The notes below the pieces were generated by a model. The model had not been told where the DNA came from. It did no database searches and was given only the letters and a program-made list of their open reading frames with translations. Source: Acidobacteriota bacterium (lineage in GTDB: Bacteria > Acidobacteriota > Terriglobia > Terriglobales > Acidobacteriaceae). From it: DNA of 59,340 bases. Position 1 is the first letter of the stretch, and each line of letters opens with the position of its first letter. The stretch is taken from contig QIAB01000031.1 in the NCBI GenBank assembly GCA_003225455.1, positions 1 through 59,340 of the forward strand, read 5' to 3'. The translations under genes were made by a program, and so were the position numbers. Shown here in pieces: positions 1 through 59,340 of the stretch.

Positions 1-1
1 A

Positions 2-411
2 TCACCGGTTTCCGACACTGACTTGAACCTGGTCAAAGCCGGGCAGTCCGTGGCTCTGAAATGGAAACTTTTCTGTTCTCCCGGTGTTTGGGAACCCAAA
101 TTAGAGCTTGTGTACCGGCACGCAAGCGACGCCCGTACCAACCTCAAACGTTTGCCCTGGTACAGGAGCCACGTCTAACTGGGTATTTGTCGGAACAATT
201 GCGACTCAATGCATGGTTGACAACACCCCAAACACAGGCACCGAGACGACAGTGGCAGCAGGCACTTCGAGCCTGCAGAACTTCCTTGACGGAACCTACC
301 AGTACAACTTTAAGACGCAGAAGCCTGCGCCTGCCTCGCCCTGTTTCGATGCAGTACTGATATTCGATGGCGGGTTGACTTTAATTTTGTCGTTCCGAGG
401 CGGCTTCAACC
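2..411 (+). pseudogene. 3' part of a PxKF-domain surface protein, frameshifted
   Basis: Reading from base 2 gives a PxKF-like beginning (NLVKAGQSVALKWKL) that stops at 173-175. The rest of the domain continues in another frame from about base 105 (VCTGTQATPVPTSN... then TVAAGTSSLQNF, YQYNFKTQK, CFDAVLIFDGG). PxKF domains are cell-surface beta-sandwiches with this order: a KAG-xxVxxKW strand, TVTAGxSSL, a QYxxxWKT-like strand and a Cys near the end. One net 1-base shift near 95-110 separates the halves. The second frame has no native stop and runs straight into a dispersed intergenic repeat at 394-455. The gene continues to the left of the window. It is either a decayed gene end or a sequencing indel; the family call is moderate. 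Confidence 0.5.
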
Positions 412-455
412 GCCGAGGAATCTGCTTTCCCCCGACTTTTTCCGCAGCCTTTTCC
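394..455. repeat. Dispersed intergenic repeat, family A
   Basis: A palindromic core (GGCGGCTTCAACCGCC) is followed by GAGGAATCTGCTTT and CGACTTTTTCCGCAGCC. The same order occurs at 6271-6340 (core GCAGGCTTCAGCCTGC, GAGGAATCCGCTTTT, CATTTTCCGCAG), and the CGACTTTTCCGCAGCC part recurs at 48721-48752. This marks a mobile or REP-like element family in this genome. Confidence 0.6.
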
Positions 456-555
456 AGCCGTGCCGAATCAGATCCCAGAAATACACGTCCGAGCGCAGCA
501 GGAAATTGCCATCCGGGCTGGTTAGAATGGCTGCTGAACCGCCTACTTGAATACT

Positions 556-999
556 ATGCGTCGGTCACTTCTCTTCGTCTTCACTCTGACCTTGCTACTG
601 CCAGGCAAAGCCGAAACTGCCACAGAGCCGTTCTCAATCAAGTTGGAGCGCGAAGGTTGTCTGGGAACTTGTTCCGGGTACACGATCACCATTCAGGAAG
701 ACGGAAAGGTTGAGTACGAAGGACTCTTTTACGTCAAGGTCGAGGGAACCAGGAAAACGATAGTTTCACCAGCGGTCGTTCAGAAACTCATTCGCAAATT
801 GGAAAACGAACACGTCCTCGAATGGGAGGAGAAAGATTACGCTTGCTTAGATTATTCGCAAGTGAAGATATCTCTCACCCTAAACGGTCAGAGTAAGCAT
901 TTGATCGAGGGATGCGAGGAGCCAGGAAAGGTTTTGGATCTCGCAAAGGAGATCGATAGGTTCACCCGATTAAAACGTTGGGTTGGTCACATCCGCTAA
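556..999 (+). CDS. Secreted DUF6438 protein
   Basis: A 147-residue protein. It begins with a hydrophobic signal peptide (SLLFVFTLTLLLPG), followed by a DUF6438-type core: IKLEREGCLGTCSGYTITI, then DGKVEYEGL and a late CLDY/EGCEEPGK region. The GCxGTCxxY cysteine motif is the family hallmark. Its function is unknown; such proteins are exported and usually stand alone. The ATG at 556 was chosen over an in-frame TTG at 547. Its stop overlaps that of convergent thrS by two bases (997-998). Confidence 0.75.
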   Translation: MRRSLLFVFTLTLLLPGKAETATEPFSIKLEREGCLGTCSGYTITIQEDGKVEYEGLFYVKVEGTRKTIVSPAVVQKLIRKLENEHVLEWEEKDYACLDYSQVKISLTLNGQSKHLIEGCEEPGKVLDLAKEIDRFTRLKRWVGHIR

Positions 1000-2942
1000 A
1001 GGGCAGAGGATTTATCTCGGATTAGCCTCGCAACTTTCTCCCCAAACTCCTCCGCCCCCATGTCCTCGGTCTTCTCTTTCCCTCTCGTGCGCACATTCAC
1101 TTTTCCGGCTTCCGCTTCTTTATCCCCCACCACCAGCATGAACGGCACTTTCTGCAGCGCATGCTCACGAATTTTGGCGTTCATCTTTTCGTTACGTGCA
1201 TCGACTTCCACTCGAACACTGATCTCTCTCAATTGTGCAGCAACTTTGTTCGCATATCCGGCGTGCCGCTCGGAGATGGGAATCATCACAACCTGCACCG
1301 GCGACAACCATACCGGGAAGGCTCCCGCATAATGCTCGATCAACACGCCGAAGAAACGCTCGACTGATCCATACAACGCCCGATGCACCATCAGCGGCTG
1401 CTTGCGCGTGCCGTCTTCTGCAACGTATTCCAAGTTAAAACGAGCGGGAAGGTTGAAGTCGAACTGCACGGTGGATAGCTGCCAAAGTCGCCCAATCGCG
1501 TCTACTAGCTTGATATCAATTTTCGGCCCATAAAACGCCGCCTCGCCGACAATGGTCTTGTGTTCAATCCCAAGCCTCTTCAGCACTTTCTCCAAAGATG
1601 AGGTCGCCAAATTCCACTGCCCTTCGCTCCCAACAAAATTCTTTCGATCCGCGGGATTCCACGTCGAAAGCTCCGTAATGAATTGGTCGAAGCCGAAATC
1701 TTTCAGCGTGTCGTTCGCGAACTCAACGCAGCTGGCGATCTCGCCCTCAATCTGCTCTGGCGTACAGAAAATATGCGCGTCGTCCTGAGTAAATCCGCGC
1801 ACCCGCAGCAGCCCATGCATCACGCCGGAGCGCTCATATCGATAGACCGTGCCCAGCTCGCCGAGCCGCACCGGCAAATCGCGATATGACTTCAGCGAAT
1901 CTCGATAAATCAAAATGTGGCCGGGACAATTCATCGGCTTCAGCCGATACTCGGCGTCGTCGAGTTCCATCACGTCGAACATGTTCTGTGCGTAATAGCC
2001 TTCGTGCCCAGAGGTCTGCCAAAGTTGCTTGCGCATCACGTGCGGCGTGTAAACCAGCGAATACCCACGCTTCAAGTACTGGTCGCGCATCCAGTCTTCC
2101 ATCTCTTTGCGGATGATCCCGCCCTTGGGATGCCAGAAAATCAGCCCCGGGCCAGCCAGCTCCTGAATGGAAAACAGATCGAGCTGCTTGCCCAGCACGC
2201 GGTGGTCGCGCTTCTTGGCTTCTTCAATCTGGTTCAAATAATTTTCGAGATCTTTCTTGCTGAAAAAAGAAGTCCCGTAAATGCGCTGGAGTTGCGGGTT
2301 CTTTTCGTCCCCCAGCCAGTAAGCGCCCGCAATGTTCAGCAGCTTGAATGCTTTAATTTTTCCAGTTGAAGGGATATGCGGCCCGCGGCAGAAATCGAGA
2401 AACTTGCCAGTCTTGTAAATCGAAATCTTCTCATCGGGCTTGGTGAACTGCTCGATGTAGTGGCACTTCATGAAGTCGCCTTCGCCCTTGAATTTCCGCA
2501 GGCCTTCATCTCGGGGCAAAAACTCCCGCGCATACGGAATGTTCTGCTGTGCCAGCTCCTGCATCTTCTTTTCAATTTTTTCAAGATCTTCCGGAGTGAA
2601 CGCCGTTGGACGATAGAAATCGTAGAAGAATCCGCTTTCCGTCGCCGGGCCGTGGCCGAGCTTGGTCTCAGGGAAAAGTTCCAGTACTGCCGCAGCCAGC
2701 AAATGCGCCGACGAATGCCGGTAAACCTCCAAGGCCTCAGGATCTTTTTCAGTGAGGATCTTTAGATCGGCATCTTCTTCCAGAGGACGGGAGAGATCGA
2801 TCAAATCGCCGTTAGTCTTGGCGACCAGAGCCGCATCAGCGAGTCGCGGGCTAATGGATTTGGCGACTTCAAGCGCCGTCGTCCCCTTAGGCACTTCCTT
2901 CGTGCTCCCGTCAGGGAGCTTGATCTGGATGTTATCTGACAT
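996..2942 (-). CDS. thrS: Threonine--tRNA ligase
   Basis: A 648-residue class II aminoacyl-tRNA synthetase that charges tRNA-Thr in the cytoplasm. Order of domains: TGS domain (about 4-64), editing domain with the HxxxH metal motif at residues 76-80 (HSSAH) and its partner CRGPH, then the class II catalytic core with the zinc Cys in MNCPGH and a late HRALYGSVERF motif, and a C-terminal anticodon-binding domain. Length and all motifs are normal, so it should be functional. The ATG at 2942 gives the standard TGS start MSDNIQIKLPDGS. Its first 68 bases are duplicated at 4022-4089. It is not followed by the infC-rpmI-rplT genes that often accompany thrS. Confidence 0.97.
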   Translation of the reverse strand: MSDNIQIKLPDGSTKEVPKGTTALEVAKSISPRLADAALVAKTNGDLIDLSRPLEEDADLKILTEKDPEALEVYRHSSAHLLAAAVLELFPETKLGHGPATESGFFYDFYRPTAFTPEDLEKIEKKMQELAQQNIPYAREFLPRDEGLRKFKGEGDFMKCHYIEQFTKPDEKISIYKTGKFLDFCRGPHIPSTGKIKAFKLLNIAGAYWLGDEKNPQLQRIYGTSFFSKKDLENYLNQIEEAKKRDHRVLGKQLDLFSIQELAGPGLIFWHPKGGIIRKEMEDWMRDQYLKRGYSLVYTPHVMRKQLWQTSGHEGYYAQNMFDVMELDDAEYRLKPMNCPGHILIYRDSLKSYRDLPVRLGELGTVYRYERSGVMHGLLRVRGFTQDDAHIFCTPEQIEGEIASCVEFANDTLKDFGFDQFITELSTWNPADRKNFVGSEGQWNLATSSLEKVLKRLGIEHKTIVGEAAFYGPKIDIKLVDAIGRLWQLSTVQFDFNLPARFNLEYVAEDGTRKQPLMVHRALYGSVERFFGVLIEHYAGAFPVWLSPVQVVMIPISERHAGYANKVAAQLREISVRVEVDARNEKMNAKIREHALQKVPFMLVVGDKEAEAGKVNVRTRGKEKTEDMGAEEFGEKVARLIRDKSSAL

Positions 2943-2969
2943 GGAAAGTTCAGTTTATGGGAGCGGGGA

Positions 2970-3254
2970 ATGGGGGGTCAAACACACCTCAGTTGTGTTC
3001 GCACATATAATTTGCGTAAGACCCAAGAGGCCCACGAGTTGCTGGAGAAGGTTTTGGCCCTTTCGGAAAACGAACGGGCGGAAATAGCTGGGAACTTGAT
3101 TTCCAGCTTGGATACCACAGTCGATGTGGATGCCGATGCCGCATGGCAGCAAGAGATCACGCGGCGCCTCCACGAGGTTCAATCAGGCGAGGTAAAAACC
3201 ATCCCCTGGGAAGAGGTGCGGCAGAAGGGGCGCACGCTGCCCGACGGCAGGTAA
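2970..3254 (+). CDS. Addiction-module antitoxin-like protein (TIGR02574 type), orphan
   Basis: The protein has the layout of the unstable-antitoxin family (Pfam Unstab_antitox): LLEKVLALSENERAEIAGNL, then a SLD motif, an AWQQEITRRLHEVQSGE helix and a terminal PWEEV. Such antitoxins normally sit just upstream of a RelE/ParE toxin. Here the next gene lies on the opposite strand and no toxin is visible, so it appears to be an orphan. The ATG at 2970 has a GGAG upstream; a TTG at 3012 would match the usual N-terminus better but has no ribosome binding site. It is divergent from thrS with a 27-base gap. Confidence 0.7.
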   Translation: MGGQTHLSCVRTYNLRKTQEAHELLEKVLALSENERAEIAGNLISSLDTTVDVDADAAWQQEITRRLHEVQSGEVKTIPWEEVRQKGRTLPDGR

Positions 3255-3267
3255 GCCGCCGCGCGAG

Positions 3268-3975
3268 TCAATTCGAGAGCTTAAGATCAGCGAAGTACGC
3301 TTCGGTTCCCATCCCGATCCACAAGGCTACGGTACCTTTGCTGTCCCCGTGTTTTAGATCGTTCACAATCAGCGCCGGCTCTGGGGATTTATTAACGTAC
3401 AATCGCGCCTTCACGCCGCTCACTTCGATCTTGATCTTGGTCCACTCGCCCGGTATGAGATCCGCGTAGGATTCGTACTGTCCCCGCGCTTCCTTCCGCA
3501 GCCGCGACCATTCGTACTCTGGCATGGAAATGTACTGCGTCGAGTGGTTCCGCCGCAGTTGATCGTCGGCGCGACCGTTGGTGGGCCGAATATAAAAACC
3601 TTCGAAGCTCGACGGGTCATCGCTCACCCGGAAGGCGATACCAACAAAGCCGCGGGCGCCCGCCGATGTGCCGGCACGTGGCTTACCGGCGACGTCCACC
3701 TCAATGCTTCCATTGTGGAAAGACGTTCCTTGAAGTACGACGATGCCACCGCCTTCGCCATTTTTCGCGGCTGCCGACTCTGCATCGGCAGCCACTGCTG
3801 GCATGACGCACACCGCTTTGCGACCGTTGTAAGTCACCGCCTCTACCGTCACATCGTGCGGCTGCAATCCCTTTGTGGAATCGAGGGTGAAGGTTTGGGC
3901 TGCCGATGCGCAGGGCATCAGCATGACAGCAATTAGAACGCCAGCCATCGCGCCAAAATGAAACGTGCGAATCAT
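3268..3975 (-). CDS. Secreted LamG/concanavalin-like domain protein
   Basis: About 235 residues. The ATG at 3975 gives MIRTFHFGAM followed by a hydrophobic segment ending CASAAQ, a good Sec signal peptide. An in-frame GTG at 4005 is less likely. The mature part looks like a jelly-roll domain of the type found in DUF1080 and LamG proteins: GSIEVDVAGKP, ARGFVGIAFRV, a YIRPTNGR segment, and WTKIKIEVSG followed by ARLYVN. These fold around carbohydrates, but no catalytic residues can be named. Family assignment is moderate and function unknown. Confidence 0.65.
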   Translation of the reverse strand: MIRTFHFGAMAGVLIAVMLMPCASAAQTFTLDSTKGLQPHDVTVEAVTYNGRKAVCVMPAVAADAESAAAKNGEGGGIVVLQGTSFHNGSIEVDVAGKPRAGTSAGARGFVGIAFRVSDDPSSFEGFYIRPTNGRADDQLRRNHSTQYISMPEYEWSRLRKEARGQYESYADLIPGEWTKIKIEVSGVKARLYVNKSPEPALIVNDLKHGDSKGTVALWIGMGTEAYFADLKLSN

Positions 3976-4004
3976 GCAGGCCGTGATACTAGACACTTGG
4001 TTCA

Positions 4005-4088
4005 CAGACCCAGGCCGAGCGCGGTCGTGCCCTTAGGCACTTCCTTCGTGCTCCCGTCAGGGAGGTTGATCTGGATGCTGTCTGCCAT
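4005..4088 (-). pseudogene. Duplicated 5' end of thrS (28 codons)
   Basis: An ATG at 4088 opens a 28-codon frame encoding MADSIQINLPDGSTKEVPKG then TTALGLGL and a stop at 4002-4004. It matches the thrS N-terminus (MSDNIQIKLPDGSTKEVPKG, TTAL) at nearly every position. At DNA level 4022-4089 aligns without gaps to 2876-2943. This is a recent partial duplication of the TGS-domain start placed directly upstream of the LamG-like gene. It could be an inert relic or a translated leader. Confidence 0.75.
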
Positions 4089-4154
4089 AGGATATTTTTC
4101 GAGTTTACCACTGTACATGTCGGAACAACCGGTGCCCAGCCTATGTGTTTCTCG

Positions 4155-5126
4155 CTAATCCGACCACGGCTTGGGTTTGCGATCCCAGCGATGCGATTTC
4201 AATTTTTGGACCAAAGCTGCATCTAATGGGCCGTCGTCGCTCACGGCAATATTGTCGCGGACGTGTTCCTGCTTTCGCATGCCAACGATCGTCGTGCTCA
4301 CGATTGGGTTGGAGAGAATGAAGCGCAGCGCCATCTCCGGCAAGCTCATTCTGGGCGGCAAAACCGCTTTGAGCTTTTCCACGCGCGGGATGGTGTTTGA
4401 GAGATTCTCCGGGCCAAAATATTTGGAACGCCAGTCGTCGGCCGGAAACTTTGTTTCTAAGGTCATCTTCCCGCCCAGGCTGCCTTCGTCGAGCGGCACC
4501 CGCGCGATCACGCCGATGTTCAATTTCTTGCAGGCCAGACATAGCTCATCTTCGGGCGATTGATCAAAAACGTTGTAGATCACTTGCACGGCATCCACGA
4601 GTCCCGTGCGTAGCGCTTTGATTCCGTTCCAGGGCTCCCAACGATTCAAACTTAATCCGAAAAAACGAATCCATTTCTCTCGCTTGAGTTTCTCGACTGT
4701 GCGGCGAAAGTCCGGTTCGTCCGCCCAATGGTCATCCCACACGTGAAACTGCAACAGGTCGATAGAATCAGTGCCCAGTTTCTGGCGAATCAAATCTGCG
4801 TATTTGAAAACATGCTCCGCCGGAAATACATCTTGATAGCGATCTCGGGGCGAAGCCGGCCACTTATCATTTTTCGGCGGAATCTTGGACGCCGCATACA
4901 GGCGCTTGCCCTTGTTGTGCGCGATCACCTGGCCGAGCAGGCCGTCGCTCTTGCCATTCCCGTACGCCCACGCACTGTCGAAAAAATTGCAACCCAAGTC
5001 GACAGCCAGTTGCAATGACTCGAGCGATTCGTCATCTTTGGAACCGCTCCACTCACCCATTCCCCAAAGCCCAACCGCGATGTCTCCGACCTGCCAATCT
5101 GTGCGACCGAACGTGCGATATTTCAC
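4155..5126 (-). CDS. Aldo/keto reductase
   Basis: A 323-residue NAD(P)H-dependent carbonyl reductase of the TIM-barrel AKR superfamily. The catalytic tetrad is visible: Asp in NFFDSAWAYG, Tyr in the same motif, Lys in YAASKIPP and His in LLQFHVWDD. The C-terminal cofactor segment STTIVGMRKQEHVRDN is typical. The GTG at 5126 was preferred because AGGAG lies six bases upstream and the protein then begins VKYRTFGRTD, the usual family start. The substrate cannot be inferred. It stands alone on its strand. Confidence 0.9.
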   Translation of the reverse strand: MKYRTFGRTDWQVGDIAVGLWGMGEWSGSKDDESLESLQLAVDLGCNFFDSAWAYGNGKSDGLLGQVIAHNKGKRLYAASKIPPKNDKWPASPRDRYQDVFPAEHVFKYADLIRQKLGTDSIDLLQFHVWDDHWADEPDFRRTVEKLKREKWIRFFGLSLNRWEPWNGIKALRTGLVDAVQVIYNVFDQSPEDELCLACKKLNIGVIARVPLDEGSLGGKMTLETKFPADDWRSKYFGPENLSNTIPRVEKLKAVLPPRMSLPEMALRFILSNPIVSTTIVGMRKQEHVRDNIAVSDDGPLDAALVQKLKSHRWDRKPKPWSD

Positions 5127-5200
5127 GGAGTCTCCTGTGCCCAATATTTGGCTTAGAAAATATATCAGTCGTGGTGGAATGGGACTTCCGGTTAAACATC

Positions 5201-5255
5201 GTGTGGGGACGGGGCTTTGCCCCGTCCTGGCGGGTCAGAGACCCGCGACCACAGT
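5201..5255. repeat. Double-hairpin intergenic repeat
   Basis: Two adjacent hairpins, GACGGGGCTTTGCCCCGTC and GCGGGTCAGAGACCCGC, lie between the aldo/keto reductase start and the convergent end of nothing else, within a short spacer. This arrangement is typical of REP-like elements; it could also give RNA structure. Confidence 0.55.
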
Positions 5256-5264
5256 GAAGTTTTG

Positions 5265-6182
5265 TTAGCGTTTCGAGTGTGTACTCTGATTCATGGTGAG
5301 GAGCACCGTTTGCCCGAGACGTTCAACTACAGCGACATCCCCTTCATCGAACGCGAAGGGAACGTTCGAAAACACCTCAAGCAGTCCGATGACTTCGCGT
5401 TCATATTGAACAGGCGCGGCGAGGATTGACCGGATGCCCAGATGCTTACAACTTTCGGTGTTCACCCGTGGATCGGTTTCTGCATCGTCACAGCGCAGAG
5501 CCTTGCTGCTGCTAACGCACTCGCCAGAAAAGCCTGAGTTCACATCCAGCTTCGAGCCTAATGCTGGTGCGTTCCTGCCAACACTGGCGCGGCACATCAT
5601 AGAGCCGTTGTGGGCAAGCGCGATGGCGGCCCCAGTTCCGCGAGTCAGAGAGCAAGCACGCGCGCTGATCAGCCGCAGCGCAAGATTCAGATCAGAACCA
5701 AGAGAGCTGAACTCGTATTGGATCGTCGTGGAAGCGGGCTTGCCTGCCGCCGCGGTCTCCGGCTCCAGGCTTATAGCCAGCGGCTCACGGATTTCATTTG
5801 TGGCGAAAGCGGCCAGTGCAGATTCGCCCAACGTAAGCTTGGGTGCCTTGCGGCTAGGACTGTTGTCGTTAACTGTGAGCCATTGCTTTAGGCGCTCTCG
5901 TGCTTCTTCTGGCAGATCGGAGAAGCGCACCCCGGCGCGGCCCAGAGCGTCCGCCCAGGCAACGTAGCCGGTCGTATCGAGTTGCGTTGCGTCGGACAGA
6001 TTGAGATGGAGTGCAATGCGGCGGTTGGGTTGCAGCGGAGGCGCCGTCTGCATCCCCAGCCCTTCTTCGCTGAGGTCGAGAATCACTCCGCCGGTGACGC
6101 CGTCAAAACTGGCAAACGCCGGCGTATGAACTCTGTGACGCAGCGCATGCCGCCGGTCTGAAGTGATCTCGTTGCCCGCCAC
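5265..6182 (-). CDS. PilZ-GAF two-domain protein
   Basis: A 305-residue cytoplasmic protein. The N-terminus carries a PilZ domain with the c-di-GMP motif pair: an Arg-rich RRHALRHR near residue 10 and DLSEEGLG near residue 36. After a linker (about 105-155) a GAF domain follows (LNLALRLISARACSLTRGTG through AAPVQYEREVIGLLEVFS, about 165-295). The combination suggests a c-di-GMP effector with a small-molecule or redox sensing module. No output domain is seen, so it probably acts through a protein partner. There are no operon partners. Confidence 0.85.
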   Translation of the reverse strand: MAGNEITSDRRHALRHRVHTPAFASFDGVTGGVILDLSEEGLGMQTAPPLQPNRRIALHLNLSDATQLDTTGYVAWADALGRAGVRFSDLPEEARERLKQWLTVNDNSPSRKAPKLTLGESALAAFATNEIREPLAISLEPETAAAGKPASTTIQYEFSSLGSDLNLALRLISARACSLTRGTGAAIALAHNGSMMCRASVGRNAPALGSKLDVNSGFSGECVSSSKALRCDDAETDPRVNTESCKHLGIRSILAAPVQYEREVIGLLEVFSNVPFAFDEGDVAVVERLGQTVLLTMNQSTHSKR

Positions 6183-6270
6183 TTGCGCAGCTCCGTCTCG
6201 CTGACGCGGAAAATACGACCTCGGAGCGGAATCGGGAAGGGCACGAGCGTACTCGCGCCACTTTGGCCCC

Positions 6271-6442
6271 TACATTGTCATTCCCAGCAGGCTTCAGCCT
6301 GCGAGGAATCCGCTTTTCGTCATTTTCCGCAGACTGCTAAAGAACATCATGGAGAGAAAACGGTTGCGGGAAAAGTACATGGCAGGGTTCGTGGTGTCGG
6401 CCCACCACATCTTGCGTAGGGGCGGGTGTCCTCACCCGCCCA
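6271..6442. repeat. Spacer with two dispersed repeats
   Basis: The gap between the PilZ-GAF gene and the M2 peptidase end holds a family A repeat at 6271-6340 and a hairpin repeat GTAGGGGCGGGTGTCCTCACCCGCC at 6416-6442. The second belongs to the family seen at 9369-9400 and 49796-49910. Confidence 0.6.
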
Positions 6443-6454
6443 GACGAGATGTTC

Positions 6455-8245
6455 TTACCAGCCGACTTTCTGCCCCTTGTTCTGCTCATCCAACCACTTC
6501 CTGAGTGGTGCGAAGTATTCGAGCAGCGCGCCGCCATCTATCTGCCGCTCGCCGGTGAGGACCTCGAGCGCATCGGGCCACGGTTTGCTCTGGCCCATTT
6601 CAAGCATTTTGTTGAATTTTGCTCCTGCTTCTTTCGATCCGAAGAACGTACATTTATGCAGCGGACCTGAATATCCTGAGGCCTGGCACAACGCGCGATA
6701 GAACTGGAATTCCAGAATATGAGCGAGAAAATAGCGCATATAGGGAACGTTCCCGGCCACGTGGTATTTTGCTCCAGGGTCGAAGTCCGCTTCGCTGCGT
6801 GTAACCGGCGGCGCTACCCCCTGATACTTCAGCCTCAGGTTCCACCAGGATTGGTTGTAATTCGCGGGCGTGACTTCGCCGGAAAACACTTTCCAGCGCC
6901 ACTGATCAATCAACAATCCAAACGGAAGAAACGCCACGCGATCGAGCGCCTGCTTCAATAATTGCGGAATGTCGTTGTCACCCTCCGGAACGTTCTCCAG
7001 CAGCCCGACTCTATGCAAATAATCCGGCGTGATGGCCAGGGCAATGGCATCGCCGATAGCTTCGTGAAAACCGTCGTTCGCGCCGCTTTCAAAAAGAAAT
7101 GCCTGATTCTTATACGCCCGCTGATAGATGTTGTGCCCCAATTCATGATGGACTGTCACAAAGTCTACATCGCGAATCTGCAGGCACGTCTTGATCCGCA
7201 GGTCATCTTTATTATCGATGTCCCATGCGCTGGCATGGCACACCACGTCGCGGTCGCGAGGCTTCACGAATAACGATCGTTCCCAGAACGTCTGCGGCAG
7301 GGGAGCGAATCCCAGCGAGATGAAGAAATTCTCGCCGTACTTCACCATGCCCTTGGGATCAAGATTCTTCGTTTTTAGCAGCGCGGTTACGTCTACGCTG
7401 CTTTTTTCAGGAAGCCCGAGCAAGGGATAAATATTTTCCCACTCCTGCGCCCAAGGGTTCCCGAGCAAATGAGCGGGGATGGGCCCATCGGTCGGAACTA
7501 GCTGCGGTCCATACTTCTTCGCCAGCTTGCTGCGAACGTAGGCATGCAGCGACAGATAGAGCGGACGCACCTGCTGCCAGAGCCGCTCCAGATCAGCGCT
7601 GAAAGCGTCAGGAGGCATGTCGTAATTCGAACGCCACATCGCGCCAGTGTCTTTGAATCCGATCTCTCTCGCGCCCTGGTTTGAAAGCTCGACAAATCGC
7701 GCATACCGCTGCCGCATTGGGGCACCAACTTTGTGCCAGCCAATCCAGAGGTCTTTCAGTTCATTGGGATCGCGGCTCGCGCCCATCATGCGCTCGATCG
7801 CAGTGATATCGAGGCAGTCGTCTGGCTTGCGGCAATACTTGCCTTTGCCGTAATCCGATTCGAGAGAAGCTGCAATTTGGGTAAGCTCTCGACGAAGCTT
7901 GGGATCTTTGGGGGCGGGCGCGGTCAACGACAGCTTCAGCAACTTAAATTTGCGCTCCAGTTCGGGAGGCATTTTCAGACTCTCGAAGCGCTTCGCCCCT
8001 TCAACAAGCTCCGTCGTGGCTGCCGTGTTTTCGTCATTCGCATCGGCCGCAAGCGCTTCGGTATCCTCGGTGATGAAGTTGTCGTGTACCCAGGTGGCCT
8101 GATTCACTTTCACGTTGAGATCGGCAAGCCGGGCCTCGGCTTTGTTCATAAATTCTTCGGCTTCCGCGACAGTCGGAGCGGGGGATGTTTGCGCTTCAAT
8201 CGCGAGACCAAAGAAAAATAGCGTGAGGAAAACGAGCAGGTTCAT
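6455..8245 (-). CDS. M2 family peptidyl-dipeptidase (ACE-like), secreted
   Basis: A 596-residue zinc metallopeptidase related to angiotensin-converting enzyme; it should remove C-terminal dipeptides outside the cytoplasm. The zinc site HHELGH (HExxH) is present, and the third ligand Glu lies in GANDGFHEAIGDAIALA. A signal peptide (LLVFLTLFFFGLAIEAQT) opens the protein. The ATG at 8245 has GGAGG five bases upstream; an upstream in-frame start at 8317 would bury the signal peptide. Length fits single-domain bacterial members. It is monocistronic. Confidence 0.93.
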   Translation of the reverse strand: MNLLVFLTLFFFGLAIEAQTSPAPTVAEAEEFMNKAEARLADLNVKVNQATWVHDNFITEDTEALAADANDENTAATTELVEGAKRFESLKMPPELERKFKLLKLSLTAPAPKDPKLRRELTQIAASLESDYGKGKYCRKPDDCLDITAIERMMGASRDPNELKDLWIGWHKVGAPMRQRYARFVELSNQGAREIGFKDTGAMWRSNYDMPPDAFSADLERLWQQVRPLYLSLHAYVRSKLAKKYGPQLVPTDGPIPAHLLGNPWAQEWENIYPLLGLPEKSSVDVTALLKTKNLDPKGMVKYGENFFISLGFAPLPQTFWERSLFVKPRDRDVVCHASAWDIDNKDDLRIKTCLQIRDVDFVTVHHELGHNIYQRAYKNQAFLFESGANDGFHEAIGDAIALAITPDYLHRVGLLENVPEGDNDIPQLLKQALDRVAFLPFGLLIDQWRWKVFSGEVTPANYNQSWWNLRLKYQGVAPPVTRSEADFDPGAKYHVAGNVPYMRYFLAHILEFQFYRALCQASGYSGPLHKCTFFGSKEAGAKFNKMLEMGQSKPWPDALEVLTGERQIDGGALLEYFAPLRKWLDEQNKGQKVGW

Positions 8246-8349
8246 GCGAGCCTCCGAAGGAATTATGAACGAGACGAAGAGTTTGTGTCTCGGTCTTAAC
8301 GGGGAATGACGGTTCAATACGCGAGTTCAGGGAAAGTCTTGGTAGTGGG

Positions 8350-8607
8350 CTACTTTGAAATTGTTTTAGGTTTTAGCACCGTAAGCGCATCATCTGACTC
8401 TGGTTCGGGGATGGCTATCGCGCCAGAACGGATATGCGGCTTCGGTTTTAGTGGAGCATAGACAGCGGCATCTGGTTCGCCAAGAATAGGTGGATCGCTG
8501 CGTGAGAGCGTCGCTAAAGCTTCCGCATACGCGTGAGCGACTTCATCTCTCGTCCGCTGGTTTTGCTTCTTGGCTTTACGCCTTCTTTTGTCGCGCCCTT
8601 TTCCCAT
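8350..8607 (-). CDS. Small basic protein of unknown function
   Basis: 85 residues starting MGKGRDKRRRKAKKQNQRTR, a strongly basic head followed by a neutral, proline-rich tail. The head could bind nucleic acid, but no family is recognised. It lies 16 bases after the plsC stop on the same strand and is probably co-transcribed with folC and plsC. The ATG at 8607 was chosen over an in-frame start at 8667, which would overlap plsC by 44 bases. Confidence 0.6.
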   Translation of the reverse strand: MGKGRDKRRRKAKKQNQRTRDEVAHAYAEALATLSRSDPPILGEPDAAVYAPLKPKPHIRSGAIAIPEPESDDALTVLKPKTISK

Positions 8608-8623
8608 TACGCCGATGTTGTCT

Positions 8624-9463
8624 CTACGTGCGCTGGCGAGATCGGCCTCCGTAGTACAAACCCTCAAGCGCGTTCCTTACCCGTGCTGACAACGACTCCA
8701 TGTCTCGCAGCGATAGCCCTGTGGCTGAAATCGGCTCGCCAACGCGCATTTCCAGCGGACGGGACTTGATGTGGTAAGTGTCCATCGGGAGCAGTTCATG
8801 GGTTCCCACCAGGGCGACGGGAACGATTTCCACCTGCGCTTTGATAGCAAGGAAGAATGCCCCCGCAAGAAAAGGCATGATCTCGCCATCGGGTGAGCGG
8901 CCGCCTTCAGGAAAAATCACCAATGGTGTACCGGCCTTCAGGCTCCTGAGCGCTGTGCGGATACTCCCAATGGATGCTGCCGGATTTTTCTGATTAATGC
9001 AGATCTGCCCCGAACGCTTCAAATGCCATCCAATCACCGGATATGAAAGTAATTCTTTCTTGAAGACGATGCGGAATTGAAATGGCAGATAAGCATAGAG
9101 CACGGGAATATCCAGCGCAGAGGCGTGATTCACCGCATAAACGTGCGGCTTCGACCGATCGATTTTTTCGAGTCCGGTCACTCTCACCGGCGAGCAAATC
9201 GTCTTCATGATCAATTGCGACCAAAAACGAGCAAATCTGTGCAAGATTCGCTCTTTGCCGGGAAAGAGTCCGAAGGGAATGGAGACTACTCCGAGGACGA
9301 CCGTGTACATCCAGATCAGCGGATCAAAGATCAGATATGAGCGCAGTCGGCTAAGCATGCCGTAATGCGTAGGGGCAGGCACCCTCGCCTGGCCAGCTGA
9401 GCGAAGCTCGGCCTCTACAGGAGCAGGGTTTTCAATCTCGGGGGTTGAATTTAACGACGGCAC
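8624..9463 (-). CDS. plsC: 1-acyl-glycerol-3-phosphate acyltransferase (PlsC family)
   Basis: A 279-residue membrane-associated lysophospholipid acyltransferase that makes phosphatidic acid. It has the NHASALD (HX4D) catalytic box and the FPEGGRS substrate box, with a hydrophobic segment before them (LIWMYTVVLGVVSIPFGLF). The ATG at 9463 follows the folC stop by five bases. The first ~35 residues (ENPAPVEAELRSAGQARVPA) are translated from a dispersed GC-rich repeat. An internal ATG at 9358 (MLSRLRSYL) gives a more normal N-terminus and may be the original start. Confidence 0.88.
   Translation of the reverse strand: MPSLNSTPEIENPAPVEAELRSAGQARVPAPTHYGMLSRLRSYLIFDPLIWMYTVVLGVVSIPFGLFPGKERILHRFARFWSQLIMKTICSPVRVTGLEKIDRSKPHVYAVNHASALDIPVLYAYLPFQFRIVFKKELLSYPVIGWHLKRSGQICINQKNPAASIGSIRTALRSLKAGTPLVIFPEGGRSPDGEIMPFLAGAFFLAIKAQVEIVPVALVGTHELLPMDTYHIKSRPLEMRVGEPISATGLSLRDMESLSARVRNALEGLYYGGRSRQRT
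9369..9410. repeat. Dispersed hairpin repeat inside the plsC 5' end
   Basis: GTAGGGGCAGGCACCCTCGCCTGG, followed by GAGCGAAGCTCG, resembles the intergenic repeats at 6416-6442 and 49796-49910 but here lies in an open reading frame. Confidence 0.6.
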
Positions 9464-9468
9464 AATGC

Positions 9469-10869
9469 TTAGATGCTAGCACCCAGCAGGCGCATGGCTT
9501 CCCCTACGACGTATATCGAACCAGTGATCACAACAACTCCATTTGAACCTGCGGCAGCGCGAGCTTGCGCAAGCGCCGCTGCTACATCGGGCGCGGTTTC
9601 GATTTCAGCCGACGTTCGTGATGCTGCTCCACGAATTTCTTCCGGTGTTGCCGAGCGCGGATTCTCCGCACGTGTCGCAATAACGCGCTCGGCGATGGGA
9701 AATAAAATTTCTGCCATTTCCCTGATTGCCTTGTCCCGCATTGCCCCGAATACGAAAATCAACCGGCGATCTTCGTAGCAGCCCGACAAAGTTGAGCGCA
9801 GCGCCCAGGCTCCTGCTGGATTATGCGCCACATCGAAAACGTATTCGGGAGCGCCGTTCGACGCTGGAATCATCTGAAAGCGGCCAGGCCAACGCGTGTC
9901 ACGAATGCCGCGCTCGATGCTATCAGCCGTGATGGGAAATCCCTGCTTGCTCAACTCCTCTGCACTCGCAATCGCGAGAGCCACATTCCTCAACTGATGC
10001 CGCCCGATCAGAGGCGTTTCCACGCAGATCCTTTTTCCCATCACCTGCACCTGCAACGGATATCGCCAAACTGGACGGCTGTGATCGGCTCTTTCCGTGT
10101 CCTCTGTGCACTCTGTGGTTAAAGGTTTTCCCCGCTCGCGATGACCATAATCACTGCCCGGTGCCACCGGCGGAACATACGGCACTGCGCTTACCGCTGT
10201 TGCGCCACGATCCAAAATTGCCTCCCCGATCACATCATTGGCCTGTGGCTGCTGAGGAAGCGTGACGACAATTCCATCCGGATGAACGATCCCAGCCTTC
10301 TCTCGCGCGATCTCAGCGACTGTATTTCCCAGGAATTTCTGGTGGTCCAGAGAAATATCCGTAATCACGCTCACCCGCGGCTCGATCACGTTGGTAGCAT
10401 CTAACCGGCCACCCATACCGACTTCGAGCACAGCCAACTCGACTTTCCGTCGCGAAAAATATTCGAACGCGATGGCCGTCAGCATCTCAAAAAAACTCGG
10501 ATGCCACGGCAACTCCCCTTCCCCAACCAGCCGCTCCGCTGTGCGATCCACCACATCATGCAGCAAGGTGAAATCGTCATCGCTGATTTCTTCACCATTG
10601 ATGCGAATGCGCTCATTGATGCGCACCAAGTGCGGCGACGTATATAAAGCCGTCCGGACTCCCGAAGCCTGCAAAATAGAAGCCAGCAGCGCTGCGGTCG
10701 ATCCTTTGCCATTCGTTCCCGCAATCAGCACGCCGGGAAACCGCCGCTCCGGATTCTCCAGCGCTGCGAGCAGCACCCGCATGTGCTCCAAGTCGAACTT
10801 GTGCGAAGTCGTCTGAGCCAGCTCATGACCCAGCGCGTACATACGCTCGATGGCAGCCTGGTAGGACAT
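9469..10869 (-). CDS. folC: Bifunctional folylpolyglutamate synthase/dihydrofolate synthase
   Basis: A 466-residue Mur-ligase-type enzyme adding glutamate to (dihydro)folate and forming dihydrofolate. The P-loop GTNGKGS is at residues 51-57. The folC signature ITDISLDHQKFLGNT and EKAGI follow, and FDVAHNPAG is in the C-terminal domain. An unusual insert (GHRERGKPLTTECTEDTE) interrupts the central domain. It is encoded by a repeat around 10085-10145 whose translation is a known product of TTAACCACAGAGTGCACAGAGG-type intergenic repeats. The frame stays open, so the enzyme is probably functional with an extra loop. First gene of the folC-plsC-small protein operon. Confidence 0.94.
   Translation of the reverse strand: MSYQAAIERMYALGHELAQTTSHKFDLEHMRVLLAALENPERRFPGVLIAGTNGKGSTAALLASILQASGVRTALYTSPHLVRINERIRINGEEISDDDFTLLHDVVDRTAERLVGEGELPWHPSFFEMLTAIAFEYFSRRKVELAVLEVGMGGRLDATNVIEPRVSVITDISLDHQKFLGNTVAEIAREKAGIVHPDGIVVTLPQQPQANDVIGEAILDRGATAVSAVPYVPPVAPGSDYGHRERGKPLTTECTEDTERADHSRPVWRYPLQVQVMGKRICVETPLIGRHQLRNVALAIASAEELSKQGFPITADSIERGIRDTRWPGRFQMIPASNGAPEYVFDVAHNPAGAWALRSTLSGCYEDRRLIFVFGAMRDKAIREMAEILFPIAERVIATRAENPRSATPEEIRGAASRTSAEIETAPDVAAALAQARAAAGSNGVVVITGSIYVVGEAMRLLGASI
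10085..10145. repeat. Repeat inserted in folC
   Basis: The stretch contains TCCGTGTCCTCTGTGCACTC and TGTGGTTAA, the signature of a widespread dispersed intergenic repeat. It sits in frame inside folC and encodes the low-complexity LTTECTEDTE loop. Confidence 0.65.
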
Positions 10870-11073
10870 AATTCAGCAGTCTTCCCCTGCTTTTAAGGTA
10901 ACAGTTCCAACTCTGAATTTTCGATAGTGGGATGGTAAACAGAAACAGAGTCGAACGGGGGTTGAACCATCGAACTCGCTGGTGGCAAGCGCTTGAATGG
11001 CTCTCGCAGTGCCCGTCGGGTGACCAAAGCCTAAGCTGGCAAAGGGGGCACGGTTCGCGATTCTCAGGCTGTT

Positions 11074-11910
11074 TCACTTGTAACTGAAGCTGATCTTATC
11101 CAGGTAGACCGTATAAGGCTCCTGCGCGCTGTTGCCATCCATCTGGTAATTGATTGTCATGCCATACCAGGTAGTCGCGCTGGGATGATCGAACCGACCC
11201 ACGGTATGGGTAACTCCGTTCAGCGTGATGCTTTCGAAGTGCAAGCGATCGTCCGAGGTCCGGGCGACGTGAATGACGAGATGGTTCCAATCGTTGCTGA
11301 CGGGATTGCAAGCGATCCCGCTCTTCACCCAATGTTGGTTGACATTATCCCAGGTATCCCACTCATGTCCGCCCGCGATGCGGCATTCGTGTCCCCAGAT
11401 AAACGACTTCCCATCGAAAAACTGATTAATGTCAAACTCCAAGGCCTGCGACTTTTCCAGATCCTCGCCGTAAAAGTACACCTCGTACACAAACTCGTGA
11501 TAATTCGGGACCGACTTCTCATCTGCCAGGCGCTTGGTGAACTTATTATTCCAAAGAATGTCGGCGTATTTGACGCTATGGGTGCCCAGACTGAATTGCA
11601 TGGAACTCCCGCTTAGCGACGGCGAAATAATTCCCTGCTGGGTGAACCAGGATGCTTCCGTTCCGTTAGGCTGGCAGGTTTCGCAAATGTTGTACGCAGG
11701 AGGAAGCAGGGCATAACTATTCCAGTGACTATCCAATTGCAAGTCTGCAAACGTGGTTCCTCGATCGGATGAGTTGGATGGGGTGCTCGGATAAGGATTG
11801 CCTCCCAGCTCAGAAGTGGCGCCCGGTGCTGTGGCCGCCACTCCGCAATTGAGCGCGACTGCTGCAAGCGCTGTAACCACCAAAATTTCGGCAATCTGAG
11901 CTTTGGACAT
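11074..11910 (-). CDS. Secreted protein of unknown function
   Basis: 278 residues from the ATG at 11910, with a signal peptide (IAEILVVTALAAVALNCGVA). The mature part is rich in aromatic residues and Gly/Ser, has four to six Cys (CETCQ, HECRIAGG, GIACN), and looks like a beta-sandwich: FVYEVYFYGEDLEKSQALEF, WNHLVIHVAR, TVYLDKISFSY. The WDNVNQHW...IAC region resembles acidobacterial secreted proteins of no assigned role. It may bind carbohydrate. An in-frame start at 11997 would place 29 residues before the signal peptide and is unlikely. Confidence 0.65.
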   Translation of the reverse strand: MSKAQIAEILVVTALAAVALNCGVAATAPGATSELGGNPYPSTPSNSSDRGTTFADLQLDSHWNSYALLPPAYNICETCQPNGTEASWFTQQGIISPSLSGSSMQFSLGTHSVKYADILWNNKFTKRLADEKSVPNYHEFVYEVYFYGEDLEKSQALEFDINQFFDGKSFIWGHECRIAGGHEWDTWDNVNQHWVKSGIACNPVSNDWNHLVIHVARTSDDRLHFESITLNGVTHTVGRFDHPSATTWYGMTINYQMDGNSAQEPYTVYLDKISFSYK

Positions 11911-12187
11911 AGCAAAGCCCCTGCCATGCGCTGAGTAACATTGCCTCCTGGCTTGCTGATCTTTCCAGACGTCACGCGCGGCAGAGATTGCCGTCATTCT
12001 TCCATTGAGTACCGAAGTTAGGCAGGTTACGAAAGAACGGCGACCAAAGAAGCTTCAGTAAGACCAGCAACTTCCCAGGGCTGGCACGTTAGAGAAGGCA
12101 AACTGTCCGCCGGCTTAAAAGAACTAACCAGAATCTTTACGCGATGTTCATCCCCGGGAACGGTTGGTTCGCCTATACCCCACTGCC

Positions 12188-13573
12188 TCATGCAACCTGA
12201 GGAACGTTTGTCATCCCTGCTGTGCCGAACACCCGCCGGTAGCGTTCAACCTCCGATGCGGGGCCGAGTGCTTTCGCATAGTTGTCGGAGAGCTTCACCG
12301 CCGGCCGCCCTTCGACGTCGGACACTTTGCAGATCAGGCTGATAGGATCAAATTCGCCGCCGCCTCTGGGATCGCAGCCGCGGAAATCGTTGGTCAATAA
12401 AGTTCCCCAACCGGCGCTGAATCGAATGCGCCGGCCCGGGATCCACTTTTGCCGATCCTGGAAGTCTGCGGCGCTGCGGAAGTCCTGGGCAGTCGCACCG
12501 CCCTGCATAGTCCCCCCAAAATAAGCGTGGAGACCGATGACTTCATCGATGTCGAGAGCGTCCGAGGCGATGACGAGCTTGTCATGCGGGTCCCGGCCGC
12601 GTCCCTTCAGCCATTCGATGTATTCGTCGCCTGCCACGTAGGGATTTTTGCTGTCCATGCGCTGGCCGGTCCAATCTGCCGTCCAGTCAGGCGCGTTCTT
12701 CAAGAATTGAGTTGTTCCAAACGTGTCGGGGAGCATGATCCGCAGCGCTCCCTCGTACGTGCTCTGCCACAGGTCGAGTACATGGTATTGAGAGGCTTTC
12801 AGGGCCTGGTCATCGTTCGCCAGCGCGGCCAGCACCATGGGGATTTCATGCGCATTCGTCCCAATCGCTTCAAGGTCGTGCTTATGGGCGAGAAAAGCGT
12901 TCGACGTTCCAATAAAGCCGCTACCGAGGTTGGAAGCCATCGCCTTGACCACGTACTCCTGCCACAGAAAGCTGTGCCGGCGTCGGGTTCCGAAATCCGC
13001 CACGGTTAGACTGGGTACGCCGCGCAGGCGCTCAATTTTGCTCCAGAGTTTCGTCTTCGCCCGGGCATACAAAATGTCGAGATAGAACTCCCCCAGCTTT
13101 TTCATGTTCGCTCTCGTCCTCAGCTCGTCCAGGACAGAGAGCGCATAGAGTTCCCACATGGTGGTTTCAGGCCAATAGCCTTCGAAGGACAAATGGAACT
13201 GGCCGTGGTTGACGGATAACTCATAGTCCGACAGTTTGAAATCCTGCTCCAGCCATTCCAGAAATGCCGGCTCAAAAATTCCACGCCGCCCATAAAACGT
13301 GTTACCGGCCAGCCAAACCAGTTCCGATTTTCGAAACCGCAGTTTCCGGACGTGCTCCAACTGCTCGGCAATCTCCGTGGTGGCGAACATGTCGGCCAGA
13401 CGCACCGAAGAGGTCCGATTGAACAGCGCGAACGATACCCGCGTTTTCGGGTAATGCTTCCAGATGAACTGCAACATCAGGAGTTTGTAGAAATCCGTAT
13501 CCAGCAAGGATCGGATGACTGGGTCGAGTTCCCAGTTGTGGTTGTGCGCCCGCTCGGCGAAGTTCACGATCAT
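12188..13573 (-). CDS. pncB: Nicotinate phosphoribosyltransferase
   Basis: A 461-residue enzyme of NAD salvage that converts nicotinate, PRPP and ATP to nicotinate mononucleotide. Recognised by the N-terminal LLDTDFYKLLM, FGTRRRHSF, the GTNAHEIPMV motif with the regulatory His, and the phosphate-binding FSAGWGTLLTND region. Length is normal. No ribosome binding site is seen ahead of the ATG at 13573; the sequence there is the complement of one (CCTCCTTA). It is divergent from the ArsR gene by about 100 bases. Confidence 0.93.
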   Translation of the reverse strand: MIVNFAERAHNHNWELDPVIRSLLDTDFYKLLMLQFIWKHYPKTRVSFALFNRTSSVRLADMFATTEIAEQLEHVRKLRFRKSELVWLAGNTFYGRRGIFEPAFLEWLEQDFKLSDYELSVNHGQFHLSFEGYWPETTMWELYALSVLDELRTRANMKKLGEFYLDILYARAKTKLWSKIERLRGVPSLTVADFGTRRRHSFLWQEYVVKAMASNLGSGFIGTSNAFLAHKHDLEAIGTNAHEIPMVLAALANDDQALKASQYHVLDLWQSTYEGALRIMLPDTFGTTQFLKNAPDWTADWTGQRMDSKNPYVAGDEYIEWLKGRGRDPHDKLVIASDALDIDEVIGLHAYFGGTMQGGATAQDFRSAADFQDRQKWIPGRRIRFSAGWGTLLTNDFRGCDPRGGGEFDPISLICKVSDVEGRPAVKLSDNYAKALGPASEVERYRRVFGTAGMTNVPQVA

Positions 13574-13673
13574 CGTTAAGGAGGTCTAACTGCGCCGATT
13601 TATTCTACCTGTTTGCGTTGCGACTCCCTCTTTACTTGTGCCGGCCGTGGCGTACCCTAGAGCCTGATCGATC

Positions 13674-13940
13674 ATGGACAGCCAACAATTTCATCGGATC
13701 AGCAAGGCGCTGGCGGACCCGCGCCGCTATGAAATCTTGTCCCGAATCGCCAAGTGCCGGGAACTTGCCTGCAGCGATGTTCGGGGTGAGATACCAATCA
13801 CTGCGGCGACGCTGTCGCATCATATCAAGGAACTGGTCAACGCCGGTCTGGTTGAAATGCGACGGGAGGGCCAGTTCGCACACATGAGGTTGCGGCGGAA
13901 GGTCTGGCGGGAATACCTGTCCCAGCTGGGCAAATTGTAA
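13674..13940 (+). CDS. ArsR-family winged-helix transcriptional regulator
   Basis: 88 residues with the ArsR layout: ISKALADPRRYEILSRI (helices 1-2), then a recognition helix region TAATLSHHIKELVNAGLVEM and a wing REGQFAHMRL. No metal-binding CVC motif is present, so it likely senses something other than metals. It precedes the SDR gene by about 100 bases on the same strand and is its probable regulator. Confidence 0.88.
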   Translation: MDSQQFHRISKALADPRRYEILSRIAKCRELACSDVRGEIPITAATLSHHIKELVNAGLVEMRREGQFAHMRLRRKVWREYLSQLGKL

Positions 13941-14043
13941 GACGGCAAATTCTGAATCCTTTTCCTCGTCTGCGGAGTCTAGTTAGATGATTATCGAATT
14001 ATCGAATTTACGTGGATGGACTTCCAGGAAAAGGACGAAATAT

Positions 14044-14796
14044 ATGGCAAAACTCAAGGGCAAAGTGGCGGTGGTCACCGGCGCATCGAAAGGGATCGGG
14101 GCAGCGATCGCCGAAAAGCTGGGTTCGGAAGGCGCAAAAGTAGTTGTGAATTACGCCCGCGATAAAGCCGGCGCGGACAGGGTGGCCAACAAAATCAAGC
14201 AATCGGGCAGCGAGGCTGTTTCCGTCCAAGCCGACGTTTCCAAGGCCGAAGACATCAAGAAGCTGTTCGCCGAGACAGCAGCTGCATTCGGCGGAGTAGA
14301 CATCCTCGTAAACAACGCCGGGGTGTATGAATTCCGGCCGTTGGAAGCGCTCGACGAAGCGCATTACCACAAGATCTTTGACTTAAACGTGCTGGGTCTG
14401 CTGCTGACGACTAAGGAAGCCGTGGCGCACATGAACGGCCAGGGCGGAAGCATCATTAATGTGAGCTCCATCGCAGCCAAAACGCCGGCCGTCAACAGTT
14501 CGGTCTATAGCGCCACCAAAGGAGCGGTGGATGTGATTTCGCGCGCGTTGGCCTTGGAGCTGGCGCCGCGGAAGATCCGTGTCAATTCGCTCTCACCTGG
14601 TGCAACCGATACCGAGGGTGTGCATGCGCTGCCAGAATACAAGAACGGCTTTGAGCAAATGGCTGTTACGCGCACCCCGCTTGGGCGCATGGGGACGGCG
14701 GAGGACATCGCCAAGGCTGCTCTCTTCCTGGCGTCCGAAGACTCCGGCTGGATTACCGGCGAGGAATTATTAGTCGGAGGAGGAATTCGGCTGTAA
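14044..14796 (+). CDS. SDR-family oxidoreductase
   Basis: A 250-residue short-chain dehydrogenase with the Rossmann TGASKGIG motif near residue 14, NNAG, a catalytic Ser in INVSSIA and YSATK (Tyr and Lys). The closest resemblance is to FabG-like glucose/3-oxoacyl reductases; the substrate is unknown. The ATG at 14044 is the family-typical start (MAKLKGKVAVVTG). The ArsR gene just upstream suggests inducible expression. Confidence 0.92.
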   Translation: MAKLKGKVAVVTGASKGIGAAIAEKLGSEGAKVVVNYARDKAGADRVANKIKQSGSEAVSVQADVSKAEDIKKLFAETAAAFGGVDILVNNAGVYEFRPLEALDEAHYHKIFDLNVLGLLLTTKEAVAHMNGQGGSIINVSSIAAKTPAVNSSVYSATKGAVDVISRALALELAPRKIRVNSLSPGATDTEGVHALPEYKNGFEQMAVTRTPLGRMGTAEDIAKAALFLASEDSGWITGEELLVGGGIRL

Positions 14797-14896
14797 GAAT
14801 CGAGCAGGTGTTGGGCGGCACTGAATTTTAAAGTGTCGTCCACCCCTCGGGCCGTGCACACCAGGAGGGACATCAATGGGTTCGTCGAAGTGATGT

Positions 14897-15286
14897 TCAG
14901 CGAATCTCGTAGAGATAAGCGTCGTTGATATACATTCCACCGATTTGCGTATTGCCCAGTCGCGCTCCTTCTACTGCTGCGGTCTTCCCAAACACAGAAC
15001 GCAGAGCCTGATAGAAAGGCTGCCTTGGGCTGATAAGCTCGATTTTCAAGAGCTGCGTCGAATCTGCCGGAATGCCCCGTGTGATATCTGACAGTTCCTC
15101 GTATGCTTTCCTCGGTCCTATTTCATCTACGCGCGGGGTCGCAATCAGCAAATGCCACTCGTCTGATTCGGGTTGGAACAACCAAAGCGCTCCACTGGCT
15201 GGAAACTTCTTGTTTCCACGTAGGGCGTGCCAGAGCACTTTTCCGAAATCTATGTCGGTACCTGTTAGAGCCTCAACGTATGCCAT
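14897..15286 (-). CDS. Uncharacterised partner of a HEPN protein
   Basis: 129 residues. Visible features: an aromatic stretch GALWLFQPESDEWHLLIATP followed by PRVDEIGPRKAYEE, and a C-terminal YINDAYLYEIR strand. It looks like a compact alpha/beta protein. I recognise the pattern as recurring next to HEPN-domain genes but know no function. The ATG at 15286 overlaps the HEPN stop (TAATG), implying translational coupling. An in-frame ATG at 15307 is also possible. Confidence 0.65.
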   Translation of the reverse strand: MAYVEALTGTDIDFGKVLWHALRGNKKFPASGALWLFQPESDEWHLLIATPRVDEIGPRKAYEELSDITRGIPADSTQLLKIELISPRQPFYQALRSVFGKTAAVEGARLGNTQIGGMYINDAYLYEIR

Positions 15287-15717
15287 TACCATCTTCCCCG
15301 AATCCATTCCATCACACCAGAACCAGCATCCGTACTCGCCTCATACAACGCTCTGGCTTCTAACTCGTCAACGATGTCGTAACGCTTGCCATCATCCCAG
15401 TCTTTGACTGTACTCCAATTGATGCTGAGCTTCGTGTCGATTTTCATTTCGGCCTGCAACCCAATCCAGAGCGCCCCGTTCAACCTGAAGAGTTTCTCCA
15501 AATTGTGAACGTACATCGCGTTCACGAACTCTTTGTCGGGAAAATCGTGTTCCTTGACCGAGCTAGCCAAGCAAGACTTCAATGCGCACTCGACTCCGAG
15601 ACCAGCCATGTAGTACGCCCCAGTCCATAGTTTATGGTCCAGGAGCACCCGGGCTTCTTCAAGTCTGCTGGCTGCTAACGTTCGCAGCGTGTCTCGGTTC
15701 AGCCGCGCAATGGGCAC
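15286..15717 (-). CDS. HEPN-domain protein
   Basis: 143 residues, all-helical. Helix 1-2 reads RLEEARVLLDHKLWTGAYYM and AGLGVECALKSCL, the HEPN pattern with conserved aromatic and Glu/Lys positions, followed later by VHNLEKLF. The RX4-6H ribonuclease motif of toxic HEPN proteins is not obvious (RYDIVDE only), so it may be non-catalytic. Start is GTG at 15717. First gene of a two-gene unit with the 129-residue partner. Confidence 0.7.
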   Translation of the reverse strand: MPIARLNRDTLRTLAASRLEEARVLLDHKLWTGAYYMAGLGVECALKSCLASSVKEHDFPDKEFVNAMYVHNLEKLFRLNGALWIGLQAEMKIDTKLSINWSTVKDWDDGKRYDIVDELEARALYEASTDAGSGVMEWIRGRW

Positions 15718-15767
15718 GCATCATTCTACAGCGCTGGTGTTGGTCGTTACGTGGGGTTCAAGCTGTT

Positions 15768-16646
15768 TCAGCTAGAGGCTAAAGCCCGGCGACTACCGGC
15801 CGATGAGTGATCCATAAAATCGAGCGCGCGTGCCAAATATGGTTTGAGCTGCTTTCGTGACACGACTGCATCCAACATGCCGTGTTCCAGAAGGAATTCG
15901 CTGCGCTGAAAACCTGAGGGCAGTTTCTGCCGGATGGTTTGCTCGATCACTCGTGGCCCCGCGAACCCAATCAGCGCGCCCGGCTCGGCGATGTTCAGAT
16001 CACCCAGCATGGCAAACGATGCGGTCACGCCTCCTGTGGTCGGATCGGTCAAAACCGAAATAAAAGGCACTTTGGCTTCATCCAATCGCGCCAGCGCCGC
16101 CGAAATTTTTGCTAATTGCATGAGGCTGATGACGCCTTCCATCATGCGTGCCCCGCCCGATGCGGAAACAATAATGACAGGAATTTTACCGCTGGTCGCC
16201 TTCTCCACCGCCCGCGTGATCGCCTCACCAACCACCGCGCCCATGCTGCCGCCGATGAAGGAGTACTCCATGGCGCTGACGATTACCGGCCGGCCATCCA
16301 GTTTTCCCTGCGCGTTAATCACCGCGTCATTCAGCCCTGTATCGGCTTGAGCCTGCTTCAGCCGCGATGAATACGCCTTCAGGTCAACGAACTTCAGCGG
16401 ATCAGTCGAGACCAGGTCGGCATCGAACACCTCATACTCGTTATTGTCCAGCAGCTGCGCCAGGCGCGTGCGCGCATCAATGCGGAAGTGCTTATCGCAC
16501 TTGGGACAAACATTCAGGTTCTCTTCCAGATCTTTCTTCCAGATGATCTGGCGGCAGTTCTCGCACTTCACCCACAACCCCTCGGTGCGAACCGTCTTCT
16601 CGCCCGGAGTCTCCAGCTCACCGGATTGGCGCTTGAACCAAGCCAT
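15768..16646 (-). CDS. accD: Acetyl-CoA carboxylase carboxyltransferase subunit beta
   Basis: A 292-residue subunit that, with AccA, moves carboxyl from biotin to acetyl-CoA for fatty acid synthesis. The N-terminal zinc ribbon has Cys 28, 31, 47 and 50. The crotonase-like core carries the GGSMGAVVGE and SASGGARMMEG oxyanion motifs. Length and motifs are normal. It is not adjacent to folC, a common neighbour elsewhere. Confidence 0.97.
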   Translation of the reverse strand: MAWFKRQSGELETPGEKTVRTEGLWVKCENCRQIIWKKDLEENLNVCPKCDKHFRIDARTRLAQLLDNNEYEVFDADLVSTDPLKFVDLKAYSSRLKQAQADTGLNDAVINAQGKLDGRPVIVSAMEYSFIGGSMGAVVGEAITRAVEKATSGKIPVIIVSASGGARMMEGVISLMQLAKISAALARLDEAKVPFISVLTDPTTGGVTASFAMLGDLNIAEPGALIGFAGPRVIEQTIRQKLPSGFQRSEFLLEHGMLDAVVSRKQLKPYLARALDFMDHSSAGSRRALASS

Positions 16647-16736
16647 AAAAGATTGAGTAATTTTGTAATTTGGCGATTGAAATACTTGAAGGCCCGTTCA
16701 AATTACTCAATTACCCAAATTACACAAATGTCCCGA

Positions 16737-17273
16737 TCAATACTCAATTCCCCTCTGCGCCATCACGCCTTTCTCGTAGGCGTGCTTCACCTGGCGCATT
16801 TCGGTAACGGTGTCAGCAAGTTCCACAATTGTCGGATGCGCGTTGCGGCCCGTCAAGATCACATGCACCATATCCGGCTTCTTTTTCAAACTTTCGACCA
16901 CTTTGGCCGGATCGAGCATTCCATAGCTGATCGCGTAGTTTATTTCATCAAGGATAACAAGGTCCCACTTGCCGGACTGAATTGCCTGCTCGCCGTCCGT
17001 CCAGGCCTGCTCAACCATGCGCACGTCTTCTGGATCGGGTTTCTCGGTCCCCACCTTAACGAAGCCGCGCCCCATCTGCTTCATTACAAATTTATCGCCG
17101 AAAGCTTGCACGGCGTCGAGTTCGCCATAGTGCCACGACCCTTTCAAAAATTGCAGCATGAGGACCCGCATCCCTTGGCCAACTGCACGCAACGCCGTGC
17201 CCATAGCAGCCGTAGTTTTCCCTTTGCCGGGGCCGGTATTCACGATTATGAGTCCACGGCGAACGTCATGCAT
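16737..17273 (-). CDS. cobO: Cob(I)yrinic acid a,c-diamide adenosyltransferase
   Basis: A 178-residue CobA/CobO-type ATP:corrinoid adenosyltransferase, making adenosylcobalamin or its precursor. P-loop GPGKGKTT starts at residue 14. QFLKGSW, the Asp-Glu box ILDEINYA and LTGRNAHP are characteristic. The ATG at 17273 was chosen because the longer frame upstream is antisense to the 4TM gene. Adenosylcobalamin would serve methylmalonyl-CoA mutase; meaB and the epimerase lie elsewhere in this window. Confidence 0.95.
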   Translation of the reverse strand: MHDVRRGLIIVNTGPGKGKTTAAMGTALRAVGQGMRVLMLQFLKGSWHYGELDAVQAFGDKFVMKQMGRGFVKVGTEKPDPEDVRMVEQAWTDGEQAIQSGKWDLVILDEINYAISYGMLDPAKVVESLKKKPDMVHVILTGRNAHPTIVELADTVTEMRQVKHAYEKGVMAQRGIEY

Positions 17274-17406
17274 AGAAAGCGGATTCTTGATTGTAACCGC
17301 TGGCCCCGGTTTGGCGCGAAAACAGGAACCGCCCGGCGAGCAATAACTCAGCAGTTGCACGCCTCCAAGCAGACATTTATATTCTGCCTGCATCGCGGAG
17401 AAAGCT

Positions 17407-17760
17407 ATGAGACATCTTCTGAATTGGGTCTTGAGCGCCCTAGCCGTCTGGGTGGTTGCGCGGCTCATCCCAGGATTCCACGTCAGCGGCCCATTAGCGG
17501 CACTGATCGCTGCTCTGGCGATTGGTTTCATTAACGCCACCCTGGGCGCTTTTTTGAAGATCATCACCTTTCCATTGACGCTACTCACGCTCGGTATCTT
17601 TTGGTTTGTGATCAACGCTCTCATGCTCGAGCTGGCATCAAAAATTGTGCGAGGCTTCCAGGTGGATAGCTTCGCTGCTGCATTCTTGGGAGCCATTGTG
17701 CTAAGTCTGGTCAACATGTTCTTCCGTTGGCTGGTTGGAACCAGCAGACAGCGGTCGTAA
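17407..17760 (+). CDS. Phage-holin-like four-TM protein (PF04020 type)
   Basis: 117 residues, almost entirely hydrophobic: about four membrane segments (NWVLSALAVWVVARLI, LAALIAALAIGFINA, TFPLTLLTLGIFWFVINAL, AAFLGAIVLSLVNMFF). The order ...RLIPGFHVSG... and FPLTLLTLG is typical of the 'phage holin family IV' proteins, which are common chromosomal membrane proteins unrelated to active phage. Function is unknown. Divergent from cobO. Confidence 0.88.
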   Translation: MRHLLNWVLSALAVWVVARLIPGFHVSGPLAALIAALAIGFINATLGAFLKIITFPLTLLTLGIFWFVINALMLELASKIVRGFQVDSFAAAFLGAIVLSLVNMFFRWLVGTSRQRS

Positions 17761-17848
17761 ATTTTTCAATCTCTTCTTCTTCGTGCAGCGGATAACCCTG
17801 CCCGGCGAAGGGCATCTCAATAACCTAGACTTAATTAAAGAGCGAGAG

Positions 17849-18307
17849 ATGGGTTGGGTTACCGGCCAAATTATGCATCGGGCGGGTCACCGGGGAGAAC
17901 AAAATCCGCCGGAAACGCCTGCGGAGAACTCCCTGGGGTTGCGTGCCGAACAGCGCTGGGCGCATCTCGCAGAGGGCTTCAAGCACGACGTCGAAGAGTT
18001 TAATCGTCACAAGGGCAATGCCGCTTTCCAACAAATCTCCGATTCCAAGTGTCGTATTTCAAATCCCGCTGCCAGCACCGCAGTGATCGTCACCGCTGAT
18101 CTTGATGCGCAAACCATTGAATATCAGTACGAGCCCGAAGACGATAACACCGCCGTCCCGGAAGATGGAATTCTCACCCTGCGGAAATCAGACCGCTCCA
18201 TAAACATCTACTCCGCCGACCAGAAGCTCAACTTCGAGCAGGCGCGGCGTCTGGTCCTTGAGCCCGTGCTGTTTCCTGGCCCAACTAGTGATCTGCAGGT
18301 GGCTTGA
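17849..18307 (+). CDS. Hypothetical protein
   Basis: 152 residues from the ATG at 17849. The N-terminal half is hydrophilic with EQRWAHLAEGFKHDVEEFNR (a likely helix). The C-terminal half looks like alternating strands (STAVIVTADLDAQTIEYQYE, GILTLRKSDRS, INIYS). No family recognised. It has no signal peptide, so it is presumably cytoplasmic. Its stop lies directly next to that of the convergent gene at 18308. Confidence 0.6.
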   Translation: MGWVTGQIMHRAGHRGEQNPPETPAENSLGLRAEQRWAHLAEGFKHDVEEFNRHKGNAAFQQISDSKCRISNPAASTAVIVTADLDAQTIEYQYEPEDDNTAVPEDGILTLRKSDRSINIYSADQKLNFEQARRLVLEPVLFPGPTSDLQVA

Positions 18308-18577
18308 TTACACACCCTTTTTCTGCTGCACTGTGTTCAAGCATTTCGTGTAAAGCTCGAGCAGGTGTGCGGCGTATTCCTCCGGCTTCGAAGCAGCTCC
18401 ACTTCCCTGAAAACCCACTCCCGAGGCAGTGGTACGGCCATAACCTGTCGTCATTGCGATGAATTTCATGAGATCCAGCGCGATGTCCTCATTACGCCGG
18501 GATCCGGCCGTGAGCGTGGGTACTTCATCCATGAAGGCCTCCGTGGGGATGCGAATGCTAGGAATCTCGTCGTCCAT
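18308..18577 (-). CDS. Small hypothetical protein
   Basis: 89 residues. Starts MDDEIPSIRIPTEAFMDEVP and has a helical C-terminus (YAAHLLELYTKCLNTVQQ). It resembles small soluble acidobacterial proteins of unknown role. Convergent, end to end, with the preceding gene. Confidence 0.55.
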   Translation of the reverse strand: MDDEIPSIRIPTEAFMDEVPTLTAGSRRNEDIALDLMKFIAMTTGYGRTTASGVGFQGSGAASKPEEYAAHLLELYTKCLNTVQQKKGV

Positions 18578-18737
18578 GAGAAAACCGTGGGCAGAAGTTG
18601 ATGATAACAGAAGAATTGTGGGTTCGGATTAGCCGCTCGCCGAGGACATTAGGCGTCTTTTATTTCAGGAAAAACGGACGTCAAATCTAAAGGTTAGCTG
18701 AGAGCTTGCCGATTGAACGGTGATGGAGGAAAGTTCT

Positions 18738-18911
18738 ATGATTAAGCCTGTCGCCCATTCCAGTCCCGCTGACCAAGCCGAACAAACTCGCAGCACCCAT
18801 GCCAAACCGGTCGTTCAAAAAGCGAATGACAAGAACCAGCCTGCAAGTGTTCAGGATAGCGTCACGTTGAAGAACACCAGCGACGTGGATCACGACGGAG
18901 ACACGAAGTAA
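18738..18911 (+). CDS. Small polar protein
   Basis: 57 residues from the ATG at 18738, with GGAGGA nine bases upstream. The protein is polar and disordered-looking and ends ASVQDSVTLKNTSDVDHDGD. The DSVTLK segment resembles a short motif of many unexplained small proteins, but no function is known. Confidence 0.5.
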   Translation: MIKPVAHSSPADQAEQTRSTHAKPVVQKANDKNQPASVQDSVTLKNTSDVDHDGDTK

Positions 18912-19133
18912 CCCACAACTCCTTCTTTCCGGTGCATTTTTCGACCGAAGCGCCACGACCTGAGGGGAGTCGGGCCAACTGGTCCTACTCCCTCGGCTGG
19001 CGCTTCGCGCGAAGGCAGTCATTCGGGATGCAGAAAAATCCATTCCGTGGCGTAAGAGGAAATTTATCGGAAGTGTTCTCACACGGAGAGGGTACCCACG
19101 GCTGCGCGATCCCGGGGGAATCCTTACCTTCGG

Positions 19134-19649
19134 TTAGGAGATCGGTTCTATCCTCTGCACTCGAATCAGGTTGCTGCTCGACTCGAGATTACCGAATACG
19201 CGCACCCGCCGTCCTTCATACTGCTTGGCTTTATCCTGATCGTCCAGCTTGTAGGAACTTGTGTCAGAGACCTTCAGGACGTATGTGTCGCCTTCTTTGC
19301 TGATGGTACCGGTAAAGCTCTGGGTAGCTGGCTGCACCTGCTGATCCTGGTCCGGCGACTGGGATGCGCTAGGTGGCTGACTTGGCTTCTGCTCGGGCGG
19401 AGCAGACGGCGTCGGCTGTTGTGGCGGAGCTGTATCCGGGCGAGGCTCCGGAGTAGGCGTCTGTGAGGGCGACTGCTGCAAAGGCTGCGGCTCTTGCATT
19501 TCCGACCAGGCGATCAGTTGGGAACCCAGAACCTGACCGTCAGGAAGCGGGCTCTCATCTTCATTAGGATTAGGCCTACCTTGTTGAGCGATCCCTGCGG
19601 AAAAGGCAAAAAGAAGGAACAAGCAAAGGGCACAAAGCTGGTATTTCAT
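19134..19649 (-). CDS. Secreted DUF5818 protein with Pro/Gln-rich linker
   Basis: 171 residues from the ATG at 19649. Signal peptide (LCALCLFLLFAFSAGIAQ), then a long Pro/Gln/Ser-rich linker (about 45-110), then a C-terminal DUF5818 module: FTGTISKEGDTYVLKV, SYKLDDQDKAKQYEGRRVRV, FGNLESSSNLIRVQRI. The module is a small OB-like beta domain frequent in Acidobacteriota. The linker suggests cell-surface anchoring or spacing. Function unknown. Confidence 0.75.
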   Translation of the reverse strand: MKYQLCALCLFLLFAFSAGIAQQGRPNPNEDESPLPDGQVLGSQLIAWSEMQEPQPLQQSPSQTPTPEPRPDTAPPQQPTPSAPPEQKPSQPPSASQSPDQDQQVQPATQSFTGTISKEGDTYVLKVSDTSSYKLDDQDKAKQYEGRRVRVFGNLESSSNLIRVQRIEPIS

Positions 19650-19927
19650 AACCACTCCACAGAACCACACACTAACTTTACGAATGAATGTGCACGTCAT
19701 AGGCCAGCTATAACCTGCTGCAAGCACGGCAAGCGCAGATCAAGGCGGGGCGGCATCGTGCAATTTCTGCGGGCGTACCTTAGAAAATTCGCCTTAGGGG
19801 AAAGCCTGTATGCCGGGAAATAGGGCTGGTCCTTCTGAGTCCGTGAGGCATCAAAAGAGTACCTTCTACGCGAGATCGGAATCGGCCTATCATCTTGCTC
19901 TGTAGACCCAACTGGGAGGTTGTTGCT

Positions 19928-20119
19928 ATGGCAGCGAGTCAGGTGGTGCTTTATTTTGACAGGCAGGAAGATGCCCTGCTTTTCACGCTGGCTGCCAGCT
20001 CCGTCATTTCCGCTGAGGCGCCCGGTCGCGCCAATGAGGCCCTGGCGAAAATCGGCACAGAAATCCGCAAGGCTAGCCGCATAAAGACCGAAGGCGTCCT
20101 GAACCCCTCAACAAGTTAA
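19928..20119 (+). CDS. Small hypothetical protein
   Basis: 63 residues from the ATG at 19928 (GGAGG lies about nine bases upstream). It reads MAASQVVLYFDRQEDALLFT then AASSVISAE..., a likely strand-helix element. No family recognised. Confidence 0.5.
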   Translation: MAASQVVLYFDRQEDALLFTLAASSVISAEAPGRANEALAKIGTEIRKASRIKTEGVLNPSTS

Positions 20120-20277
20120 CCGGACGGACGTGCCGCAATTCCAGGGTAAAAGCAGCCGAAAATTCCAAATTACTGCCCAAATCATCAGGAAAACCATTCA
20201 GCAGATCGGATGCGACTTGCATCCGACGCATGTGTTGGAAGATAGGTGTGCGTGGACAAAGGGGCACGGTTACACAG

Positions 20278-20487
20278 TTAACGAGCGCGGGCTATGGCGA
20301 TAGGCTTTGCAGCAGGCTTCTTCTTGGCGACGTCAAGTATGCCCACTCTGACGTCGCCCCAGCGTCCGATGTCGCCACCGCAGTCGGTACAGGTGACGAT
20401 GCTCTCATCCGTCGAATGGGCCGGGACAGTGATTCTATTGCCGCCGCACTTGCGGCACCTAAGGGGAGTGTTTATGTTCGATTGCAT
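20278..20487 (-). CDS. Zinc-ribbon protein
   Basis: 69 residues with two CxxC pairs (CRKC at the N-terminus and CTDC about 20 residues later), forming a single zinc ribbon, followed by a Lys/Ala-rich basic tail (AKKKPAAKPIAIARAR). It may bind nucleic acid. ATG at 20487 preferred to GTG at 20499. Confidence 0.6.
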   Translation of the reverse strand: MQSNINTPLRCRKCGGNRITVPAHSTDESIVTCTDCGGDIGRWGDVRVGILDVAKKKPAAKPIAIARAR

Positions 20488-20637
20488 CGGCTCGGTCACG
20501 GTGGCGCCTCCGTCCGAGTGGAAATAGGCCCAAAATATACGCCTAGGCGACCTGGCACTTCAAGGCGCACCTAAGAAAATTTCTTTTATCCGCAGCGAAC
20601 CATCGACTTCAACCCCACTTCAACGAGTCCGCATGAG

Positions 20638-21066
20638 TCAGTCATCCAAATCAATCCGAACCGTACGCAGTTCAGTTCCTAGGAGGCGCACGACGCTGGC
20701 ATTCCCGGCGCTGCTTGGTAACTGACTCGCGAGCCATCGTTGACGCTCCCGCGGATTATCCTCGGGCAACAAATGCGCTGTGCCCGTGTGCCACCGGGCC
20801 AGAATCCCCCTACGCAATTTCAGCCGCACGCGCGGGTTACCCGCAATATTGCGAACGTACCCTGCCTTCATGCCGTGTTCGGCCACAATCCAGAACTGAT
20901 TGCCAACTCTTCCGTCGCCCACTGGAGTACGCCGCGGTTTTCCGGTCTTGCGACCAATAGTCTCAAGGAGCGCATACCCTGGCGGTGCAATGCCAAGCGC
21001 AAACAAAATCTTGATCGGCGGATTGAGAAAATACTTTTGCAGCAGGTGAACAATCCGATATTTCAT
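20638..21066 (-). CDS. Deazaflavin-dependent nitroreductase family protein (DUF385)
   Basis: 142 residues of the Ddn/FDOR split-barrel family: LLETIGRKTGKPRRTPVGDG, FWIVAEHG, YVRNIAGNPRVRLKLRRG, ARWHTGTAHLL. In Actinobacteria these use F420H2; whether this organism makes F420 cannot be told from the window. ATG at 21066 is the typical start; an in-frame start at 21114 is less likely. It lies about 200 bases downstream of the sugar-oxidation operon. Confidence 0.85.
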   Translation of the reverse strand: MKYRIVHLLQKYFLNPPIKILFALGIAPPGYALLETIGRKTGKPRRTPVGDGRVGNQFWIVAEHGMKAGYVRNIAGNPRVRLKLRRGILARWHTGTAHLLPEDNPRERQRWLASQLPSSAGNASVVRLLGTELRTVRIDLDD

Positions 21067-21264
21067 TTGTGCGCCTGCACCTATCTTAAGCGATTGACCA
21101 CGCTGGTTCTTCACTGCGTACGTTTGCTTCGGTGTTTTCCTGTGCAGGGAGAAACTGGTCCGGAAGCGAGAGAAAGCGTAGCTTTCTGGCTCCTAAGCGA
21201 CAAGTTTGGTGGACAAGTCGAAAAGATGTTGGATGGCTTTAGTTGTCGCAGCTCGCAAATTAAT

Positions 21265-23310
21265 TCAACAGCTGGAACTGGTCACGAATTGGACTGCGGC
21301 AGGCCGAATCGGAGTTGCCGGTTTTTCCAAACTTCCTGTTTCAGGTCGGATCGCATAGACGTCCTCGACCGTAGCGCGCAAAAGTTCCGCCGCACTCCAT
21401 GCTTGCGCAATGCAGCCGACGGGGCAATGAGGCGGGTCGCCCTCGAAGATTTCAGAGATGTGTCCCAAGCCGGCGTCGCCAAGATGCTCCTTTAGTGGAG
21501 TCAGCCAAACCTTGGCCTGCCGTCGTGTCGATTCGGTCTCGCCGTTCACCTTTATATACGCCGTGATGAAGGGCCCCATCAGCCAGGGCCAGACCGTACC
21601 TTGGTGGTAAGCGCCATCGCGGCTGGCGCCGTCGCCTGTGTAACGGCCTCGGTACTGAGGATCGCTGGGAGCGAGACTGCGCAGCCCAAATGGTGTCAGT
21701 AGGTGTTGCTGCACCGTCTCCACCACCTGCTTCGCGCGCTCGGGACTGAGCATCGAATGCGGCAAGCTCACGGCGAATATTTGATTCGGACGAATACTCG
21801 CGTCCGGCGCACCGCCATTGATCACGTCATAGAGGTAACCGCCCTGTTCATTCCACAGCAGGCGATTGAAGCTCCACTTAGCCAAAGCAGCCATGTTGAT
21901 GTAGCGCTTGCGTCCAGCTTCATCTCCAAAGCGCGTTGCGAGATCTTCCATGATGCAAAGCGCGTTGTACCAGAGCGCCTGGATTTCCACAGGCTTGCCC
22001 CGGCGCGGTGTAACCACCCAATCACCGACTTTGGCATCCATCCACGTCAGTTGCACCCCGGTCTCGCCGGAACTAAGAAGACCGCTAGGATCGACCTTGA
22101 TTCCGAACCTGGTGCCCCGGACGTGCCAGCCGATAATATCGGTCAGCACGCCATACAGATCGTTGCGCACGAACTCCAGATCACCTGTATACGCGACCAA
22201 CGCGCGAACCGCCTCAAAAAACCAGAGTGTTGCATCTACAGTGTTGTACTCGGGCGTCTCGCCGGCATCAGGAAAGCGGTTAGGAAGCATGCCGCGGTCG
22301 ACATGCTGAGCGAAGGTGCGCAAAACACTGCGGGCGACGTCATAGCGGTGGCTCGGCAGCGTCAGACCCGGGAGCGCAATCACGGTATCGCGGCCCCAGT
22401 CGCTGAACCAATGGTAGCCAGCAATGACGGACTTTTGGTCACCGCGGGAGACGATGAATTGGTCGGATGCCATCACCAACGACTTCACAAATTCATCCTC
22501 GATGGGAGAGCGCAGCGCATTCGCGCGACGAGACGCTTCAGCGTGCCGGTACTCAATGGCTGCTGCTGCGGTGCGTTGTTCGGTGGACGCGATGACCGTT
22601 GCCTTACCTTGCAGGCTTATATCGAAGCGAAGAACGCAGGGATTAAACAGATCTTCGCTAAAATCGAGCCCACGCTCACGCTCGGCATCGTACTCGAAGT
22701 TGCGATACCAATGGCCTGTGGTTTCCACTTGTGTTGCATCATTCGCAAGATAGAGCGGCGGTAGGCCCGCATAGGGAGAAACGCGGGTTAAGCCGGGCTG
22801 GACATCGATTCTGCCATCTATCGCGTTGTTCTCATGCGTCAGGCTGTGGTAGTCGCGGAAGGCAATCAGGGGGCGAAGTTCCAACTGGGCAGTGCGCGAA
22901 GGCCGAGTATTCTTAATTTCGAACTGGACAACAGTGGTGTTCTCGCCTTGTACCATGAATACGGCTTTCTCAATCTCGATTCCATCCACCTCGAACGTGA
23001 AGACAGGGAATGGGTCGAGGCGGAACTGCCTTAAATATTGGAAGCCTTGCGGATGCACAGCGTTCGGATACCGGTTGGTACAGAGTTCGAAACGATTACC
23101 ATCGACGACCAGGGTCTCTTCGAGCTTCGACAGCAGGACGAAGCGGCCGACTGGCGGCCTGGTCGCGGCGACCAGAAGGCCGTGATAGCGGCGTGTGTTG
23201 ACTCCATTCACGGTTGAGGAGGCGAACCCACCAATTCCGTTCGTCTCGAGCCATTCACGGCGAAGAGACGCATCGAGGTTCCCAAGCAGGTCTCGTCCAA
23301 TGCGGATCAT
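21265..23310 (-). CDS. Amylo-alpha-1,6-glucosidase (glycogen debranching enzyme, GH133)
   Basis: A 681-residue enzyme that hydrolyses alpha-1,6 branch glucosyl residues. N-terminal beta-rich domain (LETNGIGGFASSTVNG then RRYHGLLVAA) and C-terminal (alpha/alpha)6 barrel: YHWFSDWGRDTVIALPGL with the catalytic Asp region, ETPEYNTVDATLWFFEA, and DGAYHQGTVWPWLMGPF. These are hallmark motifs of the archaeal/bacterial debranching family. The ATG at 23310 overlaps the NDH-2 stop by four bases (ATGA). A longer frame to 23778 is antisense-free but overlaps that gene and is rejected. Last gene of the ten-gene operon. Confidence 0.93.
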   Translation of the reverse strand: MIRIGRDLLGNLDASLRREWLETNGIGGFASSTVNGVNTRRYHGLLVAATRPPVGRFVLLSKLEETLVVDGNRFELCTNRYPNAVHPQGFQYLRQFRLDPFPVFTFEVDGIEIEKAVFMVQGENTTVVQFEIKNTRPSRTAQLELRPLIAFRDYHSLTHENNAIDGRIDVQPGLTRVSPYAGLPPLYLANDATQVETTGHWYRNFEYDAERERGLDFSEDLFNPCVLRFDISLQGKATVIASTEQRTAAAAIEYRHAEASRRANALRSPIEDEFVKSLVMASDQFIVSRGDQKSVIAGYHWFSDWGRDTVIALPGLTLPSHRYDVARSVLRTFAQHVDRGMLPNRFPDAGETPEYNTVDATLWFFEAVRALVAYTGDLEFVRNDLYGVLTDIIGWHVRGTRFGIKVDPSGLLSSGETGVQLTWMDAKVGDWVVTPRRGKPVEIQALWYNALCIMEDLATRFGDEAGRKRYINMAALAKWSFNRLLWNEQGGYLYDVINGGAPDASIRPNQIFAVSLPHSMLSPERAKQVVETVQQHLLTPFGLRSLAPSDPQYRGRYTGDGASRDGAYHQGTVWPWLMGPFITAYIKVNGETESTRRQAKVWLTPLKEHLGDAGLGHISEIFEGDPPHCPVGCIAQAWSAAELLRATVEDVYAIRPETGSLEKPATPIRPAAVQFVTSSSC

Positions 23311-24686
23311 GGCAAAGTCTCCAGTGACGCAACCTGTCCTGCGTCGATGTCCGGCAGGGAAATGTCCGGCAGGGGAACCTGCGGTTCCATTCCATTTTTG
23401 TGCGAAATCGTGGGCGCTCGGAATGTCTGGAACTGCACCAAGTCCTTGGTGAACAGCAGATTCAGCGTCCAGTCGAGCGCCACCCGGAGTTTTTTCTCGA
23501 AACGGGGCAGTTTGCTCAGGTAAATCGTGCGCCAGAGCCACCAGGCTGCGAATCCCGAGAAGTTGATTCCAAAAATATTGGCGACCCCAGTGCGCCGTCC
23601 AATAGCAGCCAGCTGACCGATAGTTGAGAACGAAAACGGTTTCAATATTCCGCCACGCACGCTGGCAATAAGGTTGGTGGCGAGGGTCTTCCCCTCGCGC
23701 AGTGCGTGTTGGGCTGTTGGAGGATGATATTGTCCCGTCTTCCGGTCGGGCACCAGCGCACAATCGCCCAAAGCCCACACTCCGGGCCAGCCCGAAACCT
23801 GCAGCATTTCGTCCACCTTCAGACGGCCGCGTTCTTTTGCGCAGGGGAGCGAATCGAGCACAGGATTCGGGGAAGTGCCAGCAGTCCAGATGAGAGCCTT
23901 GCTTTCGATGGTTTCGCCCGTACTCAGTTGCACGCTGTTGTCTGTGACTCCGGTGACCCGCGTGTTAACGCGAATTTCGACTTTCCGTTCTGTGAGTTTC
24001 TTTTCAGTGTAGCGTCCAAGTTTTTCGCCCAATTCAGGGAGAATCACGTTTCCTGGATGTACGAGCACGACCCGCAGCATGTCTTCACGCAAATTGGAAT
24101 AAAAGGGCACGGCTTCCCGAACAAAATCGTTGATGCCAGCGATGGTCTCGACCCCGGCAAAGCCGCCTCCTGCTACTACGAAGGTGAGCAGCGGCCGCCG
24201 CACAGCGGCGCAACACTCCGTATCGGCTTCCTCCAGATGGGCGATGAGACGATTGCGGAGGTGAATGGCATCGCCCAGTGATTTCATGGTGAGCGCCCGT
24301 TCCTCAAGCCCGGGCAGGTTGAAGAAGTTGGTGATTGAGCCGAGGCCAATCACGAGATGATCGTATGGCAGTTCATGGTGGTGATGGTCAAAGCCATGGG
24401 ATACGCTGACGCGATTGCGCTCGAGATCAATAGATTCGACCTCTCCGGCAAAGAAATTGATCCGCTTGAGCAGCTTGCGGACGGGATTCACGATGTTGGT
24501 CAAGTCCAGATCGCTGGCTGCCACCTCGTGCAACATTGGGGTGAACAGGAAGAAATTGTCCCGGTTCACGAGCGTTATCTCGACATCCGGATCGCGAGCC
24601 AGCGTGTCATCAAGATGAATCGCCGCGTGCAGCCCGGCAAAACCGCCGCCAAGGATGACAATACGAGTTTTCTTTGCTTCAGCCAC
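23307..24686 (-). CDS. Type II NADH dehydrogenase (NAD(P)/FAD-dependent oxidoreductase)
   Basis: 459 residues, two dinucleotide folds: ILGGGFAGLHAAIHL near the start (FAD) and VVAGGGFAGVET around 170 (NADH). LIWTAGTSPNPV and WALGDCALVPD match NDH-2 enzymes, which pass electrons from NADH to quinone without proton pumping. A hydrophobic/amphipathic C-terminal segment (FAAWWLWRTIYLSKLPRFEK) fits membrane attachment. It lies between glucose dehydrogenase and the debranching enzyme and could reoxidise the NADH made there. Confidence 0.92.
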   Translation of the reverse strand: MAEAKKTRIVILGGGFAGLHAAIHLDDTLARDPDVEITLVNRDNFFLFTPMLHEVAASDLDLTNIVNPVRKLLKRINFFAGEVESIDLERNRVSVSHGFDHHHHELPYDHLVIGLGSITNFFNLPGLEERALTMKSLGDAIHLRNRLIAHLEEADTECCAAVRRPLLTFVVAGGGFAGVETIAGINDFVREAVPFYSNLREDMLRVVLVHPGNVILPELGEKLGRYTEKKLTERKVEIRVNTRVTGVTDNSVQLSTGETIESKALIWTAGTSPNPVLDSLPCAKERGRLKVDEMLQVSGWPGVWALGDCALVPDRKTGQYHPPTAQHALREGKTLATNLIASVRGGILKPFSFSTIGQLAAIGRRTGVANIFGINFSGFAAWWLWRTIYLSKLPRFEKKLRVALDWTLNLLFTKDLVQFQTFRAPTISHKNGMEPQVPLPDISLPDIDAGQVASLETLP

Positions 24687-24724
24687 GATTACTTGTCCTC
24701 AACTGCGACCCACAAAGCCGGGAA

Positions 24725-25828
24725 CTATAGGTCAGCAACTTCGCAAAATACTTTGATCGAACCGTTGGCGCTCGTCAGCTTCTTGAAAAGTTCAGTAAAA
24801 TTTTCCAGACCGCGCACAGGGTCGGTCAGCAGCCGGCTCAGCCACCCAGGGTATTCGGCTTCGGCCTGGGACATGTCCCGTACACCCATCTCGAAATATT
24901 CTCGATTGGCGTTCACCGTGCCCACCATGACCTTGTTGCCCAAGACAAATTCCAGATTGATGCGGTCAGCAGGCACCTGAATCATGCGGTCTCCGCCGGT
25001 GACGCTGGAAAGTACGAGCACACCATTCTTGCCAAGCGCTTGCATGCTGTCGAACACAACACCGGAGTTGCCGGTGGCCTCAAAAACCAAGTCAAAGGGC
25101 CCAAATTTCTTCCCACCTTCGACGATCGGCACCTCTTGTGTAATCAGATATCTCGCACCAATGGCTTCGATAAGGTCGGCATTCAGATTAGGTTTGGGAT
25201 TGCGGGCAAAGGTGGTCACCTCAATACCGCGCAGCCTGAGAGCCAACGTTGCCAGCAGGCCGATGGTGCCTGCGCCCATTACGGCGGCGCGGCGGGGACG
25301 CCAAACTTTCAGCCGGCGTTGGATTTCATACGCCTGGTGAATACCTTTTTCGACGACCGTCATTGGCTCGAGCAACACGCCTACCTGCTTCAACCCTTGC
25401 GGCACCTTCACGACAAATTCGACATCATCCACGTAATGCTCCGTCAAAAAGCCGTGACGTAGATTGATACCGCGCTCGAAATAAGTGTCATCGGTCGTCA
25501 TGTCATTGGTGCCGATCAAATCGTAAATACTCCGGCCGGGACGTCGTACAGTGGCAACCACAAAGTCGCCGGGCTTCAACTCGGTGACATTGGGACCAAC
25601 GGCTTCGACCTGCCCGAAGCCTTCGTGGCCGATCACCAGGAAATCGTATCCGGGAGGAGCTGCGCCGTATTCGGCGGCATTGATTTCTTTATCGGTGCCG
25701 TCCACACCGACGCGCAAAACCTTGACCAGCACGCCCCGCCCATCCGCTACTTCATCTACCGAGGGCTTGGTCAGGTCCGCAAGGTGGACGCTGTTCGCCT
25801 TGCCGGGAAACACACTGATAGCTTTCAT
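24725..25828 (-). CDS. Glucose 1-dehydrogenase (MDR family)
   Basis: 367 residues of the zinc-type MDR family closest to archaeal glucose dehydrogenases: [40 protein letters not shown] (GHE zinc region), [12 protein letters not shown], the Rossmann [20 protein letters not shown], and the C-terminal glucose-dehydrogenase region. It would oxidise glucose to gluconolactone with NAD(P). Context supports it: two alpha-glucan hydrolases and NDH-2 are in the same operon. Confidence 0.88.
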
Positions 25829-25856
25829 CTCATCTCTCCATTCAAAAGTGATTTTC

Positions 25857-28541
25857 TTAGTCGGCGAAAGCTACTCCAGCCGAATGCTCGCGCTTCCTGC
25901 GTTTGCTCGACTCGCCGCTCTGTTGCAGTATCTTGGTAACGAGACCGGTCCAACCCGTCTGATGGCTCGCGCCAACGCCTCTGCCGGTGTCGCCGTGGAA
26001 ATACTCGTGAAACAGAATGAGATCGTTCCAGTTCGGATCATTCTGGAATTTCTCAATACCCTGATAGACGGGCCGCTCACCGTTCTCATTTCTCAGGAAG
26101 ATCTTCGCGAGCCGGCGCGAAAGCTCGGCCGCTACTTCCCACAGCGTGAGCATGTTTCCCGAGTGCGCCGGAAATTCAACTTTGAAATCGTCGCCGAGGT
26201 AGTGATGGAATTTCTGCAGCGACTCGATCAGCAGGTAGTTCGTAGGAAACCAGATCGGGCCACGCCAGTTGGAATTGCCGCCAAACAGCCCGGTGCTGGA
26301 TTCTGCCGGCTCATAGTTGACTCGGTACTCCATTCCGTTCACGGCGAGAGTGTACGGGTGATCTTTGTGGCGCCGGGAAAGAGCGCGGATGCCATATGGC
26401 GACAGGAACTCATTCTCGTCCAGCATCACCTGAAGCACGCGGCGCAACTGGTCTCGGCCAACAATCGATAACAATCTTCTTTCCGCCATGCCGCGAGTGC
26501 GCATGCAGGCCACATTGCCGATAAGGTCCGGACGGTTGTCAATGAACCATTCCAGCCGGCGCTTGAACCCTGGCAAGCGCTCCAGCAGTTCCGGCTCGAG
26601 CGTCTCGACTGCGAACAGCGGGATGAGCCCCACCATGGACCGAATCCGCATAGGATATTTGCGCCCGTCGGAGAATCTCAGGACGTCATAGAAGAAACCA
26701 TCCATCTCGTCCCACAATCCCATGCCGTCGCTGCCGCGATGGTTCATGGCGTGGGCGATGTAGATGAAGTGCTCCCAGAACTTGCTGGCTACGTCTTCAT
26801 AAGCGGGGTCTTCACTGGCGAGCTCCAGAGCGATGGCGAGCAAGTTCAGGGTGTACATCGCCATCCAGCTGGTACCGTCCGACTGCTCGATGTAGCCGCC
26901 GGTCGGGAGCGGAGCGCTGCGGTCGAATACGCCAATGTTATCGAGACCCAAAAATCCGCCCTGGAAAATGTTCATACCGTCAGCGTCTTTGCGGTTCACC
27001 CACCAGGTAAAATTCAGCAGCAACTTGTGGAAGACTCGCTCGAGGAATGCACGGTCTCCCTTGCCATTGCGCTTCTTATCGATTTTGTACACGCGCCATG
27101 CGGCCCACGCATGGACTGGCGGATTCACGTCACCAAACGCCCACTCATAGGCCGGAAGCTGCCCATTCGGGTGCATATACCACTCCCGCAGCAGCAGCAC
27201 GAGCTGTTCTTTGGCAAACTCGCAATCCACCAACGCGAGCGGGACGCAGTGGAAAGCTAAGTCCCAAGCGGCGTACCACGGGTATTCCCACTTGTCGGGC
27301 ATGGAAATGACATCAGCGTTGTAGAGGTGCGGCCACTCCTTGTTGCGGCCATTGGTCCGCTCGGCCGGGGGTGGGGGATTCCCCGGATCACCTTGCAACC
27401 ACTGCCTCACGACGTAGTGGTAGAACTGTTTTGACCACAGCATCCCAGCGAAGCCCTGACGCATGACGTTCTGCGCGTCCGGCGAGAGGTCCTGTGGAAT
27501 AACGGTACTGTAGAAGGCATCCGCTTCGTTTTTGCGCAGGGTGAAAAGCCGGTCGAAACCGTCGAAAGCGGCTTTCGGGACTCCGGAAAAATCGATGTCG
27601 GTAAGGCGCAGTCGAACCGTTACGGTCGCGCCGGCAGGAATCTGCAACTTGTAGTGCACCGCAGTCTTCGTACCCATAGGCTCGGCGGCCACAGCATCCT
27701 TTCTGCCGTTCACAACGTAGTCGTTAATGCCATCTTTCACACAGGCGCAGCGATTCTCGACCCCATAGAGCCGTTCAAGGTTAGTTTCGTTTTCTGTGAA
27801 GAGCAGCTCGGGTGAGCCTTCGTAATAAAGCCATCGCTTGCCCAAGCTGGGGTGGTCGAGTTCAATGGCGCCAGGAAGCTGGCGCATGTCGGGACGGGCT
27901 ACATCCTCACCCCACGACCATGTATTCCGGAACCAGATCGTTGGTAACAGCCGCAGGGCTGCACTCTCCGGCCCGCGATTCGTACCAGTAATCTTTATCA
28001 GAATGTCTTCAGCGTCGCCTTTGGCATACTCGACGAACACGTCGAAGTAGCGGTCGTTCTCGAATACGCCCGTGTCAAGCAGTTCAAATTCCGGCTGGTC
28101 CTTTCCACGACGGCGGTTTTCCTCGACCAACTGAGTGTAGGGAAATTCCGCTTGCGGATACTTGTACAGATACTTCATGTACGAATGGGTCGGAGTGCTG
28201 TCCAGGTAAAAGTAATATTCCTTCACATCCTCGCCGTGATTCCCCTCATTCCCGGTGAGTCCAAACAGCCGCTCCTTGAGAATTGGATCGCGCTCATTCC
28301 ACAGAGCCAGGGCAAAACAAATCAGCTGATGACGGTCGGAAATGCCGGCGAGACCGTCTTCATTCCAGCGGTAGGCGCGGGACCGGGCATGATCGTGCGG
28401 CAAGTATTCCCATGCGTTTCCGTAAGGGCTGTAATCTTCACGCACGGTGCCCCAGGCACGTTCGCTGAGATAAGGCCCCCACCGTTTCCAATGCTTTCTG
28501 CGATCGCGGGACTCCTGCAGGCGAATCTCTTCGGCAGTCAT
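25857..28541 (-). CDS. GH63-family glucosidase
   Basis: An 894-residue alpha-glucosidase-like enzyme of the GH63/MGH1 group. Start [39 protein letters not shown], then the (alpha/alpha)6 barrel: [40 protein letters not shown], and near the C-terminus [20 protein letters not shown]. No signal peptide, so cytoplasmic. The substrate is likely an alpha-glucoside such as a trehalose- or mannosylglycerate-type compound; the sequence does not decide. Confidence 0.9.
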
Positions 28542-28560
28542 TTCAATTTCTCCCCACCAT

Positions 28561-28746
28561 TCAAATCACGTGTAGCAACCAGGTAAACGCATCTGCGATT
28601 TGCACCTTCGCCGCATTGTCAAGTTGCTCATTTACGGCGGAGTCCGGGCGCTCCGCGCTGCTCGCGCCACTGTGGTCGCGATATTCGAACTGAAGCGGCA
28701 CTTTGCCGCTTAACGCGAGTTTAAGAATGCCTTTGTTCACGTCCAT
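28561..28746 (-). CDS. Small protein inside the sugar-oxidation operon
   Basis: 61 residues: [20 protein letters not shown] then a polar middle and [11 protein letters not shown]. No family recognised. It starts five bases after the VOC stop and ends 19 bases before the GH63 gene on the same strand, so translation within the operon is plausible. Confidence 0.5.
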
Positions 28747-28751
28747 GCTCC

Positions 28752-29786
28752 TTATTTCTCTTCTACGAGGATTGCGTGGCCGTCGGGATCACGCACCAGG
28801 AAGGCCTTGTGAAACCCCAACTGTCCATCCGATTCGGGTACTACGCCGGAAGATACAAACTTCGTGTGCGCATTTGCAAATTGTTGAGCTACAGCGTCGG
28901 CATCAGTGGTTACCAGGCTTGTTTGCCGATGCACAATGTCGTTTGCGCGCTCATCCGCCGGGAATGGACTACCGTCGCGAGGGGCCAGGTATTCGAGCAG
29001 CTCAATCCCCGGTCCCAGGCCAGCTCGCAACGACGTAATCCGCAGGCGGGCTCCGAACACGTTATTGAGGTGCTCCTGCTCGGTGCCATAATTTTCACTT
29101 TCTCCTGCTATTCGCATCCCCATCAGATCACGGTAAAACTTCAGGCTGCTCTCGGTATCGCCTACGACAATGGCTGTGTGGTCGATACCCAGGAAGAGCT
29201 TGTCGCTGGCGCGATGCCATTTTTCTGCTCCCTTGTCGGGCGGGAACTGCAGGATTTCCAAAGGATGGCCATCCGGATCTTTGAAGTAAAACGCCTGAAT
29301 TCCTGCGGCGTTCTTGTTCCAGTCCGGCAGACGCTGCGGTCCAGAAGAGGCGTGCTCTACCTTGTTCTGACGCAGCCATCGGTAAGCCTTATCCATGTCG
29401 CTCACGATAATCGCAATGTGCTGGAAAGAACGGTCGTTGCTGCGCGCATCGACGGGGATGGGCCTGCCCTTGGGAGCCAGATATTCGGTCAACTCGATGA
29501 ATTCGTCCCCAAGTCGCAAACGGACGACTCGCATGCGTACGCCGAAAATACCCTCCAAATGTTCGTAGTTTTCACCCGCGACCTCGGTATCAGAGACCTT
29601 CTGAAAACTTAGGACTCCCGAGTAGAAATTGACCGCCCGATCCATGTCGTAGACCGTCATGTTGACAGCATCGACCGCGGAAACCAGCGGCCCACTTGCC
29701 TGCTGGGCAGTGGAGACAAGGCTCGCTAAAAACAATAGCCCGACCAACAGTAGGGGCCGCTGATGCGTTTGAATGAGTTTTCTCAT
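28752..29786 (-). CDS. Secreted double-VOC (glyoxalase-like) protein
   Basis: 344 residues with an N-terminal signal peptide (PLLLVGLLFLASLVSTAQQ). Two VOC domains follow: the first about 35-180 (VNMTVYDMDRAVNFYSGVLS ... DPDGHPLEILQF), the second about 200-340 (IDHTAIVVGDTESSLKFYRD ... VRDPDGHAILVEE). VOC domains bind a metal and act on diverse substrates; the role here is unknown. Export and operon position suggest action near the GMC oxidoreductase. Confidence 0.85.
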   Translation of the reverse strand: MRKLIQTHQRPLLLVGLLFLASLVSTAQQASGPLVSAVDAVNMTVYDMDRAVNFYSGVLSFQKVSDTEVAGENYEHLEGIFGVRMRVVRLRLGDEFIELTEYLAPKGRPIPVDARSNDRSFQHIAIIVSDMDKAYRWLRQNKVEHASSGPQRLPDWNKNAAGIQAFYFKDPDGHPLEILQFPPDKGAEKWHRASDKLFLGIDHTAIVVGDTESSLKFYRDLMGMRIAGESENYGTEQEHLNNVFGARLRITSLRAGLGPGIELLEYLAPRDGSPFPADERANDIVHRQTSLVTTDADAVAQQFANAHTKFVSSGVVPESDGQLGFHKAFLVRDPDGHAILVEEK

Positions 29787-29793
29787 TTTTCAT

Positions 29794-31425
29794 TTAGCCG
29801 GCAACTGGCTCTGCTTCCCGAGAGCTGTTTTGGTTGACGGCGTACTCGGCGATTGAAACGCCCAGGCGTTGCAGCAAGTGGTCTCCCACGCGCAGAGCAT
29901 TGGCCATGATCGTCAATGCGGGATTCACTGCCGCACTGGACGGGAAAAAACTCCCATCGACGACGTACAGATTGTCGAGATCGTGTGCCTTGCAGTTGGC
30001 GTCCAGCGCGGATGTCTTCGGATCATGGCCAAAACGGATCGTGCCGTTCTGGTGGGCTACTCCCGCCAGCGGTATTCGCTGACCCGCATACAAATTTCTC
30101 GCGAAGAGACCCTGGTGGCAGTCATGCCCGTGAAGTGAGCAGGTGTTCTGCTTCATAGCTCTTTGTAGATGAGCCTTGAGCTGCTCGTGAGCTTTCAAGT
30201 TGTTGGGTGTATAGGTCAGCACAATCTCTCCGTCGCGATTGATCGTGACCCGATTGTTCGGATCGGGCAGATCTTCAGAGGTCAGCCAGAAATCCAAAGA
30301 GTGTTTCGCCATCAGCTCCAGTGTGAATCCGGGAGCAATGGCGGGTGCGCCGGCACGCAGTGTAATGGCGTCCAGCTTGCCCACAAAGGAAATGTGGCCC
30401 ATGGGATATTCAAAGTCTTTCGAGCCGAAGTAGAAGTCATTTACAGAAAGCGTCTTCTGGAAAATAGTCGGGTTGGGGCACTTGGAAATGGCCATCAACA
30501 CGGAATTGGTATGCCCCATGTAATGTCGGCCGACAACGTCGGAGCCGTTGGCCAGGCCGCGCGGATGCCTATCATTGGCAGAGCGCAACAGCAGGGCAGC
30601 CGCGTTGATGGCGCCGCAGGAGACAACCACGATATCAGCGGAATACGTCTCGGTATCCCCGTTCCGTTCCACGATCACCCGCTGGACTTCGCGGCCGGAA
30701 GAGCCCGTCTCCAACCGCTTCACTAACGCGTTCGTCAAGAGAGTGACATTCGGATGTTGCAGCGCTGGATCAATACAAAGTACCTGCGCGTCAGATTTCG
30801 CCTGCACCAAACATGGAAAACCGTCGCACGTGTTGCAGCGGATACAGGGACTCAGACGCGGGTTCTTCTCATCGAGCATCACTCCTAACGGAGTATGGAA
30901 AGGTTTCAAACCGGACGCCGCGAAGTCCTCTGCCAGGTGCTGGATACGTGGCTCATGACTTACAGCGGGCCACGGGTAAGCTTTGCCTGCAGACGGCTCG
31001 GTCGGATCTTCTCCACGATTGCCGTGTACCTGGTACAGGTGTTCGGCCTGGGAATAATAAGGTTCCAATTCGTCGTAGCTGATTGGCCATGCGGGAGAAA
31101 TGCCGCTGTGGTGGCGAATCTCTCCGAAGTCCTGCTGCCGTAATCGGAACAGCGCAGCGCCGTAGAACTTGGTGTTTCCGCCCACGTAGTAGTTGGTGTG
31201 AGGATGCAGTCCCTTGCCTGTACTGTCGCGCCACTGTTCCTTCGTGTTGTACCTGGCGTCGACATTCACAGCCTGCGGGTTCCAGTTGTCCTTCTCCCGA
31301 GCTACGTAGTCACCGCGCTCGAGAATCAGAATCCGCTTGCCGGACGGAGCCAGGTGATAGGCCAGTGTGCCTCCACCTGCTCCCGTCCCGATAATGATTA
31401 CGTCGAACTGATTTTCCCGGCTCAT
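29794..31425 (-). CDS. GMC-family FAD oxidoreductase
   Basis: 543 residues. FAD-binding IIGTGAGGGTLAYHLA at the start, then GGNTKFYGAALFRLR, a four-Cys cluster CIRCNTCDGFPC near 200, and the GMC C-terminal LYVVDGSFFPSSAAVNPALT. Family members oxidise alcohol groups of sugars or sterols and reduce FAD. The ATG at 31425 has AAGGAG nine bases upstream; GTG at 31440 is an alternative. It lies 18 bases after the DM13 stop and seven bases before the VOC gene. Confidence 0.92.
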   Translation of the reverse strand: MSRENQFDVIIIGTGAGGGTLAYHLAPSGKRILILERGDYVAREKDNWNPQAVNVDARYNTKEQWRDSTGKGLHPHTNYYVGGNTKFYGAALFRLRQQDFGEIRHHSGISPAWPISYDELEPYYSQAEHLYQVHGNRGEDPTEPSAGKAYPWPAVSHEPRIQHLAEDFAASGLKPFHTPLGVMLDEKNPRLSPCIRCNTCDGFPCLVQAKSDAQVLCIDPALQHPNVTLLTNALVKRLETGSSGREVQRVIVERNGDTETYSADIVVVSCGAINAAALLLRSANDRHPRGLANGSDVVGRHYMGHTNSVLMAISKCPNPTIFQKTLSVNDFYFGSKDFEYPMGHISFVGKLDAITLRAGAPAIAPGFTLELMAKHSLDFWLTSEDLPDPNNRVTINRDGEIVLTYTPNNLKAHEQLKAHLQRAMKQNTCSLHGHDCHQGLFARNLYAGQRIPLAGVAHQNGTIRFGHDPKTSALDANCKAHDLDNLYVVDGSFFPSSAAVNPALTIMANALRVGDHLLQRLGVSIAEYAVNQNSSREAEPVAG

Positions 31426-31443
31426 GACCGTCTCCTTCACGAG

Positions 31444-32322
31444 TTACTGGTTCACTGCGGCCATGGGTTCGGCAGTGCGCAGTGGTGCCGTCGCAAAATT
31501 AACGCTGAAGCGCTTGCACCAGATGGTTACTGCACGGTATTTGGTTAGGTCAATGTCCGAAGCCAATTCATAGTTCTGGTCGCCGATATTGCCTTTCAGC
31601 AGGCCCACTTCCACGAACTCGGCCTTCTTCACCGTTTCGCTGTCGTTGGCGTCGCTGGCGGCAACGAGGTAGACGTGCACGTCAGGGCCGTTGGAAGTTT
31701 CAAAACTGCTGAAGCGGAGAATTCTCTTGCCATCAGCAAGTTGATAGATGCTGGCCTGCCCTGCGCCCTTGTGTGCTACACCGTGAAAGTTGCCAGTGAA
31801 TAGGGCTCGCGCCGATACTCCTGAAGTCTGCGCGTTCGTAGACAGCGGAGCCGTGGCGAAGTTCACGCTGAAGCGCTTGCACCAGATAGTCACTGCCCGG
31901 TACTTTGACAAGTCGACATCAGAAGGCAAATCGTAGTTCTGGTCGCCGATATTGCCCTTGAGAGCGGCGACTTCGACAAAGCCTGCCTTCTTGACCATCT
32001 CGCTGTCGCTGGCGTCGTTGGCCGCTACCAGGTAGACGCGAACATCGGGTCCATTCGAAGTTTCAAAGTTGGTGAAGCGGAGAATGCGCTTGCCATCCGG
32101 CTGTTGATAGATGCTGGCGCGTCCCACGCCCTTGTGGGCCACATCGTGAAAGCTGCCGGATGCGACGATCGCCTCCGAAGTGTTGGTGGTGGATGAGTTG
32201 GCGGTCGGGAGGCTCTCATTGACCTTCGCGTTCACGAAAAGCCGTTCGGGCCGGAACGCTGCCCAGCCAATAATGGCCACCACCAGGACGATAAACGTGT
32301 AGACGAGTTTCTTGCCTTTCAT
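31444..32322 (-). CDS. Tandem DM13-domain membrane-anchored protein
   Basis: 292 residues. One N-terminal membrane segment (LVYTFIVLVVAIIGWAAF) anchors two DM13 domains (about 53-160 and 172-278) that are roughly 80% identical: both contain HKGxGxASIYQ, ADGKRILRF, FETSNGPDV and end YRAVTIWCKRFSVNFATAPL. DM13 was proposed to bind a redox cofactor through the conserved Cys; this is family inference. Its ATG overlaps the aquaporin stop (TAATG). Placed before a GMC oxidoreductase, it might act in extracytoplasmic electron transfer. Confidence 0.9.
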   Translation of the reverse strand: MKGKKLVYTFIVLVVAIIGWAAFRPERLFVNAKVNESLPTANSSTTNTSEAIVASGSFHDVAHKGVGRASIYQQPDGKRILRFTNFETSNGPDVRVYLVAANDASDSEMVKKAGFVEVAALKGNIGDQNYDLPSDVDLSKYRAVTIWCKRFSVNFATAPLSTNAQTSGVSARALFTGNFHGVAHKGAGQASIYQLADGKRILRFSSFETSNGPDVHVYLVAASDANDSETVKKAEFVEVGLLKGNIGDQNYELASDIDLTKYRAVTIWCKRFSVNFATAPLRTAEPMAAVNQ

Positions 32323-33224
32323 TACATGGTCTCCTTAAGAGTGAATTGTGGTTGTGACAAAGCTTTGTAATTGCAACGAAAGATGCATCGCTTGTCGTTG
32401 TTGTGATGCAATTTTGCGCAGAAGACCGCGTGTTTACCGCGCAGGCGCAGGTAAACTTCCGCGGCCAGCAACATGCCGAGTGGCGGCGCCGTAAAGTAAA
32501 TCCACAGAGCGTTCCAGTAACGTCCCGGGAGCGCCGACGCGAGACTGCGTGCCGGACTCATGCTCATACCGGACAGCGGAGACTCCAGCGTGATGTAAGT
32601 GGCCACCAGGGCGCCGGCGAAAATGCCTGTGAATCGTGCGATGCGCGCGGAGTTTGAAACGTTCAGAACCATGGTCATCATTACGAAAGAGATGACCAAC
32701 TCCGCCACAAAGGCGACTCCCGTTCCTCGGAACCCGGGCATTGTCGCCGCGTAACGCACATTCTCATGAGTGATGGCTTCACCCCAGATTCCAGCGCTGA
32801 GCATTACTCCCAGTGTTCCGCCGATGAACTGGGCACATACATAGAACAAGGCGTCCCAAGGCTCGATCTTTCCCAAACGGAAAAAAGTCAACGTCGTTGA
32901 GGGATTGAGGTGTGCGCCGGACTGTTTTCCCCAGGGGGAGTAGATGAGAGCGACCGCCGTCAATCCCATGGCGATGCCCGTCAGCATACGCCGGGCGAAA
33001 GAACTTGTAATCGCGTGCCGCAGCGCGGAAGCCGGGTGCTCCAGCAAGACGGTAAAGCTACATGCCGAGACCATAAACAGTCCCAGGCACGCCGCTTCTA
33101 TGGAATATTCCTGCCAGTGGTTAGTGGCGGCCGACATCGCGATATCGAACCAGCGAGGTTTGGCTAGGACTGCCGCTGCTCCCGTGCTCGGATCGCTGTC
33201 GCCGTTCTGGACTGAGCTGTGCAT
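32322..33224 (-). CDS. Aquaporin (MIP family)
   Basis: About 300 residues, six membrane segments. The two half-helix motifs are modified: NPS in SGAHLNPSTTLTFF and SPA in SGMSMSPARSLASAL (usual NPA). The C-terminus is unusually Cys/His-rich: CAKLHHNNDKRCIFRCNY. Substrate (water, glycerol or another small neutral molecule) cannot be decided. ATG at 33224 chosen; 33137 (MSAATNHWQEY) is possible and 33398 unlikely because of overlap with the divergent gene. First gene of the ten-gene operon. Confidence 0.88.
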   Translation of the reverse strand: MHSSVQNGDSDPSTGAAAVLAKPRWFDIAMSAATNHWQEYSIEAACLGLFMVSACSFTVLLEHPASALRHAITSSFARRMLTGIAMGLTAVALIYSPWGKQSGAHLNPSTTLTFFRLGKIEPWDALFYVCAQFIGGTLGVMLSAGIWGEAITHENVRYAATMPGFRGTGVAFVAELVISFVMMTMVLNVSNSARIARFTGIFAGALVATYITLESPLSGMSMSPARSLASALPGRYWNALWIYFTAPPLGMLLAAEVYLRLRGKHAVFCAKLHHNNDKRCIFRCNYKALSQPQFTLKETM

Positions 33225-33290
33225 TCGGCCATGGGATTCGCCACGATCTGTTTCGTGACAAAAATGCCAGCGTAGTTCTCGCAAAAATTC

Positions 33291-33632
33291 ATGGCCGGAA
33301 ACGCGAACCGTTCTGTCACCTTTTCTGTGCGAGCCGCATCGCATGAGTTGGATTTGACGAAATTGAACAAACAAGCACAGATTCCCGAAGGGAAGCACGT
33401 GGAAATTAGTTGTCGGGAAGTGATCCGGGAGCTTTCCAAGTACATAGACCAGGATCTAGATACCGATCTGCGTGTCCAGATCGAAGCCCATCTCGCCGAC
33501 TGCAAACACTGCACTGCCATTTACGACGGGATACGAAACGTGATCACATTAATGGGAGACGATCGAAGTTTTGACTTACCGGCAGGATTCAGTCAACGAT
33601 TCCGCAACAGCATAACCCGAACTTGCAGGTGA
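33291..33632 (+). CDS. zf-HC2 (anti-sigma-like) protein, copy 1
   Basis: 113 residues. The zf-HC2 zinc site reads CREVIRELSKYIDQDLD ... HLADCKHC (H-x3-C-x2-C), followed by TAIYDGIRNVITLMGDDRSF. No membrane segment. It is similar to copy 2 (34489-34806), including the GDxRxFxLPAG tail. It converges on the ECF gene instead of following it, contrary to the usual sigma/anti-sigma order, and is divergent from the aquaporin operon. Confidence 0.8.
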   Translation: MAGNANRSVTFSVRAASHELDLTKLNKQAQIPEGKHVEISCREVIRELSKYIDQDLDTDLRVQIEAHLADCKHCTAIYDGIRNVITLMGDDRSFDLPAGFSQRFRNSITRTCR

Positions 33633-33652
33633 AGGGCTGAGCATTCCGGCGA

Positions 33653-34387
33653 TTAGAAGGGGCGGACTTTTTCGTATGCCCTTCCTCGACTCCAGGCTCC
33701 ATCGAAGCCAGGCGCCAGGGCATCACGCATCTGCAACCGGGCGCGTGACAGCCTCGTTTTCACGTTTGCCTCTGAAAGGCCGAGTGCTTGGGCGGTTTCG
33801 GTGATGTTCAGGTGCTGTATGTCGCGCAAGATCAACACGGTTCGGTATTTCTCGGGAAGAGAACGCAGTGCTTCGTTGAGCGCCTTTCGCAATTGTTTCT
33901 GTTCCAAAGTCTCCGATGGTATTTCACGCCAGTCTGCAAAGTCTTTGGGAATGTAGTCGCCTTCCTCGCTACATTGGCTTTCATCCAGAGACTCATATAG
34001 GTGGCGTCGGTCCTTGCGCAGCTTCATTTTCGCTTCATTCATGGTGATCTGGATGACCCACGTGCTGAACTTGGATTCCTGGCGAAAGCGCGAAAGATTC
34101 TTAAACGCCTTCAGTACTGCCTCCTGGGCTACGTCTTCTGCATCCGCTTCATTTCTTACGAGCGACAAAGCAGATAAATAGATTACGCGCTCGTAGGGCC
34201 GCACTAGATCATAGAATGCCCCAACATCGCCCGCTTGGATGCGCCCGATGAGTTCGATTTCGCTTCTCTCTGATTGTTTCACGGCACCTCTGACTTGGAC
34301 GCCGGATCGCGAAATGACGGGGTAATCCGCCTGCGGCCCAGCCCTAGCCAGCTTCTTGGCGTCGCTTTGACTTCGCAGCATGGCCAT
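33653..34387 (-). CDS. ECF sigma factor
   Basis: 244 residues. Sigma region 2 (GAFYDLVRPYERVIYLSALS, then DAEDVAQEAVLKAFKNLSRF) and region 4 (LPEKYRTVLILRDIQHLNIT, AQALGLSEANVKTRLSRARL). The tail APGFDGAWSRGRAYEKVRPF is a subgroup signature also found as a remnant at 34807-34885. The N-terminal ~35 residues before region 2 are extra. Likely partner anti-sigma proteins: the two zf-HC2 genes around it. Candidate regulator of the adjacent ten-gene operon (inference). Confidence 0.93.
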   Translation of the reverse strand: MAMLRSQSDAKKLARAGPQADYPVISRSGVQVRGAVKQSERSEIELIGRIQAGDVGAFYDLVRPYERVIYLSALSLVRNEADAEDVAQEAVLKAFKNLSRFRQESKFSTWVIQITMNEAKMKLRKDRRHLYESLDESQCSEEGDYIPKDFADWREIPSETLEQKQLRKALNEALRSLPEKYRTVLILRDIQHLNITETAQALGLSEANVKTRLSRARLQMRDALAPGFDGAWSRGRAYEKVRPF

Positions 34388-34488
34388 CTGGTGCCTTTCC
34401 TGCGGGAATGCTTTTTCAGATATTCAAGTGTAAGACGGCGTACATCGCAATTGGATACGAGAAACTCTTTGTCGGGCAACGCATGGCT

Positions 34489-34806
34489 TCAGCGTTTCTT
34501 GGCCTGCCGGCCCGAGAGGTGATCGTTCAGCTTTTTGTACAATTTCTGACCAGCACCCGCGGGAAGCTCGAAGGCTCTGCCGTCGCCGACAAGGCTAACC
34601 ACATTCCTCGTGCCGTTGAGAACGGCGCTGCAGTGGGCGCAATTTTTGAAGTGCGAGGCGAGGCCAGATCGAAGTCCAGGATCCACTTCGTCGTCGAGAT
34701 AATTTGAGATCTGCCGCCATACTTCTTCGCAATCGATTTCTATGGGTTTTTCCGCCACTTGTGCTGCTCCGTTCCCAGCTAGAATCCTGCCTCCGCTCTC
34801 GTTCAC
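34489..34806 (-). CDS. zf-HC2 (anti-sigma-like) protein, copy 2
   Basis: 105 residues from GTG at 34806. Zinc site CEEVWRQISNYLDDEVD ... HFKNCAHC, then LNGTRNVVSLVGDGRAFELP, a close relative of copy 1. The reading frame is open upstream into a sigma-factor tail (34807-34885), so the true N-terminus could be longer. It sits about 100 bases upstream of the ECF gene on the same strand. No membrane segment. Confidence 0.8.
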   Translation of the reverse strand: MNESGGRILAGNGAAQVAEKPIEIDCEEVWRQISNYLDDEVDPGLRSGLASHFKNCAHCSAVLNGTRNVVSLVGDGRAFELPAGAGQKLYKKLNDHLSGRQAKKR

Positions 34807-34885
34807 GTCACAAAGCTTGATTTCATATTCTCGGCCTTTCTTCCAGGCTCCGTCAAAGCCAGGTGCACGCGCATCGCGTGCACTT
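34807..34885 (-). pseudogene. C-terminal remnant of an ECF sigma factor
   Basis: In frame with and just upstream of zf-HC2 copy 2, the translation reads ARDARAPGFDGAWKKGREYE. This matches the C-terminus of the neighbouring ECF factor (MRDALAPGFDGAWSRGRAYE) at most positions. The rest of the sigma gene is gone and is replaced by the SnoaL-like gene, whose stop lies at 34884-34886. This is a relic of a former sigma/anti-sigma gene pair. Confidence 0.75.
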
Positions 34886-35384
34886 AAACAACCTCTCCGA
34901 CTTTCGACCGCCTCCCGGGCACGGAGCGGCGAGGCGCCGAAGCTCGCCTGCTTGACATCTCTGCCAGGACCTCTTTAGGAGGCATCTGCGGCTGAACGTC
35001 CACATTATCGAGGAAAATCGCGATCCTCCATCTTTCTTCAGCATCTTTTTGCCAGATTTCCAGGTATCGTGTGCGTGTGGTGATCGGTTTTCCACCGTTC
35101 TTGGGTGTTAGCGTGAGCCGGTGCCAGCCCCAGTCGAAAGCCCACGAACCGTGAACTCGAATGGAGATGATGGTGACTGCCAGTTGCGCCTTGTAACGTG
35201 CGAAGAGTTTTTTCAGCCGGTGCTTAAGCACTGCCTGCGCTTCAGAGCCGTAGAAGGACGCAAGGCCGGCCGACATGTCGCTGTATCCGTCAGCAAAAAC
35301 GGACAGGACTCCATTCACATCCCCCTTGTTGTAGGCATCCCGTAGCTTTGTCTTTGCCAACCGAATGGCGTAGGTATCTTCCAT
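34884..35384 (-). CDS. SnoaL/NTF2-like protein
   Basis: 166 residues of the NTF2-like cone fold (DUF4440/SnoaL type): KLRDAYNKGDVNGVLSVFAD, then YGSEAQAVLKHRLKKLFARY and EIWQKDAEERWRIAIFLDNV. No signal peptide. The Arg/Ser-rich C-terminal 25 residues (SSRRASAPRRSVPGRRSKVG) are atypical and lie where a sigma gene was truncated, so the tail may be a junction product. Role unknown. Confidence 0.8.
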   Translation of the reverse strand: MEDTYAIRLAKTKLRDAYNKGDVNGVLSVFADGYSDMSAGLASFYGSEAQAVLKHRLKKLFARYKAQLAVTIISIRVHGSWAFDWGWHRLTLTPKNGGKPITTRTRYLEIWQKDAEERWRIAIFLDNVDVQPQMPPKEVLAEMSSRRASAPRRSVPGRRSKVGEVV

Positions 35385-35453
35385 GATATCTCTCAGGCTT
35401 TTGGCTTATTCCTCGACAGCGGGCTCTCCCCCCGGACAGATCAACATCGACAC

Positions 35454-35574
35454 TCACGGAGAAATTCCCGGAGTATTTAGCCGGATTGTAGAGGTCGGTC
35501 TTCGCACAAAGATATAGCCTTTTGCCGTCATCGTCACCCCAGGCCATGTCGTGCGGATGCCCCGGCCCCGTCTT
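35454..35574 (-). pseudogene. C-terminal remnant of an SMP-30/gluconolactonase gene
   Basis: The frame beginning GPGHPHDMAWGDDDGKRLYL matches the last blade of SMP-30/gluconolactonase proteins (AWGDxDGKTLYI). Shifting frame once after DLY then gives TIRLNTPGISP and a stop at 35454-35456, the usual family ending (YRIRLNIPG). A stop codon precedes the fragment at 35575-35577. So about 40 terminal codons of a lactonase survive with one frameshift. Upstream to 35662 nothing else is recognisable. Confidence 0.75.
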
Positions 35575-35662
35575 TCAATCTCATCAATGACTTCGGGGAG
35601 GAAGTAATTTTTGTCCCCGGACGTGCGTCTTTTCTTGCCCTTCCCGCGTATGTATCGGTAGC

Positions 35663-36259
35663 ATGAACGCGGCTGCCTGCTATTTCGTGCGTGCGATGGC
35701 GGACGAAAACACCGAGATCGCTCATGGACTTCGACGTCGCGATCCCGAACTGCTCGACCGCTTGATCGAGGAGTACCAACACCGCCTTCTGCGCTACCTC
35801 ATGTATCTGACTGGCCGCCGCGACCTCGCCGAGGACTTCTTCCAGGAGACCTGGGTCCGCGTGCTTGAACGTGGCAGCCAGTACGACGGGCGTCATGAGT
35901 TCAGCACTTGGCTTTTCACCATTGCGCGGAATCTGGTCATCGACCACCTGCGCCGCAAGCGGCCAGCGAGCTTCGACAGCCTGGCAGATCCCGATGGTCT
36001 GGCGCCGTTCGACATCGCGGCCACCGCGCAACCTTCGGCGTTTGACACGACGGTTCAACGCGAGCAGAACGAACAGATTTCTGCTGGCATGCAGCATATC
36101 GCAGCCGAATACCGCGAAACCCTGGTGCTTCGTTTCCAGGAAGGGATGTCACTCGAAGAAATTGCCAATGTGACCGGCGCGCCGCTGGGCACGGTGAAAT
36201 CGCGGATCTACCGCGGCTTGAGCGCCCTGCAGCCGTGGTTGAAAGGAGCCCGCTTATGA
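35663..36259 (+). CDS. ECF sigma factor
   Basis: 198 residues. Region 2: LLDRLIEEYQHRLLRYLMYL, DLAEDFFQETWVRVLERGSQ, FSTWLFTIARNLVIDHLRRK. Region 4: YRETLVLRFQEGMSLEEIAN, GAPLGTVKSRIYRGLSALQP. A start at 35696 (MADENTEIAHGL) fits the family equally well. Its stop overlaps the next gene's start by four bases (ATGA), the normal arrangement for a sigma factor and its anti-sigma. Confidence 0.93.
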   Translation: MNAAACYFVRAMADENTEIAHGLRRRDPELLDRLIEEYQHRLLRYLMYLTGRRDLAEDFFQETWVRVLERGSQYDGRHEFSTWLFTIARNLVIDHLRRKRPASFDSLADPDGLAPFDIAATAQPSAFDTTVQREQNEQISAGMQHIAAEYRETLVLRFQEGMSLEEIANVTGAPLGTVKSRIYRGLSALQPWLKGARL

Positions 36260-36768
36260 ATCCTGATCTTATGAACTCCGATGTTCATGAACGTGCGCGG
36301 CTGATGATCGCCTTGTTTGGCGAAGAAAGACCCGGCCCGGAAGAACTTTCCAACGCGGAGCGATCGTGGCTGGCCGCGCATCTGGAGTCTTGCGCATCAT
36401 GCCGCGAGTTCGCAGAGAACTCGCGTGAGACGATTCGCTTGCTGCGCGCGATTCCAATCACGGCGGGCGAACGTCTCGTATCTACGACACAAATGCGCGT
36501 GCGCCAGCGGGCACAGGAGTTGCAGCGCCAGCAAGAACGGTTCTGGGTTGTCTGCGTTTGCTGTGCAGCAGTGACGCTCTCCACTCTCGTCACCACGCCA
36601 GTGCTGTGGCGCGGGTTTGCATGGATGGGCGAGCAGGCACGGCTTTCCCCGCCGGTGTGGGAAGGCGGCTTTGTCGTGTTCTATCTGATGCCGGCGGTCT
36701 TGGCCGGAATTCTTCTGCTTGCGCGGGGGACTTTTCTGACGGATCACAACGGCTCATATCAGGATTGA
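36256..36768 (+). CDS. Membrane zf-HC2 anti-sigma factor
   Basis: 170 residues: zf-HC2 site HLESCASC near residue 45, then two membrane segments (WVVCVCCAAVTLSTLVTTPV and FVVFYLMPAVLAGILLLARG). The layout is that of an anti-sigma factor holding the upstream ECF factor at the membrane. ATG at 36256 overlaps the sigma stop. The extracytoplasmic part between the two segments is short. Confidence 0.88.
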   Translation: MNPDLMNSDVHERARLMIALFGEERPGPEELSNAERSWLAAHLESCASCREFAENSRETIRLLRAIPITAGERLVSTTQMRVRQRAQELQRQQERFWVVCVCCAAVTLSTLVTTPVLWRGFAWMGEQARLSPPVWEGGFVVFYLMPAVLAGILLLARGTFLTDHNGSYQD

Positions 36769-36826
36769 TCCGTGGAGCCGCGTAAGCGGCGTAGTTGATT
36801 AGGGTAGCGAACTCTGGAGGTTTGAA

Positions 36827-37366
36827 ATGCCGGTCAGGAATGAAACTTCAACCCGCTTCATGGATGAGATCCGCATCATCCCGCCGTGGGGATACGCCGT
36901 CGCGTCTCTAGGCTATGTGGCGGCGGCAGCAGCCGCGGTGTTTGCCACTCTCACGAACAAGACTGGTGAGCCTTTTTATAGGCCGGCGGTGCTCGTGCCG
37001 CTCGCCATCGCCGGAGGAACTGCGATGGCGTGTTACCTCCTCCTCATCGTCTACATCAACCGCGACGCCGCTCGCCGCGGCATGAGCCGTCTTGCCTGGA
37101 CGCTGCTGGCAATTTTCATCCCCCACGCGCTCGGCGTCGTCTTGTATTTCGTTCTGCGGAAACCACGTACCTTGAACTGTCCGCAATGCAGCGCCGTCGT
37201 CGAACCTGGGTTTGCCTTTTGTCCTCGTTGCCAGTGCCGATTGAATGCCGTCTGTCCGCAGTGCCAGCGTGGCGTGAATGCCAGTGACAAATTTTGCCCG
37301 TATTGCGGTCGCGACCTTGGGATGGGTGGCAACGCCGTTTCCGTGCCAGTTCCCCGTCAAAGCTGA
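36827..37366 (+). CDS. Membrane protein with double zinc ribbon
   Basis: 179 residues. Three hydrophobic segments (about 20-40, 55-75, 88-110), then a C-terminal double zinc ribbon with CPQC, CPRC, CPQC and CPYCG pairs. It follows the ECF/zf-HC2 pair by 58 bases on the same strand and likely belongs to the same operon. The zinc ribbons are cytoplasmic by topology; function unknown. Confidence 0.82.
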   Translation: MPVRNETSTRFMDEIRIIPPWGYAVASLGYVAAAAAAVFATLTNKTGEPFYRPAVLVPLAIAGGTAMACYLLLIVYINRDAARRGMSRLAWTLLAIFIPHALGVVLYFVLRKPRTLNCPQCSAVVEPGFAFCPRCQCRLNAVCPQCQRGVNASDKFCPYCGRDLGMGGNAVSVPVPRQS

Positions 37367-37427
37367 GGAAGCAACCGCTTTTAGGCTTTCCTTGGGATTG
37401 CTGTTGCAAAATCCTGGAAGGAACCTG

Positions 37428-38429
37428 ATGAAAGCTATCGTTTATCACAACTACGGTCCACCCGATGTTCTTCAATGTGGAGAAACCGAAAAGCCTGTTC
37501 CCAAGGACAACGCAGTTTTGATAAGAGTTCGTGCGGCGTCCGTCAATCCACTTGACGGGGGCTTAGTGAAAGGCGGCGGTCGCATAGTGACCGGACTGCG
37601 CAAACCAAAGATCACACGACTGGGCGTTGATGTGGCCGGCCAGGTTGAAGCGGTCGGCAGGAACGTAACCCAGTTCAAACCAGGCGACGAGGTGTTCGGC
37701 GTGTGTATCCGTGACCCGCAAGGTTCGGGTGTCAGAGTCTGGATCCCCCAGGGGGCCTTCGCGGACTATGCATGTGTTCCCGAGTCCGTATTGGTCATGA
37801 AGCCGGATAACGTGACGTTTGAGCAAGCGGCTTCTGCACCGGTGGCGGCATTCACCGCATTGCAGGGTCTTCGCGACAAGGGACAGGTTCAGCCGGGACA
37901 GAAGGTCTTGATCAACGGTGCGGCGGGAGGCGTGGGTACGTTCGCTGTGCAGATTGCCAAATCGCTCGGCGCAGAAGTCACCGGCGTATGCAGTACGAGG
38001 AATGTGGACATGGTCCGATCCATCGGCGCAGATCACGTCATTGATTACACCCAGCAGGATTTCACCAAACCTGGGCAACGTTATGATCTGATTTTCGACT
38101 GCGTTGGGAACCATTCGTTGTCAGCATGCAGGCGTGTCTTAAATCCTAAGGGGATATTGATCATGGCCGGAGATCTGAGCGGTCGGGGTATGACCGGTCT
38201 TTTGGCACGTTTGATAACAGCGCTTGTGCTGTCACGGTTCGTTAGTCAGAAGCTGGTCACGTTTCTGGCGAGACCGAGCAAAGAGGACCTGACCATCATG
38301 CGCGAGCTTATGGCAACCGGAAAGGTAACTCCGGTCATCGACAGGCGTTACAAGTTGAGTGAGGTGCCCGAGGCTGTCCGGTACCTGGAAGAACGACACG
38401 CTCGCGGAAAGGTAGTAATCACTTTATGA
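37428..38429 (+). CDS. NAD(P)-dependent alcohol dehydrogenase/quinone reductase (MDR)
   Basis: 333 residues of the zinc-free zeta-crystallin-like MDR group: MKAIVYHNYGPPDVLQ, VRAASVNPLDGGLVKG, GVDVAGQVEAVGRNVTQFK, and the NADPH motif VLINGAAGGVGTFAVQIAKS. ATG at 37428 has GGAAGGAAC upstream. The longer frame from 37278 overlaps the zinc-ribbon gene and is rejected. Substrate unknown. Confidence 0.9.
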   Translation: MKAIVYHNYGPPDVLQCGETEKPVPKDNAVLIRVRAASVNPLDGGLVKGGGRIVTGLRKPKITRLGVDVAGQVEAVGRNVTQFKPGDEVFGVCIRDPQGSGVRVWIPQGAFADYACVPESVLVMKPDNVTFEQAASAPVAAFTALQGLRDKGQVQPGQKVLINGAAGGVGTFAVQIAKSLGAEVTGVCSTRNVDMVRSIGADHVIDYTQQDFTKPGQRYDLIFDCVGNHSLSACRRVLNPKGILIMAGDLSGRGMTGLLARLITALVLSRFVSQKLVTFLARPSKEDLTIMRELMATGKVTPVIDRRYKLSEVPEAVRYLEERHARGKVVITL

Positions 38430-38598
38430 CAGACATAGATCTACGAACGATCGTAACCGTTACCCAAATACATCCTGCATACTCGGCCTCCAGGCAAAGT
38501 AGCAAGGTAAAGCTTCACCAGGAAGGAGCCTTCTTTAGGCCCACCACCAAATCAAAGCTACGTCGCCCATACATTCCTCCCGCACACAGGTCCCATTT

Positions 38599-39798
38599 TC
38601 AATGGTGGTGAAAACTGGAGTCAAAGGTCAGGATTACTCCTAAAGCCAAGAGATGTTGTGCTGGCTTCAGACCAGGAACTCCAGGCCGCACATCGCCATC
38701 ATTAAAAAATCCGCCACCAGGTCCGCGCGAATCATCCCAGCGATGTTCAAGCCGCACGATGACATTTGCTTGCCGATAGGGAATGCGGTACTCGATCGTG
38801 TTGGTCACAGCTTTAACGGTCTGGGAGAATCCGGTCCAGCGGCCGTTACGATCCCAAGCGACTTCAGGACGCACGGTCGCGCTCCAGTGTTTGTCGACTA
38901 TCCAGTGCATCGGCATCTGAGCTGACATCCACAGAGCGCGCGGATTTCCGGCCACAGCAACTTTTTCTTCTGAAACCTGGTACTCGAACGCAACGGTAGC
39001 CGGATCTCGCTTCCACTCCACAATGCTGTCGGACAGGAATCGCCAAAACTGGAGTGAGGTTCCCGAGTGGTGCGGCCCGTAGAGGACCGTCTGTTTCATG
39101 CTCAAGCGCTCGTTCGGCTTGTAAGCAACCTGGCCGCCGGAACTCGGGACATCGTTCGCGTGCGCGAGGTGCCAATAACCGCTGATCACAAATAACGTCC
39201 CGGTCAGCCTTGTGGTAAGCGGATATTGAGCATTCACGCCCAACATCAGATACGGCGTGAAATCAGCCCCCCACGGACGCGTGTAATTGAAGTTGTCTTT
39301 GGCGTAGAGCGAGTCGTAACCGATGAAGCTGCTGAAGATTCCGCCTTGTATGGTCAGTCCCTTTCCTATCGGGGCAAGGTAGGAAATGTCAGTGGGGCCG
39401 AGATGCCGTAACCACTTGGCGCCGTCAAGATTCGGTGCGGTGGCAGAAAATCCGAAAACCTCTGAGTCCTTGCCTGCTTGCAAGGTTATCTCAGTCCCCC
39501 AGCGCGAGCTATCCGACGGCGTTTTTCTCAGATAAAGAGCGGTCATATTCAAATCCGCCTCGTTTACGTGAAATGTCGTGCCTCGGCTGCGGAACAGGTG
39601 ATTCGCGGGATAATTAAAATCGTGCATGTATCCAGCATCAATGAATCCGCCGTATTGCCATGTTGACTGCGCTGAGGAACCCGATTCCTCCGGAAGCGCG
39701 GCCGGAACCTGTCCCATCGCGAACCTATCGGCGAACGACATGACAATCATGACAAGCAGCAGTGAGTTCGTTCTGGCGATCCTGCCCCCGGTTCGCAT
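38599..39798 (-). CDS. BBP2-type outer membrane beta-barrel porin
   Basis: 399 residues. Signal peptide (NSLLLVMIVMSFADRFAMGQ), then a beta-barrel with alternating aromatic strands (WQYGGFIDAGYMHDFNYPAN, TFHVNEADLNMTALYLRK, ANVIVRLEHRWDDSRGPGGG) and a C-terminal aromatic strand. The pattern (GFIDAGYxxDFNxPxNH, FxLNQA-like region) is that of the BBP2/OmpL-like porin family, often found by potassium transport genes. Directly upstream lies a candidate KdpE site (39875-39900). Confidence 0.8.
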   Translation of the reverse strand: MRTGGRIARTNSLLLVMIVMSFADRFAMGQVPAALPEESGSSAQSTWQYGGFIDAGYMHDFNYPANHLFRSRGTTFHVNEADLNMTALYLRKTPSDSSRWGTEITLQAGKDSEVFGFSATAPNLDGAKWLRHLGPTDISYLAPIGKGLTIQGGIFSSFIGYDSLYAKDNFNYTRPWGADFTPYLMLGVNAQYPLTTRLTGTLFVISGYWHLAHANDVPSSGGQVAYKPNERLSMKQTVLYGPHHSGTSLQFWRFLSDSIVEWKRDPATVAFEYQVSEEKVAVAGNPRALWMSAQMPMHWIVDKHWSATVRPEVAWDRNGRWTGFSQTVKAVTNTIEYRIPYRQANVIVRLEHRWDDSRGPGGGFFNDGDVRPGVPGLKPAQHLLALGVILTFDSSFHHH

Positions 39799-39874
39799 CG
39801 CTCCTTCGCCGCTCTTTTAGCGCGATTCTGATGAGCCTATTGCTAACGGTGCGAACTGTCACTTGATCGGAGGT

Positions 39875-39900
39875 CATTTTTACGAACTTTTTATAACTTT
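39875..39900. promoter_or_regulatory. Candidate KdpE operator upstream of the porin
   Basis: Two tandem 11-bp units, TTTACGAACTT and TTTATAACTTT, lie about 80 bases before the porin start, at the end of the one-TM gene. The unit and 11-bp period match those at 40151-40177 and 42691-42723. Confidence 0.5.
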
Positions 39901-40110
39901 CGCGGCCCATCTTTGCGCTACCGGTCTCCGATTAACGATCTCGCTGAATGGTGATGCATTCCAACGGGAATGACGCCCGGCACGCGTTCTCCTCCCATCC
40001 AAGGAAAGAGCGATTAGGAACCAAATCATGAATCCGGCACCGAGGAGACACACCACGGCGAGCGATATACGTTCCGTATTGGCGATCAAATTCATTTCGA
40101 GAGCCTGCAT
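39880..40110 (-). CDS. Single-pass membrane protein
   Basis: 76 residues with one membrane segment (ISLAVVCLLGAGFMIWFLIA) and a basic cytoplasmic tail. It is between the porin and kdpE on the same strand. Size and position recall small Kdp-associated membrane peptides but there is no sequence basis to call it KdpF. A start at 40095 (MNLIANTERIS) is equally likely. Confidence 0.55.
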   Translation of the reverse strand: MQALEMNLIANTERISLAVVCLLGAGFMIWFLIALSLDGRRTRAGRHSRWNASPFSEIVNRRPVAQRWAAKVIKSS

Positions 40111-40150
40111 GCCGAGTGCTATTCAACACGAGACGGCATAAAGGCCGAGT

Positions 40151-40177
40151 AAAAAGTTCATAAAGAATTTCTAAACG
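40151..40177. promoter_or_regulatory. Candidate KdpE operator upstream of the one-TM gene
   Basis: On the minus strand three adjacent 11-mers read TTTAGAAATTC, TTTATGAACTT, TTTACTCGGCC, about 40 bases before the gene start. The period of 11 bp is that expected for a dimeric OmpR-family regulator. Confidence 0.5.
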
Positions 40178-40339
40178 TGAACCATCCGCTTACGAATTCT
40201 TCATGCGCAATATGCGTCTGCGCCTTCTTGGTTCAAACGAGAGTCGCGGGACTTACCCGTGTCTAAAAAAGAACAGGACGGGGCACCTTCAGCAGCAGGT
40301 GTGAATTGTGGTTGGAAGGATAGCGAGGCAGTTGTAAGT

Positions 40340-41044
40340 TCAGTCCCCCGGTTCAAAGCGATAGCCCACCCAGGGTTCAGTAATGATGTAATGTGCAGCG
40401 TTCTCGTCGGGTTCGAGCTTCTTGCGTAAATGTCCCACGAATACGCGTAGGTATTCTGGCTGTTCTATGCTGTTTTGGCCCCAGACAGCCCCAAGCAGAG
40501 CACGGTGGGTTATCACCTTTCCCGGGTGCCTCGCCAAGTAGACCAGAAGATCGAATTCCTTGGGAGTGAGCCGAATCTCGCGATCTTTCACTTGAACCGT
40601 GCGACCAGGGATATCGATGCGAAAATCGCCTACCTCAACGAGTGCGGTCTCTTGTTGTTGCGGTGCCGAAGCTCGTCGCAGTGCCGCACGTACTCGTGCC
40701 AACAGTTCGTTAACACTGAAGGGCTTTGTGATGTAATCGTCGGCTCCGGCATCAAGCGCCTCCACCTTGATAGCCTCCTCACCCTTCACTGACAGCACGA
40801 TAATTGGAACACGCGACTGGGTCCGAACGTGGCGGCAGAGTTCAAGGCCGTCCACGTTCGGCATACGAAGGTCCGTGACGATCAAATCCGGCGTCCAGTC
40901 TTTCATGAGCTGAAGCGCTTCCTCGCCATCCGATGCGGTTCGAATTCCGTACCCTTGGCTGGACAGGGTTGTTTTCAGGACGCGGATGATTTGCGCCTCA
41001 TCGTCGACCACAAGGATATTCGGTTTGAGCTCTGAATTGGCCAT
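40340..41044 (-). CDS. kdpE: KdpE-like OmpR-family response regulator
   Basis: 234 residues. Receiver domain with the phospho-acceptor Asp at residue 58 (DLIVTDLRMP) and the switch Lys in DYITKPF; then a winged-helix DNA-binding domain: LTPKEFDLLVYLARHPGKVI, LLGAVWGQNSIEQPEYLRVF, and the family-typical ITEPWVGYRF. Agreement with KdpE is strong in the C-terminus. ATG at 41044 chosen; 41113 would add 23 residues. Divergent from the kinase gene; the two form a two-component pair. Confidence 0.88.
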   Translation of the reverse strand: MANSELKPNILVVDDEAQIIRVLKTTLSSQGYGIRTASDGEEALQLMKDWTPDLIVTDLRMPNVDGLELCRHVRTQSRVPIIVLSVKGEEAIKVEALDAGADDYITKPFSVNELLARVRAALRRASAPQQQETALVEVGDFRIDIPGRTVQVKDREIRLTPKEFDLLVYLARHPGKVITHRALLGAVWGQNSIEQPEYLRVFVGHLRKKLEPDENAAHYIITEPWVGYRFEPGD

Positions 41045-41168
41045 TCGCGCTTCACTTGTTTGTTTCCTCAGCGGTGTTGTTTCTTCCAACCACTGCTCAG
41101 GTGTCTTCGGCATGGTGTGTATTATCCTCAGTCACCAATCACAAATCGAATAGACTACAGTCTCTCGC

Positions 41169-42611
41169 ATGAAACGATCGATGGACAATTCGATCCTACG
41201 CTTTGCTGCGTCGACCGCGATTGTGTCAGCTATCGTTGTTCTGTACTTTCGATGGCTGCACGTGAATCCGACAACTGTCGGATTCAGCCTGTTGCTGGCT
41301 ATTTTGCTGATCTCCGCCGCCTGGGGCCTGCGCTACGCAATTTTCACAGCAATCGTTGCCACAGTAGGTTACAACTATTTCTTTTTGCCGCCACTGTTCA
41401 GATTCACGATTGCCGATCCACAAAACTGGATAGCTCTCTTTGCCTTCCTGGTTACGGCGGTAGTGGCCAGCCAACTTTCGGAACGCGCACGCCGCGGGAC
41501 TGTGTATGCCGACCAGCGTCGGCGCGAAGTCGAAAGGCTCTATGCCTTTAGCCAACAGTTGTGGCTCAGCGAAAACGTGTTCGAGCTGCTGAATATCATT
41601 CCCAAACACATCGTAGACTCCTTCAATGTCAGCGGAGCGGCAGTTTTCCTCGAAGGCAAGCAAGAGGCCTATTTTTTCGATGAGGTCAGCCGATCTTTGT
41701 TTCCGATCGATCAACTGAAGGCCATCAGCGATCGGGGAGAGCCGGTGCTCGACCGGGAACATAGGATCTGCTACATGCCTTTGCGAATGGGGGCGCGATC
41801 GGTCGGTACCCTGGGCTTAGCTGGTTGCGATCTTTCTCGTGAAAGCTTGGAAGCGATTGGCAGCTTGGTGGCGATCTCAATCGAGCGTGCGAATACCGTC
41901 GAAAAACTGACCCGCAGCGAAGCTGCACGGGAGAGTGATCGTTTGCGGTCAGTCCTGCTGGACTCGGTCACCCACGAGTTCCGAACGCCGTTGACCGCAA
42001 TCAAGGCATCCGCAGAAACGCTGCTGTCCGACATTGAGCTGGAAAAGCCACAGCGCGAAGACCTCCTGCAAGTCATCAATGAAGAAAGCGACAGGCTTAA
42101 CCGGCTTGTGGGAGAAGCCGGAGAAGTAGCGCAACTCGATTCACATCAGCTTCAGTTTCGCTTTGAGACAGACCAGATTCGGGAAGCCATTGATGCTGCC
42201 ATCAAGACCTCACAATCGGCACTGCGCCACCATCCTATCGAAGTCAAAATTCCGCAGAACCTTCCGCCAGTGCGCATGGATCGTGAACGCATTACTGAAG
42301 TGATAATCCACCTGCTGGACAACACAGGTAAGTACTCCTCGCCGGACACTCCGATTCACATCACCGCCGAGGTGCGAGATTCTGAAGTGGTCACAAGCGT
42401 CGCAGATCACGGTCCCGGGATAGAAGAAATGGAGCAAGAGATGATCTTCGATAAATTTTATCGGGGACGGAATCAGCGCATGATGATCCAGGGTACTGGA
42501 ATGGGATTGGCGATCGCCAAAGCGATCATCGAGCTACACGGTGGAAAGATCGGAGTCACAAGCCAACTGGGCCGAGGATCACTCTTCTATTTTTCCCTAC
42601 CTATGGCATAA
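41169..42611 (+). CDS. KdpD-like sensor histidine kinase, short form
   Basis: 480 residues. Four membrane helices of a DUF4118 (KdpD) type: about 8-100. Then a GAF-like region (about 115-245), HisKA with the phosphorylated His 269 (VTHEFRTPL) and a HATPase domain (LLDNTGKYSSPD, GPGIEEMEQE, GTGMGLAIAK). The N-terminal KdpD and UspA domains of the classical ~900-residue kinase are absent. Divergent from kdpE by about 55-125 bases, an unusual order for kdpDE. Confidence 0.88.
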   Translation: MKRSMDNSILRFAASTAIVSAIVVLYFRWLHVNPTTVGFSLLLAILLISAAWGLRYAIFTAIVATVGYNYFFLPPLFRFTIADPQNWIALFAFLVTAVVASQLSERARRGTVYADQRRREVERLYAFSQQLWLSENVFELLNIIPKHIVDSFNVSGAAVFLEGKQEAYFFDEVSRSLFPIDQLKAISDRGEPVLDREHRICYMPLRMGARSVGTLGLAGCDLSRESLEAIGSLVAISIERANTVEKLTRSEAARESDRLRSVLLDSVTHEFRTPLTAIKASAETLLSDIELEKPQREDLLQVINEESDRLNRLVGEAGEVAQLDSHQLQFRFETDQIREAIDAAIKTSQSALRHHPIEVKIPQNLPPVRMDRERITEVIIHLLDNTGKYSSPDTPIHITAEVRDSEVVTSVADHGPGIEEMEQEMIFDKFYRGRNQRMMIQGTGMGLAIAKAIIELHGGKIGVTSQLGRGSLFYFSLPMA

Positions 42612-42918
42612 GGCCCTCTTTTCACCCCGCTCCCGACCTTGCCTCTCGTAAAGAGCTGCTCTGACGCCATCGGTTCTGTTCTGCTAGAGCTTTTATAAAA
42701 TCTTTACGAAATCTTTAGTAAATTTTCATCTGTTCGCCCGTCAGCTCATCGGTCTTGTAAGGAGAGCATCAGCGAGGCACGATCCATTTAGGATATCGGG
42801 TTCCCGGCACGCCGTAGTCAGAGACACGGTCGGCGCAATATTGTCGTTTCTTCAGGACAGCTTGTGGTGAGACCGAGAGGAAACGGACAGGTTTGGTCTG
42901 GGAATTGAGAGACCGTAC
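42612..42918 (+). other. Regulatory spacer before the KUP/KimA-like gene
   Basis: No gene is seen in this 307-base gap. It holds the AT-rich operator candidate at 42691-42723 in otherwise GC-rich DNA. I looked for a ydaO-type c-di-AMP riboswitch and did not find its conserved core. About 190 bases separate the operator from the start codon, so a long leader RNA is possible. Confidence 0.5.
42691..42730 (+). promoter_or_regulatory. Candidate KdpE operator upstream of the transporter
   Basis: Three tandem 11-mers: TTTATAAAATC, TTTACGAAATC, TTTAGTAAATT (42692-42724). This is the clearest of three such sites in the cluster; E. coli KdpE binds a site with TTTATAC and TTTACAC in a similar 11-bp phase. 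Confidence 0.6.
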
Positions 42919-45165
42919 ATGCAAAACCACCCTGGTAAGCACTCTGCGGTTGTGACCGGCGCACAACGAGTGCTGGTCGCTACAACCGCGATGCTCGCGT
43001 TTATCTCTTTTTGGCAGGCCGCGGCCGTCGTACTTAACGACATGGGTTCGTCCGCCTTCTACGCGGGCGCCATTGCGGAACACTTTGTGGGGAAAACTGC
43101 TCCTTGGTTCATTCTGGCGATCATGCTTCTCTCCTATGCGGTCCGAGCGGTCTATATCGAAAGCTCCAGCATGTTTGTGCGTGGAGGCGTATACCGCGTA
43201 GTGAAAGAGGCCATGGGCGGAACGTTGGCAAAGTTTTCGGTTTCGGCCCTGATGTTCGACTACATCCTGACCGGACCGATCAGCGGCGTATCAGCAGGGC
43301 TGTACCTCACCGGTTTGTTGAACGAACTCCTGCACCACGCCTACTCCAATTTCACCCTGCCCACGAACTGGACGGCTGCACTCTTTGCCGCTCTCGTGAC
43401 CATCTATTTCTGGTGGCAGAACATCAAGGGAATTCCCGAATCCAGCGAGAAGGCCTTACGCATCATGTATGTGACCACTGTGATGGTGGTGCTGATGATC
43501 GCCTGGTGCAGCTACACCCTCTGGGTTCGTGGAGCTCACCTTCCGCCCTGGCCGCACCTCTCGAACCTTACCTACTCGAATGATGCCTTGGGCTGGCTGC
43601 GCCACACCTCGTTGCCGTACACCGTCGGACTGATCGGCATTTTGATTGGCCTCGGCCACTCCGTTCTGGCCATGAGCGGCGAAGAGACCATGGCCCAGGT
43701 GTATCGCGAGATTGAGCACCCCAAACTACGGAACCTGGAAAAAGCCGGATTCGTCATTTTTCTTTATAGCCTGATTTTCACGGCGGGCGTGGCATTCTTC
43801 GCGGTGATGATCATCCCCGATTCGGCGCGCAACAATTTCTTCGATAACCCGATCGGCGGGTTGGCAATGTACCTCGTTGGGCCTCTATCACTTCGGCTCG
43901 CGTTCCGGGCTTTCGTGGTAGTGGTCGGTGTCTTGATGCTGGCCGGGGCAGTCAATACCGCCATCGTCGGCTCGAATGGAGTCCTGAATAGGGTCTCTGA
44001 GGATGGAATCCTTCCTCACTGGTTTCGCCACCCCCACCGTCGTTTCGGGACATCCCATCGCATCCTCAATCTTGTTGTCGGCCTTCAGCTGCTCACGATC
44101 TTCTTGAGCCGCGGCAACATTTTTGTTCTGGGCGAGGCATATGCCTTCGGCGTGATGTGGAGCTTCGCCTTGAAGGGCCTGGCTGTACTCGTGCTTCGTT
44201 ACAAGCAACCTGGGGAGCGGGAATTTCGCGTTCCCCTGAACCTGAAGGTTGGGAGTCTGGAGATTCCTCTGGGTCTTGGCTTGATCACAGTCATTCTGTT
44301 CGCCTTATGCATTATCAACCTCTTCACCAAGCAAGTGGCCACGCTTTCAGGAGTTGCTTTCACCATCATTTTCTTTGCGGTTTTCACTGCTTCGGAAAAA
44401 ATCACGAAGAAGCGTGCTACGGCCCATGCCGAACTGGATCAATTCAATTTAGAACCCGGTGCGGACCTCACTCCCGAAACACTCGGCGTCAGGCCAGGAA
44501 ACATCCTGGTTATGGTTCGGAACTACAACACGCTGCATAATCTGGGGGCAATCCTCGACCGGGTCGATCCTCGTAAACAGGACGTCGTGGTGCTCCATCT
44601 TCGATTTCTGCACGGCGTCGGTGAGTACGAATTGGCACCGGAGCAGCTCTTTAGCCTCGAAGAGCAGGTGCTCTTCACACGCTCGCTTGAGCTCGCCGAG
44701 AAAAAAGGGAAGACCATCCATCTGGCGGTCGCTGCGGCCACGGAAAAATGGGACGCTATCTTGCGCGCCGCCCAAAGCTTGCAGTCGTCCATGGTTGTTC
44801 TAGGACCTTCTCCCACCAAACCTGTTCCCGAGGAGGCTCGTACCGCCGGTCTCGCCTGGGAGCGTCTGCCTGACCCCAAGCCCCAGTTGACGCTCGAAAT
44901 TCTCTCTCCAAGCGGACAGGAACACGTTTTTTATCTGGGCCCCCACGCGCCCCGCCTCACGCCAAAGGAAATTGATCTACTGCACAGCATCTGGCTTGAA
45001 CTCAGTAATGATGTTGCTCCCGAGGAGATTCATCACCACGACATCGTCCATTTCGCTCTTGACGAGCTCAAACAGGAGCTTAGCAATACGGAACGAGAGC
45101 AAGTTCTCCGGAGGTTGTGCCAGCACCTCAAAGAAATCAACCAGCGGCGCGTACCGCCCGTTTAG
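42919..45165 (+). CDS. KUP/KimA-like potassium transporter (APC superfamily)
   Basis: 748 residues. A 12-helix APC-fold core (about 15-470) is followed by a cytoplasmic UspA-like domain (about 500-620) and a unique helical C-terminus. The first helix contains NDMGSSAFYAG: Asp 41 and Tyr 48 with the same spacing and G-S-S context as the KUP motif GDIGTSPLY, whose Asp and Tyr bind K+; KimA has the same spacing. The GEETMAQVYREIEHP loop is APC-like. Annotation pipelines would call it an amino acid permease; context (kdpE, KdpD-like kinase, operator) supports K+ uptake. Confidence 0.8.
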   Translation: MQNHPGKHSAVVTGAQRVLVATTAMLAFISFWQAAAVVLNDMGSSAFYAGAIAEHFVGKTAPWFILAIMLLSYAVRAVYIESSSMFVRGGVYRVVKEAMGGTLAKFSVSALMFDYILTGPISGVSAGLYLTGLLNELLHHAYSNFTLPTNWTAALFAALVTIYFWWQNIKGIPESSEKALRIMYVTTVMVVLMIAWCSYTLWVRGAHLPPWPHLSNLTYSNDALGWLRHTSLPYTVGLIGILIGLGHSVLAMSGEETMAQVYREIEHPKLRNLEKAGFVIFLYSLIFTAGVAFFAVMIIPDSARNNFFDNPIGGLAMYLVGPLSLRLAFRAFVVVVGVLMLAGAVNTAIVGSNGVLNRVSEDGILPHWFRHPHRRFGTSHRILNLVVGLQLLTIFLSRGNIFVLGEAYAFGVMWSFALKGLAVLVLRYKQPGEREFRVPLNLKVGSLEIPLGLGLITVILFALCIINLFTKQVATLSGVAFTIIFFAVFTASEKITKKRATAHAELDQFNLEPGADLTPETLGVRPGNILVMVRNYNTLHNLGAILDRVDPRKQDVVVLHLRFLHGVGEYELAPEQLFSLEEQVLFTRSLELAEKKGKTIHLAVAAATEKWDAILRAAQSLQSSMVVLGPSPTKPVPEEARTAGLAWERLPDPKPQLTLEILSPSGQEHVFYLGPHAPRLTPKEIDLLHSIWLELSNDVAPEEIHHHDIVHFALDELKQELSNTEREQVLRRLCQHLKEINQRRVPPV

Positions 45166-45340
45166 CTCGGGCGCGATGTTGTTTTTCAACAACTCCCGGG
45201 CGCGGTTTCAGAACCGTTGATGGCGAGGCGATGCTGGAAAAGATCGCGGAGTCGCACAAGCCTGCAAATTCCAAATGCGATTTGCCAATACTGAAAATGG
45301 TGAGCAGACTGTGGACGTGTATAAACCTCTCTGTTACATC

Positions 45341-45434
45341 TGGCGGAGAGGGAGGGATTCGAACCCTCGATACAGGTTTTAGCCCGTATAACGGTTTAGC
45401 AAACCGCCGCCTTCAGCCTCTCGGCCACCTCTCC
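45341..45434 (-). tRNA. tRNA-Ser (anticodon GCU)
   Basis: The minus strand folds as a 94-base class II tRNA: acceptor GGAGAGG paired with CCTCTCC, discriminator G and an encoded CCA end, anticodon GCT in GGTTTGCTAAACC, a long variable arm (ACGGGCTAAAACCTGT) and TTCGAATC in the T arm. All parts are intact. It stands alone between the transporter and the ECF gene. Confidence 0.95.
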
Positions 45435-45556
45435 GCGGCGTGTTTTCACGAGTCTAGCACAGTCGGCTAATTCGTCTGCTGCACGATTGCTCACCTTGGG
45501 TTCCTTTCGCCCCCTAAAATTTGTGTAACTTTGTTCGATCTGCTGCGTACTGCTTT

Positions 45557-46180
45557 ATGGACGCCGAGAGCTACAGCGCGAAAGGACCACAGCCTCGCGA
45601 TGGCAAGGCCAAGCAGATGGAGGAGCTGGACCTTGAGAGCGTAATAGGGCGCGCACGGGGCCACGATGTGGCAGCCCTGGAGCAAATCTATCGCCGCTAT
45701 GTCCGGCGCGTGTTCGGTTTGTGCCGCTACATGCTGGACTCACGGGAGAGCGCAGAGGATGCCACCAGCGAAGTCTTCCTCAAACTACAGCGCTCAATCG
45801 AGAGCTACGACGGTTCGATACCGTTTCCAAGATGGCTGCTGCGGGTGGCTGGCAACCAATGCATTGATGCTTTGCGGCGCCAGCGGCGTGGACGACAGGT
45901 GATTGTGGAAGTTGAAGAGGGAGCTACGGTCGTTGAGGCACGCAGTGCGGAGCCGTCACCGCTGGGTGCTGTCATGAGCAAGGAAGAGAGGGCGCAGGTG
46001 CGGGATGCCATCGCACGCCTGCCCGAGAACTATCGTCTACCGCTGGTCCTGCGCTATTACAGCGAGCTGAGCTATGACGAAATCGCGCAGCAGTTGGACC
46101 TGCAGAGGAACTACGTGGCAGCGCTGATATTTCGTGCCAAGCAGGAGCTGCGTCGGAAACTGGCTCACAGGAGCAAGTAG
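45557..46180 (+). CDS. ECF sigma factor
   Basis: 207 residues from the ATG at 45557 (45521 is an alternative). Region 2: ALEQIYRRYVRRVFGLCRYM, SAEDATSEVFLKLQRSIESY, FPRWLLRVAGNQCIDALRRQ. Region 4: LPENYRLPLVLRYYSELSYD, EIAQQLDLQRNYVAALIFRA. Followed three bases later by a zf-HC2 membrane protein that is its likely anti-sigma. Confidence 0.92.
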   Translation: MDAESYSAKGPQPRDGKAKQMEELDLESVIGRARGHDVAALEQIYRRYVRRVFGLCRYMLDSRESAEDATSEVFLKLQRSIESYDGSIPFPRWLLRVAGNQCIDALRRQRRGRQVIVEVEEGATVVEARSAEPSPLGAVMSKEERAQVRDAIARLPENYRLPLVLRYYSELSYDEIAQQLDLQRNYVAALIFRAKQELRRKLAHRSK

Positions 46181-46183
46181 TCT

Positions 46184-47803
46184 ATGGAATGTTATTCGGA
46201 ACAGACGTGCACCATCTTCGTGGACGGCGAACTAACCGTGGACGAAGCGCGGCGCCTGCGAGACCACCTGGCCAGGTGCCAGCGCTGCCGAAAACTGGTG
46301 GACGCACTGCGCGCTGAGAACCGGGTTCTGGGCGAAAGCCTGCACGAGCTTCCGGAAGAAGCAGCCGGCCCGGTGGGCTTCCCTCGCTTGCGGTTGTCCT
46401 GGGTGTGGGGCGATCTGGCGGCGCTGGCCGCGGTGCTGGCGCTAGTGTCGATCTTTTTCGCTTGGGTCGACAAGCTGAGAATTCCGGAAGCGCTGGAATG
46501 GCTCAATCCCTTCAGCGCAAACGGCCTCACCAACCTGATCTTCAACCTTTCGTACAACTTCGCACACGGAGGTACTGTCATGCTGGCTGATTACGCTGCG
46601 GTGGTTGGGGCGCTCTTTGCGGTGTTGGGCGGCGGCGCACTGCTGCTGGGACGCCGATGGCGGCTACACCCGCCGGGTCTCCACTTGTTGGTCGTGCTGC
46701 TTGCGTTGTCCTTGCCCAGCTTTGCCCTGGAGCGGCGTCACGGTGAGTTTGTCACCGTGGCAGCGAACGAGACTGTGGACGACACCCTTTTAGCCGCCGG
46801 CAACACAGTGCGAGTGGAGGGCGTAATCAATGGGGACTTGCTGGCTTTTGCCCGGACCGTGGAAGTGCGGGGCACGGTCAAGGGCGACTTGATAAGTATT
46901 GCCAAGAAAACTGTGGTGACCGGAAGCGTGGAAGGCCGCATCTACACCTTTACCCAGTCGCTCGACCTGAGCGGGCAATTGGGCCACAGCATCTACGGCT
47001 TTGCGCAGTCCTTGCGTGTGGATGACCGGAGCCGCGTGGGCGAGGGTATCGTGGCTGCGGCTGGCGATGTCAGCCTTGAAGGCGAGGTGAAGCGCAGCGT
47101 GGACATGCTGCTCTCCGGCAACGTCGATGTGAGTGGCAGCATCGGCCGCGATCTGAGCGTGTCCGGAGTTAGCCCCGGACGTAGCCTAATGCTGACGAAC
47201 ACGGCCCGGGTTGGCGGCAACCTAAGCGCTCGCGTGCGCCAGCTGAAAGATGTGCACATCGCCGACGGCGCGACCATTGCGGGCAAACGTGACATCCAGG
47301 TGCAAGTGAGGAAGAGCCACTTCACGCGCCCCAGATTCTACTTCCACCAAGCTGTCTGGCTCGCTTCCGCCATGCTGGTGGGATGGCTGGGCCTGGCTCT
47401 GTTTCCTGGCTTCTTCCAGGCCACGACTCAGGCGGTGGGCTCAGGCTGGCGCAGCCTCGGGTTGGGAGTTGGCGTTTTAGCGGGCGTGCCGCTGGTCATG
47501 GTCGTGGCAGCCATCACGCTGGTTGGCATCCCGGTCTCGCTAATGTTGCTCGCCCTGTATCTAGCAGCGATCTACTTGGCTAAGATTTGGGTTGGAGCCT
47601 TCCTGGGGCGGATGCTTCTGAAGCCATCCGGAGTCACGAAGCGCGATTGGATGCTGGGACTCTTTGTGGGCCTGCTGATCCTCACCATCGTTGGGTTCAT
47701 CCCCTATCTTGGCGGGCTGGTCCGCTTGGGTATGGTTTGCCTGGGTTTGGGAGCGTTCGCCTGGCAGCTTTATCGGGCTTCACGACCGACAATAGCGGCC
47801 TGA
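46184..47803 (+). CDS. zf-HC2 anti-sigma fused to a bactofilin-like membrane protein
   Basis: 539 residues. Zinc site CTIFVDGELT ... HLARCQRC (about 9-36); three membrane segments (about 75-95, 130-155, 163-185); a periplasmic right-handed beta region (about 190-385) with bactofilin-like repeats (VRVEGVINGDLLAFARTVEV, RGTVKGDLISIAKKTVVTGS); and a C-terminal four-helix membrane part (about 395-530). The fusion joins sigma control to a polymerising beta-helix domain. It follows the ECF gene by three bases. Confidence 0.85.
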   Translation: MECYSEQTCTIFVDGELTVDEARRLRDHLARCQRCRKLVDALRAENRVLGESLHELPEEAAGPVGFPRLRLSWVWGDLAALAAVLALVSIFFAWVDKLRIPEALEWLNPFSANGLTNLIFNLSYNFAHGGTVMLADYAAVVGALFAVLGGGALLLGRRWRLHPPGLHLLVVLLALSLPSFALERRHGEFVTVAANETVDDTLLAAGNTVRVEGVINGDLLAFARTVEVRGTVKGDLISIAKKTVVTGSVEGRIYTFTQSLDLSGQLGHSIYGFAQSLRVDDRSRVGEGIVAAAGDVSLEGEVKRSVDMLLSGNVDVSGSIGRDLSVSGVSPGRSLMLTNTARVGGNLSARVRQLKDVHIADGATIAGKRDIQVQVRKSHFTRPRFYFHQAVWLASAMLVGWLGLALFPGFFQATTQAVGSGWRSLGLGVGVLAGVPLVMVVAAITLVGIPVSLMLLALYLAAIYLAKIWVGAFLGRMLLKPSGVTKRDWMLGLFVGLLILTIVGFIPYLGGLVRLGMVCLGLGAFAWQLYRASRPTIAA

Positions 47804-47862
47804 AAACAGCAAAGGCTGGTCAAGACAGCAACGTTCGCGAGATCTGTTGCTGCAAAATGGTT

Positions 47863-48760
47863 TCACAAAGTGCTCTTCGCAGCAGAAGAGAACAATTCTA
47901 CGTGAATGTGCGTTCGCCGCACTTCGTGGCGGCTCTTCAGCGCCTGATGCGGACGCTGCTGGTTGAACTCGCGGCGGAACTCGTCGAAGCGACGCTGTTG
48001 GGCGCGCCGAGTGGCGGCCATCTCCGCCATGGTCTCTTGCTGCAGGGTCAGATGCATGCGCTCGTGTCGTCCATTCTGCTCGGGATGCGCCGGCTGAATG
48101 CGTTCCGGCCGGATGCCCAGCTTCATCCACCACACTGCCAGCCGCGACAATCCGGCGATGGCGCAGGAAGCAAAGGGCGCGCCGTTGTCGGTGCGTATGG
48201 CTTCCGGCAAGCCATACTCGCGAATGTCGGCTTCGAAGATGGCTTGCACGCGGGCCGTGTCCGTTTTCTCCACCGCCTGGCAGCCAAGCAGGTAGCGACT
48301 GCAGGCGTCGCTGATGGTCAGGGGATCGATGCGAGTTCCGTCCCGGGTGCGGCTCCAACCCTTGAAGTCGCCGCGCCAGACGCGGTTGGGGACATCCGCC
48401 GCGGCGAAGGGAACTGCGCAGTGGTCGACGCGGCGCCTTTTCTTGCCCGCGATTACCAGACCTTCGCGACGCAACAGTTCGCCCATCGTGCTCGCCGCCG
48501 GCCAGCTTCTCTGGGCTTGCTCACGCTCCAGAACCGCTTTCAGTTTGCGCGGTCCCCAGCGCATGTGCGCCTGCCGCAGTTCTAAAATCTGGCGCTCGCT
48601 CTCCGGCGGCGTCTGATAGGGTGGCGACGGGGCGCGCGACTCTGCTCCTGTAACCCTTCCCAGCCCGCGCGCTCATAGCCCGCCCGAGTCTTGTATCCCG
48701 CCTGGCGCGAGATCCTTCGCCTCAATCCCGACTTTTCCGCAGCCTGTTCAGTCGTGCCCT
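47863..48760 (-). pseudogene. IS481-type transposase, frameshifted and truncated
   Basis: The DDE integrase core is visible: WRGDFKGWSRTRDGTRIDPL, TDNGAPFASCAIAGLSRLAV, HPEQNGRHERMH. The N-terminal helix-turn-helix part (SRQAGYKTRAGYERAGWEGL, then RAPRRHP) lies upstream in another frame; continuity YQTPPESERQILELRQAH resumes near 48610 in the main frame. The C-terminus is cut after RPHQAL and replaced by unrelated sequence. No clear terminal inverted repeats were found. The 47804-48774 gap contains nothing else but a family A repeat end. Confidence 0.8.
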
Positions 48761-48774
48761 AAGGCTTCTAAGTT

Positions 48775-49803
48775 TTGCTACCGGAAACGAGCGTAGCTCG
48801 CGAGGCCTTCCGTTTCCTGCCCTCCAGCCCATGTTTTACACTGGAACGCTTGGGCAACACTCGCGAATCCTTGATCCATCAACTCCGCGCCGGCGATCCG
48901 CGCGCCCTGGCCCGTGTCATCAGTGCGGTGGAGAACCGCACTCCGGGATGGTCTGAGCTGCTGAAGACGCTTTTCCCCCACACCGGCCACGCGCGCATTC
49001 TGGGTATGACCGGCGCTCCCGGCGCTGGCAAAAGCACTCTCGTCGATCAATTAGCCCGTCACTACCGCAAAGAAGACCGCACTGTCGGCATCATTGCAGT
49101 TGATCCCACAAGCCCGTATACAGGCGGAGCGATTCTGGGCGACCGCATTCGCATGCAGGAACATTTCTGCGACCCCGGCATTTACATCCGCAGTATGGCC
49201 ACGCGCGGCTCGCTCGGCGGGCTGGCCCGCGCAACCGCTGACGTAACCACGGTGCTCGATGCCTCCGGCCGCGACCTCATCATGATTGAAACCGTCGGTG
49301 TCGGCCAGGACGAGATCGACGTAGTGCGCGTGGCTGACATCACTGTCGTGATCCTCGTGCCCGGAATGGGCGATGATGTGCAAACCATCAAAGCCGGCAT
49401 TATGGAGATCGCCGACATTTTCGTCATTAATAAGAGTGATCGCGAAGGCGCTGAACGCGTGGAGCGGGAAATTCGCGCGCTACAGTCTCTGGCAACGCGC
49501 AGTGATCGATGGACCCCACCTATTGTCAAGACCATCGCCAGCGAGGGCAAAGGCATTGCGGAACTCGCGGCGGCTATCGCGAATTATGAATCCTATTTGC
49601 AAAAAGAAAATCTAGCCCTTAAGCGTAGTGTTCAAAACTGGCAGGAGCGCCTGATCGAGATGCTTCGTGATGCCTTCCTGGAGAAAGCTCGCGCGCAAAT
49701 GAGCGACGGCGAGATGCTTCGTTACGCAGCTGAGATAGCCGAACACCGGCGTGATCCGTATACCTTGATCGAACAGATTGTGGAGAACTCAGAGCCGATG
49801 TAG
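48775..49803 (+). CDS. meaB: Methylmalonyl-CoA mutase-associated GTPase MeaB
   Basis: 342 residues of the G3E P-loop family that protects and reloads adenosylcobalamin in methylmalonyl-CoA mutase. P-loop GAPGAGKST at 80-88, the DPTSPYTGGAILGDRIRM base, ETVGVGQ (Switch) and NKSD. The start is uncertain: TTG at 48775 is the first candidate, and the usual family N-terminus begins nearer LIHQLRAGDPRALAR. The stop TAG at 49801-49803 is supplied by the first copy of a tandem repeat. Confidence 0.93.
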   Translation: MLPETSVAREAFRFLPSSPCFTLERLGNTRESLIHQLRAGDPRALARVISAVENRTPGWSELLKTLFPHTGHARILGMTGAPGAGKSTLVDQLARHYRKEDRTVGIIAVDPTSPYTGGAILGDRIRMQEHFCDPGIYIRSMATRGSLGGLARATADVTTVLDASGRDLIMIETVGVGQDEIDVVRVADITVVILVPGMGDDVQTIKAGIMEIADIFVINKSDREGAERVEREIRALQSLATRSDRWTPPIVKTIASEGKGIAELAAAIANYESYLQKENLALKRSVQNWQERLIEMLRDAFLEKARAQMSDGEMLRYAAEIAEHRRDPYTLIEQIVENSEPM

Positions 49804-49910
49804 GCGCGGGCGTCCTCGCCCGTGCGTGAGAACCGATGTAGGCGCGGGCGTCCCCGCCCGTGCGCGAGAACACCGATGTAGGCGCGGGCGTCCTCGCCCG
49901 TGCGTGAGAA
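49796..49910. repeat. Three tandem hairpin repeats (~38 bp) and likely terminator
   Basis: Three copies of CGATGTAGGCGCGGGCGTCC then TCGCCCGTGCGTGAGAA lie between convergent meaB and the Asd-like gene. Each can fold as GCGGGCG...CGCCCG. They may work as a bidirectional terminator. Copy 1 supplies the meaB stop. Similar single copies are at 6416 and 9369. Confidence 0.7.
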
Positions 49911-49915
49911 TGGAA

Positions 49916-50989
49916 TTATTGTATTTTCCCGGTAGGCCGTGAAGCCGCCATGGCTTCGGCGCATTCCACGGCAGTCGCCGCGGCGATGCGGAGATTATCG
50001 GTTGCCGCCCAGAGCCAGACGCCATTGGCCGCATTCGCATCGGGAACCATAGAAACTAGAATGTCGCTCTGTCCGGCTGCATTCACGTTGCTGGGGGAGT
50101 CTTCCGCAAGATGCGTGACCGTCACATGCTCGCCGGCAAGCGATTGCGAGAGCGCGTCCAGATCGCCGAGAGCGGTCAATTCCAGATGGATGACGAACGC
50201 GTGCCCATGAAAGATGGGCGCTTGGATCAATAACAGCGACGGAGCCGGAGCATCGCTTCCGGCAATGCGACGGTAGTGCTTCAGCACGCGATTCTCGACC
50301 GTGGCCAGCGCCGGGACCGATTGCTCTCCATAGCGCGTCAGCATGTTGAATGCGATTTGGGTATCGAAGATCTTCTTGGGCAGTTGCTGGAAGGAAAGCA
50401 GGTTGACAGTCTGCTCGTGCAGTTCGTCCATCCCTTTTTGGCCGTGTTCAGAAGCCGGCTCAAACACAGTCGCGACAACCCGCTTCACCGGTACGGCTTT
50501 CTGCATCCGCAGAAGCAATAGTGCCAATACCACGGCGGCGGGATGGGCTACGACAGCCGGCCTGGGCTGCAATTCCGGCGTCATCACCTGGCCTAGCTGG
50601 CGCTCGATCCATGGTGCGCGCAGCATCGCTTCCGCGTGGTCTTCGAGTGCGAACGAGAGATCAACGATCGCACTGCCGGCTTTCTGCGCGGTTTTCCAGT
50701 TGTTCTGGGTGCAGTCCTGGTCAGAGGCGAAGAAGGTGAAATCCACGTTTTCGAACTGCTCGGCCCGAACTCTTTGAATGAACGATATCTCGTCACCGGC
50801 AGTTTCGAGCTGACCTAATGACTCGTCATCGTCCAGCAGCTTGATATCTGATGAAGGGAAGTTGCGATCGCCCAGCACCTCGGCGACCTCTTTGCCCTTC
50901 AGCGTCGCAGCGCCGACGATAGCAACCCGGTAAAGATTGCTTCGCCCGGCTTCAGGGTGTGCGAGGGCGGATTTTAAATTCGAGCTCAT
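49916..50989 (-). CDS. Aspartate-semialdehyde dehydrogenase-like protein lacking the catalytic Cys
   Basis: 357 residues with the Asd/ArgC layout: Rossmann part RVAIVGAATLKGKEVAEVLG, FFASDQDCTQ, then the dimerisation domain KRVVATVFEPASEHGQKGMD. Where active enzymes have NP(N/G)CST the sequence is AHPAAVVLALLLL: Ala 152 replaces the catalytic Cys. It should not catalyse the ASADH reaction. It overlaps pssA by four bases (ATGA), so it is the last gene of the psd-pssA operon. Confidence 0.85.
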   Translation of the reverse strand: MSSNLKSALAHPEAGRSNLYRVAIVGAATLKGKEVAEVLGDRNFPSSDIKLLDDDESLGQLETAGDEISFIQRVRAEQFENVDFTFFASDQDCTQNNWKTAQKAGSAIVDLSFALEDHAEAMLRAPWIERQLGQVMTPELQPRPAVVAHPAAVVLALLLLRMQKAVPVKRVVATVFEPASEHGQKGMDELHEQTVNLLSFQQLPKKIFDTQIAFNMLTRYGEQSVPALATVENRVLKHYRRIAGSDAPAPSLLLIQAPIFHGHAFVIHLELTALGDLDALSQSLAGEHVTVTHLAEDSPSNVNAAGQSDILVSMVPDANAANGVWLWAATDNLRIAAATAVECAEAMAASRPTGKIQ

Positions 50990-51861
50990 GAGGTCTGCGA
51001 CGCCTCACGATACGCGGGCGGCGGATTGCCTTTCCGCCGGAAAATCCATTGCAGCCGCCAAAAAACCCCTGAGACCATGTAAAGCAGTGCGATCGCGAAC
51101 AGCACATAACGCGAGAAGAACCAGATCAAGGCAAAAAGAGCCGCAAACAAAATGATAAGGCGAAAGGGCTGGCGCGAGCGAAAGTCGATGTCTTTGCCGC
51201 TATAAAACCGCCAAGTGCTGACCATGAGATAGGCGACGGCGACTATCAATAAGATCCAACTCAAACTTGACCACCAAGAGGTAAGCGGCTCACCAAGCCA
51301 CAGGTGAACGCCCGCAGCGATCACGCCGGCTCCTGCCGGAATGGGCATGCCGACAAAATATTTCCTGCCGGGACGTCCAGGATTCGAGGGCTGCGGATTT
51401 CTTGTGATGTTGAAGCGCGCCAGGCGGCTGGCGCCGGCCATGAGAAAAAGGAAACTGGCGACGGCTCCAAACTGGAGCAACTTGGTGCGCATCTCGCCTA
51501 GATCTTGCGGTAACTGGCGGAATCCCCACATCCAGGCAAGCATGGCAGGGGCAACGCCGAAAGTGATCACGTCGGCAAGTGAATCCAACTCGCGGCCGAA
51601 GTCGCTGCTAGTGTGGGTCATGCGCGCAATGCGGCCATCCAGGCCATCAAACAGCACAGCAAAGCCGATCGCTATCGCCGCAAAATCGAAATGCCACGGC
51701 TCGGCTACAGATCCGTGCGTCACCTGTAAAATGGCGTAATAACCGGCCGCGATATTCGCCGTGGTAAACAGGGAGGGCAGGATGTACATGCCTCGGTTAA
51801 GGCGGCGCCGAGGGTTATCTTCTTTTCGCCGTCTTGGGACTTCGGGCACTGCTGCATCCAT
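50986..51861 (-). CDS. pssA: CDP-diacylglycerol--serine O-phosphatidyltransferase
   Basis: 291 residues, integral membrane enzyme of the CDP-alcohol phosphatidyltransferase family. The active-site motif is complete: Asp 72, Asp 75, Gly 76, Ala 79, Arg 80, Gly 89, Asp 93, Asp 97 in FDGLDGRIARMTHTSSDFGR and the following ELDSLADVITFG. It forms phosphatidylserine, the substrate of Psd encoded just upstream in the operon. Confidence 0.95.
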   Translation of the reverse strand: MDAAVPEVPRRRKEDNPRRRLNRGMYILPSLFTTANIAAGYYAILQVTHGSVAEPWHFDFAAIAIGFAVLFDGLDGRIARMTHTSSDFGRELDSLADVITFGVAPAMLAWMWGFRQLPQDLGEMRTKLLQFGAVASFLFLMAGASRLARFNITRNPQPSNPGRPGRKYFVGMPIPAGAGVIAAGVHLWLGEPLTSWWSSLSWILLIVAVAYLMVSTWRFYSGKDIDFRSRQPFRLIILFAALFALIWFFSRYVLFAIALLYMVSGVFWRLQWIFRRKGNPPPAYREASQTS

Positions 51862-52526
51862 CAGACCGCTCCTTGCCGAGTCTGGGCTGCGCCCACAGAA
51901 GCAAGCTGCTGAGGTTCCGGCGCCAGATAGGCCAGAACGCTGGCGCCTCCTTTCACCCGATCTCCGACCTTGACCTGTACCTTGGCGGAAGCGTTCAGCA
52001 GCACATCAACCCGCGAGCCGAACTTGATCATGCCCACACGCTCCCCGCGTTGGACGTGCTCTCCTACATTTTTTGTGAACACAATCCGCCGAGCCAACAA
52101 TCCGGCGATTTGCTTGAAGATCAGGACTTGGCCGCCACCCTCGACCGTAACGATGTTCTGCTCATTCTGCTCGGCGGAATCCGAGCCCATTGCGTTGAGA
52201 AATTTCCCTTTTCGGTACACGACATCGCGAATGACCCCTTCCATCGGAGAGCGGTTTACGTGCACGTCAAACACGCTCAGGAAGACGCTGATGCGAGTGC
52301 GGCGGCTTCCGTCCGGGGAAGGAGCGACATCGGTGACTTTGCCGTCGGCTGGAGAGACTACTGCGCCTGCGGCGTCCGGGATCAAGCGATCCGGGTCACG
52401 GAAGAACCAAAAGAAGAATCCTGCCAGGACGAGCACAGGTATCCCCCACAGCGGGCTCGTCAGCCAGCCAATCAAAAGCGCAGCCCCGATCAGCGGCACG
52501 GCATAATAGTAAGCGTCAGATACCAT
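51861..52526 (-). CDS. psd: Phosphatidylserine decarboxylase
   Basis: 221 residues, short archaeal-type Psd. N-terminal membrane segment ([20 protein letters not shown]), the DVHVNRSP motif, and self-cleavage at Gly 170-Ser 171 in IKFGSRVDV to create the pyruvoyl group. With PssA it makes phosphatidylethanolamine. The two genes overlap by one base. Confidence 0.95.
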
Positions 52527-52674
52527 CGGGAGCTATGGGAATTATAGTGTAGGGCTCACGTGCCCTGTGCGCCCTTCGCGTTAAATGCAAATAAAAAAAG
52601 GCGCTTACGAGCGCCATCACTTCGCGTGCACCACCCCTTCTGCGGCCAGCGCCGCACTGAGTTGGAGGTGGAGA

Positions 52675-52905
52675 TTAAGCGACCTGGTTCTGCACTACAT
52701 CTTGCCGGAACTGCCGCTCAATCGACTGCATCTGATCTTTCAGACGAAGCTTCAGCTTCTTCAGCCGCACTTCTTCCAGCTTCTCGTCTTCTGTGAGGTA
52801 TCGTTTTTGGGTGAGTGATTCGAGGCGTTGTGCGTACTGCGTGTGCTCCTGAGCCAGTTTGCGGAACTCGTCGTGACTGGCCAGAAGCTGGTCCTTTGGA
52901 GTCAT
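52675..52905 (-). CDS. YdcH-like (DUF465) protein
   Basis: 76 residues, a helical hairpin: SHDEFRKLAQEHTQYAQRLE, LTEDEKLEEVRLKKLKLRLK, DQMQSIERQF. This matches the DUF465/YdcH family, small coiled coils of unknown function. About 150 bases upstream of psd on the same strand, possibly co-transcribed. Confidence 0.85.
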   Translation of the reverse strand: MTPKDQLLASHDEFRKLAQEHTQYAQRLESLTQKRYLTEDEKLEEVRLKKLKLRLKDQMQSIERQFRQDVVQNQVA

Positions 52906-53031
52906 CCAGTAGACCCCCCTCTAAGATTTTCGATCTCCAAGCTACCACACAGCCTACACTGCTTCAATCCCGAAATTCATAGAAAATTCACATCCCGCGC
53001 CCATAAAAATATGCACCAAAGTTGGTGCAAA

Positions 53032-53565
53032 CTACGGGAAATCAAGGCGGTAGAGGACGGCGTCCTCTACTGGGTCCGAATAGTAACTCTTGCGGTGACC
53101 GCTCTCGATGAAGGCGCATTTGACGTACAGAGAACGGGCAGCCCGGTTGGATTCCCGAACCTCAAGATACACAGATTTAGCGCCCTGCCGCCGTGCAAAG
53201 TCCAGAAACTCGCCCAGGAGGTGTGTTCCCAGGCCGCGCCTTCGGGCAGAAGATGCGACCGCAATGTTCTCAAGTTCCCATTCGTGATCTATTTCGCGGG
53301 CGACCGCAAAACCCTGCAGAACTGATCCTTCTTCGATGACCATTGCTACCCGCGTGAACCGTCCTGGGCCACGTTCGTGGCGCGATCTCGACGTAGGCGT
53401 TCCGCCTGCTGCGCCCGGACACTCCTCCTGCTTTGGTAGCGCAAGCATCTGCTCATATTGCGCCGCCGACCATTGCGGTGCAGTGGCACTGCTCTTGGCC
53501 AGCGCCACCATCGCGGGAATATCGGCTCTAGTTGCAGGACGCATTCGCAATCTCAATGTCTCCAC
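53032..53565 (-). CDS. rimI: Ribosomal protein S18-alanine N-acetyltransferase
   Basis: 177 residues, GNAT fold. Acetyl-CoA binding is in IAVASSARRRGLGTHLLGEF; EVRESNRAARSLYVKCAFIE and HRKSYYSDPVEDAVLYRLDF are RimI-type. An insert of about 27 residues (EECPGAAGGTPTSRSRHERG) between strands 2 and 3 is repeat-like and not in standard RimI. Partner tsaB lies 921 bases upstream on the same strand, separated by repeats. Confidence 0.9.
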   Translation of the reverse strand: METLRLRMRPATRADIPAMVALAKSSATAPQWSAAQYEQMLALPKQEECPGAAGGTPTSRSRHERGPGRFTRVAMVIEEGSVLQGFAVAREIDHEWELENIAVASSARRRGLGTHLLGEFLDFARRQGAKSVYLEVRESNRAARSLYVKCAFIESGHRKSYYSDPVEDAVLYRLDFP

Positions 53566-54486
53566 TTCTCAGTTTCCACTTACACGTCAAAGAGTCAGCA
53601 TCAGAACTAGCAAGCCATCTCATAAATCGGTTTTGAAAGGGCACGGCTTCAGCCGTGCCGCTCAGAGCCGCCAACAATGCGGGCTTCAGCCCCTGAGGGG
53701 TAGCTGATTTTACTTTCTTGGTTCATTATGAAATAGCTTCTAGTATCGCGTCCCAAAACTTCGCGCCACAAGTTAGAAACGATTTGAAAGGGCGCGGGTC
53801 TTCAGACGCGCCGTAAGTTCCGGCACAGGAGTAATGTGGCTTTAGAGTCTGTGTGAGAACTCAATTTCGGATTGCCCGGGTGGAATAAAACCGCCAGAAT
53901 CCAGCCGCGAAGCGGCGACCGAAAAAAAGCCGAGGGCGCAAGAGGCTGTTACGAAACCCCGCCGCAATGCTGAGCGATGGGACAAGACCTGCGTCAGCCG
54001 AGAAGCGCGGCATAGGAAAGCCCGGCACATGAGTGCCGGGAAAGCGAAAGTGGGAAATCAGAGTCGGCTTTCAGCCGACGCCACAGGTTTCGTAACAGCC
54101 TCGCAAGCCCTGGGCGAAAGTGGAAAATGAGCCAGCCCCGTAGTGAGTGCCTGAGAACTAGAAGTTGCGGTTGACGGTGGAGCAAAATCCTCCAAACTCC
54201 AGCCGCGGAGCGGCGCGGAATACGTTAGCCGAGGACGTAAGCCCTGGGTAAAGTGGGAAACGAGCGCGAGTCCCGTTAGAGTCTGTGTGAGAACTCAATT
54301 TCGGATTGCCCGGGTGGAACAAAACCGCCAGAATCCAGCCGCGAAGCGGCGACCGAATGCAGCCCAGGGCGTAAGCCCTGGGCGAAAGTGGAAAATGAGC
54401 AAGCCCCGCAGGGGCGGAAGAAGCCCGCTTCGGGAAGGGCACAACTTCAGTCGTGCCAATAAGTCCTTTCCTTATGTTAGCCGGAC
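53566..54486. repeat. Repeat-rich spacer between rimI and tsaB
   Basis: No gene is supported here. An 82-bp direct repeat occurs at 53842-53923 and 54276-54357 with one mismatch; a diverged third copy lies around 54146-54215. Hairpin repeats of the TTTGAAAGGGCnCGGCTTCA type lie at 53631, 53781 and 54433. A perfect 17-bp inverted repeat (53942-53958 and 54086-54102) bounds a 161-bp segment. Open frames across this region are translated repeats, not genes. Confidence 0.8.
53942..54102. mobile_element. MITE-like element bounded by 17-bp inverted repeats
   Basis: GAGGCTGTTACGAAACC at 53942-53958 and its exact complement GGTTTCGTAACAGCCTC at 54086-54102 bound 161 bp with internal palindromes (AGTCGGCTTTCAGCCGAC). 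Size and structure are those of a miniature inverted-repeat element; no transposase or clear target duplication is seen. Confidence 0.5.
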
Positions 54487-55158
54487 CTATGATCTGCTCT
54501 TCGAGAAAATCTCAGCATCCGACCGGCGAATGTAGTTTGCGTCAAGCGCCTCGGGCGAGACTGTTTCTCCGGTCAATATCTTCTTCCAGCCCAGCCGAGC
54601 GATGGCATCGCTTCGAGGCCGCTCGATTTCGACAACTTTCAGGGCGACGTTGCGAGCGGCGTCGGAGACGACCTTGTCTGATGTAACTACGGTCTTCGCC
54701 AGTGCGGCATCTAGGAACTCCTGGCGGGTCAGCAGCCGCTCGCGGCGCATGGTTGCGTCTTTGACAACTTCGTATTCCCCAACATAAGTTTCGTTTCTGC
54801 CCGCGTCGAGTGCAGCGATCACTTCACCTTCGACTCCTCCCGCCACAGAAATGGCTTCCAGCAGCGAAACCGCCGCGATCGGCTTCGCCAGCACCTCAGC
54901 CAACGCCTTAATTGCCGCCAATCCCACCCGCAGCCCAGTAAACGACCCGGGGCCAGAAGCCACGGCGAATGCGTCAATTTGCTGCTTATTAACGTTGTGC
55001 TTCGCGAGCAAAGCCGCAATCTGCGGCACCAGTTGCGCCGAAAATGTTCCGCCCGCCAATGGAACGACTTCCAGTACCTCGCAAGCTCCATCCGGCTCAC
55101 ATCGCGCTAGCGCGATGCTGCCGTGCTTTCCTGAAGTGTCCGCAGCTAAGAGAAGCAT
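54487..55158 (-). CDS. tsaB: tRNA threonylcarbamoyladenosine biosynthesis protein TsaB
   Basis: 223 residues, actin-like ATPase fold. LLAADTSGKHGSIALA at the N-terminus and ASGPGSFTGLRVGLAAIKAL are diagnostic. It partners TsaD in t6A37 formation on ANN-decoding tRNAs. ATG at 55158 is the standard start; a longer frame to 55254 overlaps the lipoprotein gene. Confidence 0.94.
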   Translation of the reverse strand: MLLLAADTSGKHGSIALARCEPDGACEVLEVVPLAGGTFSAQLVPQIAALLAKHNVNKQQIDAFAVASGPGSFTGLRVGLAAIKALAEVLAKPIAAVSLLEAISVAGGVEGEVIAALDAGRNETYVGEYEVVKDATMRRERLLTRQEFLDAALAKTVVTSDKVVSDAARNVALKVVEIERPRSDAIARLGWKKILTGETVSPEALDANYIRRSDAEIFSKSRS

Positions 55159-55180
55159 GGTTGGTTCAGAGGTAGCTCGA

Positions 55181-56248
55181 TTAAATGTAAATGGCGTGAC
55201 CCAGCATTCCTTCAAGAACGAAAAGGAAATATCCCACTGCGTCCGAATACACAAGATTATAGGAACCCTCCACTACACCTGATTCCAGCTCTCGAGACTT
55301 GAAACGCAAATCTTTCGCGCTCGGTTCTGATCCCATTGACAAAGGATTGTTGCTGGCAACGTCTTTGGCGCCTGAAGGATACGTGATTGTTGCCGATCTT
55401 CGTCTACTCGGATCGTAGTTGAATGTGAGCCCGACTGCGCCTTCGTCGGCGAAATTCGCCGAACTTCGCCCCCCAAATGGTGAAGAGGGATCATAGTTTG
55501 CCTGGCTCTTGTCAAAATGCCGCACTCCCCAAAAGCGGGCATCGGTATCAACGTACTTCCATTCCGGTAAATTACTGGGCAACGCGCGTTGTCCATTCCT
55601 GCAGCCCTGTATCCTGTTCAAGACTTCTGTTATGTAATCGCGCTTCGTGGCGACAAGAACTATGTTCTTATTTGGAAAAGCCACGAAGGTCGTCCACAGA
55701 TCGTTCTCCATCTTCTCCTGAAATACGGCCACCTTTACTCCTTCAATTTCCTCGACTCCCAACGCGACCTCGCGGGATGCATTGACGAAAGCATTGCCAC
55801 TGCCGCCCAGGGCATCGGCAAATACAGCAATTCCACAGCCCTCAAAAGGCATTTCCCCGAGGCCAGACGGAGATCGGAAATGACGTGCCCCTTCGACAGC
55901 CAGCATAACTGGCCTGCTCTTCAGGTGCTTAGCCAGTAAGTCAGCCTTCAATCCAAATACAGCGAGTGGAAGACTTTCAAACATGTGATCCAGTTCCTGG
56001 CCGGATAGCTCTCGGTTTCGGATTGTCTCTTTTTCCGCCGGCCCATACGGAATCAGAAACGGTCCGCGAGCCACTGTTATTGTCTCGGTATCGAGTGGAA
56101 GCCAGGATAAGACCTGTTGAATATCTATTGAAGGCTGCCCGGTTTTCGAAGTGACAACGGTAGGTTGAGTGTTGCCTGGCCTTTTACAGCCGCCGCAAAC
56201 TGCAATCATCAAAACCGCCAATAACGTTTTCGCGGATATCTCTCTCAT
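55181..56248 (-). CDS. Hypothetical exported protein, possible lipoprotein
   Basis: 355 residues. N-terminus KTLLAVLMIAVCGGCKRPG is a signal peptide with a weak lipobox (Cys 21). The rest has IQQVLSWLPLDTETITVARG, PFEGCGIAVFADA, FVAFPNKNIVLVATKRDYIT. No family recognised with confidence; the pattern resembles a domain where secreted proteins bind heme or metal, but I claim nothing. It sits 22 bases before tsaB on the same strand. Confidence 0.65.
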   Translation of the reverse strand: MREISAKTLLAVLMIAVCGGCKRPGNTQPTVVTSKTGQPSIDIQQVLSWLPLDTETITVARGPFLIPYGPAEKETIRNRELSGQELDHMFESLPLAVFGLKADLLAKHLKSRPVMLAVEGARHFRSPSGLGEMPFEGCGIAVFADALGGSGNAFVNASREVALGVEEIEGVKVAVFQEKMENDLWTTFVAFPNKNIVLVATKRDYITEVLNRIQGCRNGQRALPSNLPEWKYVDTDARFWGVRHFDKSQANYDPSSPFGGRSSANFADEGAVGLTFNYDPSRRRSATITYPSGAKDVASNNPLSMGSEPSAKDLRFKSRELESGVVEGSYNLVYSDAVGYFLFVLEGMLGHAIYI

Positions 56249-56306
56249 TTAGGTTTCCCACTAAGGAAATTCATGACCCTCAGCGAAAATCCGTGGCTGC
56301 TTCGAA

Positions 56307-56705
56307 TCAGCCCTTCGCCTCCACCAACTCAAGCAGCACCCCTCCCGCGCTCGATGGATGCACGAACACATACCGATGCCCGCCAGCACCAATCTTGATT
56401 TCCTCAGAAACCAGACGCACGCCGTCTTTCTTCAACCGCTGGACCGCCGCCTCCAGATCAGGTACACGGAGCGAAACATGATGCAATCCTTCACCGCGCT
56501 CCGCGATGAACTTGGCAATCGCCGAAGTTTCTGACGTCGCCTCCAGCAGCTCCAGACGGCTCTCTCCGACCGGAACCATTACCAGCCGCACCTGCTCGGC
56601 TTCGACCACCTCTTCCTGCGAGACGGTGAGCCCCAGCTTCTCATAGATTCCCTTCGCCGCCGCCAACGACTTCACCGCGATTCCGAGATGGTCAATGCTG
56701 AACAT
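56307..56705 (-). CDS. mce: Methylmalonyl-CoA epimerase
   Basis: 132 residues, VOC fold. FSIDHLGIAVKSL with the metal His, a mid E(Q)VRLVMVPVGESRLELLEA, GLHHVSLRVPDLEAAVQRLK, and end GGVLLELVEA. It interconverts (R)- and (S)-methylmalonyl-CoA and works with the B12-dependent mutase that MeaB serves. Confidence 0.92.
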   Translation of the reverse strand: MFSIDHLGIAVKSLAAAKGIYEKLGLTVSQEEVVEAEQVRLVMVPVGESRLELLEATSETSAIAKFIAERGEGLHHVSLRVPDLEAAVQRLKKDGVRLVSEEIKIGAGGHRYVFVHPSSAGGVLLELVEAKG

Positions 56706-57007
56706 GCAAAACCCGCGCCCCGTCGACTCCGCGCCCCAGCAACAGACCTAGCAACGAACAGACATCGCAACGACCTCCGCCTCCGAGGAAGTTTGTGCCC
56801 GAGAAGTCCATCTTACGCCACGGGGAGCTCTATGCTTCTTTGTGGCGCGACATCCTTGTCCGCGCAATGCTGATCACTGTTTTTCTTGTCTTCTTGGAAC
56901 GATATGCCAAGTGGAGCTTGGCTGCTTATCAGGAGGAGATAGTCCTCGTCAGAGGATGCCAACCGAGGTACTCCTGCGCACCCTGACTCTGGGTCGTTAT
57001 CCTCACT
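56706..57007. other. Spacer with no convincing gene
   Basis: A 63-codon plus-strand frame (56795-56986, GTG start) contains one hydrophobic segment (ILVRAMLITVFLVFLERY) but lacks a ribosome binding site and any recognisable family. I see nothing else. Confidence 0.4.
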
Positions 57008-57649
57008 TCACGGTGCTGTCGGGCTGACCGGTTCATCTCCCTTTGAGAGAATAAGCCCCGTCAGCACGCCCGCTACGCCAATACCGCCGTATAGCACGGG
57101 TCTCGAATCCAAAATGCTGCCGCCCGCAGCAGGAAGCGCGCCCGCTTTCTTTTTCTTCTGAGCTTTCTGCGATGACTCATCGCGCGTGGTCTGCTGCCCT
57201 TGCGAGAGAGTCGCCGTCCCCGTGTCATCGCTGACGCTCACGTCGCCTTTGCGGGCTACGATCTGCACCGTTCCATCTTTCTCTACCACCTCATACTGCG
57301 TCCAGGCATCGGAGGCTGGCGCTATGGCTACATCGCCTGCGTGTGTGCTCATCTTCTTCGAGGTCGCAACGCTCACGCCTCCGTGCTTCACCGAAAGCGC
57401 GTTGCCCTCAAATTTGACCAGAGAATCGGCAACGATGACCACATTCGATCCCACCGCGTTGATGTTGGCCACCGAATTGGTTTTGGTCTGAATCAGGTCG
57501 CCAGGAAAGATCGCTGAAGAACGCGGGACTGTGCCACCATTCAACCACGCCGTGCCCTTGGCATAGAGCATGGCGCCCCCGGAATCAATCGCGAGCGCAG
57601 ACACAGGCAGAACCGCAATCATCATCAAACACAGCAGCTTGCACAGCAT
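57008..57649 (-). CDS. Secreted FecR-like protein
   Basis: 213 residues from the ATG at 57649. Signal peptide (LCLMMIAVLPVSALA), then a FecR-like beta domain (AWLNGGTVPRSSAIFPGDLI, VVIVADSLVKFEGNALSVKH, GTVQIVARKGDVSVSDDTGT), a Lys-rich linker, and a C-terminal hydrophobic segment (VLYGGIGVAGVLTGLIL). Anti-sigma or structural role cannot be decided. Start at 57715 would precede the signal peptide by 22 residues. Confidence 0.75.
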   Translation of the reverse strand: MLCKLLCLMMIAVLPVSALAIDSGGAMLYAKGTAWLNGGTVPRSSAIFPGDLIQTKTNSVANINAVGSNVVIVADSLVKFEGNALSVKHGGVSVATSKKMSTHAGDVAIAPASDAWTQYEVVEKDGTVQIVARKGDVSVSDDTGTATLSQGQQTTRDESSQKAQKKKKAGALPAAGGSILDSRPVLYGGIGVAGVLTGLILSKGDEPVSPTAP

Positions 57650-57715
57650 AGACGAACGCCTCCAACGAAAATTGGATCTCCAACTCAGCTTAGAGTCGGG
57701 GGACTCGACCGTCAA

Positions 57716-58724
57716 TAACTGCCGTGGTGACGCAGGATGCCCCAGTTCGGGCCCCGGTTTTGGGGCAAACCGGGGGCATCAGGCTGGTACTGTTAAAAAC
57801 TACCATTCGATCTTTGAAAGGGCTCGGCTTCAGCCGAGCCGCTAAGTCTTTCGTGATCCCGATCGTCCGTAGTCGCGCGTGCGCGGTGAGGACGACAAGG
57901 AATCTTCCTGTAATTTTCCGCGTCCCATCAGTTGTGCCAACAGGCCCCTGTCCGCGTTGTTCAAATCAGGACCAGCGCGCGAACCTGGGGCACAAGACTG
58001 CGCAAGTTTGGCACTTGCTGCGCTCAAATAAAAAAATCAAAGATGGCTGATGTCATCCTGAGAAAGCGGAGTCGTTCGCTTGCGAACGACTTCCAACGAA
58101 GGATCTATGCATTCGTCTTCCGGGTTGTCCGTGGCGCGGACTTTCCGCGCAGTTTACCAGAGACTACGCAACAAAGGTAATGCCAGCCTGCCGGGAATCG
58201 GTTGACCGTTATTTTGGCGCAGCCTGCCTCGTATTCCCATGTTGGGAAAAAATGGGTGAACGTCCCGTCTGTCCCCAGGTTTTGTCCCCAGGTTTTGTCC
58301 TCTGAAGCCGAGTCCCACGACGAACTTAGTCAATCGTGTTACGAAATCGAAACATTTTCAGCCGAACTTCCACCACAACTTGACAGTGGGTTTAGACTGG
58401 CAGGTTTGGGTTGCTGCTTTTCTCTGCGTACCTAAACCGAGCTTTAGGCCAGTTCCGGCGACTAAGACAAGCGAAACGGGCAATTTTGTGCTGATTTCGT
58501 AACGTTTTCAGATTCTTGTCCAGACGTAGCTCAATTGTGGTTTGCTCAAAGGGGTTAAGCTGGCAAGCGTTGGTCGGTAGCCTTTATTAAGAAAGATTCC
58601 CCACAACTTCTCTGTACCCAACAGTGCTGTACAGGGGTCTCTTTAGCTCTTACGCTCGCGTTCACGTATGTACCGGGCCACAGGATCTGTGCCGTTATCT
58701 GACTAACGCTTGGAGGAGGTTGGC
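57716..58724. repeat. Long spacer with dispersed repeats
   Basis: No gene is supported. A TTTGAAAGGGCTCGGCTTCA-type hairpin repeat lies at 57812-57847; a TGTCATCCTGAGAAAGCGGA element of the kind common in Acidobacteriota spacers at 58051-58110; and a short tandem duplication (GTCCCCAGGTTTT twice) at 58271-58298. The remainder to 58700 shows no open frame with family similarity. Confidence 0.6.
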
Positions 58725-59340
58725 TTGGTCACTCGTGTATTTGCAAAGATTGCGCTTGCGCTGGCCGCGGAAACGCTGTTGTGCCTAGCCGCACAGTCCC
58801 AGACCACGTACCACTTCCACAAAGAAGTAGCAAGCACCGGCTATAACCTACTGTCGACGGCTGGGCCCGATTCGTCTTCGACAATGTTGACTACCTCCGA
58901 CCTGAAGCAGAAAACCGGCAGTACTTGGATAGCAAACTGGGCCACCGCGACAGGGGTTCCAAATTCTGCAGGAATGGTTCCTGCCAATTCGACATTTCAG
59001 CTTTCACTATGGATGAACAAGTCAGCAAGCTTCGGAACCATCTACCCAGTGGTCACGGTTGGAAAATTGGATGCCAGTCAAAACACGACAGCTTGGGCGA
59101 CTGCGACTGCCAGCACTCCACTCACAACAACTCTTACAAAGATAACGTTCAGCTTTACTCTGCCCGCGGCTCAGACTATGGTCGCGACGGACCGGTGGTG
59201 GATAGAAAGTGGGGGCATACATACCGAGTGGGGGCAGTACCACTCACAGCGTTACCGCCAGTTTTGCCTTCGAAGGAACTCTAAACGGGAATTATGATTC
59301 CACCGCTGTCCTACCAGCCATTATCAGAGTGCCAGCCTCA
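58725..59340 (+). CDS. Secreted protein, partial, with one apparent frameshift
   Basis: Starts TTG at 58725 with GGAGGAGG six bases upstream. Signal peptide (FAKIALALAAETLLCLAAQS), then a Ser/Thr-rich extracellular region (STWIANWATATGVPNSAG, TFQLSLWMNKSASFGTIYPV). The frame closes at 59295-59297. If one G is removed from the run at 59211-59215, the protein continues to the window edge (SGAYIPSGGSTTHSVTASFA then FEGTLNGNYDSTAVLP). Most likely an intact large surface protein with a homopolymer error. No family recognised. Confidence 0.65.

Follow-up and report, generated by a model that had tools for sequence, protein, structure and literature searches.

Probable KdpE boxes beside a candidate KUP/KimA-like transporter gene in an acidobacterial cluster without the Kdp pump

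The window analysed here, a stretch of 59,340 nucleotides from an Acidobacteriota draft genome (one assembly of 195 contigs, 95% complete and 4.5% contaminated), holds a cluster of genes for a porin, a response regulator, a histidine kinase and a permease, together with three arrays of 11-bp repeats (Table 1). A KdpE-like regulator had been recognised in this cluster by an earlier, sequence-only reading of the window, and it is present in the open reading frame at 40340–41113; its proper start is probably the ATG at 41044. The best NCBIfam model for the protein was KdpE (219.8 bits, below the equivalog cut-off of 325), and KdpE ranked second and third among its PDB matches. The kinase combines a DUF4118 membrane region with HisKA and HATPase_c domains. 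It aligned to positions 408–882 only of the 895-position KdpD model, with 188 bits against a cut-off of 1123, and the kinase protein gave no match to PF02702, the KdpD N-domain. The one-TM ORF gave no Pfam or NCBIfam match at E ≤ 0.001. By eye, the porin ORF of a relative, genome G109, begins with a TM peptide that resembles it. We considered the one-TM ORF and the porin as one broken gene and rejected this; the two share a frame, yet four stops lie between them.

Table 1. Features of the cluster and their positions in the window.
Feature	Positions	Strand	Evidence or remark
BBP2-family outer-membrane porin	38599..39798	-	PF07642, E 8.4e-47
Third KdpE-type site, two units TTTACGAACTT TTTATAACTTT	39879..39900	+	reads away from porin
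Small ORF with one TM segment, next ORF downstream of the four-unit box	39880..40110	-	
TTGAAT, -10-like, at offset 49-54 of the four-unit box	40121..40126	-	
Four-unit KdpE box, counterpart of the relatives' kdp-operon box	40132..40175	-	
KdpE-like OmpR-family response regulator	40340..41044	-	PF00072, PF00486 above cut-off
About 19 codons from the start of the otherwise deleted KdpD-N gene, joined in frame to kdpE	41057..41113	-	seen against the KdpD-N proteins of G109 and G152 and against G109 DNA
DUF4118 histidine kinase, C-terminal half of KdpD	41169..42611	+	PF13493, PF00512, PF02518
KdpE box before the transporter: half-sites TTTATAAAATC TTTACGAAATC, 11 bp each	42692..42713	+	
TTTAGTAAATT, third unit before the transporter; contains TAAATT at 42719-42724	42714..42724	+	likely -10 hexamer
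Candidate K+ transporter of the KUP/KimA kind: APC-superfamily permease of 748 aa whose C-terminal domain is cytosolic	42919..45165	+	PF13520

Several other features lie around the cluster. A tRNA gene (45344–45434, minus strand) stands directly behind the transporter, and an Acido-Lenti-1 RNA was found at 54337–54382 on the minus strand (56.1 bits, Rfam RF01687). Judged by eye from the translations, pairs of sigma-factor-like and anti-sigma-like ORFs flank the cluster at 33653–36768 and 45521–47803, and an ORF that by eye resembles an integrase-core transposase lies nearby (47863–48564, minus strand).

Three tandem 11-bp units had been read before the transporter, and they are indeed there on the plus strand at 42692–42702, 42703–42713 and 42714–42724 (TTTATAAAATC|TTTACGAAATC|TTTAGTAAATT). 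The half-site TTTA(T/C)A recurs at 11 bp, exactly as TTTATA in the first transporter unit and in the form TTTACG in the second. The phased units described near 40151–40177 proved to be a four-unit array on the minus strand, which starts at 40175 and reads TTTAGAAATTC TTTATGAACTT TTTACTCGGCC TTTATGCCGTC. The units near 39875–39900 had been placed before the porin. A site does exist there, at 39879–39900, accompanied by an in-phase TTTGCG at 39912–39917, but its placement did not stand, as it lies on the plus strand, is thus antisense to the porin, and points away from it.

We examined how specific these repeats are to the cluster. The pattern TTTANNAANNNTTTANNAA had 3 matches in the window, where 100 dinucleotide shuffles averaged 0.00, and the same number in the whole 5-Mb genome, all in the cluster; the backwards pattern had 1. 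With ≤1 mismatch allowed, a refined pattern, TTTAYRANNTYTTTAYRA, likewise matched the genome at 3 places, every one in the cluster. At ≤2 mismatches it returned 23 sites (5 in the cluster) compared to 36 for the reversed pattern, which indicates that elsewhere in the genome nothing rises above chance. With a matrix whose letters came from the kdpA-upstream DNA of 80 other genomes, the top three sites of the window were those at 40175 on the minus strand (40.3 bits) and at 42692 and 39879 on the plus strand (33.9 and 22.8 bits). The best place in the window outside the cluster scored 4.2 bits, and the reversed background reached a maximum of 19.97 bits over 865,992 positions. The seed of this matrix was a consensus from the window's cluster and the transporter orthologues, so the matrix tests are incompletely independent of the cluster. 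Within the matrix, the half-site positions were conserved at the 11-bp period and several spacer positions were not.

Among the 200 genomes of the order, 35 contained the refined pattern, a consensus of the cluster and its transporter orthologues, at 42 exact places in all, compared to 10 places for the reversed pattern. Seventeen of these strict sites lay within about 3 kb upstream of kdpA. The others were assigned to KimA-type genes (4), transporter orthologues (2), the window's own cluster (2), kdpE/KdpD-N (1) and a porin (1), and 15 had no assigned K+ gene, a count that includes the uninspected G092, G096 and G124:C51. In 80 kdpA regions, hand-picked rather than random, a three-unit score of at least 16.5 was reached in 60, compared to 1 of the 80 read backwards; at a score of at least 15 the numbers were 77 and 20. 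A matrix trained on the reversed regions found a single site at 16.5 and 79 at the relaxed threshold of 15. The relaxed threshold would thus manufacture a motif, and 16.5 was used instead. Ten of the 80 regions already had a strict site near kdpA (G124, G160, G149, G008, G105, G006, G069, G037, G032 and G028); with these left out, 50 of 70 still reached 16.5. When held out by genus, 79 of the 80 kdp regions (33 genera) scored above 12 bits and 72 above 20 bits, compared to 3 and 0 of the reversed regions.

The box was less general at the transporter. Among the 74 orthologues with usable upstream DNA, 17 had an upstream box of more than 10 bits, compared to 1 when reversed, and the other 57 scored ≤10 bits, the close L200 (86%) among them. 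It was absent in four of the eight closest transporter orthologues in the order (L004, L005, L007 and L008). None of 14 generic paralogues of 51–54% identity (L255–L271 minus L257, L264 and L269) reached 15, and no site was found at the transporter paralogue in the window's own genome. In four genomes the box precedes a KimA-type gene, and the one such protein that was searched matched KimA with E 1.2e-94. The expectation that the repeats recur in the promoters of related genomes therefore held upstream of kdpA, at the KimA-type genes and at a minority of the transporter orthologues, and failed at the remaining ones. KdpE-like arrays of the form TTTACGATCTTTTTATGA at G072:C7:1353–1370 (L303) and G182:C16:6116–6133 (L105) adjoin an OmpR-type regulator about 42% identical to the window's KdpE, hinting at a related regulator that uses similar sites. 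A strong box array was also seen at G107:C4 (L297), 5459–5470, upstream of same-strand ORFs of 443 and 1049 aa.

A -10-like T..AAT (3 of 4 letters) accompanies many of the boxes: 53 of the 80 kdp regions have it at offset 49, counted from the first unit, compared to 20 of 80 at the next-best offset and a mean of 3.4 at the remaining offsets. Removal of whole units from this geometry gives the series of offsets 27, 38 and 49, and a -10 stood at one of these in 6 of 18 transporter boxes (17 orthologues plus the window); ten shifted registers each had a -10 in at most 1 of the 18. Three of the six -10-bearing boxes are those of the window, where the match is partial, and of its close relatives L193 and L194. 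A generic sigma-70 scan passed no promoter. In L193 and L194, TTTAGTAGATT stands at the position of the window's third unit. We believe that TTTAGTAAATT is probably the -10 rather than a third half-site, which explains why TTTAGTAGATT carries a deviating GT. The claim of three KdpE units before the transporter thus survives for two half-sites, the third unit being better read as the -10 hexamer.

Comparison with E. coli bears on which regulator may use these boxes. In the accessible part of PMC3264566, the KdpE half-sites are given as TTTATA and TTTACA, 5 bp apart (half-site TTTA(T/C)A), and R193, R200 and T215 as important for DNA binding by E. coli KdpE, with R193 conserved in KdpE orthologues only. 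All three residues are present in the window's regulator, where YLR, HLR and ITE are conserved at a chain offset of +2. The E. coli repeats had been said to share the phase of those in the window. This was confirmed in E. coli K-12, where TTTATACTTTT|TTTACACCCCG stands in 11-bp phase, begins 99 bp before kdpF and agrees with the half-sites described in that source (PMC3264566). This E. coli site scored 9.6 bits with the acidobacterial matrix and was still the top place on its strand of the 5-kb locus.

The absence of kdpFABC genes had also been remarked on. For KdpA it extends to the whole assembly (0 matches at 95% completeness), compared to its presence in 176 of the 200 genomes of the order, and the correction to be made is that the pump was lost from a cluster that relatives keep. 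PF02702 had no match anywhere in the assembly either. In G109, whose transporter is 88% identical, a single contig carries kdpA, porin, kdpE, KdpD-N, kinase and transporter; one box stands ahead of the porin ORF and another ahead of the transporter. In an alignment of the window with G109 DNA, kdpE and the kinase aligned and the KdpD-N gene was cut out between them. The stretch 42688–42729 formed an isolated conserved island with G109 (42 bp, 90%) in unaligned intergenic surroundings, and 40150–40177 did so with G152 (28 bp, 89%) in an otherwise unaligned spacer. Arrays matching the window's four-unit box were present in G109 and at L194 (genome G200, 87%), and the latter locus has kdpE, KdpD-N, kinase and transporter together with both boxes. 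KdpA is present in the G200 genome, likely on the same contig as this cluster. In G152, G187 and G182, kinase, kdpE, porin, kdpA, KdpD-N and box share one contig, which by eye also carries kdpB- and kdpC-like ORFs.

Across the order, KdpA and KdpD-N are lost together. PF02702 was missing in 20 of 24 KdpA-less genomes compared to 1 of 176 with KdpA, in a table where five genomes were placed by elimination and for which the Fisher value ignores kinship. This joint absence fits the description, in the accessible part of PMC11018627, of the KdpD N-domain as a serine kinase that acts on KdpB and is often a separate chain in Acidobacteriota. The regulator was kept (E ≤ 1e-50) in 12 of the 24 KdpA-less genomes, the window's included. 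Cassettes of kinase, regulator, box and transporter were also found in G198, which has neither KdpA nor PF02702, and in G169, which has both; the G169 box scored -2.6 bits with the matrix, and the nominal ORF start there cuts the array. G202 and G203, of unknown completeness, gave no KdpA match and have a box and a KdpE-like gene at the transporter. At G104:C32 (L288), in a genome without a KdpA match, short kdpB-like pieces lie beside KdpD-N and kinase (5752–6283, minus strand); this is perhaps a kdp cluster in decay.

The genes left in the window look maintained, although a very recent loss of the pump would look alike. The frames of regulator, kinase and transporter are intact, with dN of 0.07–0.16 to pump-bearing relatives. 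Between the window and G109 or G200, dN was 0.134–0.164 for the regulator, 0.071–0.102 for the kinase and 0.073–0.090 for the transporter, in a comparison where the dS values are near saturation. Measured to G200, dN from the window and from G109 was 0.134 and 0.121 for the regulator, 0.102 and 0.089 for the kinase, and 0.090 and 0.067 for the transporter.

The permease is likely a KUP/KimA-like K+ transporter, as judged from its fold model and site residues. A model built from 48 sequences reached a pLDDT of 80.3; an earlier one from 14 sequences was poor (62.7) and was set aside. The best fold match was KimA (8b70, Z 42.4, 523 aligned, rmsd 17.5). A second KimA structure, 6s3k, gave Z 39.8 (422 aligned, rmsd 2.8 Å), and ApcT scored lower, at 36.9. 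The fold by itself could not distinguish K+ from amino acids as the substrate. The KimA ion-site residues listed in the accessible part of PMC6994465, D36, Y43, D117, T121, T230, E233 and Y377, correspond to D41, Y48, D114, T118, S253, E256 and Y408, and these residues and S122 were invariant in 48 of 48 aligned rows. The only change at the ion site relative to KimA is S253, a Ser for Thr. E. coli Kup aligned with the same or similar residues there. D114, T118, E256 and Y408 were also paired by hhalign, which matched the transporter profile to KimA homologues with 96.1% probability (E 3.4e-9). For the TM1 pair D41/Y48, which hhalign did not cover, the pairing depends on MAFFT; the structural start offsets agree for 8b70 and 8b71 (5) and differ for 6s3k (3). 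Pfam K_trans gave no transporter match at E ≤ 10, and phmmer and hmmsearch against the PDB returned no KimA chain and no K+ transporter; the link to K+ transporters came from the profile-profile, fold and residue comparisons only. A search of this genome for KimA homologues, which had no positive control, was negative at E ≤ 1e-20. Counting paralogues, members of the permease family are present at E ≤ 1e-80 in 168 of the order's 200 genomes.

The sites could in principle belong to another regulator of the OmpR/PhoB family and lie near kdp genes by chance. Similar arrays do stand beside other OmpR-type regulators of 42% identity (G072:C7 and G182:C16), and a good part of the strict sites (15 of 42) lacks an assigned K+ gene. 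The box nevertheless recurs at kdpA in 33 genera, at KimA-type genes and at promoters next to kdpE, and the PhoB half-site as given in PMC3264566, TGTCA(T/C), differs from the TTTA(T/C)A of KdpE, which makes this quite unlikely. An even less probable reading, in our estimate a very slim chance, takes the repeats for AT-rich DNA of a promoter or UP element that has no dedicated regulator. Such DNA would share their AT-richness, their place next to promoters and the -10-like third unit; it would not account for the lack of any other genome site at ≤1 mismatch, or for half-sites conserved at an 11-bp period beside spacer positions that are not.

Two further explanations concern the missing genes. 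Boxes and regulator might be decaying, functionless leftovers of the lost Kdp system, which we regard as unlikely. In its favour, both the pump and KdpD-N have been lost, the window is in dN slightly further from G200 than G109 is, and a truncated KdpD, according to the accessible part of PMC2714519, responds to K+ limitation and fails to repress at higher K+. On the other hand, no place in the window scores higher as a kdp-type site than the boxes do, the three frames are intact with low dN (with the reservation about very recent loss made above), and G198 has kinase, regulator, box and transporter without KdpA or PF02702. It is distinctly unlikely that a misassembly of the draft accounts for the missing KdpD-N and kdpABC. 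With 195 contigs and no sister genome such an error is conceivable, but the locus is internal to a contig of 114.7 kb, its junction keeps the reading frame and falls near the gene borders, and neither family was found anywhere in the assembly.

We consider it highly probable that the repeats are KdpE boxes of an acidobacterial potassium regulon. On this reading the cluster has lost the pump and the KdpD N-domain and retains its kinase, KdpE, boxes, porin and transporter. The consensus box consists of tandem 11-bp half-sites, TTTAYRANNTY. The KdpE regulon, put forward as putative, is well supported by comparison, through the conservation of the boxes and their agreement with the E. coli half-sites. 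What was observed is sequence, conservation, geometry and the missing genes; from these we infer binding and phosphorylation of KdpE and K+ as signal and substrate. The ancestral cluster would have resembled that of G109, with kdpA, porin, kdpE, a separate KdpD-N, a KUP/KimA-like transporter and, transcribed divergently, a histidine kinase of the KdpD type, and with one box before the porin and pump genes and one before the transporter. In E. coli the KdpD N-domain is a serine kinase whose target is the pump. The lineage of the window would then have lost the pump genes and the KdpD N-domain and retained the rest. At low K+ the kinase would phosphorylate KdpE, which would bind the boxes head to tail and recruit polymerase to the -10 hexamer, raising expression of the transporter and probably of the porin. 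Most likely, then, a KUP-like transporter is still driven by a KdpDE system that has lost its pump and the kinase acting on it. An extended version of this reading stands at about even chances: loss of the pump removed the known substrate of the KdpD serine kinase, which was later deleted as well, the kinase–KdpE pair is now the dedicated controller of a widespread acidobacterial family of KUP-like K+ transporters (an amino acid permease according to the models), paired with an outer-membrane porin, and pump-free cassettes arose more than once.

In a literature search outside subscription journals, none of the listed papers, judged by title and start of abstract, dealt for Acidobacteriota with KdpE boxes, with porins linked to kdp or with this family of transporters. 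This analysis adds a KdpDE cluster that loses the pump and the KdpD N-domain while keeping its boxes, the geometry of the KdpE-type box, and the tentative assignment of the permease to the KUP/KimA kind from site residues and predicted fold. The consensus and promoter geometry make the potassium regulon of Acidobacteriota findable by sequence, and an abundant permease family is marked as a likely K+ transporter. The joint disappearance of pump and KdpD N-domain, with the transcriptional half of KdpDE left in place, amounts to a natural experiment.

In its best fold match and ion-site residues the permease resembles the KimA/Kup K+/H+ symporters (as described in the accessible part of PMC6994465). 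It differs from KimA in length (748 compared to 607 aa), in showing 17–19% identity in the structural alignment, and in lacking a Pfam K_trans match. In the relatives of the window the KdpD/Usp chain is a protein separate from the histidine kinase, like the split KdpD of Acidobacteriota and Chloroflexota in the part of PMC11018627 available to us; the window, unlike that system, has neither the KdpD/Usp chain nor its known substrate, the pump. Compared with the E. coli kdpFABC promoter, the acidobacterial matrix from 80 regions shows a periodicity that extends over four units, with the -10 at offset 49, and unlike the E. coli locus the window is without the pump and has one box before a transporter. 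What the two promoters share, on the description of the E. coli one in PMC3264566, are tandem TTTAYR half-sites in 11-bp phase upstream of a K+ uptake operon.
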